Shown: in pieces, positions 1-64,000 of the stretch | How positions within the stretch are numbered: the first letter of the stretch is position 1 | Layout of the letters: every line of letters starts with the position of its first letter | From: Agrocybe praecox | Lineage: Eukaryota; Basidiomycota; Agaricomycetes; Agaricales; Agrocybaceae | Length of the DNA stretch: 64,000 nt | Assembly (NCBI GenBank): GCA_964017145.1 | Contig: OZ024847.1 | Coordinates: 2,356,001 to 2,420,000, forward strand | Direction: 5' to 3' | Notes under the pieces: model-generated | The model's database searches: none | What the model was told of the DNA's origin: nothing | What the model saw: the letters and a program-made list of their open reading frames with translations, nothing else | Translations under genes and position numbers: made by a program

Positions 1-430
1 AAAGAGGACGAGTTCTTATATCGCGTGTGTCCTATTTTTGATCTTGTCACAGTTAAAAGGTCGGGCTTTTGTTTTGCCGGTTACCAGTTTGGTCATGTGA
101 TGTTTGGTTGGTACACGCTAAAAATATACTGTTAATACCGTTGTGCCAGGATCCTGGATAACAGTCTCGACTCTCCGTGAGTACAGACTCTATCCTCCAA
201 TTGATTGTTCTCACCCTGCCCTGCTACTAGCTAGCACGCTACTATAACACTAACTGTCACCCTCTGCCACTTTCAAGCGGGATTGCACTCCTACAGACGA
301 CGACCGTCATCCAGTGCATTGCCCGAGCAAGATCCAAAAAGCCATATCTCTGGGGGCCCAAGGCGGCGCAAACTATAAACAAAGTATGTACTCAATTGCA
401 ATGCTGTTTCTTCTATGTTCGTGACTTGTC
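1..430. other. No gene recognised
   Basis: No open frame or motif could be assigned here. It may hold the 5' part of the decayed gene that follows. Confidence 0.4.
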
Positions 431-467
431 TCGAATGAAACACGAACCTTTAAACTCATCATGTGTT

Positions 468-1285
468 GCAGAGAACTGGCCCGCTCAGATAGGTGTCTTA
501 CTTGCAAAGAATTCTGGGAAGGGCTCCATGATCGACGCCATTATTGATTCCGCTGGGGGAGACATCATGGGTCAGGTCAAATCAACAGCTCTTAATACAA
601 CAGCGACTACGATTTGTGGGATGCGTGGCTGCATAAAATCTGTAATTCTTGTCTTTATCGATATTTTATGTTATCTTTCTAAATCACTTCGTAGATGAGA
701 GCACCCAGCAAGAGAATTGGTTCATGCCTCTCGAGGAAACCGTTGCAACTGGTGTCGCCATGCGCGTCGAGAACGGTTTCTTCTACGTGTTTCCTTACGA
801 AAATCCAGCTCTCATTCCCTTTGAGGCTACTGTGCGTAAGCTAAACCCAGTAGTGGCTGTCAAAATCCGCAACATGTCTGTGCAGGCTGTCATACGCAAA
901 ATGTATGTCTATATTCACTAGAAAGTTACACATATATTCACCTTTGTTTATTTAGCGGTCCGAACGACGACTGTCTCTACATCGATGTGAATACGCGCAT
1001 ACAAATTTTGGACTCGATTGATCAACTTCCTTCTGCGGAGAAAAACCAATGTGGGGCCTTCATCGTAAGGGTCATAAACATCTATATCTATTTATACTGA
1101 CACCCGAACTTAGTGCGACGAGTGTGCCATCACACTCTGGAGTTATAACCTGGGGACGATACTCCCCCTTTGCAAAGAATTCGAGGAGAAACTTAATAAG
1201 CACATCTGGAGAACGTGCACCGTTTCACACAGACCGACGCCCTCCGTACCAACTGTGTCTCAGCCACAAACCGCTGTAGTATCTC
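468..1285 (+). pseudogene. Relic of the N-terminal domain of a basidiomycete GT2-type membrane protein
   Basis: Seen: four exon-like blocks join in phase across short introns (about 576-694, 903-955 and 1067-1113). They encode ENWPAQIGVLLA, then NWFMPLEETVATGVAMR, VFPYENPALIPFEATVRKLN, PNDDCLYIDVNTRIQILD and CDECAITLWSYNLGTILPLC. Family knowledge: this order (a VFPYEN block, a conserved LNPVVAVKIR block, a DVNTRIQ block, then a W-S-x-x-L block) is what I recall from the cytosolic N-terminal domain of basidiomycete family-2 glycosyltransferase-like membrane proteins. No intact catalytic GT2 region follows. A frameshifted block near 2020-2090 (YAGMGAGLATCLYHFLF in a second frame) looks like the first membrane segment of the same protein. 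Inference: a broken, truncated gene. The family name is a recollection, not a database hit. Confidence 0.45.
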
Positions 1286-1434
1286 CTGAGGGCTCTCAAA
1301 CTGTAATGCATTGCACCAACCCAATGACCTTGAGAATACGGTTGACAAAAATTTCAGATCTACATGCGTTTTGGTTGTTTTTCCATTTATATGCAGCGTA
1401 TACTAAGGATGGTTAACTTCTCAGACATATTTCA

Positions 1435-1716
1435 ATGACTTGTGTGGATGTCAATCAAGACAATTATATCGATGCATCCTGTATCTCCTGGTTACTGCAG
1501 CACAGTTCCGACGACGATACGATGAAAACTGCTTTGCAAGCAATCGGCGGCCTTCCTCGAGCATTTTCAGCGTTTCAGGTCCTCCGTGAGGCAAACACCA
1601 TCCAGATGGTCCTCCAACAGTTTAACTTCTGCTTTACTAGGCGCGATCCTTCCTTCAGAATGCATTATTGCACTGTCTCAGACCCAGAACAAGCGGAAGG
1701 GTATTGTCGAGCATAG
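1435..1716 (+). pseudogene. Fragment of an Agaricomycete repeat-type hypothetical protein
   Basis: A 93-residue open frame contains SWLLQHSSDDDTMKTALQAI, GGLPRAFSAFQVLRE and a tail ending EGYCRA. The pattern (WLL, eight to ten residues, a TALQAIAGLP-like block, then a leucine-rich helix) resembles the helical repeats in large Agaricomycete proteins that carry DUF6535-type regions. It has no neighbouring exon that continues it, and it lies between pieces of another gene, so it is probably an inserted or rearranged fragment. Confidence 0.35.
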
Positions 1717-1823
1717 ATACGACTGACTCACAGCACTTCGGAAAGTTGGCCACGACACCTTCGCGAGCCTCTTGGAATTCTGAAGGATTTCGACGATAAT
1801 TTACATGTAGCAGCCATTGTGAC

Positions 1824-2242
1824 GTGTGCACATGCCCTACACTCAACGAGAAGGTAGCCGCCAAAATCATTGTAGAAGAAGTCAAGCCCGAGAAAGAGGA
1901 AGTCCAGACAGCTCAACCCGCTGCTGCAACACCCAAGTCTTGTTCTTGGTGGAGCTGGAAACTAGAGCCGCGCCTTCCAACATCTTCTGACTCAGAGAAG
2001 GGTGGCAAGCGCACCCTGTATATGCAGGAATGGGTGCTGGCCTTGCCACTTGTTTGTATCATTTCCTTTTCACCCTTGCGTTACCTTAATGCTAATCATC
2101 CGAGAGACTACGTCCTCCGATCGTCAGGTGTACAAAGGACCAGATCCTTAGCACAGGCATACGCAGATAAGACCAAGGAAGTGCTGCAGCTCTTGCCGGA
2201 TAGCGAAGCCAAAGCAGGCTTGGAGGTGCTGACAGAGAGAGT
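1824..2242 (+). pseudogene. Composite relic ending in the C-terminus of a trans-polyprenyl synthase
   Basis: The 5' half is a charged, proline-rich stretch (VEEVKPEKEEVQTAQPAAAT) followed by a membrane-like block in a shifted frame. The 3' part, 2098-2242, reads RDYVLRSSGVQRTRSLAQAY and then KEVLQLLPDSEAKAGLEVL. This matches the last helices of polyprenyl diphosphate synthases such as COQ1, where a SSG-x-x-R-T-R block precedes an LP-x-S-x-A-x-x-x-L block. The catalytic DDxxD regions are absent, so no activity is expected. Two unrelated gene ends appear fused here by rearrangement. Confidence 0.5.
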
Positions 2243-2419
2243 AATTACCGCACAATTATTTATTTATTCGACAAACTTCGTACATATTTACCGCATTAAT
2301 CAAGTACATTCATGTTGTCATCCTCGCCTTCTTTCTCCTCCTCACTCTGTTCTTTCTTTTTCATTTCTTTGGCCTCACTTACAATGGGAAGATCAGTTAA
2401 ACATGATGGTCATGTAAAC

Positions 2420-3020
2420 TCAATTAATGATTCAAGTTTAAATAATGTCTATAACGGGGATTCCACAGCCTCGTTAGCCATTTATATACGTGCAACATAA
2501 TTTGACAACAATAAATAAACGTCAAAATCAGGACTCGTACATGCCATGCCTTGCAATGGCCCACACCCACAAGTCAATATCTCCGCTCAAAACTATTCAT
2601 CTCTGCCCGCCTCAAACTCCGCCCCCATGCTTAGCTTCACCCTTCGCTAGCGCTTATTCGAAAGGGGAACCCTTTGAGCACGCTAGATTACAACTACCCC
2701 CTGTTTGGCTGGCTTTGGGTAGTTCTCTTTACTCACTGCTGCTGCTGCTGCTGCTTACGACGACAACTGACTGGTTGACTGACTGACATACCTACAAATA
2801 CGATACGACTTGATATTGGACGCTTTTCGGATATTATTGACTGGACGTTGGGACGTTGGACATTCATTCATTCATTGGCCTTGGACCTTGCAACGCGATA
2901 GATACCAACCGCAGGCTCTGGCATTCAGTTGCTCTGAACCTCCTGTACCTCCTTCGGTTTTCCCGCTCCTCACATACCCAACAAACTCCTCACACAGCCA
3001 ACATAACCAACACCAACACC
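2420..3020. other. Intergenic, pyrimidine-rich; one dispersed-repeat trace
   Basis: About 2535-2575 (ACATGCCATGCC then GCAATGGCCCAC) resembles the ends of the dispersed element at 12046-13535. The rest is CT-rich with a short GCT run near 2740. No gene was recognised. Confidence 0.4.
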
Positions 3021-3021
3021 C

Positions 3022-3915
3022 ATGCCAGCCAGCTCTTCCAACACAGATGCGAGTGCACGGAACAAGCCCAAGCGGAGAAAACAACCCTCCTTTTCGTCCG
3101 CATCAAATCCTACTGAACCCCAGGCGATGATCAAGTCGAAATGCAGCAACATCTCCTGACAACCATCAACTAAAAAATCTGATTGGACAGACTCCGACCT
3201 GGTGATTCAATGGTTCTACCGTCTGATTTCTCGGATCTCTGCTCAGGTTGAGTTCAACTTCCTTGTTCGGATCAGGTCGTGTTTCCAGTGCATCTTCAAG
3301 TTGGGGTACATAATTGTATGTGCTCCTTTCCCTCGATACGACCTTTCCAGCGACGCAGAACGTGGCGAATGGCATTGGGAGCGGGTAAAAGATCTATTTT
3401 CTTCTTTGCCTCAAGTTTTGAACAAACTTCTTTTCCTTTTTTCTTGCTCTTCGACCACTTCACATTCACAACCTTTCTTTTCTTGCGAATTAACGACCAC
3501 TTTACATCATGATATACTCACATACAGCCTAGCGCTCATGCAAGTAATATCAATACCAACCAAAATTCGAACTTCAATAAGAACACCCACAACCCTCAAA
3601 ACACCTGCCAAGGCAATATGGTATACCTCCTATCGCAATACCACCACTAATGCCCAACTCCAACCACAAACCCAGACCAACTCCAACCGCAATAGTCTCA
3701 TGGTCCCCAATATCGATGTCAGCGGTATGCTCGCTGCTCCTTCACGTTATGGGATGGATGGATCAGATGCGATGTCGATACACAATGCACGTGGTAGCGT
3801 TAAGAAGTGCGCGAACGATACGGTCGATGAGCAAGTACCCCAAGGACAATCGGACAAGGGTCCCTCATCCGTCACCTTGACATGCAAGCCCGAGCGCGCC
3901 GTAGCCGTGGGTTAA
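3022..3915 (+). pseudogene. Possible decayed Ser/basic-rich gene, unrecognised
   Basis: From the ATG at 3022 a short frame reads MPASSSNTDASARNKPKRRK, a basic Ser-rich start. The next frame gives KKSDWTDSD, which is reminiscent of the opening of fungal Myb/SANT-like domains of transposon origin. A later frame (3640-3900) is Asn/Thr/Pro-rich. Frames change repeatedly and no splice model restores them. Origin and function are not known. Confidence 0.2.
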
Positions 3916-3989
3916 TTTTGGGAGATGGTCAGTCTCTCTTTCCCTCTTGATGATAACACTGATTCATGGACATGCACACTCAGAGGTCG

Positions 3990-4690
3990 ACCCCCATCAA
4001 CTCGACAGCGGCCTCCTGCTCATTCCTCCTTTGTGCTCCCGCCAGCTGTCGGAATGCAACAACTGCTGGAAAGAATACCCACAATCGCGCTTCCTTAACT
4101 GGACTCGCCGGCAGGTGGTCAAAAGCAAGATCTGGAATGCCGTACGGGATTATAAAGAGAAGGATTGTGGAGATTTGGAAGACCTTGGTCGAGGATAAGG
4201 TAGGTCTGCTTCCTTGCGTTTACATTTAAGATTATATTTTTGACAATTTACTATACTTATAGAGACCAGAAGGACTACACGTTCGGGCACTCTTCCTCAA
4301 GAACATCTCAGATCCTGTACTACAAATGTTAGGGGCAAAGTGAGTCCACCATGGTCCTTCCTGTACTCTACATTGCCTTTATGAGACATCATCTTAGGTA
4401 CAACATTGAACCCTTCTTCTGGTCCTCCCCCCTTAATTGGATCCCATCCCGTTTTCAAGAGGAAGTCAAACCAGGCATTGGAGATCGTGAGTCTTGCTTT
4501 CCTTTTTCTCATAGTTCGAGAAGAAACATTTCTCAACCCACTCCAGCACTGCTGCCTTTGTCCTCGCCTATCGCGCACGCGCTGACATTTTTGATGTTGT
4601 CTGTTTCTTCTGTTGGGAGTCCTGTTAGAAGGTCGAGTTTGAGGTTCGATGAGGATGGATGCAGAAACAAAAGAGGCCAAGTTGGAGCTA
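3990..4690 (+). pseudogene. Decayed Agaricomycete hypothetical gene
   Basis: Conserved blocks are readable across two good introns. SRFLNWTRRQVVKSKIWNAV (about 4085-4145) is followed after a short intron (4200-4262) by HVRALFLKNISDPVLQMLG (4278-4338). After the intron at 4339-4396 comes NIEPFFWSSPLNWIPSRFQE, then a donor at 4486. I recognise the block PVLQMLG-x-K-Y-NIEPFF-x-SS-x-x-WIPSR from a widespread Agaricomycete hypothetical family whose longer members may end in CorA-like membrane helices. The first exon joins the second only after a frame change, and the expected continuation after 4486 is absent. This is a truncated, inactive copy. Confidence 0.5.
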
Positions 4691-5590
4691 CTAGTTGAGC
4701 CTGTCGTTTCATGCAAATATGGCAGTTTGAGTGCGAGAGCAGAGGGAGGGAGTGCATGCTTGCATGGGAGGGAGGAGAAGAGGACAAGGAGGCATATATG
4801 ATACAAAAGATATGGATATTTAGTCAATTTAACTTGTTACGGAGCAATTTTGACGACATGAAATTCGATATTTTTGCGGTCACCTGACTGTCGAACACGT
4901 TCAACAATGATGTGTTATCTAAGTTTACTCACTCACCCCGACATGTATTCGAAAACCAAGCCATCGTTGCGCATGCATCGTTTATCTGTTGATACCTCAG
5001 AGCTTCAAATACTCCTGGCCGCTACAGCACAGTACAAAGGAGCAGAGGAGAAAGTGATAGAAGGCTTATTGGACAGGCTGTTGAGCGCCTTGATACTTGG
5101 TGGTTCCTGCTCTTCTGATTCAAACTTGAGCTCTTCATTGGACCCCTTGGGCTCAAATCTCTCAGGCTGCCTTACCAGAGATAGTGGCCTTTCTGGTACA
5201 GGTTGTCTAGAAACTATCCACAAAAAGCACAGTAGGGACTTGTCGAATATCTTTTTATTGTTATTCCTCTAAATATAAAAAGAACACAATATTTGCTAAT
5301 CCTCCTTGCGAAAGCCTTCTCAAACAAACTTCTGAAAAGACATTAACCGAGGACGGTTAAAATCTGTTCCCCGCGGATGTCAGCATTGGATCCTGTTTCT
5401 TGTTAAAAACAGGACAACAGAAGGTTGTTGAGAAGGAAGAAGTACATTCATTCTCCAAGCTCTACAATCATACTGACATTAACACTCCTAGAAGCAATAG
5501 AACCCAAGCAACACATACGACACAGACATAATACACATGACAAATTAACTTAAAACATGTGTCAGCCTAACATGGCATATTTGTCAACCT
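4691..5590. other. No gene recognised
   Basis: A 132-codon open frame at 4874-5272 has no recognisable motif and is mirrored by an equally open frame on the other strand. It is not supported as a gene. Confidence 0.35.
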
Positions 5591-5594
5591 AACA

Positions 5595-5830
5595 CAACCT
5601 ATTTGTCAGCCTAACAGACAACACACGGTTACAAGGCCAAAACATCATGATCATGACATATGCAACAAACTAACAAATCCTATAATTCAGACTAACATGA
5701 CATACTCGTCAGCCTAACAGAAAATATATGGTTACAAGCCCAAAACATCATGATTAAGATCTATGTGACAAAACTAACAAAATCTATAATTCAGACTAAC
5801 ATGACATACTTGTCAGCCTAACAAAAGAAC
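5595..5830. repeat. Tandem repeat, period about 110 bp
   Basis: Two full and one partial copies start with GTCAGCCTAACA (near 5597, 5709 and 5812). They share the order ATGGTTACAAG, CCAAAACATCATGAT, CTATAATTCAGACTAACATG. Shorter GTCAACCTAACA-type pieces precede it from 5560. Confidence 0.75.
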
Positions 5831-6064
5831 ATGGTTACTGGCCCCAAAAACATTATGCTTAGCACCTTGTTACTATGAGACATGAACTAGGAAGTAGGAT
5901 GGAAAATAGTATAAATATGTAGTAGATAACAGACAAGAATAATCATCCTACCTTTTCCCCCACAACTTTACTGATTTAAACCTCTTACTAAGAAAGCTTT
6001 TACTTACAAAGTTTTACTACTTACTTCAAGGATCACTTACTTTTATTAAAAAGTTGAGGTAACT

Positions 6065-6670
6065 CAGAAGTGGCAAGCATCGATAAGCCTTGTCATCCAG
6101 ATTCTGTTTTTCCAAGAAAATATATCTTTCTTTTCTCCCACGGTATTTCAGAAGTGATAAGCATCCTTATCATCCATATTCTGACTTACAAATAAGATAT
6201 ATCCCTGTCTCCCACGATATACTAGCTACAAATTCGGTATTTCAGAAGTGTTAAGCATCGATAAGTCTTAGCATCCAGATTCTGATCTACACGGTCTACT
6301 CATTCAGTATTTCAGAAGTGTTAAGCATCGATAAGTCTTAGCATCCAGATTCTGATCTACACAGTCTACTCATTTGGTATTTCAGAAGTGTTAAGCATCG
6401 ATAAGCCTTAGCATCCAGATTCTGATTTACACGGTCTACAAATTTGGTACCTCAGAAGTGTTAAGCATCGATAAGTCTTAACATCCAGATTCTGATTTAC
6501 ACGGTCTACGAATAAGATACGCTCTACGATTTACGGTATTTCAGAAGTGATAAGCATCGGTAAGCCTTATCATCCAGATTCTGATCTACAAGGATACTTC
6601 AAGTATCAACAGGATAAGGCACGAAGGTTAAAAGTGATAAGATAAGATAATCTTTATCTTCCATATTTTG
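6065..6670. repeat. Array of eight hairpin-forming units with covarying stems
   Basis: Units lie at 6065-6106, 6149-6183, 6243-6284, 6313-6354, 6383-6424, 6453-6494, 6542-6583 and (degenerate) about 6628-6670. Four of them are exactly 70 bp apart. Each starts CAGAAG and ends ATTCTG or similar (outer stem), and has an inner 7-bp stem around a loop based on CATCGATAAG. Inner arms are TGGCAAG/CTTGTCA, TGATAAG/CTTATCA, TGTTAAG/CTTAGCA and TGTTAAG/CTTAACA. Base changes on one arm are matched on the other, or give a G-T pair that would be a G-U wobble in RNA. No coding potential was seen. Confidence 0.85.
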
Positions 6671-7129
6671 ATCTATCTTCTTTTTGTTTCTCTAATCATC
6701 CTTGTGCTTTACTCACCCTTATATTTTCATTACAGAACTACTATTTCACACTTTGACACATACTAAATTTTACCTTTGAACCAATTGGTATATCCCGAAC
6801 ATAACAGTTCCGGTAAACCCAAGTGAAAACCTTTTTCACGTTGACAGCGTATGAGGGTGAGGGTGAGGATACGCATGAGGATGTAAATATGGGTGGGTTG
6901 ACTAGGGAATGGTTGACGATGCCCTTTGAACTATACACGGGACCGCAAAAAGTAACCGTGATTATGTAAAATGATGGCATTATAATTTCCTCCTCCTGGA
7001 CACGAAGATATGGCTTTCAGCACACATATTCATAATATAAATGTCAATATTTTTCTACAATATGACAGTATGGGTAATAGTATATATACATTAGAAATTA
7101 AAACTGTTTATGTCCTCCTCTAGCCTCGA
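6671..7129. other. No gene recognised; left flank of the KDZ relic
   Basis: AT-rich sequence with a short GAGGGT run near 6850. The 5' half of the KDZ transposase that follows is missing, so an internal deletion of that element probably ends in this stretch. Confidence 0.35.
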
Positions 7130-9059
7130 AAATAGCAGCTACTCTATCAGGGCATATGTAAAATCAGTGACACATATATTACATAATCACAGTTACTTTT
7201 TGCGGCCACGAGTATACCGGGCGTTGGACTTGCGGATTGTGAATGTCCAGAGCGCGTATGGGCACCTCACAACCCCCTTGGAAATGCAACGAAGATGCAG
7301 GTACCAGGATCTTGACAAGATGTCCTGGACGATCATTTTGGATTCTGGAACTGGCAAAAATACACCACAATGGGTTCAACCTTGGTTCGAAAATATCGCT
7401 CAGCTGTGGCAGAGAGGAACCGGCAGATTGAAGCGCATCGTGGGCTTACAGATTCTGTCAATAAAGTGGACGTAAACGCTGTTGCTCGCTGGGAGAAACT
7501 TTGCCTCTCATGGGAGGCAGATGGTTTCCCTAAAATGAAAAGGATCCCTTATCACGCTGAGGGAGTAGGTATGAAACGAATTTTCAGCATTTATTTACAT
7601 ACTCTAAATCTATACCCTAGGCATCTCTGAGGTGGAGGTCAAGAAGCAGCTGGCAGAGGAGGAGAAAAAGTGCATTGACAACAGTGGGATATCGCTGCAT
7701 AGTACCAGTGCCTGGTCTTTCATGGCTCTAGGCCTCAACTTAGAGGAATCGCAGTGAGTATTTTATAATTTATTTACCATTCTCCCCTTATATTCAACGT
7801 GTTCTAGGAGGCAACTACGGAAAAAAGCAAAGGATACTTCAACTAATCCTACAGCAACGAAGGAAGGAGGTCTCTCAGAGCAGCGAAACGTTCTACGCAG
7901 CCGAATAAAGGCCTAGGAGCAGCTGTCACCCATATACATGCCGGGCATACTTCAACTTCAAATCAATACGCCTTCCACAAACTTACCATCCACGGCGACT
8001 CAATCTTCCAACCCCGAGGATGCTGACATATGGCTCCCATCACGTGTTCCTTCTATCCATCGGTCCCATGTATGCCAACCCGGTCTTCCATCAATCGAGG
8101 AAAAGTTACGAACTGTGCAACTTCAAGATTCGCTGGAGAGCTTGCGCCGTACTCTGCAGATGAAGACTCGAATGATTCAATTCAAAAATAAAAACCTGTG
8201 AGGTCAACACAGTGGTACGTGATTGAGGTCGATGATTGACCGAGTACATGAGAAAGCAAAGATATCTGTGGAAAAATATAGGGCAGCAAGGATCACCAAG
8301 GTCGCTTTGGGTGGTCCTTGAGAGTGGGAAAAGACGTACAGAGTCCTAGAGGATGCTGATGTTCATGGATACCAAGATGCAGACAAGCTACACGCTCGTA
8401 AAGGTCGTCTCAGTATATGGGAGGACAATCAAACTACTCCCATTATGTCTGCAATACCTACAAGCCGAGAAGGGCTGCTTGATAATGAGGACTTCCTCTT
8501 GCCGGAATCGAGAAGTCGCCGTGATGGTACTGGAGAAACAAGGCGTACCCTGTCCTGGATTCGGACTTCGAGTACCCTCGGAGATCTTGACGATATCAAC
8601 AACAACGACATTCTCAGGGTAGAATGGGCCAAGAGTCGGGCGAGGGCGACGAGAGCAAAAGAGGAGGTTCTCCTTTTGCAGGAGGAGATGAGGCACGTAT
8701 TGGAATATCTCGAGTGGAAGGTCCAATGGTGGAAAGATAGGCAGGCCTTGCGCCACGAAGCTAAGCATGACGTCGCAGAGGGCATCAAAGGATATGCTAT
8801 CGCTCAGGCCAAGATACAACTGGCCCTGGCGAATCACTTTCGAGTCCTATGGGCTTCTTCTTTACAAAATCCCATTGATCGTTCCACATTTCTGCCGACC
8901 GAGAAGAATGTTGTCAACATCATGGACGAGGATGGAGGAGATGACGGAGATGATACTGATAATAAAGAGGATCACGATCAATGTCAACGACTATGGGAAG
9001 GTGGAGAACAATTCGACGATGAAGATGACCTGATTTTTGACTTGGACGATGATTACTGA
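7130..9059 (+). pseudogene. Truncated KDZ transposase relic
   Basis: Aligned by eye to the intact KDZ gene at 23673-27452, this copy begins in the middle of the catalytic domain (PERVWAPHNPLGNATKMQ, near 7235-7290). It then shows an in-frame TGA (near 7306), DVLDDHFGFWNWQKY, RKYRSAVAERNRQIEAHRGL, HSTSAWSFMALGLNLEES and a C-terminal region including DGTGETRRTLSWIR. Two introns at the same places as in the intact gene are recognisable (about 7568-7620 and 7755-7807). Further stops occur near 7915, 8199 and 8318. The CxC2 cluster and the two upstream catalytic Asp regions are gone; only the ERVW Glu region remains. It cannot encode an active transposase. Confidence 0.85.
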
Positions 9060-9717
9060 GATCCTGGAGGCTTTTTTTTTTTCATTTTGCTTCTTGTTTC
9101 TGTTTTTTACACATACTATTGTAAAATAAATAAAAGTAGGAATATGTTTTTTTCCATATTTTATGTGTTTTAGAAAGGGTGTACCGAAATGGCAATAACT
9201 GCCAGATTTGGCAGTGTCGCCTAAACCAAGTGCTAGAAAGTCTTGAGATGGGGTTATCTAATCTAATCTAAGCCTAAAATATATGTACGCAAAGTATATA
9301 TAGTTCAAATGATCATATCATTATTAAAAATAGCATAGCAGCCGAAATTGTTAAGAATATGCTAAAAATAACACATCATCCACTTTTATATTTTGCAATC
9401 CATCCCATCCCACCCTTTTTTGATGGCGCAAAGGGCGCTAAAAAATCCAGATATATATCCTAATTATATTTGAGCCCTTTCCACGCCCTGAACGATGCTC
9501 GATGCAGCACAGGAGCCCAATTAATGCGGCGGGTACCTCGGGGATGCTGTTTCCGGCGTTATTTACAGTTGTTTACCTGTGCCCGCCCCCTGTGAGCAGC
9601 CCTGGCAGTGTCTTTCCCTTAGAGGTGGGGTGTCTAAAAACGGAAGGTAGCAAACTGCCTACCAGGATGTATCACCTTGGTTAGCAAACTGCCTAAATTT
9701 CATATATGATTATAGCT
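9060..9717 (+). mobile_element. Right terminal region of the dead KDZ element
   Basis: Downstream of the relic's stop codon, 9410-9717 resembles the right terminal inverted repeat at 29300-29708. Shared pieces in order are GGCGCAAAGGGCGC, GGATGCTGTTT, CCCGCCCCCTG, GGTAGCAAACTGCC and a terminus ending ATTATAGC (ATATTAGC in the intact copy). An inner stretch (9180-9290) with AATAACTGCC and ATCTAATCTAATCTAA resembles 31945-32045 in reverse orientation. The same gene-to-terminus order in both elements supports one family. Confidence 0.65.
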
Positions 9718-9789
9718 GCCATGGCTGACTCGTCCTACCACCCGTCTTCACCTTTACAGCTTCCACAGGCTGGCTCAGTAGACCCAGGA

Positions 9790-10740
9790 TATCACCCTCA
9801 TCTGCACGAGTCCCCAATAGCAGTATTGACATTATCCCGTAGAATCCCCTCCAAACGCATATGGTTCTGTTGCATCGACTCTATGATGTTCGCGTTCAGT
9901 TGCTTCATGACCGAATCACCCATGACTAGGTGTTGTTGCACAGCAAACTCCTTGACTAGCTCCCTGTCATGCATGACAGCGTCCACACTGTCACCATGTT
10001 GCTCTATGAAGGTCCTCGCAGCTTTATCTTCGTCATCGATGGGCATGTTGTGTGTTAGAATATTGAGTTCGGCAGATTGGTGAATCTGGAGGTTCATGAG
10101 CAAATCGCGACGGCAGTCATTAATGGCGGTCGCACATGTCGTGAATTTCTCTCAATTTCCAATGGCAAGACGACAAACAATGCGGTTTTACTTGCGATAA
10201 GCAGTAATTAGGGAAGCTGACTCTTTCAGCGCATCATTTACATGCTCGATGACCTGTCACGTCGATAGCATGATTTCGATCTTTTGCAGAACAGGTAGAT
10301 GACTGAGTATAAGAGTGATGCATTGCAATATACTCTGTTGCCCCCATTCAAGATGGGAAATAAGGAGCCCAAGCCGCTGCTTGAGTCGAGCCAGCTGTGA
10401 GCATGGTGCGAGTGCATTGGTGGGGGCAGAAGATGAAACGAGTGGCTTGGTCCACCAGCGCCACCTGCGCAACCATTCTGACGAGATCTAGACGGAAGAT
10501 AATCAGCCTGTAAGCATTGAATTCAGTAAAGAAATAGGAATAAAGAAATAAAATAATATATGTATATCTCCCTGTTCCAAATGTCATGTTGACCAACGAC
10601 CCCTCCCTTCTCGAAGACCTCGCCAACGACAGCATCATGGGCACATCTTCATCGTCGTCAACATCCACATCACCATCTCCGTCCCATCTCCGTCAAACTT
10701 GATTGTTGCCGAGGCAGAAAAGTCAGCAGGGCCTTTCAAG
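9790..10740 (-). pseudogene. Helix-rich hypothetical gene, probably broken
   Basis: Reading the minus strand from 10740, frames give HQGEQDLKGPADFSASATIK, DVDVDDDEDVPMMLSLARSS, then MVAQVALVDQATRFI, HLEWGQQSILQCITLILSHL, and finally MNLQIHQSAELNILTHNMPI followed by a long amphipathic helix ending near 9798. Frames shift at about 10650, 10430 and 10250, and no full splice model was found. The pattern of long charged helices could be a helical-bundle N-terminal domain of the kind seen in fungal NLR or MLKL-like proteins. That is a guess from composition only. Confidence 0.3.
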
Positions 10741-11850
10741 TCTTGTTCGCCTTGATGCTGTATGAATTGAAAATGTAAACATGTCAGCATAAGCAATTTC
10801 ACAATCAATCAGTCACAAATATTGTAGATAAGAATTGGTGGGCATCAAAAAAGAAACATGCAATGTAACTGGAGCTCATGGCCCGGTCGGTCCTCTATAA
10901 TAAAAGCAAAGACAGACAGAGATTATAATGATGGAGGAATAAAAAGAATTTAAAAAGAGGGTGGGTACAAAACTAGAATGGAGTTTACGAACCAAAGATA
11001 ATCAATAATGATTGATACGTCGACCGAGCATAGCACTCCCAACTCGTACACCTCTTTGAACAACCCATTCTTCCACTAAGCATATCCCAATGGTGACGAG
11101 GCAGCAAGTTCAGGTGGTAAATTGTTTAAAATATCGCATATTACGAGTCCCCAGGTGGAAGATTTCCTGCATTTTGTTATCCAATTCTGATCTGGGGCCT
11201 GTGTTTGTCATATCAAAATGTGCTACGAAAGGACGAATTGGAGGGTGGGTTGATTGGCAAAAAAATGTGCCTCGGTTCTTTTCCTGTCCTATTTTTGACA
11301 ACTATTTGGGCTTATTGATCAACACATGTCCGAGTATAGTCCAACTGCCTCTCGATTGACACCTCATCGTGTTCAAAGATATGTCTCTCTTGTGGCAACG
11401 GTTTGGTCTGCACTATAGCATAATCTAACTTCTAAGTACCTTTGAAATATCAAACCAAATTTCTTAGTACATAATATGAGTGGTGGTCGGCAGTCGTTGC
11501 AGCCTTCATCACGGAGGGTGTCGTACTAATGTGGTGGTGATAGAACTCGGAATTCGTCATTATTGCTTAGCTCACTGTCGACTGACAGTAGTCATATGTG
11601 CACCTACATCTCTGCACCAAGGAGAGGGGCAGAGTGAGGGCAGTGGTGGCGGTGGACACTGGAAGAAATTAGATTGATGTTCAAGGTTTGATTTCAACCC
11701 AAATCGGGTTGTTCCCATGCCAGGCCGACCGATAACCACGTGCTGTTGAACACGATGATGGACTACACGAGGCGTAAATCGTAAAATAGATATCCTACAG
11801 GCTTATATAGTTAATAAAATTTTCCTTGAAAGAAAAAGGGATGGTCATAC
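10741..11850. other. No gene recognised
   Basis: Short open frames on both strands overlap and lack motifs. No repeat with the rest of the window was noticed apart from general AT-rich tracts. Confidence 0.35.
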
Positions 11851-11859
11851 TATTAATTT

Positions 11860-12035
11860 TCTATGTACTGTCGTTTAAGGCAAAAGCAACTGGAGTATAT
11901 AAGTTACATTGTTACCATATGGTCAATTTGATGCCATCACTGATGGGGGTCAACAAGGGTCAGAGAAAGTCGCAGAAAGACATTGATTAAAAGGACTTGT
12001 TTTTACTTACGTAAAAGACTCGTAATAGAAAGATA
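11860..12035 (+). repeat. Dispersed repeat, copy 1 of 2
   Basis: Nearly the same sequence occurs in the same orientation at 32990-33175. Landmarks shared by both are AAGGCAAAAGCAAC, GAGTATATA, TTACATTGTTACCA, CATCACTGATGGGGGTCAAC, AAGGGTCAGAGAAAGTCGCA and TTTTTACTTACGTAAAAGAC. It is non-coding and probably part of a transposon. Confidence 0.8.
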
Positions 12036-12478
12036 GAAAAACAAGACTTGTATATGCCATGCGCAGCATTGGCCCACTTTAAACAAGTTTGTGTACATCA
12101 TGACTAGAGCTAGTAGTACTTTTATTTTGTACTACTTTATTTGAGCTGTATTAGATAGAAGTGAAATTGAAAACATGATATTATAAATTTTTGAATGTCT
12201 GTCATTTGTGAATCTGGCACTGAGCAAAATTAATAGAAAAAATAGTGTACATAGAAAGACCTAATCCTAGCTTTTTTACATAGCTCTAACGACTTTCTAG
12301 CTCTGCTGGATCTAGCATACCTCCTACAATCGGACATATTGTGGTATATCTAGCATGTGATGTAGTGGGCTGGCATTGATAGATTACATAAACCTACCTT
12401 TTCTAGCCATGTGTGATCTTCCTGATGTTGAATAAAAAAAAAAATTTAAGATGTCTTATATAATCAGTTTAAAAATAG

Positions 12479-13232
12479 CAAAAGCCCCGGCTTATGCCAA
12501 AGCCAAGCCGCCATTTTGGCTTTTGGCCTGGCTCTGAATTTTTTAAAGCCAAAGCCTTGTCAAGCCAGGCCAAAGCTGGGGCTTAGGGCTGCACACCGTG
12601 ACCGTAGGCTACAACATACGGGTGCTACGGTTCGGCTTCCGTAGCCGTATCGTGAGGCTCCAATAGTTATCTTATACGGTACAGTTACGGTACGGCTTAA
12701 GACCCGTATGAACCGTAGATTGACGGCCGATTCGGCCATATACGGCTGAGTTTAAAATCGCATAAATCAATATGGATTCTTGATGGATTCAATTAAACAT
12801 ACAATAAGCTGTTAACTGTATTGCTGACATACAGAGACAAAATACATGTACCTGACATGTACCCTGTATTTTGATCGTTGGTGATACCATATATGGGATG
12901 GCCGGCCTGCTAAAAAACAGTGCATATGTTTAAATGCCGCTAAAACAGTGCCTGCACTGTCCCGTCATCGCATTCTCGAAGGATGATGGTTATTTTATAT
13001 TTTAGTGACGGTTATTGTACTATCTCTCCTTAAATATATATATATTTATCTACAATCCATACCGTAGCCGTATATTGGCCGTATACGGCCGTATTTGTAA
13101 CCGAACCGTACCGTGGAACCCAAGAATTTCCATATACGGTTACGGTTACGGGTGTGCCGTACCCGTATATGTACCATAGTGTATACGGCCGTATACCGTT
13201 ACGGTTCGGTGCGCAGCCCTACTGGGGCTTTT
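12479..13232. mobile_element. Palindromic AAAAGCCCC element interrupted by a MITE
   Basis: The left edge is AAAAGCCCCGGCTT and the right edge GGGGCTTTTGGGCC. The 100 bp left of the insertion are made of short inverted pieces (CCAAAGCC against GGCTTTTGG, GCCAGGCC against GGCCTGGC). A hAT-type MITE sits inside the right arm. Confidence 0.5.
12584..13221. mobile_element. hAT-type MITE, 638 bp, with 8-bp target duplication
   Basis: The terminal inverted repeats are TAGGGCTGCACACCG at the left and, read inward from the right, TAGGGCTGCGCACCG. Both sides are flanked by the exact 8-bp direct repeat CTGGGGCT (12576-12583 and 13222-13229). An 8-bp target duplication with TAGGG-type ends is the signature of hAT elements. 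The subterminal 130-150 bp on both sides are rich in CCGTA and TACGG words, including self-complementary CCGTATACGG-like runs (12600-12740, 13060-13210). The AT-rich centre has no open frame, so transposition would need a hAT transposase from elsewhere. Confidence 0.9.
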
Positions 13233-13235
13233 GGG

Positions 13236-14500
13236 CCAAGGCAGGGCCAGCACATCACCGACACATCACTAAGAGCAGAGGGAGAAAAGAGGCAAATATT
13301 ATATCATGTTTTAAATATACTAGCTATCAAATAGAGCGAACAGCCAGTGCATTGAGGAGGCATTGTAAGGTTAATAAGCTCTCTAATCGGAACAATGCAA
13401 AAGGCTGGAATGATTCAAGTCAAATTGAGAGGGAGGCCATTCAAGCATCAGGAAGATCACATGTCACTAGAAAAGACTTGTGGGTGTGGGCCAAGTGTGG
13501 GCCAATGCATGGCATGGCATGTTGATGGCATGTACAAGTCCTTATGTTGAGTTTTATTTTCATTGTTGAGTTGCTTTCACTCCCTGTACCTGGTGCAATT
13601 GGAGTTAGGGTTCGATTGGTACTCCCGATCCCATCAAATTACCTGATTTGGTTAATCTTATCGAATTTTTATCTAATCATATCGCGGCCTATCATATTGC
13701 CGTCGTGCCGGTTCTTAACCGTTAGGGGCGTAGGATGGCAGAAAAGAAAAACAAGAATTTTTTAACATACCTTATACATGCCATGAGCTTCATTAAAAAT
13801 TACGCCATCGTCTCTCAGGAGATCATAAGTTACTGAATCACAGTAATTAACAAACAAAATATGGTGCACCGCGTTGACTGTATATATACAATAATGCACA
13901 GAAAAAATCTTTTAAACGACAGTTTTTTGCATAATTTCAGTGCTCTCAAAGATGATACTTCGAGAAAGTTACTTAAAAATTTGCATTGTACTATTATATG
14001 GTTCCAAAAGCCATGCGGCTCATTACAGAGACGCAAGATCCATCCAATTTGCTGAACTTCTCAATTAATACGGAAGCCTGCCATGGCGGCAGCTCTCGGT
14101 GGACTGATGGTCAACAACTCCGCCTCAAGTGTCCCCGAAACGGCTAGTCTTTGATGGCATCAAACTTAATCGAAAGTACCAATCGAACTACTACTCGTGC
14201 AATTGTAATGTTATTGTAATTACTTGATCCGAAAACAGATATAGATAAGATTGAACCGAGAATTTAGAATATGTTGATCTCGTAGAAGTATCTACGAGAA
14301 ATATATTTGAGATGAACCAGTCCGTATTTGCTACATTTATCGGGTGTATCAAAGAGACGTGGAGCTTGCATAGGTCCTGCTTCTGGAATAATATGTCAAT
14401 CAAGTTGAGCCAAATTGGTTGTGTTTCTAACTTACATTCCCTCAATTGCACCGGTGAATGTGTGGGGTAAGAATAACGACAGTAGTATGTACTATAGTAA
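13236..14500. other. No gene recognised
   Basis: After the element end at about 13535 the sequence is AT-rich, with traces of the TACATGCCATGA-type dispersed repeat near 13765. Open frames are short and overlap on both strands. Confidence 0.35.
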
Positions 14501-14514
14501 CTACGTACTCGTGA

Positions 14515-15330
14515 TGTAGAAGTGCATTCCAAGACCTGTAGCACCAAGAGGGTGGCCCTTGGCTTCTAGGCCGCCACTAGAATTGACGACATACTTGCCA
14601 CGTACTTAAATTGTTCAGTACCCATTGAATGAAAAACGCGATATTCGGTAGCTTACAGTATTGTCACCACGTTCCACGAGCTTGTGGGTTTTGTTGGGAG
14701 CACAAAGACCAAGTGCAGGGTATGTAATGAGCTGGATATTTTTTTGAAGTATTTATTCAGCACAAAGAGTCAGCAAATTGTACCTCGTTGACCGCAAAGC
14801 CGTCGTGCAGTTCTACGAGACCAACCTGGTCCCGACCTTCCCCTTCACGCAGCACCATCTTAAATAGCCCGTTGAGGCAATTTCCATAGGCTGAGGGAAA
14901 GGAAACCTACCGAGGTTGGGCTGCAGACGAAGTTCGTCAAATTCCTAGTAGTCTTAGGAGCTACAATTTACGTGCCTGTCAGCTACTTGCGGCGTACTGA
15001 TGCAAGAGGCAAAGGTCGTGTACCAATCTTCGCAAGGTGTTTAACACCAGCACCGTACTTCTGGAAGTATTCTTGAGCAACATTATCGAAGAGACGAGGA
15101 GCACCAGTCCATGGTTTTCGCTCAGAGTCTCCTCGAGTTCGAACGAGAGTTGGTTAATCAGAGCCGTGGGGTTGGGACGATCAGGAAGTTGGTGGCCAAA
15201 CTTCCAGGCTTCATACGTTCGAAACCAGAGCGAGTACGCATTCAACCTGCCCGAAATAGCGCATGGTGATCGCGTAGCCACCGGGCTTGGAGCCCGACTC
15301 ATAGAGGTGGACTTTGTGATCGCTTTGCTC
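14515..15330 (-). pseudogene. Sterol carrier protein X (SCP2-type) thiolase relic
   Basis: On the minus strand the blocks run in thiolase order: FERMKPGSLATNF (near 15215-15180), ETLSENHG, LFDNVAQEYFQKYG then AGVKHLAKIG (15085-15015), QVGLVELHDGFAVNEV (near 14835-14785), LGLCAPNKTHKLVERGDNT (near 14705-14655) and GKYVVNSSGGLEAKGHPLGATG split by an intron (14600-14520). The ELHDGFA-x-NE and KGHPLGATG motifs are characteristic of SCPx/3-ketoacyl-CoA thiolases, which cleave 3-oxoacyl-CoA in peroxisomes. A one-base deletion follows SLATNF near 15180, and the N-terminal catalytic cysteine region and the C-terminus are missing. It is a truncated, frameshifted copy. Confidence 0.75.
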
Positions 15331-15540
15331 ATTCAAAGCTATGATATACAGACATTAGTTTAGGTCAACTCTATTAGGGAGAACGACGCAATGTGTTTAC
15401 CCATGTTACACCAAGGCCAGAGACACCAGCATCAACAACAGCCACTAACACTATTCACCGACGGACTCCGGTGTTGCTATGAGTGTCATTCTCGCCGGTC
15501 TGGCCCCTGGCACTGTCATAGTCTTCACCACCTGTATCTG
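15331..15540. other. No gene recognised
   Basis: This lies between the thiolase relic and a MITE. It may contain unrecognised N-terminal remnants of the thiolase. Confidence 0.3.
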
Positions 15541-16309
15541 TCAAATGTATGCATGAGCGATGCATAGCTGCCCCACATAAAGTATGCATCCACAGGGGCA
15601 ACTGCCCAACTGCCCAAAGTGATGCATCAGGGTGACCAGCAGTGACTAGAGGGGTGTAATCATGTGAAAATCATGTGATCTGATGCATAGCCACAGTATA
15701 GTCATGTGATCTAGTGCACAGCCACTAAAGCTATTTTTATTAAAATGTTCTAAAAATAGATTTTCATAAACCATATAAATATGTAATGTATTCTAAAAAT
15801 AATCCGTTCTAAAAATAACTCATCATATTTGGCAAATTCGTGATTGTTCTAAAAATAAACTCAACTAAAAATAGATATGTTCTAAAAATAGATTTGATCT
15901 TATTTGGTCATGTCTTAGTCCCGTCCATCATGGCATCAAGAGGACTTTATCGCAAAATCTCAAAGTCCAAAGTCCACTTGCCTTATTGGGTTGTTTGGAT
16001 GTGATGTCACTCAAAGGCTTTGTTTGTTTTGTAGCAGGCCTGCTCCTGCCTGCTAACATTATTATTTATTATTTGTTTGTATTTGAGGCCATATAAACAT
16101 ATGAACGGAGCCCAAACATGTAAATAGAGGCAAGCAAAAAGTCATGTGCATTGATTTTGATCCCATCAATATCAAACACATGACTATAGTCACAAATGAT
16201 CACAATAGGCCAGCCAGAGGGCTTGATGCATCACTTTGGGTTGGGCAGTTGCCCTTGTGGATGCATACTTTATGTGGGGCAACTATGCATCACTCATACA
16301 TAAATTTGA
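15541..16309. mobile_element. MITE with about 88-bp inverted arms
   Basis: The left arm 15541-15628 (landmarks ATGCATGAGCGATGCATA, CCCCACATAAAGTATGCATC, GGGCAACTGCCC, AAAGTGATGCATC) is repeated inverted at 16222-16309 with about 90% agreement by eye. The spacer contains at least six copies of TTCTAAAAATA or a near variant (15744-15900). No protein is encoded. Its GGGCAGTTGCCC word also occurs next to the termini of the KDZ element starting at 16965, which may mean a shared mobilising transposase. Confidence 0.75.
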
Positions 16310-16964
16310 CAGCACTGGCTGTCTTCACAAACGAAACACTCCAAATGTTACTGCAATTTACCGAGCCCATTTGAAGACTTCAAAATTTTGCTACACTTGG
16401 AGGAACATCTGGAAATGTTTTATATCCATGATTCAGGACGGTATCGTATTTGAACGAGTTCATTGTCGTCTATGTCCCCGAAGGTGTTGACCTCGCTTGT
16501 GTGACAAACGTCACTGTCACCTCCGGAGTTCAGTACCGGTCCCCGCCCGAGGTGTCGGCTTTCGGGAACGGTCGCGTAAAGAGAAAAGCGCTGAGAGGGT
16601 CGAGCTCGCTGAAGGAAGGGTTCAAAGAAATCTCAGAGGCAGATAACATTCGATAAAGCAGGGAAAATAGGGTGCAGAAATCCAGAGAGTGTCCAAGGCC
16701 GCAAAAGAGAGATACACCAGGAGAATTTCGGAGGCGGAATAATCGTGAAGATTCTGGCAATCCAGAAAGCACAGATATTCATAGAAAGGATGGAGTACCT
16801 TGTCGACCTTGGAACGGCTGTGCTAGTCACCCAAAAAAAACCCCAATTTCCAGCAAAAATTTCTGCGTGTACATCCTCGTCCTTCACGAACCCCGGTCCA
16901 TGTAGCTGGATGGGCAGTCCATTCCTCTGTTGCTGAACATCTTGCTGAACATACAGCCATAGCT
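16310..16964. other. Unassigned sequence left of the KDZ element
   Basis: Open frames on both strands (for example FIVVYVPEGVDLACVTNVTV at 16458-16520) have no recognised homology. No match to the 5' end of the PUF gene on the other side of the element was noticed. Confidence 0.3.
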
Positions 16965-17644
16965 GCTAATATTCTATATGAAATATGGGCAGTTGCCCAA
17001 ATAGCTTTATAAATGCCTGGGGGCAGTTTGCTACCTGCCCAATATGGAAGCACTCAAAAAGGATGGCTTTTTCGTGCCGTGAGGTGGCATATATAGGCAT
17101 GTGATGACCTAAAGAGAGCGGGGATAGGTCACTCTGTGGCCGAGGTGCCGTCCAGGGGGCGGGAGAGTGATATATAGCATTGGCGGGCAGGCGGGCATAG
17201 GCCGACACAGCCACATCCGTGCCAAACGCACGAAACAGCATCCTTGGACGTCGAGCACGCTAGTTTGATGGGTTGGGGACGGAATTGGCGCGGGAAACTT
17301 CTCCATAAGGGATATACCTATTTTAGAGAATTTTTGGCGCCCTTTGTGCGCCAATTGGGAGGAGGGGAGGGATGGATTGGCGAGGATGTAGTTGGATGAC
17401 GCTCTGGATAATATTATCTAAATATAGTTACCGGCGCTGTGCTATTTTTGAAATAGGCGGGCACTACGGCTATTTCTGAAACACGGCTGTGGACTTTGTC
17501 TAGACCGTCAGATTAGATTAGATATTGGAACCATATCTATTTTAATACAGCGCGCTAACGGCCATTTCTCAAACACGGCTGCAGACTTTGTCTAGACCGT
17601 CAGATTAGATTAGATAATTATTTACGTGTAAACTACGTCTATTT
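16965..17644. repeat. Left terminal inverted repeat of the KDZ element
   Basis: Matches the reverse complement of 29028-29708. The outermost 60 bp contain GGGCAGTTGCCC and GGGCAGTTTGCTACCTGCCC. The inner part enters the subterminal repeats. A long open frame inside (17109-17354, minus) is present in both arms but is a by-product of the repeat. Confidence 0.9.
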
Positions 17645-17815
17645 TAATACAGCGCTAACAGCTATTTCTCAAACACGGCTGCAGACTTTGTGTAGACCGT
17701 CAGATTAGATTAGATATTGAAACCAGATCTATTTTAATACAGCGCGCTAACGGCCATTTCTCAAACACGGCTGCGGACTTTGTCTAGACCGTCAGATTAG
17801 ATTAGATATATCTAT
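17460..17815. repeat. Subterminal tandem repeats, about 95-bp unit, four copies
   Basis: Each unit contains the words ATTTCTCAAACACGGCTG, GACTTTGTCTAGACCGTCAG, ATTAGATTAGATA and TATTTTAATACAGCGC. The right arm keeps only two copies (29045-29215). Such repeated subterminal motifs are typical transposase-binding sites. Further AGATTAGATT words occur at 17862 and 18020. Confidence 0.85.
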
Positions 17816-18258
17816 CAAGTTTCAACAACTTCCGACATGGTTCTCTGTTTTGGGGAGATAAGATTAGATTAAATAGATAAACACTTGGGGAAAAATGTCT
17901 GCCCTTCCGATGAGATACATCATATTACAGTATATAAAATAGAGTAGTGTTAAATATTACGGTATACCGTATGTTAGCCCACATCCCAATGGTTAACGTT
18001 GAGAATCATTTCGCCGTCTGATTAGATAAGATTGATAACGACTTGCGAAAAATATTGCTCATGTTCCTATAATTATTTCAACTAGTATCTGATTTTCACC
18101 TTAAAATGTAGGTAACCGAGAGCTTAAACTACCTTAGAAAAACAAACCACTGTATACTTGAATATATCACTCACAGATGCTTTCAAAGATGGCCAAAATA
18201 ATAGTATAATTCACAAAAAACTACGAAAAAAAATAACAAAAATAGAGAAAAAAAAAGC
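17816..18258. other. Non-coding, AT-rich inner flank of the left arm
   Basis: No open frame of note. It includes the likely 3' untranslated region of the minus-strand gene that ends at 18259. Confidence 0.4.
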
Positions 18259-20580
18259 CTAGGCGTCGTGCACGGAAAGAATCATATCTTGACATCCCTC
18301 CACCATTTCCAGCCAACCCTTTCTATCAGCGGAATCGCCTAACCTCTGCAACTGAATTCCCCAAAAGAATAGACCCGCGGCAAGACTGAGGACGCCATTG
18401 GCACCAGGTACATCAAATGCACGGTGCCAAGCCTCGTCATCCTTTTGATCAACGTTGACGTAGAGCGAATTCCACCAAGAAACAAACCCTTTCTCGTACT
18501 TATCGATGTCTTTGATTACTGGACGATAGGTGGGAACGCGCGCGTGTTTTATCCAGTCGCTGATCACGGTGGGTCGTCGTGTTGAGCCTAACTTTCCAGG
18601 GTTAGGCCTGCTGACATTTGCCTTTTCGTAATCGAACCAAGTTTTCACATAGGCCATCCAAGTGTCTCCGAGTGATTCCTCCTCCAGCATTTCTCGTGCC
18701 TTTTGGAGCCAGAGTGGGAGATTGTCGTGATATGAATGTGTAGACGAGTGAGCGACAGTGATAGTGGAAGACGAAGAGGTCCCGAGAGGGGGCAATATAG
18801 AAGACGAAGAGGTCCCGAGAGAGATAGAAGTTGAAGAGGGAATAGGTGGGGGCGAAATCGATTGTGAACGTGGTGTTGCAGCACAGGTAACGGATGACGT
18901 AGCGCTCCGTGAAACTCGACTCCTTTTAGGAGCCAAGTCACCGGTGGCGCTTTCATCAGCTGCTTTCCTTTTTTGAGGTGGAGGATCGGTGATCGGGACC
19001 GTGCTGTTTGCAGGGAAGGAGGATCTAGTTGAAACAGGGGAAGGTGGAGGACTCGGTCCTGGGGATTGAGGAGGGGTGTTGATGTCGTCAACGCATGAAG
19101 GTTCGATAAATGGGTCGCAAAGAGATGCTGACGCACTGGAAACATCGGTGTTCCCAGAGGCATCGTTTTTGGTGAGGTTTGGCGTCGTGTTCGGGGTATC
19201 ATTGGTGTGGAGTGTAGTGTCGGAGATGGGTGGGAGATTGCTGGAGACGGATAGAGCATGGGCAGGGGCAGGGGCAGGGGCAGCAGTTGAGCTGTCGGTC
19301 AAACTGTCAACGAAGTCCAACATGGCACCTTCTCCTTCAAGGTCCATGGCTTCGAGGCAGTCTACCTCTGCACCTTCAGGTAAGGCTTGAGCACGACATT
19401 CCTCTGGTGCTGTCCTTGTCATTAGATATGTAAAGTAGTTAGGAAAAAGTAATAAATCTTACTGTAGCACATTTGCAGAAAGCGACCGAACAACGGGACA
19501 ACTGACTTCTTGTAAGGATTTCGTAAAGCGCGGCCAAAGTTCATCTTGATCTCTCCAGAGGTCGTACCAGAGTGAACGCTGAAAAAAAAAGATTTAGCAT
19601 AAGTAACGAACGTAGCCGAATAGATAATGTACAATACCTGATAATATTGAGTTGACCGTCGTGAGCCGGCTCTGGACCACCAACGATGAGAGTCGCCTTC
19701 CATCCCGTAGCTTCGCAAATAAGGTCGAGGATAGGCTGGGAAAACTGTACCAAGCCTTGAATACATCTACCAAAAATTCAAAAAGAGAAAAAACGAAGAG
19801 GCGAAGATTGAACGTACTTTTGGCGATCAGAGGGCTTCATAGAGAGGGGACCTTCAGCCTTCAGCCTCCATTCCTTCATTTGCTCGTTATGTTCCTTCTC
19901 AGCTGCCAATCTCCACGACTCTTTTCCGTCCTCTCCCAACTTCTTGAACAGTTCTCGAGCAACGCGATCGCGGAAAGCAATCAACATTTGGCGTGTGATT
20001 CCTTCAGGTCCAACACGAGATTTCACCTCAGTGTCGACTAATGCGCCATTGGACTTGCGCCACATGTTGACCGGGGTTTTGAGGCGAGGTCGAATGGGAG
20101 GGAGTCCAATGAGTTTCTGACGAAGATGATGGTTGGGACTGTCAAGGTCAGACCCTTTGACGCCGTGATTTTGATCTTTGATGTGCTGATAGACAAGCCA
20201 TCGCTTGATTTGCTAAATATAGACATCAATGGACTTGCATATTTTTCGAGAATCAATGAACGCACCCCTTTGCGAAAATTGATGAGTTTTTGTCTCTCTT
20301 CCAACCTTGCTTGTTCCTTTTTTAGTTCCTCTTCTGTCAAGCTCTCGAGGTCTGGGATACCTGGCTCCGGGTCAGCAGCGTTGTCATCGATGGCTGCCAA
20401 AGCCTCGGGTGTTGGCTCCACATCGTGGTCAAGTTCCACTGGGTACCGTTTGAAGTAGCGACGGGAGATGTCGGCCAAAGCATCTGCAGGAGTTCCATCC
20501 TGAACTGCGGCTGCATACAACGGCTTCTCACCGATCATAAATGCCTTGCGCGATCCGCTGAAAGCACCGCGGTGTACCAT
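18259..20580 (-). CDS. Agaricomycete hypothetical with HMG-like region, KDZ cargo (701 aa)
   Basis: Five exons in consistent phase: 20580-20266, 20212-19819, 19766-19638, 19578-19463 and 19409-18259 (the exon 2 end may be 19818). The ATG opens MVHRGAFSGSRKAFMIGEKP. Then come a D-x-x-R-R-(Y/F)-x-K-R-(Y/F)-P block, an acidic helix (SLTEEELKKEQARLEE) and IKRWLVYQHIKDQNHG. An HMG-box-like stretch follows (TPVNMWRKSN to KEHNEQMKEW, roughly residues 145-215), then QPILDLICEATGWKATLIVG, GGPEPAHDGQLN, HSGTTSGEIKMNFG and a Ser/Pro-rich linker with a basic nuclear-import-like motif (PPPQKRKAADES, APKRSRVSRS). The C-terminal domain has WLQKAREMLEEESLGDTWMA. I know this architecture from large Agaricomycete families of unknown function. 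DNA binding is inferred from the HMG-like part only. Confidence 0.85.
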
Positions 20581-21023
20581 ATTGAAATAGTCTGAGAAAC
20601 AGGTAAGTTCAAGTTCGTTGGAAGGTACAATTAAGAGAACTCACATAAAAATAATTTCAACCATGTATATAGGACAGATACGCAATGATATATGGTCCGA
20701 CCGTAAAGGTGAGATCGCTGATTCCCGATCGTTTCTTTCTCTAGTGCGTAGCAGTGTACCTAAATTTGATATTGATTTTATTGCCAGCTTTCTAGCTATT
20801 TTTCGTTCCGCTAACGCGTTGAATGAAAGGGAGAAAAAGCGGCGGCGTGGATCTCGTAAATTGTACACGAGTTCTCAAACGTTTATGTCTAGGTTACCTC
20901 AGTGAGAAATAAATATCAAGCCGCATTTTTGGGATAAAAGCTGTCCTCTTTTAGGCTTCATCCGACGGGCTTGTTTCGTACCAGCATCACACAGTACCAC
21001 ATCGCGCATTTCTGCTAGTCATT
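20581..21023. other. Divergent intergenic region of the KDZ element
   Basis: It separates two genes transcribed away from each other and so should contain both promoters. Short open frames here are not supported by motifs. Confidence 0.4.
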
Positions 21024-22141
21024 ATGCATAGAGTCAACCCTGCCAGCAGGCCCGGTACGTTGATTTACAGATACATTCTATACTTTTATGCTCATTCTTC
21101 CTAATGCAGTGCCTTCGAACGGTATTTCTCTCATGCCAGCCAGGGACTCCAGTTGTGCCTCTAACCCCAACGTTTCGGGAACTCAAATCATCTCCCCGGA
21201 CGACCTTGTTTTCATTCCCGCCAGCCGCACAAATAAGTATTATGTCGTTACACGTGGATCCAAGGTTGGAATCTTCAATAACTGGTATGTTGTTTTACTG
21301 CTATTATTGCTATTTTAGATTCTAACTTGTTCGCAATAGGGCGCTCGCACACAAGTCACTTCAAGGAGTATCCAACTCCTGTCACATTTCCTTGCGCTCG
21401 TGGGATGCGGCCAAGGACCACTACACCACATCCTACAACGGCAATGCTGTCCAGCTGGCCGACTACGATACTTCTCGTGGTGGACAACATGCGTTTACTC
21501 GCGGTAGACGACCCCCAACCCCAACTCCGTCCCTCTCGGTCTGCGAGCTTCTATCGGCTTTACCATTAGTTCTGGACCCTATAGCACCTTCCAGCGGACG
21601 TCAGGGTCAGGCTAGCACTCCACCTACTGGGCATGGACAATTTAATTGTACCTCTTCTCGCTTGTTCCGGCCAGAAAATGAGGCTCCTCCTCCCTATTCA
21701 CTTGAAGCAGAACCTCGTCCTGCCATCTTTTCGCCTCCTCGCTTCTTGGCTCTACCATTGCAAGTCACTCAGCCGCCTAGAACACCTAGTAACAGCCCGA
21801 TTCGACGAGGCGCACTTCCAGTAACACCCCCAGTAACACCCCCAGCCGCTCCGAAACGCTCTCGAGGACGCAAGCTCAGAGTCATCGTTATCAGTGACTC
21901 TGAATCCGACGGAATCTCTCCCATTGCGGTCGAGAGCTATCCCATATCGTCTACCTCCAACGTTCACGGACCCGAATTCTCCAGGAATTCAGATCAAATT
22001 GACAATGATTTCGATGCTCAGTTCTCTGACTTCAGTGATGAGGTCTCTTCCACACAGCTGAGCTTTGTGCTCGAAAACCCATTCGACCTTGATCACCCCG
22101 GAACTCCAAATGCCATTCGCCGTGCACATTCTCGCTACTAG
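21024..22141 (+). CDS. Protein with RNase H1/viroplasmin-type N-terminal domain, KDZ cargo (335 aa)
   Basis: Three exons in phase: 21024-21054, 21110-21284 and 21340-22141. Residues about 53-97 (KYYVVTRGSKVGIFNNW, then HKSLQGVSNSCHISLRSW and DAAKDHY) match the small domain found at the N-terminus of eukaryotic RNase H1 and in caulimovirus viroplasmin. Its signature is YYVV-x-x-G-x-x-x-GI-x-x-x-W, then V-x-G and a final aromatic helix; in RNase H1 it binds RNA/DNA hybrids. No RNase H catalytic domain follows. The remaining 240 residues are Pro/Ser-rich and disordered, with repeated VTPPVTPP, a basic APKRSRGRKLR stretch, and VIVISDSESDG, which fits a SUMO-interacting motif next to acidic residues. 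Hybrid or nucleic-acid binding in the transposon life cycle is possible but inferred. Confidence 0.85.
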
Positions 22142-22380
22142 GGTCTTCCTATGCCTTAGCAGGGACACTCATAGATTCTTTTTCGATATTTTTTGTCATG
22201 CTGTCTTGTTCGGTTATGCATCTGTTTTACATAACTAGTAGGTTGAATATGATTCACGTGTATAGACAAACTAGTGGCTACCGTAAATATATCAATTCTC
22301 TCCATTACATGAAAAGTTGTCACTGTCCCTGAGTAAGAGAAAATGATACTCAAATATATTGAGTCATTGAGTCACTGAAT

Positions 22381-22858
22381 TCACTGGCCGGATCTCAAGG
22401 CCCTTCCCCAAAGCTCCTGAAACTCTGCCTCATCCCTTTCAATTAGTGCTTGTTGCTTTTTATGCGAACTAGAAAGAGTCAATAAGGCTAGTATCAGGTG
22501 TGGAAGCTTGGACATACCGGTACATCGCTTTTTTACATTTATTACTTCCCTATGGGCTTCTCTGTACTTCGCTTGTGCCGCACGATGCATATTCTTGCGT
22601 CGTTCTTCTTCTGCCTCGGATATTTCGGATCGTTGTCTGGAAATGAGTCATGATCTATGGGTAGGTAACTCAATGGGGAACAAATCATTGACCCACCTTC
22701 GCGCTCGTTCTCGATTTTTTTGGTGTTCTTGATAGATATTACTGTAGTAGACTTTAAGAACATATGCACAATAGAATGAATGGTACTTACTTTTTGTAGT
22801 AGCTCTTTCTGTACGCTTTGCGGTGTGCACTGACATCTTCTTGAGTCTGTCGAGGCAT
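22381..22858 (-). CDS. Small basic helical protein, KDZ cargo (122 aa)
   Basis: Three exons in phase: 22858-22791, 22741-22697 and 22636-22381. The protein starts MPRQTQEDVSAHRKAYRKSY and continues with Arg/Lys/Glu-rich helices (EHQKNRERARR, EAEEERRKNMHRAAQAKYRE) to a Trp-containing end (ELWGRALRSGQ). Charged repeats of this kind are common in Agaricomycete transposon-associated proteins and may form a coiled coil. An intron-like stretch inside the last exon (donor near 22514) would break the frame if removed, so it is kept as coding. Function unknown. Confidence 0.6.
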
Positions 22859-23672
22859 ACATTAATCCGGCAAGTTAAGGACAATAGAAACCTGTCTATC
22901 ACTTCTTTATAAGCGCACCTGAACAAGCATCAGCGACGTCCAAATGACATGAACGTCAACTAGAAGTGATATTTCCCCATTCGGTGGGCCTTTTCTATTT
23001 TTGGCTAGCAGCATGCTATTCATATCTCGAGTCAGGATAACTTACGCCATACGAATCTCTAAGATAACTACTTTGTGCACTTGTATTCTGTATGTACAAT
23101 TAAGTATGTAGAAACTTATGTGGCTAATAAGAACACCATTAAAGAAAGTCAGTTGAGATGTATTACACCTCTAACACACATTTCTCGCGAAGACGGTGCT
23201 TCGGTTGGTGAGTATAGTAGATAGTGAGAACCATCCAAGCTTACTGGATGTTGGTTTATGCATACTTTCGAAAAACCTTGAGTATGGGTTGCCCGGATTG
23301 TTATCCCACCCCAAAATTTGTGATGGCATGATCTACTGACAAGCAGGAACTCGTGGAACGTCAAATTATATGATTAAAAGTGAAACATGGCGTGCTATTC
23401 ACTATTTGAGCAGTGGAAAGCGATACAAAATCACCCTGCTTGACATTTCTGACTAGATAGCCTTGCCGCTTATCTTAATGTGCTTTGTATTCTGCCCGCT
23501 TACTAGTATCTATTATTTTTCGAGTGCTATTCCTATATCTAGTTGTAAAGTACACATGTCGTTGTTTATCTACACATGTTTTTTTTACTTAACTCACGTA
23601 TATAAGAGCTGTGAACGTCCTTCGGTACATTGAAGCATTCATTATTATTCATTCCAAAACCCATCAATCCTC
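22859..23672. other. Promoter-side region of the KDZ transposase; no gene recognised
   Basis: AT-rich, with a short open frame on the minus strand at 23149-23364 that lacks motifs. It should contain the transposase promoter. Confidence 0.35.
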
Positions 23673-26600
23673 ATGTCTAAGCATCGTACGCGAAAGAGAC
23701 ACAGAGATGAAGGCGGTGCTTACCATGACAGTGTACCAACACCGAGCGGCCGACCAGCTATTCATGCACGCGAGGGTTATCTTCGGCGTGTTGGACAAGC
23801 CAACACTCACTTCACAGCGCCATTGGAACGTATATCGGTTGACCCGGCTTGGGTGGATGCTAACGCGTGGGAACCAATGGATGATCCTGAACTATCGTTG
23901 GATCCCAATGACGAGAATTACAATTATGTTATCGACGGCGAAGTGTTCGAGTCCCACGTAGTGCAGATTGAGGAGTTGCCGGCGAAGAAGAAATATAAAC
24001 AAAGTCGTGTTTCAGTGAGTGATGATCCGGGCCAAATCTATTAATGGGAAGGGAGATAAGATTAGATACTGAACCTCTTTCAAGAAAAGGCCGCATGTAG
24101 TCTGGAAAGATACCTACCGTCAATCGTACCTCGATGAAATTGTGCGATGGGCAGGTAGAGGCGACTTCCGAACAGCAAAGGAGTGCCCAGATTGCCTCGC
24201 TCGGAAGGCAGCCGAACTAGGCCAATCACAATATCGATGTCAGGATTGCGTCATTCCTGATTTGGTATGCGCCCCGTGTTGCTTGAAACGACATCGTACA
24301 CATCCCTTGCACATAATATCAGTGAGTTTTCAAGCTGGTGTCAAATGATATCATAACTAATATAATTCTCATATTGCTTGCAGCGGTGGACGGGACAAAA
24401 ATTTACACCCATTTCACTCAAAGAGATGGGCCTCAAAGTCCAGCTCAATCATGGGAGTCAATACTGTTCCAACCCGATCGCTTGTCATCAGGCATTCTTG
24501 ATACTCCATACAACCGGAGTTCACGAGGTCGCTATTCAATACTGTGGCTGTGATCGTGCCATTCCCGATCACATCCAACTTCTGCGTCGAGGTTTTTATC
24601 CTGCTTCCCAAATCACTGTCAAAACATGTGCTACTTTCGCCTTACTCGACTTTCTTCACAAACTCGCTCTCACCACGAAAGCCTCAACATACGACTTCTA
24701 CCGTGCCATTGAGAAACTCACCGTCAATACTGGTATCTCAGTGCCAAAACAACGGTATCGTCCCTTGATGCGCATGATCCTGCAATGGAGACATCTCAAG
24801 ATGCTTAAATGGGGAGGTCGTGCACATGATATTTCTGGCGTGGCAGGCACACAGCCAGGGGAACTAGCAGTGCCATGTCCTTCGTGTCCCCGAGAAGGCG
24901 TCAACTTACCAGTCGGATGGGAAAATTCGCCTCCCGAAATGAAGTAAGTCTCAATCATTATTTCTGCTAGTACGGCATAGATATCGACACTAATGAAATT
25001 CAACAGATTTATTTACATGATATTCGCATGTATGGACGCTAATTTTCGGCTAAAAAATCAGCTCGTTTCCAACTACTCTCAAGATCCCGGGCTCGGCATT
25101 GGATGGGCATTTATGGTTCCTCGTGAGCCCTACGAGTCCTATGTATTAAGTAGAGCTAACGATGAAGATGTAAGTACTCTCACCTTTCCAGTTTTTTTTT
25201 GTTCCTCATTTACATGTACTAGATCAGTACTTGTGTTGGACTTCAAGCTTTAGAAAAGGCTTCCACCCGATTTTCGCGGGGTCTCAGACATACCGGTGTC
25301 GGTGGCGTATTCTGTGGGAGATCAGAAATGATCATGCCATTGGGCGTCGGAAATTTGCAAAAGGGGGAAAGGTAATGCCAGCTATGTATTTTTCATCAAC
25401 AAATTTCGGCTGACACTACAATTTATGATTGATAACTCAGATATGCAAACATGGACTTTATTTTTGGCTCGGCTATCAAGATTTTTGCTTCGCTCACGAT
25501 TTTGATCAGTTATGACATAGCTTGTCAATGGTTCGTGAATTTACAGAAGCGAATCGAAGAACATTGGCCCGACAATATCAAATTGAACACTACAATGACG
25601 AAACTAATTCCAGCAATACCTAAATTACACGAGCCTATGCATGGAAAGGCTAACCATCAAGTTTTCTCTCTCAATTTCATCCCCGGGGTCGGTTCTTCAG
25701 ACTTAGAAGTGCCCGAGCGCGTCTGGTCTGGACACAATCCTCTCGGCAATTCTACCAAGACTCAAGGACCCGGATCACGCCAAGACGTTCTCGATGATCA
25801 TTTCAATTTTTGGAACTGGCAAAAATATATTGGATTAGGTAAAACTCTAATGAGGAAATACAAGGCCGCCTTGGCCGAGAGGAACACTCAGGTCGAGGCG
25901 CATCGAGGCCTGACGGACTCACTGAAGTCTTCCCCAAGTTCGGCTCACTTACCTCAGCTATGGGAAACCATGTGCGCTGAATGGGAAGCCAATTCGTTTC
26001 CGAAAACAAAACCCAATCCTTATCATGTTGAAGGGACTAGTAAGTACATATTTCGGCATGTTTATGCCATCAAACACTAATTCTTAACATGCCTAGATGT
26101 TTCTGAAGCGGAAGTCCGAAAGAAGCTCGCCCAGGAAGACGAAACTTATTTACAACAAGGGCGTTTCATGATGCACGCCACGAGCGCGTCTGCATTCATC
26201 ATCATGGGCTTGGAATTGGAAGACATGCAGTATGTCTTTTTATACACAATCATTCCGGAGTATCTAACCGTTCTATGACTCAATTAGACGTCGCGTTCGT
26301 AGATCAGCCAAAGGATTGACGCCTCGGTCAACTGATAGACAAGAAGGGACCCTTACCGAACAAAGAAACCTTTTGCGGAATAGAATTAATGCATGGGAAG
26401 AAATAGTCCCTGTTTATATTCCAGGAATTATCCAATACCGTACAGATATGGCTAAATCTAATCCAGGGTCACAACCATCCATCCATCCCGAAGACGCCGA
26501 GTTGTTCCTTCCATCGAACATATCTATCCCCCATCGTGATCATGTCTGCATTGCTGGTTTGGCCGAAATTGAGGAAAAACTTCGCCTAGCTCAATGTCAT

Positions 26601-27452
26601 GATGCCCTCGACTCGATTCGCCACATCCTCAGAATCAAAAGCCGAATGATCCTATTCAAAAATAAGAACATTCGAGGACAGAGGGATGGGACGAGGTCTC
26701 GTGCGATCATTGACAGAGTTCACGAGCGTGCGCGCGCTTGCGCAACGAAGTACAGAGCCGCACGCATCGCTTATCGAAAACTATGTGGACCCGGGACATG
26801 GGAACAAACTCTCCGTGAGCTCGAAGATGGCGATATAAGGGGGTACCAAGACCCGAATAAGCTACGCGTACGTCGAGGCCGTGCTGGTGTCTTCGAAGAT
26901 GGTCAAACGGTATCTGGCACGATCGGAGGGGAAGATATGCAGCTTGAGACTAACGAAGTATCCCTGTTTAACGAACCACGGGACAGGCATGACGGAACTG
27001 GAGAAACTAGACGCACGCTGTCGTGGATATGGACCATGAACGCGGACTCGCATAATGTACACGAGGGATCGGATGAAATTTTGCGTTCTGAGTGGGCTAA
27101 GAGTCGCGCACGAGCTACACGGGCGAAAGAAGAAGTCATCCTGTTGAAAGAGGAGATGCGACGAACCTTGGAGTTCTTGACTTGGAAGAGCAATTGGTGG
27201 ATTGCTCGGAAAGCACCTCGGGCTGATATCAGCAAAGAATTAGTCGAGGGCCTTTCTGCATACGCGACATTACAATCAGATCTCCAGCAAGGACTTGGCG
27301 TTCAATTTCGTACAATATGGAAGTCCCCCTTGGATGATTCAACTCAGGGTAGTATTGCAGAGTCTGACTCAGACAGCGAGTCTGACGATTCATTGAATGA
27401 GGACAGAAACGAGGAGAATGAGGACGAGGATGACGAGCCCACTCAGTTTTGA
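23673..27452 (+). CDS. CxC2-type KDZ transposase (1115 aa)
   Basis: Eight exons in phase: 23673-24014, 24085-24321, 24384-24943, 25007-25169, 25223-25371, 25441-26039, 26097-26229 and 26288-27452. All seven introns are GT-AG and 53-70 nt. The N-terminal cysteine cluster (CPDC, CQDC, CAPCCLKRH, about residues 148-185, extending to QYCGC) matches the CxC2 module attached to KDZ transposases. The catalytic domain has CMDANFR (Asp near 390), SYDIACQW (Asp near 509) and PERVWSGHN (Glu near 576), the expected D/D/E triad. Further conserved blocks are RYANMDFIF and FNFWNWQKYIGLGKTLM. The C-terminal half is helical and ends in an acidic tail (ESDSESDDSLNEDRNEENED). It would cut and paste the surrounding element. 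No stop or frameshift was seen. Confidence 0.93.
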
Positions 27453-27880
27453 CTTAATCGTACATAACATAGCATACTTTGAAATGTTGGAATATCATAT
27501 ATATATTGGTATCAATTACTCAAGTACATAGACGTAAGGGTAGCCAAAAGAACAAAAAGAGAGAGGGTAGGAGGGGGATACAAGAAAAGGTGAGATTAAG
27601 GTATAGACGAACAATGGTTTGTGTACGGAATGCAACTTGAAAAATTCAATATAGAAAAGGTAAGGGACAATAAGAGAGAAGGTGTTCAACAGAACTTACC
27701 TTAGAAATCGAACCCATATATACCGGTGAGAGTGTGCGGGGACAGCGATCAAAGCGTGGGTGGCTGCTCTGTGAGTGAATTGAGATCGGCGGGGTGATTA
27801 TGAATGTATCGGACGTACACGTAATGGAGGGTGAGGAGGGATCGGTTAAAGCGTAAAAATATGCGCGTGGCAGGCTGAAC
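27453..27880. other. Non-coding region 3' of the transposase
   Basis: Purine-rich (GAGAGGGTAGGAGG and similar). No gene. Confidence 0.4.
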
Positions 27881-28480
27881 GGTGGGTCAAACAGTAGTGT
27901 GGGATCGAGTGTGGTGAATGAGGGGCAGGGAGGTGGAACATAAGATTTATGTGAGTTAAATGAAGGCGTATACGTCGGTTGTAGAGTGAAACAGGAGTCG
28001 GCACCTAGGATAGGGATGAATGTGTCAAAGGGTGAGATCGAGTGTGGTGAATGAAGGACAGGGAGTTTACGTGAGTCAAATGAAATCGGTTGTGATGTGA
28101 AAGAGGGCGCAGCACCTAGCGTGGGATCGAGTGGGGTGAATTAAGGACAGGCAGGGGTTGAGATAGAGACTTCCGGGGGTCAAATGAAGGCGTATACGTC
28201 GGTTGCGGTGTGAAAGAGGAGGCGGCGCCTAGTGTGGGATCGGTTTGGCGAATTAAGGATAGGCAGGGGTTGAGATAGAGACTTCCGGGGGTTAAATGAA
28301 GGCGTATACATCGGTTGCGGTGTGAAAGAGGAGGCGGCACCTAGTGTGGGATCAAGTGTGGTGAATTAAGGACAGGCAGGGGTTGGGACAGAGATTCCCG
28401 GGGGTCAAATGAAGACGTATACGTCGGTTGTAATGCGAAACGGGGCAGCACCTAGAACGGAGGGACAGGCAGAGGCGTGG
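27880..28480. repeat. Tandem repeat, period about 110 bp
   Basis: About five units with the landmarks GTGGGATCGAGTGTGGTGAA, TTAAGGACAGGCAGGGGTTG, GACTTCCGGGGGTCAAATGA and AGGCGTATACGTCGGTTG (starts near 27895, 28028, 28119, 28235 and 28345). It lies inside the KDZ element, between gene and right arm. Confidence 0.8.
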
Positions 28481-29027
28481 GCGTAAATGGAAACCGACTG
28501 GGTGATATAGGATGGCCACCAGCGCAACCGCAAATGGTAGGCGGCACCACAAGGGAAAATTTACATAGGCGAGAGGGTGAATAGGGCATCAAAGGGTGGG
28601 TAAAGCATCGGCAACGTGAGCTGGACATCACGGATGGGACGAGCAACAGTCGTGACGTCGTCGGATGAGATGCTATGAATAGGGAGGTTCAGAAAAAGAA
28701 GGCAAAATGCACTAACCTTTGTGAGCTACCCAGGTGTTGTCCACCTTGGATAGGGGACTGCAGGAGTGTCGTCGAGGGTGATGAACATCTTCAGAACAGA
28801 CGTCAGAGTAGAAAAGGAATATACGTACATTCTTCGAACATTGAACCCCTCGCCTTCCACCCACCCACCAGCGCAGCGCGAGGAGGAATAAGAAGGGGTG
28901 AGCAAAACGCGTACAGAGGCAGGGGAATGGAGGTAGGAAAGAAAGAACGATAGGTGAAGCAACCAGAAAGAGGCCACGTACGATGCGTGTGAAATGTATC
29001 ACATGCACGTGCCGGCCGTCATATACC
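28481..29027. other. Non-coding inner flank of the right arm
   Basis: Open frames on both strands overlap and are purine- or pyrimidine-rich. No gene is supported. Confidence 0.35.
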
Positions 29028-29708
29028 AAAATAGACGTAGTTTACACGTAAATAATTATCTAATCTAATCTGACGGTCTAGACAAAGTCTGCAGCCGTGT
29101 TTGAGAAATGGCCGTTAGCGCGCTGTATTAAAATAGATATGGTTCCAATATCTAATCTAATCTGACGGTCTAGACAAAGTCCACAGCCGTGTTTCAGAAA
29201 TAGCCGTAGTGCCCGCCTATTTCAAAAATAGCACAGCGCCGGTAACTATATTTAGATAATATTATCCAGAGCGTCATCCAACTACATCCTCGCCAATCCA
29301 TCCCTCCCCTCCTCCCAATTGGCGCACAAAGGGCGCCAAAAATTCTCTAAAATAGGTATATCCCTTATGGAGAAGTTTCCCGCGCCAATTCCGTCCCCAA
29401 CCCATCAAACTAGCGTGCTCGACGTCCAAGGATGCTGTTTCGTGCGTTTGGCACGGATGTGGCTGTGTCGGCCTATGCCCGCCTGCCCGCCAATGCTATA
29501 TATCACTCTCCCGCCCCCTGGACGGCACCTCGGCCACAGAGTGACCTATCCCCGCTCTCTTTAGGTCATCACATGCCTATATATGCCACCTCACGGCACG
29601 AAAAAGCCATCCTTTTTGAGTGCTTCCATATTGGGCAGGTAGCAAACTGCCCCCAGGCATTTATAAAGCTATTTAGGCAACTGCCTATATATCATATAGA
29701 ATATTAGC
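29028..29708. repeat. Right terminal inverted repeat of the KDZ element
   Basis: Inverted copy of 16965-17644, carrying two rather than four subterminal units. Its terminus (TCATATAGAATATTAGC) lies 62 bp before the first ATG of the PUF gene. Confidence 0.9.
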
Positions 29709-29770
29709 ATATACAGGTGTTTTATGACTCTCCATCGCCTCGTCGTACAGACATTGGACATATTCTCCCT

Positions 29771-31611
29771 ATGGATAACTGGCGTCATTCTGCTAAGAAG
29801 CATATAGCGTCTAACCATTTTTTTGGTGTCACTCAACGTCAAGAAGCGCACCTGCGATCTTCCTCTGCCTATCAACAACGGTCTTCTACATCTCAATCAT
29901 CTCAAAGCAGACACGAAGTACGTCACTTTTTCACATATCATATCTTATATACTAATATGTGTGATATGCACTGCCAGCCAGTAGATTTTTGCGCAATGCT
30001 TCATGCTTCATCCTCTCCTCCATGCCCTGAATTTGTGGCTCGCATCCTAAAATTTTCCGACCGACGAATTTCCGTCTTCCTCGAGCAAAGGTTGAAGGTT
30101 GCCGATCTTGGAGAACGGGCCAGTATCGCGGACGCTGTATGCGCTCGTGGTTTCGAAATGATGACGCATCAGTTAGTTACTCGTTATAATTTAACGCGAC
30201 AAGCACTGAAGCCTATACAGACGCGGACACCGGATCGTTAAAAGGTGCCTAGAAGTGGCATCTACTCCCGAAGAAAGACGCAAACTTGTTTCTTGTATGC
30301 GGTAGGTTAAGATCATATTTATTATTAAGCCATAATTAATTATGATCTATAGTGGGCATATTGTTGACCTGGCTATAAACCGCTATGGGTGCCATGTATT
30401 GAAAAAGGCCTTGGATGGCGAAGAAGACATCCGCCTTCTCATCGCCTCTGAGCTCCTCCTAGGCGATCCAGCTCAGACGTTGGTCAACAAGCATGCTTCA
30501 CATGTTTGGAGTAAAGTAAGCGCCCATTTATTTATCTGCGCTTCGATCTTACATTAACAATTTCTCAGATCATGGAGCTTTCTTGGACTCCTCCTACTCC
30601 TCCTATCTTTACATAGCGCGTTTCACATCTCTCCGATAAACTTTTCGCTAATGATAGACTCTCCAGCATCAATAAGTCCTTGAAAGGTAAATGGGCTGTG
30701 CTCGCTTGTCATGAAACTGGATCCCTTGTTGTCCAGGTGAGATCTTACATCTAAATAAAGGGATTATATTTACGGTCATATTTTAGCATGCCTTTGAAAA
30801 CTTCGAGGCTGATGCCAAAAATGTCATTGTGGACGAATTGCTCGGTCATGGATTTGCCGTCTTTAGCGAAGTGACGAAAAACCAATGGGGATCGTACTGC
30901 ATCCAACATAGTAAGTAGTTTCTTATTTATTCACTTGTCAAGGGCTGTAACTAACTGGCTTCCAGTCCTCGAGCATGGAACGGAGAAGCACAAGAGCATG
31001 ACCCTTGATCACCTGTTGGACGGTCTCCTCGAGTTCGTGACGAATGAGCAAGGGTACAAGTCCGTCACCAAAGCACTGAAGGAAGGGAACTCGGACACAC
31101 TTGACAAGGTCCTCAGGCGCATGTGCCAGCCTGCTAAGGGGTAAGTCATATAGATTGTTGGTTCGATGTACCAGTGATACGATCATTGCATTATTTTAGC
31201 GCCTGGCGCACCATAATCGTGGACTTGGCCTTGTCGGTCACGGGAAGCCAATTCATCGCCGATGTCTTGCCCACGGTAAGGCGCTATATTCGTCTGCTAT
31301 ATCGCCGTAAGTTGACAGGTCTTTCGACAGGCCGATAGGGATCAACAAGCTCTTCTCTACGAGTGCATCAGAGGCCACGTTGTCACCCTCCGAGGATGCA
31401 AAACTGGCTGCAATGTTATCCGGCTTTTGTGAGTATATTTTCCCGCTCTTCAATGTGGGCTCTTTGCTCAGTCCGTTTTAGCAATAGAATAACAAGTTTG
31501 AAAGGTACTAAAGTCCCAAGATATTATTCGACGTTTCCAGGACCTGACAACATCGGAAAATCGCTTCAATCAGCATCACCAAAAGCTTCTCATCTCAATG
31601 CTTTGTCTTAA
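29771..31611 (+). CDS. PUF (Pumilio-homology) RNA-binding protein, possibly 5'-truncated (434 aa as modelled)
   Basis: Eleven exons in phase: 29771-29917, 29978-30171, 30221-30301, 30353-30515, 30569-30615, 30667-30736, 30787-30910, 30966-31140, 31200-31275, 31331-31428 and 31482-31611. Eight helical repeats can be read from GHRIVKRCLE, YGCHVLKKALD, HASHVWSKIMEL, TGSLVVQHAFENF, WGSYCIQHILEHG, QGYKSVTKALKEG, TGSQFIADVLP and TGCNVIRLF. PUF proteins bind 3'-UTR motifs and control mRNA fate in the cytoplasm. The intron at 30616-30666 starts GCGCGT and ends CCAG: a GC-AG intron whose removal restores PPIFTYINKSLKGKW, whereas reading through meets TAG. Relatives have a long low-complexity N-terminus. 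Here the open frame continues upstream of the ATG to about 29708, where the KDZ element begins, so the 5' end may have been cut off. The C-terminal tail also differs from the FDRMRAYYGY-type end I recall for the family. Confidence 0.85.
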
Positions 31612-32985
31612 AACTATCTCTTGCGTCCATCTTAGCGACAGCGACATTTAACTGTTAACCCCATCGTCATCTATATTCCTTCATTTGCATCCCATTCAAA
31701 TCAGTTCGTCACTAAATCTCTTGTATTTTTTGAACTATTTACATTGTTCAATGTTTTGCTTTGTATATTTTGCTTGTTTTGCAGGGCCACCGCTACGCGT
31801 GGCAGTACGAGTCTTTAGCTTTAGCTATTATTGTTTTTATCTTATTTTTAGTGTACTATGTCGCGCCCGTGTACTAACACAAAAGTCAATTATGATATGA
31901 TCATTTTTCGTACTATATATGTATACTCTATCCACATATATTCTAGGGCTAGATTAGATTAGATAGTCCTGCAAAACACTTACGAACATTTGCGTTGGGC
32001 TGCACCTCCCAATTCGGCAGTTATTGCCACTTTGGTACACTTCTTCTAAAACATATAAAAAACATTCAAAAAATATTTTATTTTGTATTTTACGGTACTT
32101 TACATATAATACAGTTTCTAAGTGCTATGTAAGGGGACAACATCAAGAAAAGAGGGGGAAAGAAGCAAGATGTGAAGACGAGTGCTCTCGTCTTTGCCAT
32201 CGTACTCTTCCTCATCCCCGCTTGTCTCTCCTATATGCCATCACAGTCGTACTCCAACGCCCTGGCAGCTGTACTCGCCATGCCCTGCGTTGAGTACCCA
32301 CGAACGACACCGACAAATGCTGATGAACGACACCGACACCGACATTTCAGGTCCCTCCTCTTTCAATAGCAATAAGGATGTGCCACCTCCACTACGACTC
32401 GGACACCAACAACCGCATCAGGCCCCTCCCCCCTTGAAAGGGATGTGGGCAGTATAACCACAATGACGTGGCCGAAGATGACGAGGTGGAACGAGACCTG
32501 CAAAATACGAGCGGTTACGAGGGTGGGTACGAGCGGGTAGATAGATGGGTATGAGCAGGCAGGCGGGTGAATACGTGGACCGACGACGACGTGCTGTGCC
32601 ATTGCACCTGTCTCCTCCCCTCTACAGGGATGTGGGAGGTGCTCACCGCTGCCATTGACGACGACGACGACGATGACAGCAGCCTGCCACTCTCCTCTCT
32701 CGGGGGTTGTCGGTAGTGCCTAGAACGACACAAACGACATGGTGATGTACGAGCGGGTGGGTACAAACGGGTGGGACGGTAAGTGGGTAGGTAGAGACGA
32801 GCAGGGCGAAGACGAGAACATTGTGTGCTCGTCTTCGCAATTACATTTCTCTCCCTTAATCCCCTTGCCTCGCAATATAGTAGTTCAACCGCATGTGTAA
32901 CGCACTGTAGGATAAATAATAAATCAATTTTTTCTACGAATTTTATATGTTTTTGGAAAGAAAAATGAACAGAATACATATTGAA
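31612..32985. other. Intergenic; transposon-end fragment and low complexity
   Basis: 31945-32045 resembles the inner right end of the dead KDZ element (9180-9290) in reverse. 32500-32830 is rich in GGGTACGAGCGGGT-like and GACGAC words. No gene is supported. Confidence 0.45.
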
Positions 32986-32989
32986 TACA

Positions 32990-33175
32990 TACTATTGATT
33001 TTCTATTTACTGTTGTTTAAGGCAAAAGCAACCGGAGTATATAGGTTACATTGTTACCACATGGCCAATTTGATGTCATTGTCATCACTGATGGGGGTCA
33101 ACAAGGGTCAGAGAAAGTCGCAGAAAGCCCTCGATTAAAAGGACTCGTTTTTACTTACGTAAAAGACTCGTAATC
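32990..33175 (+). repeat. Dispersed repeat, copy 2 of 2
   Basis: Direct copy of 11860-12035. Immediately after it, GAATCAAGGGCAATCCTTGT occurs twice in near-identical form (33172-33191 and 33225-33244), a small local duplication. Confidence 0.8.
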
Positions 33176-33244
33176 AAGGGCAATCCTTGTATCTGGAACC
33201 GTTGCTCGGGGACAATTGTTAAAAGAATCAAGGGCAATCCTTGT

Positions 33245-33674
33245 GCCGCTAATCCGTTGTCGTTTTCGAACATCTTGTCACGGCGTAAAGCTGATTTCTT
33301 CTGAGGTTGTTTTCTCTGTAGTGTGCACCGTGCACGGAATTCTCTGGAAACTAAATGGAGATTCACGATCTCGACGATCTGATCAATCCATATTTTACCT
33401 TGATTTTCTCACACTCAGCTCAGCACTTCCCACACCGCGTAGTTGTTTTCTTACTGTCTGACTTTTTTATTTGGGGAAAAAACACCACGGATAAGAGATA
33501 CGTAGTTAACAGCTATTGTCATTTTATTGAGTTATTCAAAATTTTAAGTACCAAAGCATTCATCATTAAGGCCATGCAAAGATTTTCCATAGTTTCATCG
33601 GCAGTTATATCCAACTTTCAGGATGACCTTGATATACGAGTGAGTAGAGTTTGGAGGATGTTCAATAAAAGGAA
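33245..33674. other. No gene recognised
   Basis: Two short overlapping open frames without motifs. Confidence 0.3.
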
Positions 33675-34236
33675 TTAAAACCTGGTGGAGGTGTGTACCC
33701 GAAAGGGGTGACCCCTTATGCAGTAACTGTCATGCGCAGTGGCTAAAGCAAGGAGCTCCTCCTCAAGGGAAAATATATCCGAGCAATCGACGAAGTTGTT
33801 CTCCGTGAGTATGCGTACACCTTCATGGAACCAGGTCCTCGAGTCGAAAACAGTCCTTAGCGATGCCAGGTGAGGAGGAATCTCCATTGCAATGTTTTGA
33901 AGATGTATATTGATGTTTGCCACATCCGTTGCTAATGCGACTTGTCCTATGTTTAACATTCTATGCATCAGCTGAAGCTGTTATGATCAAATTTGCGGGG
34001 GAGTTACCGATTCGTACGGCGATACATAATGTCACGGAAGAGCCAATGTTGAAATCGCCGCAGTGGTAGTAGAAGCCACCGATATCATTCCTTGGCTGCA
34101 TTTTAACGATATTTCCCCCGTCGGTGGGAATCATAAAAGAGAATTGAAAGCCTCCATCGCCCTGAGAGAAAATGCCTGCATATATGGCAAAATTCTGCAG
34201 GGGAATGTTGGGTGGAGGGATGCTGAGAAGACTCAT
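33675..34236 (-). CDS. Unrecognised two-exon gene
   Basis: The ATG at 34236 opens MSLLSIPPPNIPLQNFAIYA and continues with beta-rich sequence (GGFQFSFMIPTDGGNIVKMQ, IGGFYYHCGDFNIGSSVTLC). A GT-AG intron of about 50 nt (near 33972-34022) joins it in phase to LMHRMLNIGQVALATDVANI and a final charged block ending in the stop at 33675, about 170 residues in all. No domain was recognised. The splice choice is the one that keeps the frame open. It is a plausible small gene but unproven. Confidence 0.4.
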
Positions 34237-35090
34237 GGTGAAATCTACGGAGGGGTATGGCAGTACGCAGAGGAGATAATGTGGATTTTCAAGCTTTAGA
34301 CTTTCGGTGCTCGACCTAAGATTTTAGAACTGATAATGTCGTGGTCTTTTATATATTCTACAACCGTAAGCGAGAAATAGACTAACGTCCAACTTACATC
34401 GACAAGTAATGCACACATGCACATAGCACAAAGTCTCGGATCTGGAAAGACAAACCGCTCAAACGGTTCGCCGCTATCGACGTTAAACGTTCAACGCACT
34501 AATAATATATATTAGCTATGATTGCGCGTGTGTCGGAAATTTTTTCTACAGATGAAGACATATATGATGTGGGTCTTTCTCGCTAATGTTAGCCAGATTC
34601 GAAGATTTAGATCCACCCATATTTGTAAGTACTACTCATCGGATGAGCCAACCGCTGCCGAAAAGGCCAACTGACTCAGGAGTCAGGATATCTGAGATTT
34701 CTGACGCAGTATTGATTAAATTCCTCCGACTTTAACTTGATGAGTTACTAATATGAATTATCTCGTATGAAACTAATTTCATAACCAAATTCACTTTGCA
34801 GCTCGCAAATTGAAGTTCAAGTGTGCCTCGCGCCTCCGGAAAGGTCGAGCCATTTGAATCTATACAAGAAACACGTGACATGAACAGGAGTTTTTGGACT
34901 ATGCTAACTTCAACTTGAGAGTTTACTTAAGCGTTGGTTTGGTTAGGGACGAAAAAGGTTAGCAACCTCTGTGTCCGCCCTGGTCAACGCTATCCAAAGC
35001 GCACGGCTGTGTCAACAGCAGCTGATATTATGCCTGCTATGGACTCTTTTCTTACGTATCGACGGTGCGTTTTATTGATACCACTCAATC
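34237..35090. other. No gene recognised
   Basis: AT-rich. Possible upstream exons of the kinase fragment that follows could not be placed. Confidence 0.35.
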
Positions 35091-35189
35091 CCTCCTCCGC
35101 AACAAGAATGACACAGAAATGGTACAGAAATCTCACTATTTCCAGCGCTCTGTGGTGTTTATGGCTTTGTATGCCTCAGGCCATCAGAG

Positions 35190-35915
35190 TCTGGGTATAC
35201 TTGTATCTCATCCGCCACTATGGGAGACATGGAGCCACTTCCGCCCATGTTACTAGTCTTCCCTTCGGACTTTATTCAAAAATCGGCAGGGACGACGGGA
35301 CAATGATAAACGAGGCCATGACAATGAACTACATAAGCCAGAATACGACCATTCCCGTCCCAGTGGCGGCGGGAGCTTGCTTCCATGAAACTCAGCCTTG
35401 ACGACATTTCCGAAGTACAACTAGCTTCCTTTCGTGAAATCCTTGACAATTGGCTTTCCCAGTTACGGAGTCTACCTCGGCCTACACACGAAGTCAATGT
35501 CTCTGGGTTCAATGGGGGCCCATTCATATCCTATCGCATTCTTATGGATGAGCAAGTTGGCCCATTCGAGTCACAAGAATCGTTTCATAAAGAATACTTT
35601 TGCACCCTACAACCAACCAGTGATCCTACAATCCAGCGTCTTGCGGCAAAACTGCGATGCAAGAAATACAAGATAGTGTTAACTCACGGTGACTTATCCC
35701 CGAATAACATCCTCGTCGATGACAATTACAGACCCACCGGTTTAGTGGACTGGGGATGCGCAGTTTGGGCCCCGGAGTATTGGGAATATACTGTAGCAAT
35801 GTGGAGAAGGCTAAGGTATAAGGCCTGGGCGGAGACGTTTCGGCTAGTATTTCCTCAGTTTGAAGACGAACTTTTGGTAGAGGTGGAATTATGGAAAACA
35901 ATCAGCCCATGGTAG
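35190..35915 (+). pseudogene. Aminoglycoside-phosphotransferase-like kinase, internally deleted
   Basis: The first part reads LPFGLYSKIGRDDGTMINEA and MTMNYISQNTTIPVP, the fungal APH/choline-kinase-like N-lobe. A second block in another frame starts near 35385 with MKLSLDDISEVQLASFREIL, then WLSQLRSLPRPTHEVN, GPFESQESFHKEYF, the catalytic THGDLSPNNILVDD and the metal-binding GLVDWGCAVWAPEYWEYTVA, ending LWKTISPW at 35915. Catalytic HGDxxxxN and the DW Asp are intact. The segment that normally follows IPVP and carries the inter-lobe strand (a MTRIPG-like block) is missing, and the two parts are out of frame. I therefore call it a damaged copy. Its substrate cannot be told. Confidence 0.7.
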
Positions 35916-36355
35916 CATGCATCCGATATGTATTTTCTTCGCTAAAAATTGCAGCCGCTTTCGTAACAATAGGCCTCATTTCTAAATATTCCTACAATAC
36001 AGTCGGGTCAGAATTTTTGGACTGAATTCGAATCATTTCACTGTAATTGTTCTCGTTCGCTTTCGGCATCCCTGACGACCTTCAAATCTCGAGAATCACC
36101 TGTACGTGTATTTTTGATATAATGCTATCATTGTATATGAGAATGGCTGTGATTTCTGTGAGGTTGTCTAATCTTCAATGGGGTGGAATTGGGAACGGAA
36201 AATGCTTCTAAATTTATGAATAGCTGTCTATAGATGCAAACTAGTGCCACATTATATATAAGGATTATTGTGAAGACAAAATTTTATGGAACGGTTGGCC
36301 CAGCCAAATTGAATGAGGAAGTAACAAGAATATTGCATCCCGAGCATCATATTGA
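35916..36355. other. No gene recognised
   Basis: Short intergenic stretch between convergent genes. It should contain both 3' ends. Confidence 0.4.
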
Positions 36356-37848
36356 TCACTCAACCGGAGAAATATCACCAAATTTCTCGCGATATGCATC
36401 CAGTAGTGCCTTTTGGATGCGGTATTTCTTCGCTGCTTCCTCATTTCTGGCTTCCGCATCTTCTAACTCTTTCTGAAGCGCGAGAGCGTCTGCTCGGCGG
36501 GCTCTTAGAAGGTTGGAAATAGTATGATTAAACTCGGTTGCCAAGTGACCTGCTTCGGCGTTGGCCTCGCGACATAGTCTCGGCGATGTGTAAGAAATAG
36601 CTCTGCCACGGGCGCTGGTGTGTTGAGCGCCAAAAAATAGCCATGCCCCAGTCTCTTGTGATAGAGCTTCACACTGTCGGCGAGGTCAAATCGTGTTTTT
36701 AACATGGTTAAAACTTGCGACTTACCTTTTCCAGTATTTTGTTTGTCAAACGGGAGAAGCGTTGCGACGCCTTCCTTGAGTATTCAATGGGAGAGGGTAG
36801 TTTCTTAGTTCGATAGACGCCTAGAATGTTATCAGCGTCGAGAAAGTCCGGATACAACAGTGAAAACGTACGATAGGGTGTGTTTCCTCGCTTGGCCCCA
36901 GTGACATGCCCATATAATGGGTTGGATTGACTTGCAACCTGTCTCTTTGGGGTTATGGGGGCGAGTGGAAATGGAGAATCAACTAAATCAGTATCCACGG
37001 CCGATTGAACTTGAGATATTGATGGAGAAGAGCTCGTGTCAGTGTCGAGACGGGGCATAGCATGCTGCAGAGGGACTGGATCGGAAAGGAAATTGGTTCG
37101 TGCTGTCTGATTATCGTTAGACTTATCATTTGGATGACGAATATAAAACGATTTCAGAGGTGTCCCTAACGGAGTTCCCGTGGATCCTTGGGGAGGATAA
37201 GGACGTAGATGCAATAATTGCTGTATCCTGATAGGTGTGGGCGTCATTGTAATGCTGTTCAGTTCTTCAGGGCTTAGATTGGATGCCATTAATGTCTCGC
37301 TCTCAGACACTTGTAGCCCGACTGGGGATGGTACACCTAATGGCGATATAATAGAGTTAGATGTAGAGGGTCTGTTGTTCCCTTCATTAGAATGAACTTT
37401 AACACTGTCAACGACCTACGTCTCGGTAAGTGCGAAATTCAGTCCTTGATTAAATTGTGTACGTACTGCTTTGGCTGAACGAGCGCTTATAAATTTGCGG
37501 CCTTTTTGAGTGTGTTTGCATTCACTTTGAAGCGGCAAGCCTGGGCAAATATAACACAGCCTCGCAGCTCATCGAGCTCCAGAAGTCTTCAAGAGAATAG
37601 GTGATTAGTTTATCACAGAAAATAATCAACCTGACAAAAATTACTTGTTCAGGGTCACAGCGCAGCATAAGTATGTCGCGCCGATTTTTTCGTCTACACT
37701 GCAACGCGTGCTCCAGTAAAGTGGACGAAACAGGCTGGTTCGACGTTTTTATATATGGATCAGAATAATGCTTCCGGATAATGAATTGATGATACTCCCA
37801 CATCTCTGCAGGTGCCCCGTTGCGTGTGTCAAGCTCGAACTGTGACAT
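36356..37848 (-). CDS. Agaricomycete hypothetical with C-terminal coiled coil
   Basis: The three downstream exons are in phase: 37567-37467 (LCYICPGLPLQSECKHTQKG, RKFISARSAKA), 37415-36726 and 36673-36356. The first exon from the ATG at 37848 (MSQFELDTRNGAPAEMWEYH) joins through a donor I could not fix. The long middle exon is Pro/Ser/Thr-rich (TMTPTPIRIQQLLHLRPYPP) and ends SRKASQRFSRLTNKILEK. The last exon has a conserved TGAWLFFGAQHTSARGRAI block, then a heptad-like helix (LRARRADALALQKELEDAEA) to the stop. I recall the WLFF-x-AQH block plus coiled coil from Agaricomycete hypothetical proteins. The CxxC near the start could bind zinc, but only two or three Cys are visible. Function unknown. 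Confidence 0.65.
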
Positions 37849-39074
37849 GTGAGGGCCTAGGGTTCTGACAAGCTAATGACTCCAAAATGACTCATTAAAA
37901 ATAGCCCGATTAGCGAGCCTCGAATATACCGGTCGCGTGTATATATTGACCTGTATTTCTAAGATACGTGTCTCGGCCATACTATATATGGTAAGCCGAG
38001 GTTGTATCTCCAAACATACAGGTTAATAAATACACGTGACCTCTATTTATTAACCTGTTTTTCGGTCCTCGGAGAAACAGGAATAGGCGCCTGCCGTATT
38101 ACGAGACCTGAGTGAAACGAAAGGAAACGTCTATACCTGACAAAAAACACCCCTTATTACCCGGTCACGTGCATAACCGGCTAATACTGTTACCGGAGCG
38201 GATATCTTAAATTTTAGCGACATTCGTCATGGTGCTAAGTGACCACAGGTAGGTCAGCCGTTTAAAGAAAACTGGGTTGCGTCTGTTCCAATCTCACAAC
38301 TTAGTTTTTCCGTTCTTGGTCATTCTGCAGGAAATTTAAGATGCAACTTTAATCAATCTGCTTAACAACATAGGTCACAAAAATACAATTTTTGGGTACT
38401 TACACTCGCGCTCTTTTTGACAATTTAAAACAATTGAAAAGGACTTTTGTCTGTTATAACCTCTGCTCATATTTTTGACTCCGCCGAGCGAGGTCTCGTC
38501 TCCGCCAGCTTCGCTTGGCCCATAACTGACAAGTTAGTAATGCGCCAGTTAACCATCCCTGACACATGTCGCTGGTTGATGACATGGTAATGTTACCTGA
38601 TGGGTAACCGACGTAACTGGTTAAGAACTAGTTATGGTTTACTTAGCCATGACCAGAGTGACTGGTTGACCGCGGTTGAGCTGCGGTCCGCACATCACTG
38701 ATTCAATGTAGTATATAATGTAATCGTTTAAGTTAAATATAGAATGAAAAATCCTTCTCCTCTTGAAGAACCAAGATACATCGTGATTCGTAAAAATGCG
38801 GTTTCTTGACATATGCGCCGGTCGTTCCGATACCTTGACTTTCCTAGTAGTTAAATCTTCTTCAACAAATTCGACCAATTTATTGTGTAAAATTATCCAA
38901 CCAGACGAAAGGGGAATCATATTTATAAATCGAAAAAGGCAAACACCTTAATTGCTAGCATCCTTAATTGCTAGTATTGCTTGCATTTTCTATTGATTTG
39001 TGCTAGCTCTTGGCTAGATCCCTCTTCCTTCCTGTGCGCCATTTTCGTATACCTTACGTTCAACTCGTCAAAAG
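37849..39074. other. Intergenic with several inverted repeats
   Basis: 38018-38030 and 38046-38058 form a perfect 13-bp inverted repeat (ACAGGTTAATAAA against TTTATTAACCTGT) around a 15-nt loop. Other GGTAACC/GGTTACC-type words occur at 38160-38620. TTAATTGCTAG is duplicated at 38950-38980. No gene. Confidence 0.5.
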
Positions 39075-42025
39075 ATGATAAATTTTGACCTTCCCACTCC
39101 CGTACTATCTCCTGTTCATGCTATTACTTTTCCTACCGAGACCATCTGTCCGCCAAGTCCTAAAAGGAAAACTGCAGCAACCGTTCAAGACGATAACAAA
39201 AGCAAAAAATATAAACCAACATTGTATGGTCCGCCATCACCCAACAAAACTCCTGGAAGGTCTGTACGACCCACACGTAATGACGGGGCCAAGGATCCTC
39301 AAGTACTTATCGAAGCAAGAAAAGTTGACTACTTGCCGTTTCTCGGTCTCGTTGATTATCAAGAACTCACATCCTTTGACCTTTTTATCGAATCGGTTTT
39401 GGCACAGGAATGCGCTTTCTGGCAACTTTCAAGGTCCCTTTTTATTGTGAACGGCTGGGATGTCAAAGGGTCAATCCCAAATTCAAAGTGGTACCACCTC
39501 CAGCAAGTCCTGACGTCAACGGGGAAATGTTTTGTGTGTCTATGCCCACAAGCCAAGCAAGATATATGCTTTCATATCCGTTTTCTCAAAGAGCGTGGAG
39601 ACGAGATTTTTTCAAGTGATCTAAGAGTTAACGGTAAATAATCAAATAATCATTCTCCGTATACCGAAAAGTGTTGACTGATCATGATAAGCAGCTGACG
39701 AAAACAAAACATATTTATTCTCAAGATACGCTTTTCAGGATACAATAATGAGCGCTTCTGAAAGATTTCATAACACATTCTCCGTACCATCAAGTGGATC
39801 GCTGGCTTCCATTAAAACCCATACGATTGTGGAACACTACGGGGACGATAGCGGTGCTGGCACATGGAGCTGTTCAAAGGACCCCAGAATTGTTAACTGT
39901 GGCCATATACTTTCCGCTAGGATATGTCTACAACAGCTCATACAGAAAGACATACACGCCGAGGACCTTGGGGAAAAGCATGGAAGCAAGTTGATATACG
40001 ACGGTATGAACTAATTTCCAAGTAATGTGGATGGCCTTTATTAACTCATCATTGATATAACGATAGATCATGCACCTCGTCGCGCTTTGTACGACGCGGA
40101 TGCTGTATCGCACCGGCCCATCCCCCCTTCCATATGGGGTCGCATAGGCAATGAACGACACCAACCTCTTATCGCAATGTCCAATGAGCCACCGGAGCTC
40201 ATTCGACTCGACGCAAGTTCTAGATGTTCTTGCCAGTCCTTGTCTGAGACTCCTCTCGACTCCTTGCATCCTATTATCACTAGACCATGCCAAGTCTACT
40301 GTCTCACTAGAATGTGGAACATTTCGATTCAACTACAGAAATGCTGTTTTTGCAAGTACGGCTTTATTGACCTGATTGCCTTCAATTGGGAATATTCAAT
40401 TGGAACAATCGTTTGTTATTCACGCACAGCCTGTTGGATGACTATACAAGTTCCTATTGTACTTCAGAGACCCCTTTCGTTGCTTGGGTAACTGTTGTGG
40501 CCAGGCGATATGAGTCGCATGAATCTCCGGCGCCTTTCATATCCGATAAAAGATTTCGGTCCATTTGGTTTGCATACGCCAAGTTGCTGGAGTTAAATAG
40601 TGACATGACTTGTCCCAAATGTGGCCCTACTCCCAAGGCTACTATATGGGACGGTGTGACGTTGGCATTTAATCGGAAGCACGTCTTACCCACTTTACGC
40701 CCTCCTACAGTGATCCACCCCCAAGCGCCCATACAAACAAATACAAGGTACCCCATTGCACCACAATACTTGGAGAAGAAAAATTTGCGCAAGAATATTC
40801 GCTCAATAGCAAACGCAACACCGATCGTAAAGAAGGTGGAACAATCCCCCCAGGTCACTAAAGTTCTCGGCCCACCCCAAGGACCTGGTTCGGATCTTTT
40901 CCTCTTAGTCTTGCAAGCCGTTGACGACCTTCTGTCGGTCAATGGACATCTCTCCCGCCTTTTAGATCGCTGCTACTCGAAGATTGCTCTTCAGAAAAGG
41001 GGACTAGAGCGCTGTCCCGATGTTTACAACACATTTTTTCTTCAGATATCTGCCGAAGAGTCAGCCCTTCAGTTAACGCCTCGTCCCACCCTGGAGAACT
41101 TAAAGTCGTTCATCGCGAATCCGACGATCAGCTCTGTGTCTTACCTGACAGGCTTTCCTGCGCTGTACAATCTCTTACTCTACGAGCTCAGCTGCCCGGG
41201 AGCTGTAAGTATAGAGTCTGATACATATGGTGTTTGCGAATGGATTTTGCTAAGAGGCTTGACGGTCTTGTTCTCGATGCTATCTGACAGTCATATCCCT
41301 GAAGAGGATGTACTCCCGAGCGATAATATTGGCCATTGGCGACAAGTACGTAACATAAAATGGAATTTAATCCGTCTTACTGAGACCAGTTGTTGCAGAC
41401 TGGTTGTTGCTACAGTATGCCCCAGATTCGACATCGACCTTTTTACCCAAAGCTTGCACGGGACGGTCAAGTCGACCAAGGTGGCAAAGATAGCAAAGGA
41501 GAAGGATGCCAAAAATACTATTCAACTTACGGGCAGAAGAGATTAACTGGCGGTCTTATGGTCGTTTGGTGCACTCATAGTGTATGCTACAGATTTCACT
41601 GTGTGCCAATAGCAGAAGGTCGCAATGAAGTCTTCTCCGCTATTTATACCCACTGGAAAAAGGCACCGGAGTATGTTATATATGATTTCGCTTGCAATCT
41701 TCAGCCATATTGCATGACTAGAGAGACCGATTTCTTTGCGGATACTAAATTCCTGATAGATCATTTTCACAGCGCAGGTCACTCAAAATGTGGCAAAGCA
41801 TCCTTTCTTTCGAATTACATTGACACCAATCCAAATCTCGTAGTGCTGAATAGTAGTGCTGGGGAATGCGGAAATAGGGGACTTCTTCGAATACGGAAGT
41901 CAGTCAGCTATATGTCCCAAGAACGCGCTATTTTGTACACGAAGGTATACTTATCGTACTGGAATCGCTCTCGCATACGGAGTATGGAGGTCGGTAGCCA
42001 GGCAGGACCTAGTACCAGTATATAG
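39075..42025 (+). pseudogene. SWIM/cysteine-cluster KDZ-type transposase with one frameshift (about 924 aa)
   Basis: Four exons: 39075-39633, 39695-40003, 40067-41345 and 41399-42025. The first SWIM-like motif is CFVCLCPQAKQDICFH (C-x-C...C-x-H) and the second WSCSKDPRIVNCGH. A cysteine region (CSCQSLSE, CCFCKYGF) leads into FNWNNRLLFTHSLLDDYTSS, TCPKCGPTPKATIWDGVTLA and the C-terminal catalytic part: LTGGLMVVWCTHSVCYRFHC, VIYDFACNLQPYCMTRE, DHFHSAGHSKCGK and NSSAGECGNRGLLRIRKSVS. WDG, YDFAC and ECGN are candidate D/D/E residues. This matches the second large class of Agaricomycete KDZ-type proteins, with CxC5/CxC6-like clusters. A single missing base in 40368-40371 (ATTGACCTGAT) shifts the frame; all other junctions keep phase, so the break is either very recent or an assembly error. 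Confidence 0.85.
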
Positions 42026-42600
42026 CTTACAAAGTAATTGCATTTTGTATATTTTTGCGGGACTGCAGTGTGCAATCGTAGCAAATTGACCAGACGTCAT
42101 TGCCCGTCCATGAAACACAAGAAGCACCTATGAGCGCGCTAGGTTCCTTTTTAAAAGCGTACGTATATCAAAATGGCTTGTATAACCCCTTAGATGGATG
42201 GAGCGATGCTATATGACCAGGACGATTTGCAAACTCGACCTTTAATTCGTTCCCTTCATGAAAAAAATACTTATTTGTATCCCGTTTATTATTTAATACA
42301 CGCCATTAGCCTCCAATGCGGTAACTTCTAATAGGTAACATGGTTAACATGGTGTACTGACAGAATGAGGGTTCATACACTAGTCCGGGACTATGACCTT
42401 TGAAATGACTCAGCTGCAGTCAAGGATCATGGATACGTTTCTATCAATTGACTGTCATTGATTTCCGCATTGAATACAAATATAATGATCTGGAGCATGC
42501 ATTAACAAATTCCTTGCGTACTCTCAGACACACATTAAACAAATACTTTTCGACCTCGCCGTTTTGAATTCATAACTCTATATCCAAGCTCCTGGAACTA
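42026..42600. other. No gene recognised; 3' flank of the SWIM/KDZ gene
   Basis: AT-rich. No terminal inverted repeat for the preceding transposase was found. Confidence 0.35.
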
Positions 42601-44460
42601 GAGCGGAGTAGAACCTGTAAACATGAGCGCTGGATTAATTTCACTAACCATTCTCGGAGCTCACCTCATCCTCAACCAAATTCCTCTCCCAGCTCTTTAA
42701 CTACGACTAAAACCTGTAAACGTGAGGCCTGCTTAATCTCGCTTATCGTTTGTGGACTTCCGGATCGTTACCCAAAAAATTTCCCAGCTCTTTGCTGCGA
42801 CTCAAACTTGTAAGCTTGAGTATGTGCGTACTGGGTAACGGGTTAATCATGCCAACCGTTTCGAGACCTCACCGTGGAGTCTTGTGTCGTATCCTCGGAA
42901 GGGCAAATCAAACAAAATGGCTTCGTGATACCCATCTGCTGCTCTACCCCTCGAGCTCAAGAAATCGGCTACTCGGACACATTCGACACCGAAACGGACC
43001 CTCGATAAATTTTACAATAAGGTGTATATTATTCTTGCTTGTTTATGTTACGCCTGATAGTTAACTCGGAACATGCGTTGCGCCTTGATCGTTGGGAATA
43101 CTGTACATATTTAGTCTTTCGCCCCAATTTCGCCCAAGGTAAATCTGAATGGATATGCATCAGGCAAGATAAGATTATCCTTGTTCGTGTGCCTACTGCA
43201 TATATTAAATCCGCTGTGATCCTTGGATTTGGCTTGGGCAGGCAGCGGAGTTGTACCCCTTCAACTTTCTGCTGAGAATTGCCACTCACTTCGATGTCAT
43301 CTGTTAGCCGATCTTACAGCCGTATTCATTACGATATGCCATGACACCAAAACACATGTACAAGTGGTTCTTAGAACATTGATTAATGAGCAAGTACAGT
43401 TCGGGACATCGTTCCTGCTGATCTCGTTAACCGTTTCAGGACCTAAGCCTCTTGATCAAAATAGCCGCCCATTTTTGACCTTGCTCATTTTGGGACCTGC
43501 CGCGTCGTTATTTCTTTACTTAGATCAAAACCCATACACTTGGGACGCGTGGTTAATCTGGCTAACCACTTCGGGATATTGCGATGTGCACTCTCTCAAG
43601 CTCTCAAGGGGCATTTCCCAGCTCTTGACAGCGGCTAAAACCTGTATATCTGAGCACTTGGTTGGGACTAACTATCTCAGGACCTCACCGTGTCATCACT
43701 CATGTTTTCCCAGGTCTTGACTGCGGCTAAAAGCTGTATATCCAAGCAGTCGGTTGGGTTGGCGCTAACTATTTCGGGACCTCCGATGCGCTCTCGCAAG
43801 CTCGCAAGGGAAATTTCCCAGCTCTTGACAGCGGCTAAAACCTGTATATCTGAGCACTTGCTTGGCGCTAACTATTTCGGACCCTCACCATATCGTTACC
43901 CGATTTTCCCATCTTTTGACTGCGGCTAAAACCTGTCTGTCTGAGTACTTAGTTAATCTCGCTAAATGCTTCGTGACCTTGTTCCTATTGATTTCGCTAA
44001 CCATAATGGGACCTCAGCCTCAAAATAGCCGCCCATTTTTGACTGTGCTTATTTTGGGACCTCACCGCCTCGTTACCCATTTTCCGTCTCTTTACTTAGA
44101 TCAAAGCCCGTAAACGTGGGGCCCATAGTTAATCTCGCTAACCACTTCGGGACATCGCAAGGGAAATTTCCCAGCTCTTGACAGCGGCTAAAATCTGTAT
44201 ATCTGAGTTCGCGCTAACTATTTCAGGACCTCACCGCGTCATCAACCATTTCTTCCCAGCTTTTGACCACGGCTAAAACCTGTATATCTCTGAGTACTTG
44301 GTTAATCTCGCCAAATACCTCAGGACATCGTTCCTGTCAATTTTGCCAACTATTTCAGGACCTAGAATAGTCGCCCACTTTTGACCATGCTCATTTTGGG
44401 GCCTCACCGCTTCGTTACCCATTTTCCCAAGCCATGGTTCGATCGGTATAAGTCGGCTAA
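42600..44460. repeat. Satellite family, array 1
   Basis: More than ten irregular units of roughly 100 bp built from the words TTAATCTCGCTAACC, TTCGGGACCTCACCGC, CCCAGCTCTTGACTGCGGC, TAAAACCTGTATATCTGAG and CAAAATAGCCGCCCATTTTT. Open frames here (for example 43223-43720) are by-products of the repeats. Arrays 2 and 3 are at 47870-48790 (inverted) and 52290-53030. Confidence 0.9.
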
Positions 44461-44716
44461 CAAATATTAGCCCCAAAAGAGTAAGTGCTAGTTAAGTGAA
44501 CGCCCTCAGCGTAGTTAGTGCAATCGCAACACGCGCAGTGTCCGACGTACTTCCAGTACGGTTATTAGAATAGGAACTGATAATCATGTTTGAAACCAGA
44601 ATATATGTAATAAAACATGTCTACGGAGTGTAGGTGTAATTTGTAGGTGTAATTTTCTTAACTTATCAGGCAAACGATGAGTTAACTTTCCATGAAGTGG
44701 CTCGTACATTCGAAAC
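44461..44716. other. No gene recognised
   Basis: Short AT-rich interval inside the inverted-arm structure. Confidence 0.35.
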
Positions 44717-46400
44717 TTAGAAGTGATTTACACTGTTATATCTATACATGGTGTGTAAAGTTGTCTGGCGGTTTATCTTGACACCATGCCCAATGACGAT
44801 AATACTGGCATAATTATCAGATGTGGGTAGAGGAGGTTCAGGAGGTTCAGCTTGAACGTCGGGTGCAAGGGAGGATTGGAGCAACTTGAAGTAAGACACA
44901 ACGTCATCGAGAGAGTAATTAATACTCTCAGGGACAGAGATAGAAGGCGTTGGCGGTTCTTGTAGGACATTGAAAAAGACGAGAGACTCTCTAGCATCGT
45001 GCATATCTGTCCCGTGAGATATTGCTGACATTGGGACTTTGGGAGAGGTGGTACACATAGAAGGACACAATTTATATTCATTAATAATTTCCAAACTCAC
45101 GTCTCTTCGAGTCTTCGATTACAAAACATAAAAAACTGTTTGTCAAGCCACATTATAAAATTCAAACATAACCTTTATTTTTATTGCTACTCTGTCGACG
45201 CTAAGTTACAAAAAAAAAAAAGCAAGAAATCTCTCTCCCTCCTCGAAAAAAAGAGCGTTGAATTTACGCCAACTTTTGAAGTGAAATGGCCACGGGTGCG
45301 GATAGCCAAGTCGCTGATAAGACTCGGCGAAGCTGAACAAGGTTGCGGTTGCGCAGATGACATAGATGCAGCGAATGAGGAAATTGTAGCCCATGCGGAT
45401 AAAAGGGTAGAGTAAGTGGTGGAAGGCAGAGGGTTGAAGAGCGAAAAAGATATCCGCCCAGGAACAGGAGTTGGTGGGACTAGTCTGCTGATCAGGAGAC
45501 ACCTTCACATTGTCCAGGAAATCGTAATAGGCTCGAGCTTGGGGCCCCCAGCGGATGCGAGTTGGAGAATGTCAACGTTTAGGTGTTTTTTCCTGCGTAG
45601 GTTTCGCAGTCTTGAACTGCCACTGCCGATCTCGTCGTTTAAGGGTTGGTCGTACCGTCGTCCTCAACGCTACTGTTGTTGATCTTGTCATCTTCGTCGT
45701 GAATACCTGCAACGCTCTCCTTATCTTTCCCTTTCCCTTCCTCCGAGTCGAAGTGCTGGCTATCTTGATTCGAAGGCCCTGTCGTCAAGTTGGAAGCGTT
45801 GGTAGTATCCTGAACGTCCTCGCTCTTCAGGGTCGTTTTTCGTGCAATGGGTCTCAATGCTCATAAGTTCTTGGCTTTCGGTATTAATTCAAGGATGTCG
45901 TCGATGTAGAGGCCTTCAACCGCAGGTAATTTTGGGCCAGGCGACAATATCTTCCTCCGATGTTCGTCCGCGATGCACACTCGCTTTTGAAACCGAAGAA
46001 GACGTTGAAGGTGGCAAAACCGAACCCGTCTGGCTGGAGTTCGAAACTATACGTTTTCCATCCTACACCATCACCAAGGTAAATAGACAATTCCTGACAA
46101 TGGCGAACAACACTGACTTATTCTGCACCCAGAACGCCGCCCAGAACGTCCAGGCTCCCGCCAATGGTGTTCCATTGTTCATCATCGCCTAGGTAAGCCG
46201 CCAACGTGCTCGTTGCCAATTTGACGAGCGAAGGTTGTCCAAGGGGGTGTATCGCTCGAGATGGGGAGATAACCTCGTCCGCAATTTCGTGGGACCCACG
46301 GCCGTTGATAACCACCGGCCCAACATGGTGAGGATGCTGAAGCGCTGAAGGGCGCTGCCGCTGCTGTTAAGTCTGTTCAAACTCCGCACTCGTGACAAGT
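44717..46400 (-). pseudogene. Decayed minus-strand gene(s), possibly a membrane acyltransferase in part
   Basis: Minus-strand blocks in order: VVINGRGSHEIADEVISPSR with TLAAYLGDDEQWNTIGGSLD (46320-46120), GVGWKTYSFELQPDGFGFAT (near 46060), an acidic stretch DSQHFDSEEGKGKDKESVAG (45760-45700), then RIRWGPQARAYYDFL (45560-45510) and hydrophobic segments (PSAFHHLLYPFI, FLIRCIYVICATATLF), and near the end PEPPLPTSDNYAS. The RIRWGPQ block followed by membrane helices resembles fungal wax-synthase/MBOAT-like proteins, in which an RGI-x-W motif precedes transmembrane helices. The upstream blocks do not fit that family, so more than one gene may be mixed. No consistent splice model was found. Confidence 0.3.
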
Positions 46401-47056
46401 CACATCAATCACACGCAACAATTTTTGAATGTTCTCTCTTTCTTTGTACTCCATCATTTATCTCTTTGCTTCCATCATCGCCAATACCAATACCGGTTGC
46501 ACTCGGAATGCACCGTCTTTTTAATGTTTGATGTACATGTATGCGCACTTGCGGCTTGCCAGGATTGCTTAAGGGAGGTGATCAGCTGGTATGTTTCTGG
46601 TCTGTTCTGAGTCTCCTCATTTGAAATTAACCTACTAAGGTTGACGATGTATGACTCCTCTTTTCGTTTTTCGGTGTGTATGAGCAAGTGGCCGCCGATG
46701 TCAATACTAGGTAATGCCTTTAATATGGTCATTAGATTCTGTGCAACAATACTCACATTCTAGCGGTTTGCGATCTTCCTGATGATTGTAATCTACATAG
46801 AAAAAACTATCCATTATAATATAGGGTTTACTATTAATTGCGCATGGACTTATACAACACCGTGAAAGAGTGCCTATTGACTGAGAACACGCCAGAGGCT
46901 TGCAAATCGATAGGATTTGTGAAGTCTGTGAGCAGAACTTGAATTAGTCAGCACGGGACACGACGGCACACGCTTTTGCTCGGGCTGTCGGTCTAATACC
47001 TTTTTTGGCCAAGATAATCGCCACTGATTGATACCTGACTTATACCGATCGAACGA
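46401..47056. other. No gene recognised
   Basis: Short open frames without motifs. Confidence 0.3.
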
Positions 47057-47058
47057 TA

Positions 47059-47790
47059 CAGTCGGACCTCTCTTAAGCCATACCCTTCAAACCCCATAAC
47101 CTCTTATAAACTATGACTTTTTCGATCCACCAAGTTGGTTCGCAGGGAAATGGAGCCCATAACCCATGAACCCCTCATACCCCATAGGCCATATCATATT
47201 TGGAGGAGAAAACCCATAGGTCTCTCAAAGAAAATTCCCTAATAGTCCGGTGTATAAGACTGAATTTGGCACGTAATTACCTATATATAGGGTTTTGTCT
47301 CCAACTACCATTTTAGCGCTCCATTTAAATTTAATAGTACGTATTCTGTATGTCAAAAAAACCACACCTTGCGCACCACCATAGCTTGTCATCATGCCCT
47401 CTAATCGAGGTCACTGGAGGCGACGACGTGGACGAGGAAACACCTATCGAGCCTTTTCCGGGCCATAAGGAAGTGATCAAGGCAATTTCAACTATCAGAA
47501 AATACACAGAACACTTCAATGACCCTACTTCTCGGAAAGTGGAAGGTCTACTGGCATCCTTGAGCAGAAAAATCCGTCTCAATGAAACCAGAAATATGAA
47601 GGATAGTGTCCTCACAGATTTGTTCAAAAGATCATAACGTATAGCCCATACCATACGCGTTTAGAATCTGGATTTGGAATATATTCATATTAATTCTTGG
47701 CGATTTTTTTTAGAAAGACTCTCCATACCCATGACTCCTCATAACCCTGAGCCTTTCACCGAGGGGTATGGCTTAAGAAAGGTCTGACTG
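47059..47790 (+). mobile_element. Internally deleted pogo-type (Tc1/mariner superfamily) element
   Basis: The ends are inverted: CAGTCGGACCTCTCTTAAGC at the left and, read inward from the right, CAGTCAGACCTTTCTTAAGC, followed on both sides by CATACCC. TA flanks both ends (47057-47058 and 47791-47792), the duplication expected for this superfamily. An open frame at 47350-47637 reads VIKAISTIRKYTEHF and ends DSVLTDLFKRS, preceded by acidic DDVDEETPIEPFPG. This resembles the C-terminal tail of pogo/jerky-type transposases, downstream of the DDE domain, which is deleted. The element is 732 bp and non-autonomous. Confidence 0.8.
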
Positions 47791-47869
47791 TACCTCCATT
47801 CTCCCCGCATGCTCAACCAAATTCCTTTCCCAACTTTTTAGTGCAACTAACGTGATGATCTGTTAAGCT

Positions 47870-48790
47870 TGCGAGAGCACTTCGCGATGTCCCGAAGTAG
47901 TTAGCAAGATTAACCATGGGGCCCAAGTTTATGGGTTTTGATTTAAGTAAAGAGACGGAAAATGGGTAACGAGGCGGTGAGGTCCCAAAATAAGCACAGT
48001 CAAAAATGGGCGGCTATTTTGAGGCTGAGGTCCCATTATGGTTAGCGAAATCAATAGGAACAAGGTCACGAAGCATTTAGCGAGATTGACTAAGTACTCA
48101 GACAGACAGGTTTTAGCCGCAGTCAAAAGATGGGAAAATCGGGTAACGATATGGTGAGGGTCCGAAATAGTTAGCGCCAAGCAAGTGCTCAGATATACAG
48201 GTTTTAGCCGCTGTCAAGAGCTGGGAAATTTCCCTTGCGAGCTTGCGAGAGCGCATCGGAGGTCCCGAAATAGTTAGCGCCAACCCAACCGACTGCTTGG
48301 ATATACAGCTTTTAGCCGCAGTCAAGACCTGGGAAAACATGAGTGATGACACGGTGAGGTCCTGAGATAGTTAGTCCCAACCAAGTGCTCAGATATACAG
48401 GTTTTAGCCGCTGTCAAGAGCTGGGAAATGCCCCTTGAGAGCTTGAGAGAGTGCACATCGCAATATCCCGAAGTGGTTAGCCAGATTAACCACGCGTCCC
48501 AAGTGTATGGGTTTTGATCTAAGTAAAGAAATAACGACGCGGCAGGTCCCAAAATGAGCAAGGTCAAAAATGGGCGGCTATTTTGATCAAGAGGCTTAGG
48601 TCCTGAAACGGTTAACGAGATCAGCAGGAACGATGTCCCGAACTGTACTTAGTGAGATTAATCAAGTACTAAGATATACAGGTTTTAGCCGCAGTCAACA
48701 GCTGGGAAAGAATGGATAATGATACGGTGAGTCGTGATACGGTTAGCGAGATTATCCAATTTACAAGTAACGACGGCAGATATGTGACCG
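47870..48790. repeat. Satellite family, array 2 (inverted relative to array 1)
   Basis: The same words as at 42600-44460, in reverse complement. The inner 770 bp form the right arm of the inverted structure. Confidence 0.9.
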
Positions 48791-48959
48791 ATGCATACAT
48801 AGCAGAATACATTCCTTCCTGAGTCAAGAGGATCTGTTTTTCTCAAACCAGATTTGGCGCCAAATTATCGGTTATACAGTACGAGGAACTAGCGCTAAGA
48901 ACATCAACATCAATCTAGAAGATCCATTTCGTGCTGCCATGGGTGATGGAAGAATATCC

Positions 48960-49735
48960 AGAAATCGATCCTGGCTTGCAGGTCTCTCTCTCAAGTGCAT
49001 GCCACCTGGCGATTAATTGTCGAAGAAATCTTGTCCGAATACCTAATGATTTACACTGGCCAACAACTGCAATGGATCGTCAAACTATCCGAAAAAAGTA
49101 AACTCTCAGTGACGGGGACAAACATGAAACATCTAGGAGAGTGGACTCTGTGAATTGATTTTAGGATTCTGGCCAAATACAAGGTATACCATGTCATCTG
49201 TCTCCTTGGATCCTTGGATGTACCCCCAATCTTGAAATTTACTACAACAAGAACGACCTTCAAACCACCCGGAACGAGCGGCGCCCGTCAAAGTCTTCAA
49301 GTTTCAACAACGCTCCGTCGCGTTGAATGGACTGGTGCTGGAGAAGCACCGCAATATGAGGACCTTGCCCAGCTTTTTAACTCTCTTCCAGAGCTCGTCA
49401 CTCTTCGTTTGGTGGCCATACACTCCTTCCCTCGTTGTGTCGGTATCGATTTTCCTTTGCTTACTCTCCCTAAACTCAAGACACACTCCCTCGGTGATAT
49501 CCGAAGTACAGAGCCCTGACTACGCCCTCACATGGGATCCTTTCCTCCGTTTACTGTGCAAAGCCCCTCATCAATTACCCTCTCTCCAACTTTTGGAATG
49601 CGACATCTTTCCACTCCTTGGACGCTCCTTTTTCGTCATATACGGTCCAAAGATCTGCCACTTTCGGACAACAGCGTGGTCTGTGGAGAATGAAGTCCCT
49701 AACGCATGTACACTTGCAGACGCCAAACCGTGATC
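48960..49735 (+). pseudogene. F-box/leucine-rich-like relic
   Basis: HATWRLIVEEILSEYLMIYT (near 48995-49055) resembles the end of an Agaricomycete F-box (V-C-x-x-W-R-x-I-A). It is followed by a stop and frame changes, then LFNSLPELVTLRLVAIHSFP, FPLLTLPKLKTHSLGDI and, in a further frame, LRLLCKAPHQLPSLQLLECD: leucine-rich segments of the type these proteins use to bind substrates of SCF ubiquitin ligases. At least three frame breaks make it inactive. Confidence 0.5.
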
Positions 49736-50203
49736 TCACTGACAAAATGGTATTGGAATACGTACATACATATCCGTCCCACTATACCGACTAGATCCCA
49801 GTGAGCATTTTTGTTATCCTCGTTCGTCAGCTTGAACCCTACTTCAAACTACTGTTCGTAGTGGAAGAGGCCTTTAACCTTATGAAAGGCCCTTGAAATG
49901 GACTTTTCTTGTTTTGCATCGTAATGTTTTGAACCTCATAATTGTCATCATCATTATATACCATCTAGGCCTACTATAATCGCACTCCTTGTATTCCATA
50001 ACCTTCAGCTATCCCCTGCTTTGAATAATACCGTGACCTTCGCCCGTATACTACCCATAGACTACTTAGCGCCCTTCCTGTTGTCAACAAAATGTATGTT
50101 TAGACCGAGTTAAATACCATCCTACGATGTCGCCCTTACGGATGATAAGAAAGACACTAGCTCACCCAGCGCTTGATGATGATGATAATTGTTGGGATAT
50201 ATT
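49736..50203. other. No gene recognised
   Basis: No motif or repeat was noticed. Confidence 0.3.
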
Positions 50204-50731
50204 CTAGGTATATGTGTAATAGGTACTCGTCATTCCGAGTCGTATGCGAGATGCAAGATAATAATGCTCTGGAAGAGCGTTAAGAGTCAAATACAAGAAA
50301 TATCTAAACATCCGTAGTCCGTATGTAGCAATTACAAGTAGTATACTAGAAAGATAGCACGAGGCTCTTGCCTGAGATAACATCGATAGTGAAGTGGGTG
50401 TAATGATTAAGGAAACTCTGAACAACGGTACACGCGCACACAACGGAGTGTATGTAGCTTTCACGGAAAAGTCGGAAGTCCTTACATAACCACCAATCAC
50501 TGGTCCGACGCAACGGGCAAGGCTCACTATGCTTTGAGAGATCCCATTAGCATAACCAACGGCGTTCGGAGGAGTCACTGGTGGAGGAGTCAGTACAAAA
50601 GCCAATAGGTCTATAACCGTCGTTGAAACTGGAGGAAACCAAGACTGACTATAGTTAAGTGAAATGGAAATGGCGGTGTAGCCAAATGTTGATCCACAAA
50701 AGCGAATGGAACTGTAAGGGCGGATCATCAA
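50204..50731 (-). pseudogene. Fragment of a major facilitator superfamily transporter
   Basis: From the ATG at 50731 the frame contains a membrane-like segment (WFPPVSTTVIDLLAFVLTPP) and NAVGYANGISQSIVSLARCV followed by GPVIGGYV. The GYANG-x-x-Q-S-x-x-S-x-x-R-x-x-GP-x-x-GG block is typical of a late transmembrane helix in fungal MFS proteins. The rest is hydrophobic but unassigned. Only about one sixth of a normal transporter is present. Confidence 0.5.
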
Positions 50732-51950
50732 AAAAGGGGCCTAGCTGGAAGGGTGCAAAGATCTTACGTGCTTAACAACAGTACTGGTAAAAGGGCGCAA
50801 TGTAAGGTCGAGATTTCATGAGTGAAACACGCAAGCATGCACCAACCAAACATGAGGAAGGGATTCAAGTCATCAAAATGTTTGTTAGCAAATGGTCGAT
50901 ATAAGACAACGGTAAGATATGCTGAAGTTAAAAATTGTTCAAACTTCAGTTATTCGACTGCTTAGGATGAGCGTGATTTGCCATCATTGATGCGCACGCT
51001 ACATTTGGGTGAACATCATAAAGATGAATTTTTAAACATAGAGGGGTCTTTACGTAAGCTCCAGATTTATATTCTAGAGCTTTATTTGCATATACTGTAG
51101 AAAAAAATAGATCGTCACGCTTGAATTGAGTAAGTTAAAAATTGTTCAGATAAGAAACCGATTCTGTCGCGTCTCGGTCTTCAGCGACAAGTGGGAAGGA
51201 AGAAAGAATTTAAGAGAAAGAATTCAAGAGAGAAAGAATTTATGAGAAGAATGAAGAAAGGAAACCAACTATCAATGTGGACTAATAGTTTGGTGGATGC
51301 GGAGGTTTGGGCGGTGGACTTGCACAAAGCGTGAAAACCATGCACGTGACATATCCAAAAAGGCCTACGCGACACGACTTCCAACTTAAATGAGAAGCGC
51401 GTTTGGGCGAGGCCCGCCAAAACCTGAGCGCTTGGGAGGCCCAAGGCAAACGATCCGAATGCCCTGTGGCTGTACCAAACACTAAAAAAAAAGGAAAAGG
51501 AGAGGGTGGGTGGGAGCAAAAAAAATGCCGCCGAGAGCTCTGAGCCGCAGAAATCTTCGAGAACGAGGTGGGAAAAGGGAGAGAGGCAAGAAAGAGAAAA
51601 TAGAGAAATTATTGAACATTTATTAGAAGGAATAATGTACATTAGGAAGCCGTTGTCGAGTGACAGGTCATAAAGGACGAGGGGAGCGAGGAAGTGTATT
51701 ACGTCAGACAGGAGACTGTCGGTCGGACCCGACGTGGCATCTTATCTTATCCTCTGATAAGAGCCTCCCTTCGGTCAGCACTTATCGCGGATTATTGACT
51801 GCTTAGGATAAGCGTGATTTGTCATCATTGATGCGCTCGCGCTCAGAGCGCGCTTATGACTTAGTTGCCCGAATTCCGAACGAGTTCCTCTCGTTTGTGG
51901 GTGATTTGAGAAATTTGAGGTGAATAAGAAGTTATATAACATTTATGTTT
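50732..51950. other. No gene recognised; one direct repeat
   Basis: GACTGCTTAGGATRAGCGTG and the following CATCATTGATGCGC occur in direct orientation at about 50957-51000 and 51799-51842. TAAGTTAAAAATTGTTCA occurs near both 50925 and 51131. The spacing of about 0.84 kb could mark a solo element, but no ends were defined. Open frames at 51181-51642 (minus) are unassigned. Confidence 0.4.
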
Positions 51951-51954
51951 ACCA

Positions 51955-52290
51955 CTGATCTACTACCCCAGGATTAAGGACATCGTCATCATCTGAGAAG
52001 ACTGCTGCAACTTCAAGTACATCTATGGGCCCAGAATCTGAATAATCCTCCTCCTCGGAACCATCATCATTAATTGCTGTTTTTGGCTTCGGTAAGCAAT
52101 TTCAACTCTACTTCCCAATCTTCAATAGCACAGTTATATTCTTGATCAGCCTGTTGTTGGAGAAGCTCCAGTCGATGCACTAGCTCGTGGTAAACGGTAA
52201 ACATCCCAGACAGTGTTAAACGTCACCGGAGGTCAGCCAATCTCTTCATACACCTCAGAAATATACCTCTTGAAAGTCTCTAGAACCAAT
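51955..52290 (-). pseudogene. Short coding remnant, unrecognised
   Basis: Minus-strand blocks DDPVFQLVLETFKRYISEVY, HELVHRLELLQQQADQEYNC, IEDWEVELKLLTE and an acidic EEEDYSDSGPIDVLEV are protein-like but interrupted by stops and frame changes. Helical and acidic. Family not known. Confidence 0.3.
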
Positions 52291-53030
52291 TGGAACACTG
52301 GATCATCAGATAATCTCGCTAACCGTTTCAAGACCTCACCGCCTCGTTACCCATACTTGCTTAATCTCACTAAGAGTTCAGCGCATACTTAACCAAATCC
52401 CTCTCCCACCTCTGCATCTAAGATTCGTAATAATGAACACTTGATTAATCTCGCTAACCGTTTGAGGACTCACCGTATTGTTACCCGTTTTTCCTCAGCT
52501 CTTGACCGCGTTGATCGAGACAAAAATTTGCAAATGCTCACATTTGGTTAATCTCGCTAACTATTTCGGGACCTCACCGCCTCGTCACCCGTTTTCCCAG
52601 CTCTTTACCGCACTAAAAGCTGCATATGTGAGGACCGCGTCTGACTCCGTGAGAGTTCCGTGAGGACCTGGTTAATATCGCTAATCACTTCGGACATGGA
52701 CCTCCCCGCATCGCGTCATCGCAATTTTTTCCCAGCTCTTGACTGCGGCTTAAAGCTGTATATCTGAGCACTTGGTTGGCGCTAACCATTTCGGGACCTC
52801 ACCGCGTCATCACTCATTTTTTCCCAGGTCTTGACTGCGGCTAAAAGCTGTCATCGTTCCTGTTGATTTCGCTAACCGTTTCAGGACCTCAGCCTCAAAA
52901 TAGCCGCCCATTTTCCGCGGACCGTGCTAACCATTTCGGGATCCAAATGTTTCTTCTCAACCGAACGTGTCAACTCAGGACTCAAACGTGTGCTAAGAAA
53001 GGTGCTATCCACTATCACAGTTTGACTTTA
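52290..53030. repeat. Satellite family, array 3
   Basis: Same repeat words as arrays 1 and 2, here in the orientation of array 1 and more diverged. It ends near 52945. Confidence 0.85.
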
Positions 53031-53600
53031 GCAACCATTAAGGATGTGTGACCAACACTGATTAATGATTATGCGCATGCTCGTCGTCACTCTTGTTTAC
53101 GCAACACTCTCAACTGGGCAGTCAAAACCTGGAAGAGTCCGAAACAAAGATAGAATTAAAAGTTTTACTAATGAAACAATAAACCTTTGTAGTAATATAA
53201 GAATTTAACATTCATCCTCGCGATACAGGCGCCCAACGTAGTATTATTTCTGTGCTGTTTTGATCAAAGCAAGATCAAAGTCTACGTTCTTTTCGGACGG
53301 CGAGTACCTTTCTGAATAGTTAAGAAACAGAAGAACCATTGTAGATTCATTTCATAATTTTACAAAAAAAAACAACAAAAGACTGCTGACGGCACTTATT
53401 AGGGCGTTGATTGTTTCTGCATGCCACTATGAGGCCTACCTTCGGTAAGGAAATCATAGATCACTGGCCAAGTATAAGACATATTTACATTTCTAACTCA
53501 GCAGCTCATTTTCAGCCGAGGAGAAAGAGGACTCTAAAATCCTTCCTTCTCTCCCATCTTACTCATTGAAATTTGAGTGACCTCTCTCGCTTCGCCCGTC
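53031..53600. other. Upstream region of the next gene
   Basis: No gene or repeat recognised. It probably includes the promoter of the gene starting at 53601. Confidence 0.35.
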
Positions 53601-56583
53601 ATGGTAGAAACATCGGAGTCTATACAGCAAGGTAATGATCCTTAATTGAGGTCTTAACTCTCCCTTACTACTTACTGAATATATTGCTCCAAGACATCGC
53701 AGAAATCCGTGTTCTCTTAGCCCAGTGCCGTTCTTCGCTTGAAAACGCAGAGCAGGAGCACACTCGAGTTGTGAGAGAACGGCGCCCCAACAAGCGTCAG
53801 TGTCCTCATTTTGTGACGAGATTAAACAATTCAAACTCCTCTACAGGACGGGTCAATGAGGCTCATATCCTGGCTTGTAAAGCCAAGATATCTTACAACA
53901 ACACAGTCGAAGAACTTGAGAGATTATTAGAGAAACAAAATACTATAATGGACATCAAGAAAGACAAAACTCTGGACTCTTTAACCAGCTCCCTCACTGC
54001 ATTATCCTCCGATAACGATGTGCCTACCTCAAGCGCCCAAAAGGCGAAGGAAAAGTCAGGTAAATTCCTTAACGTGTAGATATCTGTGTGCGGGAGCTAA
54101 TAATAATTTTACTACTGTAGACTGGAATGCCCGTAATCGTATACCCAGTAAAATATCAATCAGCAGGAGCACTACTTCCAAAGCAGTTACGCAGACCGTC
54201 ATGCCAACTTTGCAAAAGCAATTGGATGGAGCTTCCGAGGAAACAAATGACTGCGGCAACTCCCAGGAGAGCGGAGATGATAACTCGAAGAATGGCGCTA
54301 AACTTACTGCGACGAAGAAAACGTTGTCGACCATCTCCGCAGTTACCAGAGGATCTGACTATGAGAGTGGCGAGTCCGATAAGGTGCTTGCTGCGGGGTT
54401 GAGTGTGTATGTACGATTTGTACTTTGTATATACTCCGAAACAAAACCCAATCAATGTGATTAGTTCTTTCGTGGGAGGGATACGCGATACGCGTCGTTG
54501 ATTATGTTTTCTCTCTAAAGATACGCTCTCTAATGCAACAGAACGTTTCCTAGGATCGAAGATCACAAGTGCTTGAGTAGCTTACGCACAAAGCGAAGTT
54601 CCTCGGAAAGTGTAAACGTAGATTTAATGTGTTTCCACAAGATGTAGTGTGTAGGTAGTTCGCCACTTAGGCTGGATACTTAATCCCAAGTCTTTTAATC
54701 ACTTAGAAAGGGGACTCAATCCTAAACGGGCCACTTAGGCGTCACTTAGACTATTTGCCACTTAGGCAGGGAACTTATCCCTTGGAACGGGCCACTTAGG
54801 CGTCACTTAGACAATTTGCCACTTAGGCAGGGAACTTATCCCTAGGAACGGGCCACTTAGGCGTCACTTAGACAATTCTTGCCACTTAGGCGGGTATTAA
54901 GCTTTATGTCACTTAAGACAGAGGAAACTTTATCCCAATACGTTTATTTAGGTTCCTCGAGAACTCTGCAAGTTAACTCAAGTCGCTCAACTAACGCCAA
55001 GATGCTCAAATGACACGGTAGGTAGTCTGTTCAATAAAACCAGCTCTCGCGGAGATTTATTAGGTACCAAAGGTCGATCCTAGGAGTTTGCAACTCAATG
55101 CGCGTTCCTCGAATGTGGACAACTGGGTTCTAGTTTATCTGGGGTGCTACGGTAATTTACAGGCTGCTTATATACTGCTAGGTTTCGGAAAATACAGGAA
55201 TACTTGGAGCGGATCGGAAATGCTCGGAAAATACAGGAAATAATATTATTGGTTAACGCTAGGTAGCTCCACTCGATGCATAAGCAACCAGTAGGTACCA
55301 TGCGTGTTTTTGTATACCCTCGGAAGGGTTCGTATGGTTGGGCAAGTCGCTGACTCGAGCATGACGCTCCGAGGGCGCTTATTCGCATTAGCCGACGATC
55401 ATTGATCGACGTCGTAGGGTCCGAAGCATCGGAGTACCGTGGTATCGTATGGATCTATAATCCTCGGCTCCACAACTGCCGTTTAAGGTAACTGCGCATA
55501 TCCGAGGGTCTTAAGACCATGTGTAAGCGTTCCTAGGAACTTCTCCTTTTAGGTTTATCAGCGATCTGACTCGAGCAGACGTCGGCAAGTCCTAATTGAC
55601 ATTACTAGTGCTTGTCTCGTCGTTTGCATAGTGCCCACTATGTTCCTAGGGACCAGTAATGTACTTTGTTAATGCTAGGATCAGTCCTACCGCCTTGAGT
55701 TAGCGTTCCTAGGAACGTTGGCAGTAGTTTACATGTACTTTCATATGGTGGGAACTTTTCGTTTCCATATTAGGTAGATGTGGACGCATCGCGCACTGCG
55801 TAATAATAAGTGGCTATAGCGCCGTTTAAGCTTATTATCAGCAGGCTCTAGCTTACATTCCTGATGGTTGAATATTATCCTAGGAGCCTTTGATCCTGCT
55901 GCATTGCTGTTAAAGCGTTCCACGCATTTCCGAGGAACTACTATAACTAACTCTAGCATTCGTAAGGTTCGTCCTAGGGTTCGTAGAATGGTTTCCCCTA
56001 GCCAAACATGTAGCTATCCTCGCTCTGTACTTATGTAGACTTAATAATAAACGTGTTTATTATGCCGAAAATTAAGTAGGATAGATACTTGGTTAAAGTT
56101 CAGTCACAGCCGAACACCAGTCGTATCACCGGCGACGACAAAGCCCCTATCATAAACACGACTTCATTGACAAACGGGGCCGCCTCCGACGCTGAAAGCA
56201 ATGATGACAAGACTGACTACAATAACGCGAAAACTACTTCGTCCTCTAACGAATATGTTTCTGATAAGAGGGATGACACGGACGACGATCAATCTACCGA
56301 CATGGAAGGCATTTCGTCCAGCGAATCTGATTCTGAGAATGGCAAGTCGAATGACGACGGTAGAGCAGCTCTCGCGAAAAACTCCTCCTCCTCCAGCGAA
56401 TCTGATTCTGAGATTGGCGAGTTGAATGACGACGGTAGAGCAGCTCTCGCTAAAAACTCCTCCTCCAGTGAATCTGATTCTGAGAGTGGCGAGTCCGGCC
56501 AGTCGAATGACAACGGTAGTGGAGCAGCCATCACAAAAAACTCTTCTTCCTCCAGCGAATTCGACACTTCAGTGAACCAGTGA
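53601..56583 (+). CDS. Coiled-coil and acidic-Ser-rich protein with a repeat-filled intron (386 aa)
   Basis: Four exons in phase: 53601-53631, 53694-54059, 54121-54404 and 56104-56583. The start is MVETSESIQQ. A charged helix follows (IRVLLAQCRSSLENAEQEHT, then YNNTVEELERLLEKQNTIMD), probably coiled coil. The second half is Ser/Asp/Glu-rich. In the last exon a unit like GRAALAKNSSSSSESDSE is repeated three times with small changes, and the protein ends SSSEFDTSVNQ. The third intron is about 1.7 kb instead of the usual 60 nt and contains tandem repeats, so it looks like the site of a repeat insertion. No domain was recognised. SDSE tracts are typical casein-kinase-2 targets, which is inference. 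Splicing across the long intron is unproven. Confidence 0.55.
54660..54915. repeat. Tandem repeat inside the 1.7-kb intron
   Basis: About three units of 60-66 bp with GCCACTTAGGCGTCACTTAG, ACAATTTGCCACTTAGGCAG and GGAACTTATCCC. Further along the same intron the palindrome GTTCCTAGGAAC occurs at 55526 and 55706, with variants at 54553 and 55640. Confidence 0.8.
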
Positions 56584-56639
56584 CATTGTCTCTTAGACAT
56601 GTTAATTCCTGATAGGAAATAGACCTAAGAGGATGTCCA

Positions 56640-56990
56640 AGTAATATAATGTTATATGATAATGTTATGAATGAAACATTATTTGTCACAAAAAGATGTT
56701 TATTTTATAAGAACATTATATCATTTTGAGAATGTTATTTTGTTTTTATAAAACATTATCTCCACACAAAACATTATACTATTTTTGAAGAGGTATCAGT
56801 AGGACTTCATGAACATAGATACAAACTTTACAGCTTGATAAACCTGAATGTATATCAAATATGAAAGTGGACTTAAAAGCTCAGAATTTGAGACTTGGTA
56901 AATGCATGTGTACTGCATAAGACTTGTTGTACATGTAAATGTAAATTTATTATCAAGCAACAGCAGAAACATGAACACCAACAACAACAA

Positions 56991-57035
<45 letters not shown>

Positions 57036-57400
57036 TAGCAACAACAACAGCAACAGCAACAACAGCAACAGCAACAGCAACACATCAGACTCAGACTTTA
57101 TAACTGAAAGTTGAATGATTGAAGTGTCAAATGGACAAATGTTATGAAAACATTTTAAAACATTTCTTGTGTTCAAAAAATGTTTTTGTATTTTCAAATA
57201 ACATTATCCTATGAGCAAGTAATGTTTTTATGTGTGTACATAATGTTTTTATCTGTGTGCATAATGTTTTTATATGTGTGTAATGTTTTTATATGTGTGC
57301 ATAATGTTTTTATATGTGTGCGTAATATTTTTATACATGTGTGTAATGTTTTTATGTGTGTGAATAATGTTTTTATGTGTGAACACAAGTTTTTTTTCAA
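56640..57400. repeat. AT-rich repeat region with AACATTAT/ATAATGTT words and a minisatellite
   Basis: ATAATGTT and its complement AACATTAT recur many times on both sides of a microsatellite, suggesting a palindromic element. 57215-57385 is a minisatellite of about 24 bp (ATAATGTTTTTATGTGTGTG and variants), about seven copies. Open frames over it are artefacts. Confidence 0.75.
56978..57081. repeat. CAA/CAG trinucleotide microsatellite
   Basis: About 35 triplets alternating CAA, CAG and AGCAA-type interruptions. It is open in several frames (Asn/Ser or Cys or Leu runs), but no gene around it supports translation. Confidence 0.9.
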
Positions 57401-57788
57401 GCTAACAATTTTTGAAACTCAAAAATATCTTAACACAACTCAGAAGTCATTCTTAACACCAACAAAGTAACATCATATATTTATAATGCAAAAGAACCAA
57501 AAACAATGCCAAGCTGTGTTCCTAACCAAAGTACTTTATCATTCGAAAAAAAACACCAAACAAGTCTATCAAACAGCAAGTCCGAAAAGATACAGGACAT
57601 ATTAAAATGAATATCAAATATAAGATAAAAAAGTTTGACACACGAAAAATTAAAAAGAAATCAAAGTAAGTTTGCCAATATATCATGCAAGAAAAATTAA
57701 AAAGTGTATATAAAAAAAATACCCAAGCAAAACATGTCCAAGCAGGGAAGCAACAAAAATGAATCAAGTATATGGAGCAAAAAACAAA
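57401..57788. other. AT-rich 3' flank
   Basis: No gene. Probably contains the 3' untranslated region and polyadenylation region of the minus-strand gene that ends at 57789. Confidence 0.4.
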
Positions 57789-60700
57789 TTAGCGACGACG
57801 AATAACTCCAGAACTTGATCCTTCTCCCCTGTTAATATCATCCCTGATGGCATCATTATAATACCTTTCCGAAGTCAGTTCAATTGCAGCAGGATCATCA
57901 TCAACACTCCTGCGAAGAACATGTTCATTTCGAGATTGAGCAAGGGAAGGAGCTCTATGAATGGTGCGTCCTTGATGGAAATCAAGACATTTTCGAGCAG
58001 AGGGAGGATCACGATGGTAAGAGGAATAAAAATTCGCAGGTGAGGTCTTTGACTGGGAAGCTGCCATTTCTCCCAAGTATGAACGTGAGGGTTGGCTTGG
58101 ACCAGCAGGATCATACTTTCGTGTTTGATGTTTGACATATGGCTGATAGTGTTTTGAAGGAACAGCTAATGCATGATAGGCATTTGAACCAAGATCTCCA
58201 CGTCGTGCAACTGGAATGATAGTCTCATGAGGCATAGAAGAAGGATCTGCCCCTTCATGAGGCTTGGCAAGACGCATTACAGGAAGATCTTCAAACTCAT
58301 TCTCATCCAAGCGATAAAGTTCTTTACGACCTTTACCTTCACCCTCAGAGTCCACAACTATATAGCCATGAAATTCATCACGGGGTGGGGGAATATAATG
58401 AGAAGATGGATCAAGTAATGGATGGAGGACAGGTTGTCGATAACGATATTTGGAGTTGACAGTGGGATTGGGTGCGGGATGAAGTGTAGGATTCAACATC
58501 TTAGCAGGCTTTGAAGAAGTGATAGGTGAAGTATCCAGTTGTTTCCTCGTAGGTATACGAGGAGGGTCAGCAGGAATATTAGCACCAGGAGACGATGGCT
58601 GAGTTGTTATACCTCTCGGTTGTTTCCTCGTAAGTTTATCACCATTAGAAGAGAACCCTTTCGTATGACAAATCTTGATAAGAAAGTCATCTGCCGGGGA
58701 TATTATAAGGGGAATTTGGCCATATTGAGGAGATTCAGATGACAAATCTAATTCATCTGATAAAAGGATTTATAGTCAAATCAATAAGATAAAATAAACA
58801 GAAAAAGCGGTCATACCTTCAGTCCATGATAGAAATTGAATCCGTTTGTCTTTAAGTCTTTCATAAAGTTTCTTCCAACGGCCTTGCTGATCCATAGTGC
58901 TTAAGTTGAAGGATCCACTGCCAATGATCATGCCATTGAAAACCTCTGTTGGCCAGCCTATAAGACGGATCTTGTACTTGAGGCATTGTTCCACCAGGAT
59001 ATTCCATGGACAAGTTTGGCGAGCATCACCAGTGAGAGAACCTGATGTTTCAAATCAATATAAGTTCAATAATCAACAGAAGAGTGTAGAGACATACAAT
59101 AATCTTCCATAAGCAAAGCTGTCGCAGCCTTTCGGAAGTCATGAATAGTTTTGAGTTCAACTTTCCCACCAGTAGCCTTTTCGATGGCATTGTTGATGGC
59201 ATATTGCTCGATACGTTTCGGTAAGGTGACTTTGTGAGCTTGTTTGACAGCAGGGTCAACGACAATTATGGCATTTCCAAGGGAGTTGGGGTCCTTCTTC
59301 GTCAACAGCTCATCAAGCTGTAAGGTAGCAACACGTCCTCTGTGATAAGAATGATCAATAAATACAGTTTATTATATATATATATATAAACATACCTAAC
59401 CATATCAGTGAACATGTCAAGGAGTGGTTGGATCTTAACCTTATTCTCGTTGATAAGTTGGGTCGTAAATTGCGACCCACTGACCAGGCAGACTTTTTGA
59501 CGAGCAGCCTGGTCATGACTGATTGTCGTGACGATCCCTACAAATATGATATCGCCATTGACCATGCAGATTTGGGCACCCTACGACATATTGAGAAGGA
59601 GCATTGTTTCTCATGAAATAAAAACTTACAGTTTTTGAGAGCTCGTTTGTGGCCTGGGCCATCCGCGTCGAAGCCGATTTGAGGAAGCGAGGGTCATTTC
59701 CATATTGCTTGACCTGCTCTTCCAAGCTGCGCTTGTACTCGAGGAATTCCTTCGGGGTCATTGAGTCCACAGTGGCATGGTACTCCCGCAAACCCTCTGC
59801 GTTGTAATCAGCACCTAGACATAGACAGAAAATTAAGTATAATTAGTTTCAAAGGATAGATAAAGAACATACCAGGAACATTGTCCGTCTTCGGATTCCT
59901 AAGGGCACGAAGGCAGATGAAATTGTTGTAGCAGCTTGTCTCGCGATGCGTCTTGACGTTGAGGCCACTCAAATTGATAACGTCGGCGTTGGACGTCTCG
60001 AACTCCCTCGCAAGTGCCGATATTTCTTGATGAAACCTGACACCGAGCTCTTCGCATTTCTTAACGAGGGCAGAGGGCTTGCGACCTCGTCGAGTGGCAA
60101 ATTCCCCCTCTACTTCGGTGTTGAGATCCACGTCGGCAATGGTCTCGATGTTGGGGAGCTGCTCCTTATCAACGAGGAGCTCGGTGGCCTTTCCCTTTCC
60201 CTTATTCTTGCAGGGGATGGCAGGACTGGATGCAACGACGTCCCTTTCCATTGACAATTCCTCCTCAACATCCTTCTCTTCCTCTGACTGCGAGAGACGA
60301 CGTTCGTTCCTAAAATCCCGGACCAAGTTCACCCCAGCTCTTGATTCTTCGTAGTCGCTGCCGGAATCCTCACTCTCAATAGGAGTAGCAGCGCGTGGGG
60401 GGGACGAAGGCACTACTTCGGCTAGGTCTCGTTGTTCAGATGGTGTACGATGGGATGGCTCCAGAACCGCAGGAGAAGGGTCCGTGTTGGCACCTGGAGT
60501 TGGGGATTCGGTTCTGCGTTGAGGGGTGGACTGAGGGCTCTCGATACGTTGGAACATAGAGGCCGAAGAGAATCCTGGGTTAACAGGAGGAGTCGTAAAA
60601 ACATCTGCCATAGCAGGAGCGGTCGGTAGCTGGACCGAATATAATGTAAATTAAGTATATACATGATTTTCATGGTGCATACCTGCTGATTCCCTGTGCC

Positions 60701-61710
60701 CTCTATGGCGCCGCTCTTCCGTGCTTCGCGGTACTCCTTCGCGATTCGTTTCGTGACGCTTATATTGAAAAAGTCGTCCGTGGGCAGAGCATTCAAGATG
60801 CTGGTCAAGCCTCGGTTCATCCGTGGTGTGGGCCTGGGACGGGGGGCAACGGGTTCAACGGGTTCCTCCTGAGCGGGAGCAACCTTCTTGGAGCGTCGGC
60901 CACGCTTAGCAGGAACGTTAGTGGATATGGATCCAGTATGTCTATAGTATATTAGAAATGTACAAAACAACAAACTTAATAAACTTACTGAGTTCTGGAC
61001 CTCGTTACACGACCGCCTTGGACATCACTGGCGATGTGATTGGAGGTTTCCTTCTCTTCGTCGGCCAAGAGTACCTCTTGAGGTTGCGGACTAGAAAAGG
61101 ATTGATTAGACCGAAAGTACCGAAGTAAAGAACACTACTCACAGACCGCCACGACGTGTGGAACGTCGAAGAACGTCATTAACAGTACCCGCACGAGCAG
61201 GCGAAGGTCCCGAACGAGTATCGTCCTGGATGGCCTCCGCAGGTTGTGACGGTCTAGGAGAATCGTAGGAGTTAGCGCACGAAGCAAACCCACATTACAA
61301 CCTCAAGAGACGGGCCCTTCATTGTGCGACACAGTCAGCACAGCAAGGATAAGAGGATTGCGACACAGTCAGCAACCCTCCCTCCCCAGCGACACAGTCA
61401 GCTGGAGAACCGTTTCCCTAGGCGAAATGCAGGCGAAAGGAAGGGAGTTGGGGCTTACGCGGGTGCGCAGGTGGCAGGATTCTTGGGTGGTCGACCTCGA
61501 GGGCGCTGAAAGGAAGGGAAAATGAGCATATACGAGTCAGTCATCGGTAACGAACATACCTTGGGGGCCACCACGACGTCTTGTTCCTCCTCGTTGGCCT
61601 AGGCGAAGAGCCCATTAGTGTTGATTAAGAAAGGGGGAGGGGACCGTACTCACCACGCGCTTCCGTTTGCGTTGGTTGGTTTCTGGCTTTCCTTTGCGCT
61701 TCGGGGGCAT
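57789..61710 (-). CDS. Large 12-exon protein with AT-hook, unknown function (1058 aa)
   Basis: Exons: 61710-61654, 61598-61560, 61505-61459, 61253-61143, 61090-60989, 60941-60683, 60629-59873, 59814-59630, 59580-59396, 59339-59098, 59041-58817 and 58756-57789. Every junction is GT-AG and in phase. The N-terminus is basic (MPPKRKGKPETNQRKRKR). An AT-hook core RPRGRPPKNP follows near residue 33, then STRRGG and KRGRRSKKVAP: minor-groove DNA binding is likely. A folded central part has VTKRIAKEYREARKSGAIEG, ARREFETSN-type helices, DYNAEGLREYHATVDSM, GAQICMVNGDIIFVGIVTTI, DFRKAATALLMEDY and TCPWNILVEQCLKYKIRLIG with WPTEVFNGMIIGSGSFNLST. The C-terminal 300 residues are disordered. The order resembles Agaricomycete hypothetical proteins I have seen, with no assigned function. 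Intron 3 (61254-61458) contains one of the four triple-hairpin modules. Confidence 0.85.
61323..61405. repeat. Triple-hairpin module A (inside an intron)
   Basis: Three copies of the loop GACACAGTCA at 61328-61337, 61362-61371 and 61391-61400. Their flanking arms pair as TGTGC/GCACA, AGGaTTGC/GCAAcCCT (one mismatch) and CCAGC/GCTGG. The module lies within intron 3 of the 1058-aa gene. Confidence 0.85.
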
Positions 61711-61931
61711 ACTGAATGAAGGTGGTGGTTGTAAGAGAGTTGAAAGGTAGGTGTGCTGGCCAAAATTTCTCGTCAGGATATATCGTATGCTAACTCAGGG
61801 ACGCGATATTAGTCGCTGATCGTCGCTGATCGGTCCCCGAACTTTCGCTTACGACTTCAGGCGGTGGAAGATAGGGGGGAATGGATCGACTCTGGACCGA
61901 CTCTGGATCGCATAGCGAATAGAACAATCCC
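61711..61931. other. 5' flank of the 1058-aa gene
   Basis: Likely promoter and leader of the minus-strand gene. TCGCTGATCG occurs twice in tandem near 61814-61833. No gene. Confidence 0.4.
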
Positions 61932-62013
61932 ATCGCTGTGCGACACAGTCAGCACAGCGATCCATTTCAGCGACACAGTCAGCTGAAAGGGACGGAGCGA
62001 CACAGTCAGCTCC
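61932..62013. repeat. Triple-hairpin module B
   Basis: Loops at 61942-61951, 61972-61981 and 61999-62008. The stems are ATCGCTGTGC/GCACAGCGAT (10 bp, perfect), TTTCAGC/GCTGAAA (7 bp, perfect) and GGAGC/GCTCC (5 bp, perfect). Confidence 0.9.
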
Positions 62014-62275
62014 ACATGTAGATGTAATGTGATGAACGGGAAAGAGTCAGGGTTCGTTTCATAATGTAAAGACGGTCGCAGAACATACCTGTTTCGAAAT
62101 ATTGATTCAATGCTGAAATGTGCGCAATTGAACCAATAATTAGCCTTCAGTAAGCTTGTGTTAGGGAAAGTTTGAAGATATTTAGCAGGGAACGAGCAAC
62201 AGAAGGTAAATTCGATGTAGTTTGATTGAAGATGAATGAAGTCGTCAAACTTGAACTTGAAGAATCAGAATCTCC

Positions 62276-62360
62276 TTGTTGTGCGACACAGTCAGCACGA
62301 CAATCCAACTCAGCGACACAGTCAGCTGAGTTGGCACAGAGCGACACAGTCAGCTCGGTG
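62276..62360. repeat. Triple-hairpin module C
   Basis: Loops at 62285-62294, 62315-62324 and 62343-62352. The stems are TTGTTGTGC/GCACGACAA (9 bp, one G-T), CCAACTCAGC/GCTGAGTTGG (10 bp, perfect) and CACaGAGC/GCTCgGTG (8 bp, one mismatch). Confidence 0.9.
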
Positions 62361-62435
62361 AGGAGAGAGGGGTACGATGAGAAGGACGACGATGGGTAAC
62401 TGGTGGAGGAATGTCGGACCAGGCTAGCAATGAAC

Positions 62436-62520
62436 TCGTTGTGCGACACAGTCAACACGACGATCCAACTCAGCGACACAGTCAGCTGAGTTGGCACCGA
62501 GCGACACAGTCAGCTCGATG
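62436..62520. repeat. Triple-hairpin module D
   Basis: Loops at 62445-62454, 62475-62484 and 62503-62512. The stems are TCGTTGTG/CACGACGA next to a C-A mismatch at the loop (the only copy with an altered core), CCAACTCAGC/GCTGAGTTGG and CGAGC/GCTCG. It is a diverged 160-bp tandem copy of module C. Confidence 0.9.
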
Positions 62521-63079
62521 AGGAGAGAAGGATGCGTTGATAACAATGGCGATGGGTGACGATGGGTAAGAATGTGGTGCAGGTGTTTGATAAGAAGTGA
62601 AATTCGACTTGTAAGTTCATTTCAACTTCGGGCCGATGTTCTTATCTATTCTTATCACATTTTCTAATTTTATCCAGGTTATTTGTTTGCGGTAAATATC
62701 CGTGACGCGTGACGTTTGTTGAACGCCAGCTCACACGCTCCTCATTGTTCCCTTCCTACTTCCAACCCTTCCATTTCTTTCTCTTTTTCAATACTTTACA
62801 CTGCCCCACTGATTCCTGGTGGAGTCCAGTGGAGTCCACATAGTCCCATAGAGTCCAGTGGATTAGCACACTTTTTTTGCTGGATTCCACTGGAGTCTGG
62901 TGGACTCTACTGGACTCCATCCAGAATCCTGTCAAACTTAGTGGAAACTTGCTGTTTGCATATTTTATGCAATGCCACTTATGTTAAAAAAACATAATAT
63001 TCACCAAACACATAAGGATCACACAAAAAACATATGAAAAAGCGAAATTTATTTAAGAAATGCTTAATATACATGATGT
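62521..63079. other. Intergenic with a palindromic TGGAGTCCA cluster
   Basis: 62815-62935 contains repeated TGGAGTCCAGTGGA-like words in both orientations on either side of a T-run, so it can fold back on itself. It is probably the remains of a small palindromic element. No gene. Confidence 0.6.
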
Positions 63080-63682
63080 TTATATACTTATATTACTTAG
63101 ATAATTATTTTTAATTGAAGATAATGGGGGGATGAGATTATAGAAAGGGGAGCACAGGGAAGAGGAGATGGGAGGGGATATGACAGAAAGAAGGGAAGTG
63201 GGTGGGGAGGAGGAAAGGGATGGGAGGAGGGACAGGGGGCCCAGCTTGTTGACAGAGGCGGTGAGCGAGAACACGGATTGGACGGGGTACTTACCTTGTC
63301 GTCCTAAATGCCCCGCCTTGCCACGTCACGCCCTCGCCGGCCTGGCCCCCAATCCCGCCCCCTCGCGTTCGTCAGCTTGTTCGCTGGGATCCGTCGTCTG
63401 TTTCGCCATGCGCGTCCGTCGTTATCGTCGTCGGCGTTGTCGCCATTCAGCCATGTCAGTCACATTCTTATATGAAATGTTGGTAGTTGCCACACTTAGT
63501 GCATATATCCAGAATGGTACCTACCAGGTCTGGCAGTTGCCAGCCCCATCTGTTTCACTGTCCAATATTCCTGACTGGTCATGTGCTGTGACTGGTTGTT
63601 ACTGATTGCATCAAAATCAAAAGCATGACTTTTTGCTTGCCTCTATTTACACATTCAGGGTCCATTGCCACAATTTTATGGC
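63080..63682. other. Purine-rich then CG-rich low-complexity sequence
   Basis: 63120-63240 is GGGA/GGAGG-rich and 63290-63450 is C-rich with GTCGT words. A 145-codon open frame at 63168-63605 follows this composition bias and has no motif. Confidence 0.4.
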
Positions 63683-63882
63683 NNNNNNNNNNNNNNNNNN
63701 NNNNNNNNNNNNNNNNNNNNNNNNNNNNNNNNNNNNNNNNNNNNNNNNNNNNNNNNNNNNNNNNNNNNNNNNNNNNNNNNNNNNNNNNNNNNNNNNNNNN
63801 NNNNNNNNNNNNNNNNNNNNNNNNNNNNNNNNNNNNNNNNNNNNNNNNNNNNNNNNNNNNNNNNNNNNNNNNNNNNNNNNNN
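63683..63882. other. Assembly gap of 200 N
   Basis: Exactly 200 undetermined bases, the usual placeholder for a gap of unknown size. Anything spanning it cannot be interpreted. Confidence 0.99.
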
Positions 63883-64000
63883 GGTGCGCCATTGTGGTTC
63901 GCAGGTTCGTTGTCGGCTGTCGTTGGCGTGTTGTCGTATCGTCGTCGCCGTGGCCATTGGCGTGTCGTCGTTGTCATCGGGTCGCCGTTGTCGTATCGTC
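63883..64000. other. GTCGT/CGTCG low-complexity sequence
   Basis: Imperfect GTCGT repeats similar to 63410-63440 on the other side of the gap. Such a repeat may have caused the gap. Confidence 0.6.

Follow-up and report, generated by a model that had tools for sequence, protein, structure and literature searches.

The 64-kb stretch of DNA analysed here (the window) runs at its right end into a complete KDZ DNA transposon of 15,046 bp, which extends from window position 56565 to C8:2427610 and of which positions 56565 to 64000 form the in-window part. The element is bounded by the 7-bp target site duplication AATTCGA (56558 to 56564, with the right copy at C8:2427611-2427617, beyond the window), and starts with a left terminal inverted repeat of 67 bp (56565 to 56631, plus strand) that is 87% identical to the right end. 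It appears to be inserted into a Ser/Asp-rich open frame. A second copy of the same element, on C2, has 71-bp terminal inverted repeats that are 100% identical and the 7-bp target duplication AGAAGCG; both copies end in CACTTC..GAAGTG, i.e. they have termini of the CA..TG type. The KDZ transposase domain (PF18758) was found at L034:3-1901 (E=8.9e-57, 192.7 bits), and the same transposase scored 213.1 bits, with no internal stop, in a genome-wide search for this domain. The genome contains at least 176 matches to the domain, versus none in any of 14 control genomes; this KDZ load and the introns suggest a mushroom-forming fungus as the host. Further to the right of the element, at L034 6800-9901 on the minus strand, we noted by eye a retroelement-like frame with reverse transcriptase- and integrase-like stretches.

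The passages on Kyakuja in PMC12730594 report 7-bp target duplications and 5'-CA..TG-3' termini, which, like the KDZ transposase domain, are also found here. The same passages describe Kyakuja of Laccaria bicolor as lacking terminal inverted repeats, whereas the present element has repeats of 67-71 bp. The element is thus KDZ for certain, but not a proven Kyakuja, and since it has terminal inverted repeats, unlike the reported Kyakuja, we label it Kyakuja-type. Some members of the superfamily have a linked TET/JBP dioxygenase; Pfam detected none in six open reading frame pieces whose exons were left unjoined.

The element contains three genes, whose limits and exon models were read by eye: L on the left (minus strand), R1 on the right (plus strand), and the KDZ transposase behind R1. 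R1 was itself considered as the KDZ transposase, and this was rejected, as R1 is an accessory gene and the transposase a third gene. L extends from 57789 to 61710, with a likely ATG at 61710-61708 and several exons in the by-eye model, and its product is largely low-confidence or disordered. AlphaFold models of L and R1 were poor (pLDDT 47.2 and 38.7, respectively) and therefore unfit for a fold search. Six pieces of R1, the transposase and L matched no Pfam family above the cut-off. For R1, no homologue was present in the large protein set searched, and comparison with the PDB by sequence gave one match, with an E-value of 0.98, and no recognised domain.

Between and within these genes lies a set of hairpins. 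The first-pass annotation had described twelve cores in about 1.2 kb, and the sequence GACACAGTCA indeed occurs exactly twelve times, at 61328-62512, on the plus strand throughout. With up to one mismatch there are 16 matches in the window, a number reached by none of 100 shuffles (mean 4.1, maximum 9). The twelve cores make up four triple-hairpin modules spanning 61319-62521 on the minus strand, namely modules A (61319 to 61409), B (61933 to 62017), C (62276 to 62361) and D (62436 to 62521), and the core spacings, 34/29 in A and 30/27-28 in B-D, are as described in that annotation. Its count of four modules holds for the window; a fifth module, E (C8:2420975-2421045, on the sense strand of R1), adjoins it, 1 kb past the window edge, and more are found in other elements of the genome. 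The annotation made no mention of the host transposon, of the orientation in the sense of the genes, of the location in an intron or of a bulge and tip specific to each element, all of which are presented below or above.

Each module consists of three consecutive hairpins, about 90 nt in total. A hairpin is composed of a variable complementary stem (mostly 6-10 pairs), one bulged base, a three-pair GAC/GTC stem, which is the nearly invariant part, and a tip of 2-3 bases. The inverted stems reported around the cores are generally present, though a few are imperfect: hairpin 1 of module C has one T.G on the strand used in the first-pass annotation, and hairpin 1 of module D has a C.A on the plus strand, equivalent to T.G on the minus strand. 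The sequence bears out the reported difference between C and D in hairpin 1, whose eighth pair changes from T-A to C-G. Modules C and D share an origin by duplication, and B is related to both. A hairpin covariance model (default filters, E<=5) recovered 11 of the 12 window hairpins and had no other match in the 64 kb, and a three-hairpin covariance model recovered all four window modules at E-values of about 3e-12 or better; both models were built partly from the window hairpins.

An insertion of about 2 kb is nested between modules D and E of the C8 copy, with an outer end at 62794 to 62836 (plus strand) whose inverted partner occupies L031 4283-4325; in the C2 copy, the sequence runs through this place uninterrupted. 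It includes 200 N bases at window 63683-63882. Window positions 62818-62921 hold GGAGTCCAGTGGA-type repeats with inverted copies, and weak, sub-threshold Rfam matches to microRNA precursors.

Module A is contained in an L intron of 205 nt (GTAAGC...CTCCTAG, 61254 to 61458, minus strand), and homologous introns surround module A in the C2 and C9 copies, all as judged by eye. A protein-coding sense for module A was rejected, since the module is intronic in both C8 and C2. Modules B-D are located upstream of L, at 220-810 bp from its start codon, and could be promoter DNA there; 74 nt separate the end of module E from the likely start codon of R1. GTAAG or GTATG also occurs upstream of several other modules.

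In the whole 59-Mb genome, GCGACACAGTCAGC has 28 occurrences, as opposed to none for its backward control, and 26 of these fall in two places, the C8 element and C2 at 3.716-3.742 Mb. In C8, the modules are arranged as A B C D on the L side and E on the R1 side. The C2 copy keeps this order, but has three C/D-like modules instead of two, and its A-to-B gap contains about 23 kb of inserted sequence, versus 0.5 kb in C8. A diverged element on C9, whose R1 and L are 49% and 40% identical, has four modules of the same types, with core-to-core spacings of 27/34, 28/30, 28/30 and 27/33, compared with 29/34, 27-28/30 and 28/33 in C8. Its stems differ from those of C8, and its bulge is A rather than T.

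A genome scan for three GAC-N3-GTC cores in a row gave 24 matches with a T bulge (1 in the control) and 2 with an A bulge (0 in the control), and triple cores with two-base tips gave 4 (0 in the control); these counts include both-strand duplicates, and one match, C4:37988, resembles a simple repeat. After manual merging, the triple-core matches represent 27 places, of which 23 are within 5 kb of an R1 relative, and another, C2:3741383, is inside the same element. The remaining three, C276:4909, C276:5558 and C4:37988, have no R1 relative within that distance. Two R1 matches with stops (C276:15866 and C10:2307623) have no module within their 1.5-kb flanks. A transposon carries 4-6 modules, and the R1 proteins of module-bearing elements share only 31-49% identity.

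A tally over 30 modules revealed that bulge and tip depend on the element. The bulge is A in all 12 hairpins of C9, T in all 15 of C8, and T in all others counted. The tip is TGT in 15 of 15 hairpins in C8 and 15 of 17 in C2, while C9 has TGT in 8 of 12, with TGC in 3 and TAT in 1. Among further elements with a T bulge, those in C276, C9 at 1.54 Mb and C148 have ATT or ATC in 25 of 25 hairpins, C2 at 2.53 Mb has ATT in 6 of 12 and AAC, ACG or AGC in the other 6, and C8 at 1.70 Mb has TT in 2 of 3 and CT in 1. The idea of one identical tip throughout each element was dropped on recount; only the bulge is uniform per element. Prokaryotic or viral relatives were also considered and rejected. The triple pattern by itself is found in 17 viral stretches and in at least 119 bacterial ones, and re-scoring, which covered 97 loci (17 viral and 80 bacterial), returned 125 pattern matches without matching stems, the best having 12 of 18 inner pairs.

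To analyse the pairing of the stems, we used cores chosen solely by their sequence, with five core words at 24 loci. Seventy-one of 83 exact cores had a same-strand neighbour and were kept; of the 12 excluded cores, 11 also have a stem by eye, and C9:1180923 has none. Among the 62 distinct arm pairs, the 6 inner positions include on average 5.31 Watson-Crick pairs, versus 2.72 +/- 0.13 when the 3' arms are swapped (z about 20). The first-pass annotation had proposed that selection maintains the fold, and had named flanks no better paired than shuffled sequence as the outcome that would speak against it; at the genome loci examined, the arms are far more complementary than swapped arms, which supports the proposal.

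Covariation points the same way. In alignment A1, which consists of 61 distinct hairpins and leaves aside T4 hairpins and duplicate rows, the covariation score is 0.697, versus 0.165 +/- 0.016 after shuffling, with none of 500 shuffles reaching the observed value; 91.5% of cells pair (64% when shuffled), and 231 cells are changed on both sides (75 +/- 8 in shuffles). Since the rows are related, the shuffles overstate significance; slid structures, which are free of that fault, score at most 0.210. The unvarying GAC/GTC stem in A1 is a selection effect, because its cores were chosen by exact match. Alignment A2, comprising 25 modules, scores 0.630 versus 0.171; it excludes C9b_1, C2_B, C8b_1 and C2x_A, the modules L061 409-502 and L063 390-483, which were found later, and C2_E, because it duplicates C8_E. 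The arm-swap and covariation results reject a plain tandem repeat.

Outside the three hairpins, module A has a candidate closing stem, ACGG/CCGT in C8, ACAG/CTGT in C2 and TTGG/CCAA in C9. Over 28 of the 30 modules, the best outer stem scores 13.8, versus 12.1 +/- 0.45 with swapped flanks (maximum of 300 shuffles, 13.25). The outer closing stem is thus real on average, but not universal, being evident in some modules and missing from others, e.g. C276_4. Where present, it makes a four-way junction.

The strand that folds, reading T/A-GAC-NNN-GTC, corresponds to the sense of L in modules A-D and of R1 in module E, and it coincides with the strand of the neighbouring gene in all 15 modules of C8, C2 and C9. 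In other elements, R1 and the modules beside it have a common strand, and modules on the opposite side are directed away from R1. Among the inner six pairs, read on the sense strand, there are 26 G.U versus 8 A.C (two-sided binomial 0.003, with non-independent rows). This count covers 77 distinct hairpins from 30 modules, takes only hairpins with at least four of six Watson-Crick pairs, and includes related hairpins repeatedly. The ratio varies with the number of pairs considered (16:7 and p 0.09 for five, 43:23 and p 0.02 for eight), and an earlier count gave 24:11. Mispairs in the GAC/GTC stem are G.U in 4 cases and A.C in none. Because G.U exceeds A.C on the sense strand, the minus strand, as the sense of the adjacent gene, is more likely the folded one, in place of the strand read in the first-pass annotation. 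Predicted fold energies do not decide the strand, as they are lower on sense than on antisense in only 17 of 30 modules. The acting molecule is most likely RNA rather than DNA.

If it were DNA, the palindromes might extrude as cruciforms or single-stranded hairpins at a divergent promoter, where an element protein would regulate both genes. The positions of B-D upstream of the L start and of E upstream of R1 are a suitable place for promoter control, complementary stems without fixed sequence would also suit a folded single DNA strand, and the energies fail to favour the RNA sense strand. On the other hand, module A is within a gene, in an intron, in three element copies, the asymmetry between G.U and A.C favours a transcribed sense strand, and a reader of double-stranded DNA would not keep variable stems complementary. 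We regard control at the DNA level as rather unlikely, yet worth serious consideration.

It is less probable still that the modules are separate small non-coding RNAs, several per element, which serve an element protein as guide, decoy or sponge. The modules are compact and stable enough for this, and their similar tips in multiple copies would suit a sponge. A pyrimidine-rich stretch precedes many fungal start sites, and the 28 modules considered have one 12-50 nt before their first core (mean 0.71 near, 0.60 far and 0.63 downstream). Against such RNAs, module A sits between the 5' and 3' splice sites of a coding gene.

The modules are also part of a transposon and multicopy, as might be expected of transposase recognition sites that are required in cis for excision or insertion. 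Such binding ends should be present in every mobile copy and near the termini, but the modules are central. Moreover, three non-autonomous copies, of 383 bp on C5 (L065, C5:4095582-4095964), 1.9 kb on C6 and 2.1 kb on C3, have the element's ends and 7-bp duplications and contain no exact GACTGTGTC (T1/T2) core on either strand, and the module covariance model finds no match in L065, L066 or L067. Since copies that share these ends lack the cores, transposition can apparently do without the modules, and a role as recognition sites is very improbable, even if later loss from these copies is conceivable. A 20-base pattern from the element's ends has 37 genomic occurrences when up to two mismatches are allowed.

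Functionless repeats left by a copying mechanism can be largely dismissed: C and D (and also B) are related by duplication and template switching can create stem palindromes, but in all 8 comparisons of close copies the modules are more identical than the sequence beside them (p<0.01 for 6 of these), compensatory changes extend across elements with such divergent R1 proteins, the bulge is uniform within each element, and copying with inverted flanks, the alternative offered by the first-pass annotation, is made unlikely by stems that change yet still pair at unchanged module positions and spacings.

What we propose instead, and hold to have an even chance of being right, is that the triple-hairpin module acts as structured RNA within leaders and introns of L and R1, the divergent accessory genes, where a protein encoded by the element would dock and so tune the element's expression. 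The hairpin tips would be repeated docking sites for this protein, and its binding may interfere with splicing or with the use of L and R1 transcripts, by which the element would limit its own expression. The position in introns or leaders, the sense orientation, the stems that are free as long as they are paired, the fixed bulge and the near-fixed tips fit hairpins on which a protein docks. The presence of one bulge per element, and of another in a related element, argues for a reader that changes along with it, most simply an element protein. More tentatively, and in our estimate with well under even chances, each KDZ lineage may carry its own "self" code, consisting of a uniform bulge and a narrow set of tips (TGT-like, ATT/ATC or TT-like) that is read by a matching protein, with code and reader changing together.

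Hairpins of comparable design are known. The iron-responsive element and Smaug sites have a fixed tip and bulge and a stem that is free if paired, and our hairpins likewise present a near-constant tip on a freely varying paired stem; they differ in tip and bulge, and in occurring mostly in threes at near-fixed spacing. The iron-responsive element is defined by a CAGUGN loop with a C bulge, whereas the tips here are TGT, ATT, ATC, TT etc. and the bulge is T or A. Integron attC sites resemble the modules as well, in that one strand folds, leaves some bases unpaired and has stems of poor conservation; however, the modules are not at recombination ends, and copies without modules bear marks of transposition. 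In viruses and bacteria, control signals made of structured RNA are familiar. For eukaryotic cut-and-paste DNA transposons, we found no description of such a signal in open-licence PubMed Central, nor one of KDZ or Kyakuja elements with hairpins or structured RNA, and among the matches listed there for the core sequence the titles are unrelated.

In the searched portions of individual papers, the word 'hairpin' is absent and 'palindromic' occurs once, in an unrelated context, in the Kyakuja report (PMC12730594); 'KDZ' and 'hairpin' both occur, in unrelated places, in PMC5718144; and for Cryptococcus KDZ elements (PMC12810828), 'palindrom' occurs once and 'secondary structure' and 'stem' not at all. 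The closest functional parallel may be yeast RPL22: passages of PMC5755908 state that this protein can block splicing via a structured region of its own intron. That region, like module A, lies between a 5' splice site and a branch point, and negative feedback was proposed there. In those passages, it is one region per intron and a ribosomal protein, in contrast to repeated three-hairpin modules in a transposon, with bulge and tip varying by element and a binder that we only infer.

A search of Rfam (60500-63600, both strands, E<=1) gave three matches below gathering scores, none of them over a module, and the earlier statement that no described family fits thus holds for Rfam 15. The working principle, a constant tip on a free stem, is already known; the triple module, its transposon home and the element-specific bulge and tip appear to be new, at least to us. 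They point to an undescribed structured control signal inside the element's own genes. If the more tentative code reading is true, each transposon would recognise and control its own transcripts through its bulge and tips. Free stems, combined with a bulge and tip that switch as a set between related elements, would constitute a natural experiment in RNA-protein recognition and would offer a direct handle on self-regulation of large KDZ elements, and the covariance model is usable across many genomes.

Some minor observations concern other places. At C2:2896283 (L032 2275-2342), where the genome search for R1 gave no match, there is a lone hairpin, which has a T1 tip and about 10 stem pairs; nearby, the module model gives weak matches. 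In the window itself, two pairs of long inverted repeats are present, one 99.6% identical (16964-17645 and 29028-29709) and one 98% identical (43369-44158 and 47884-48674).
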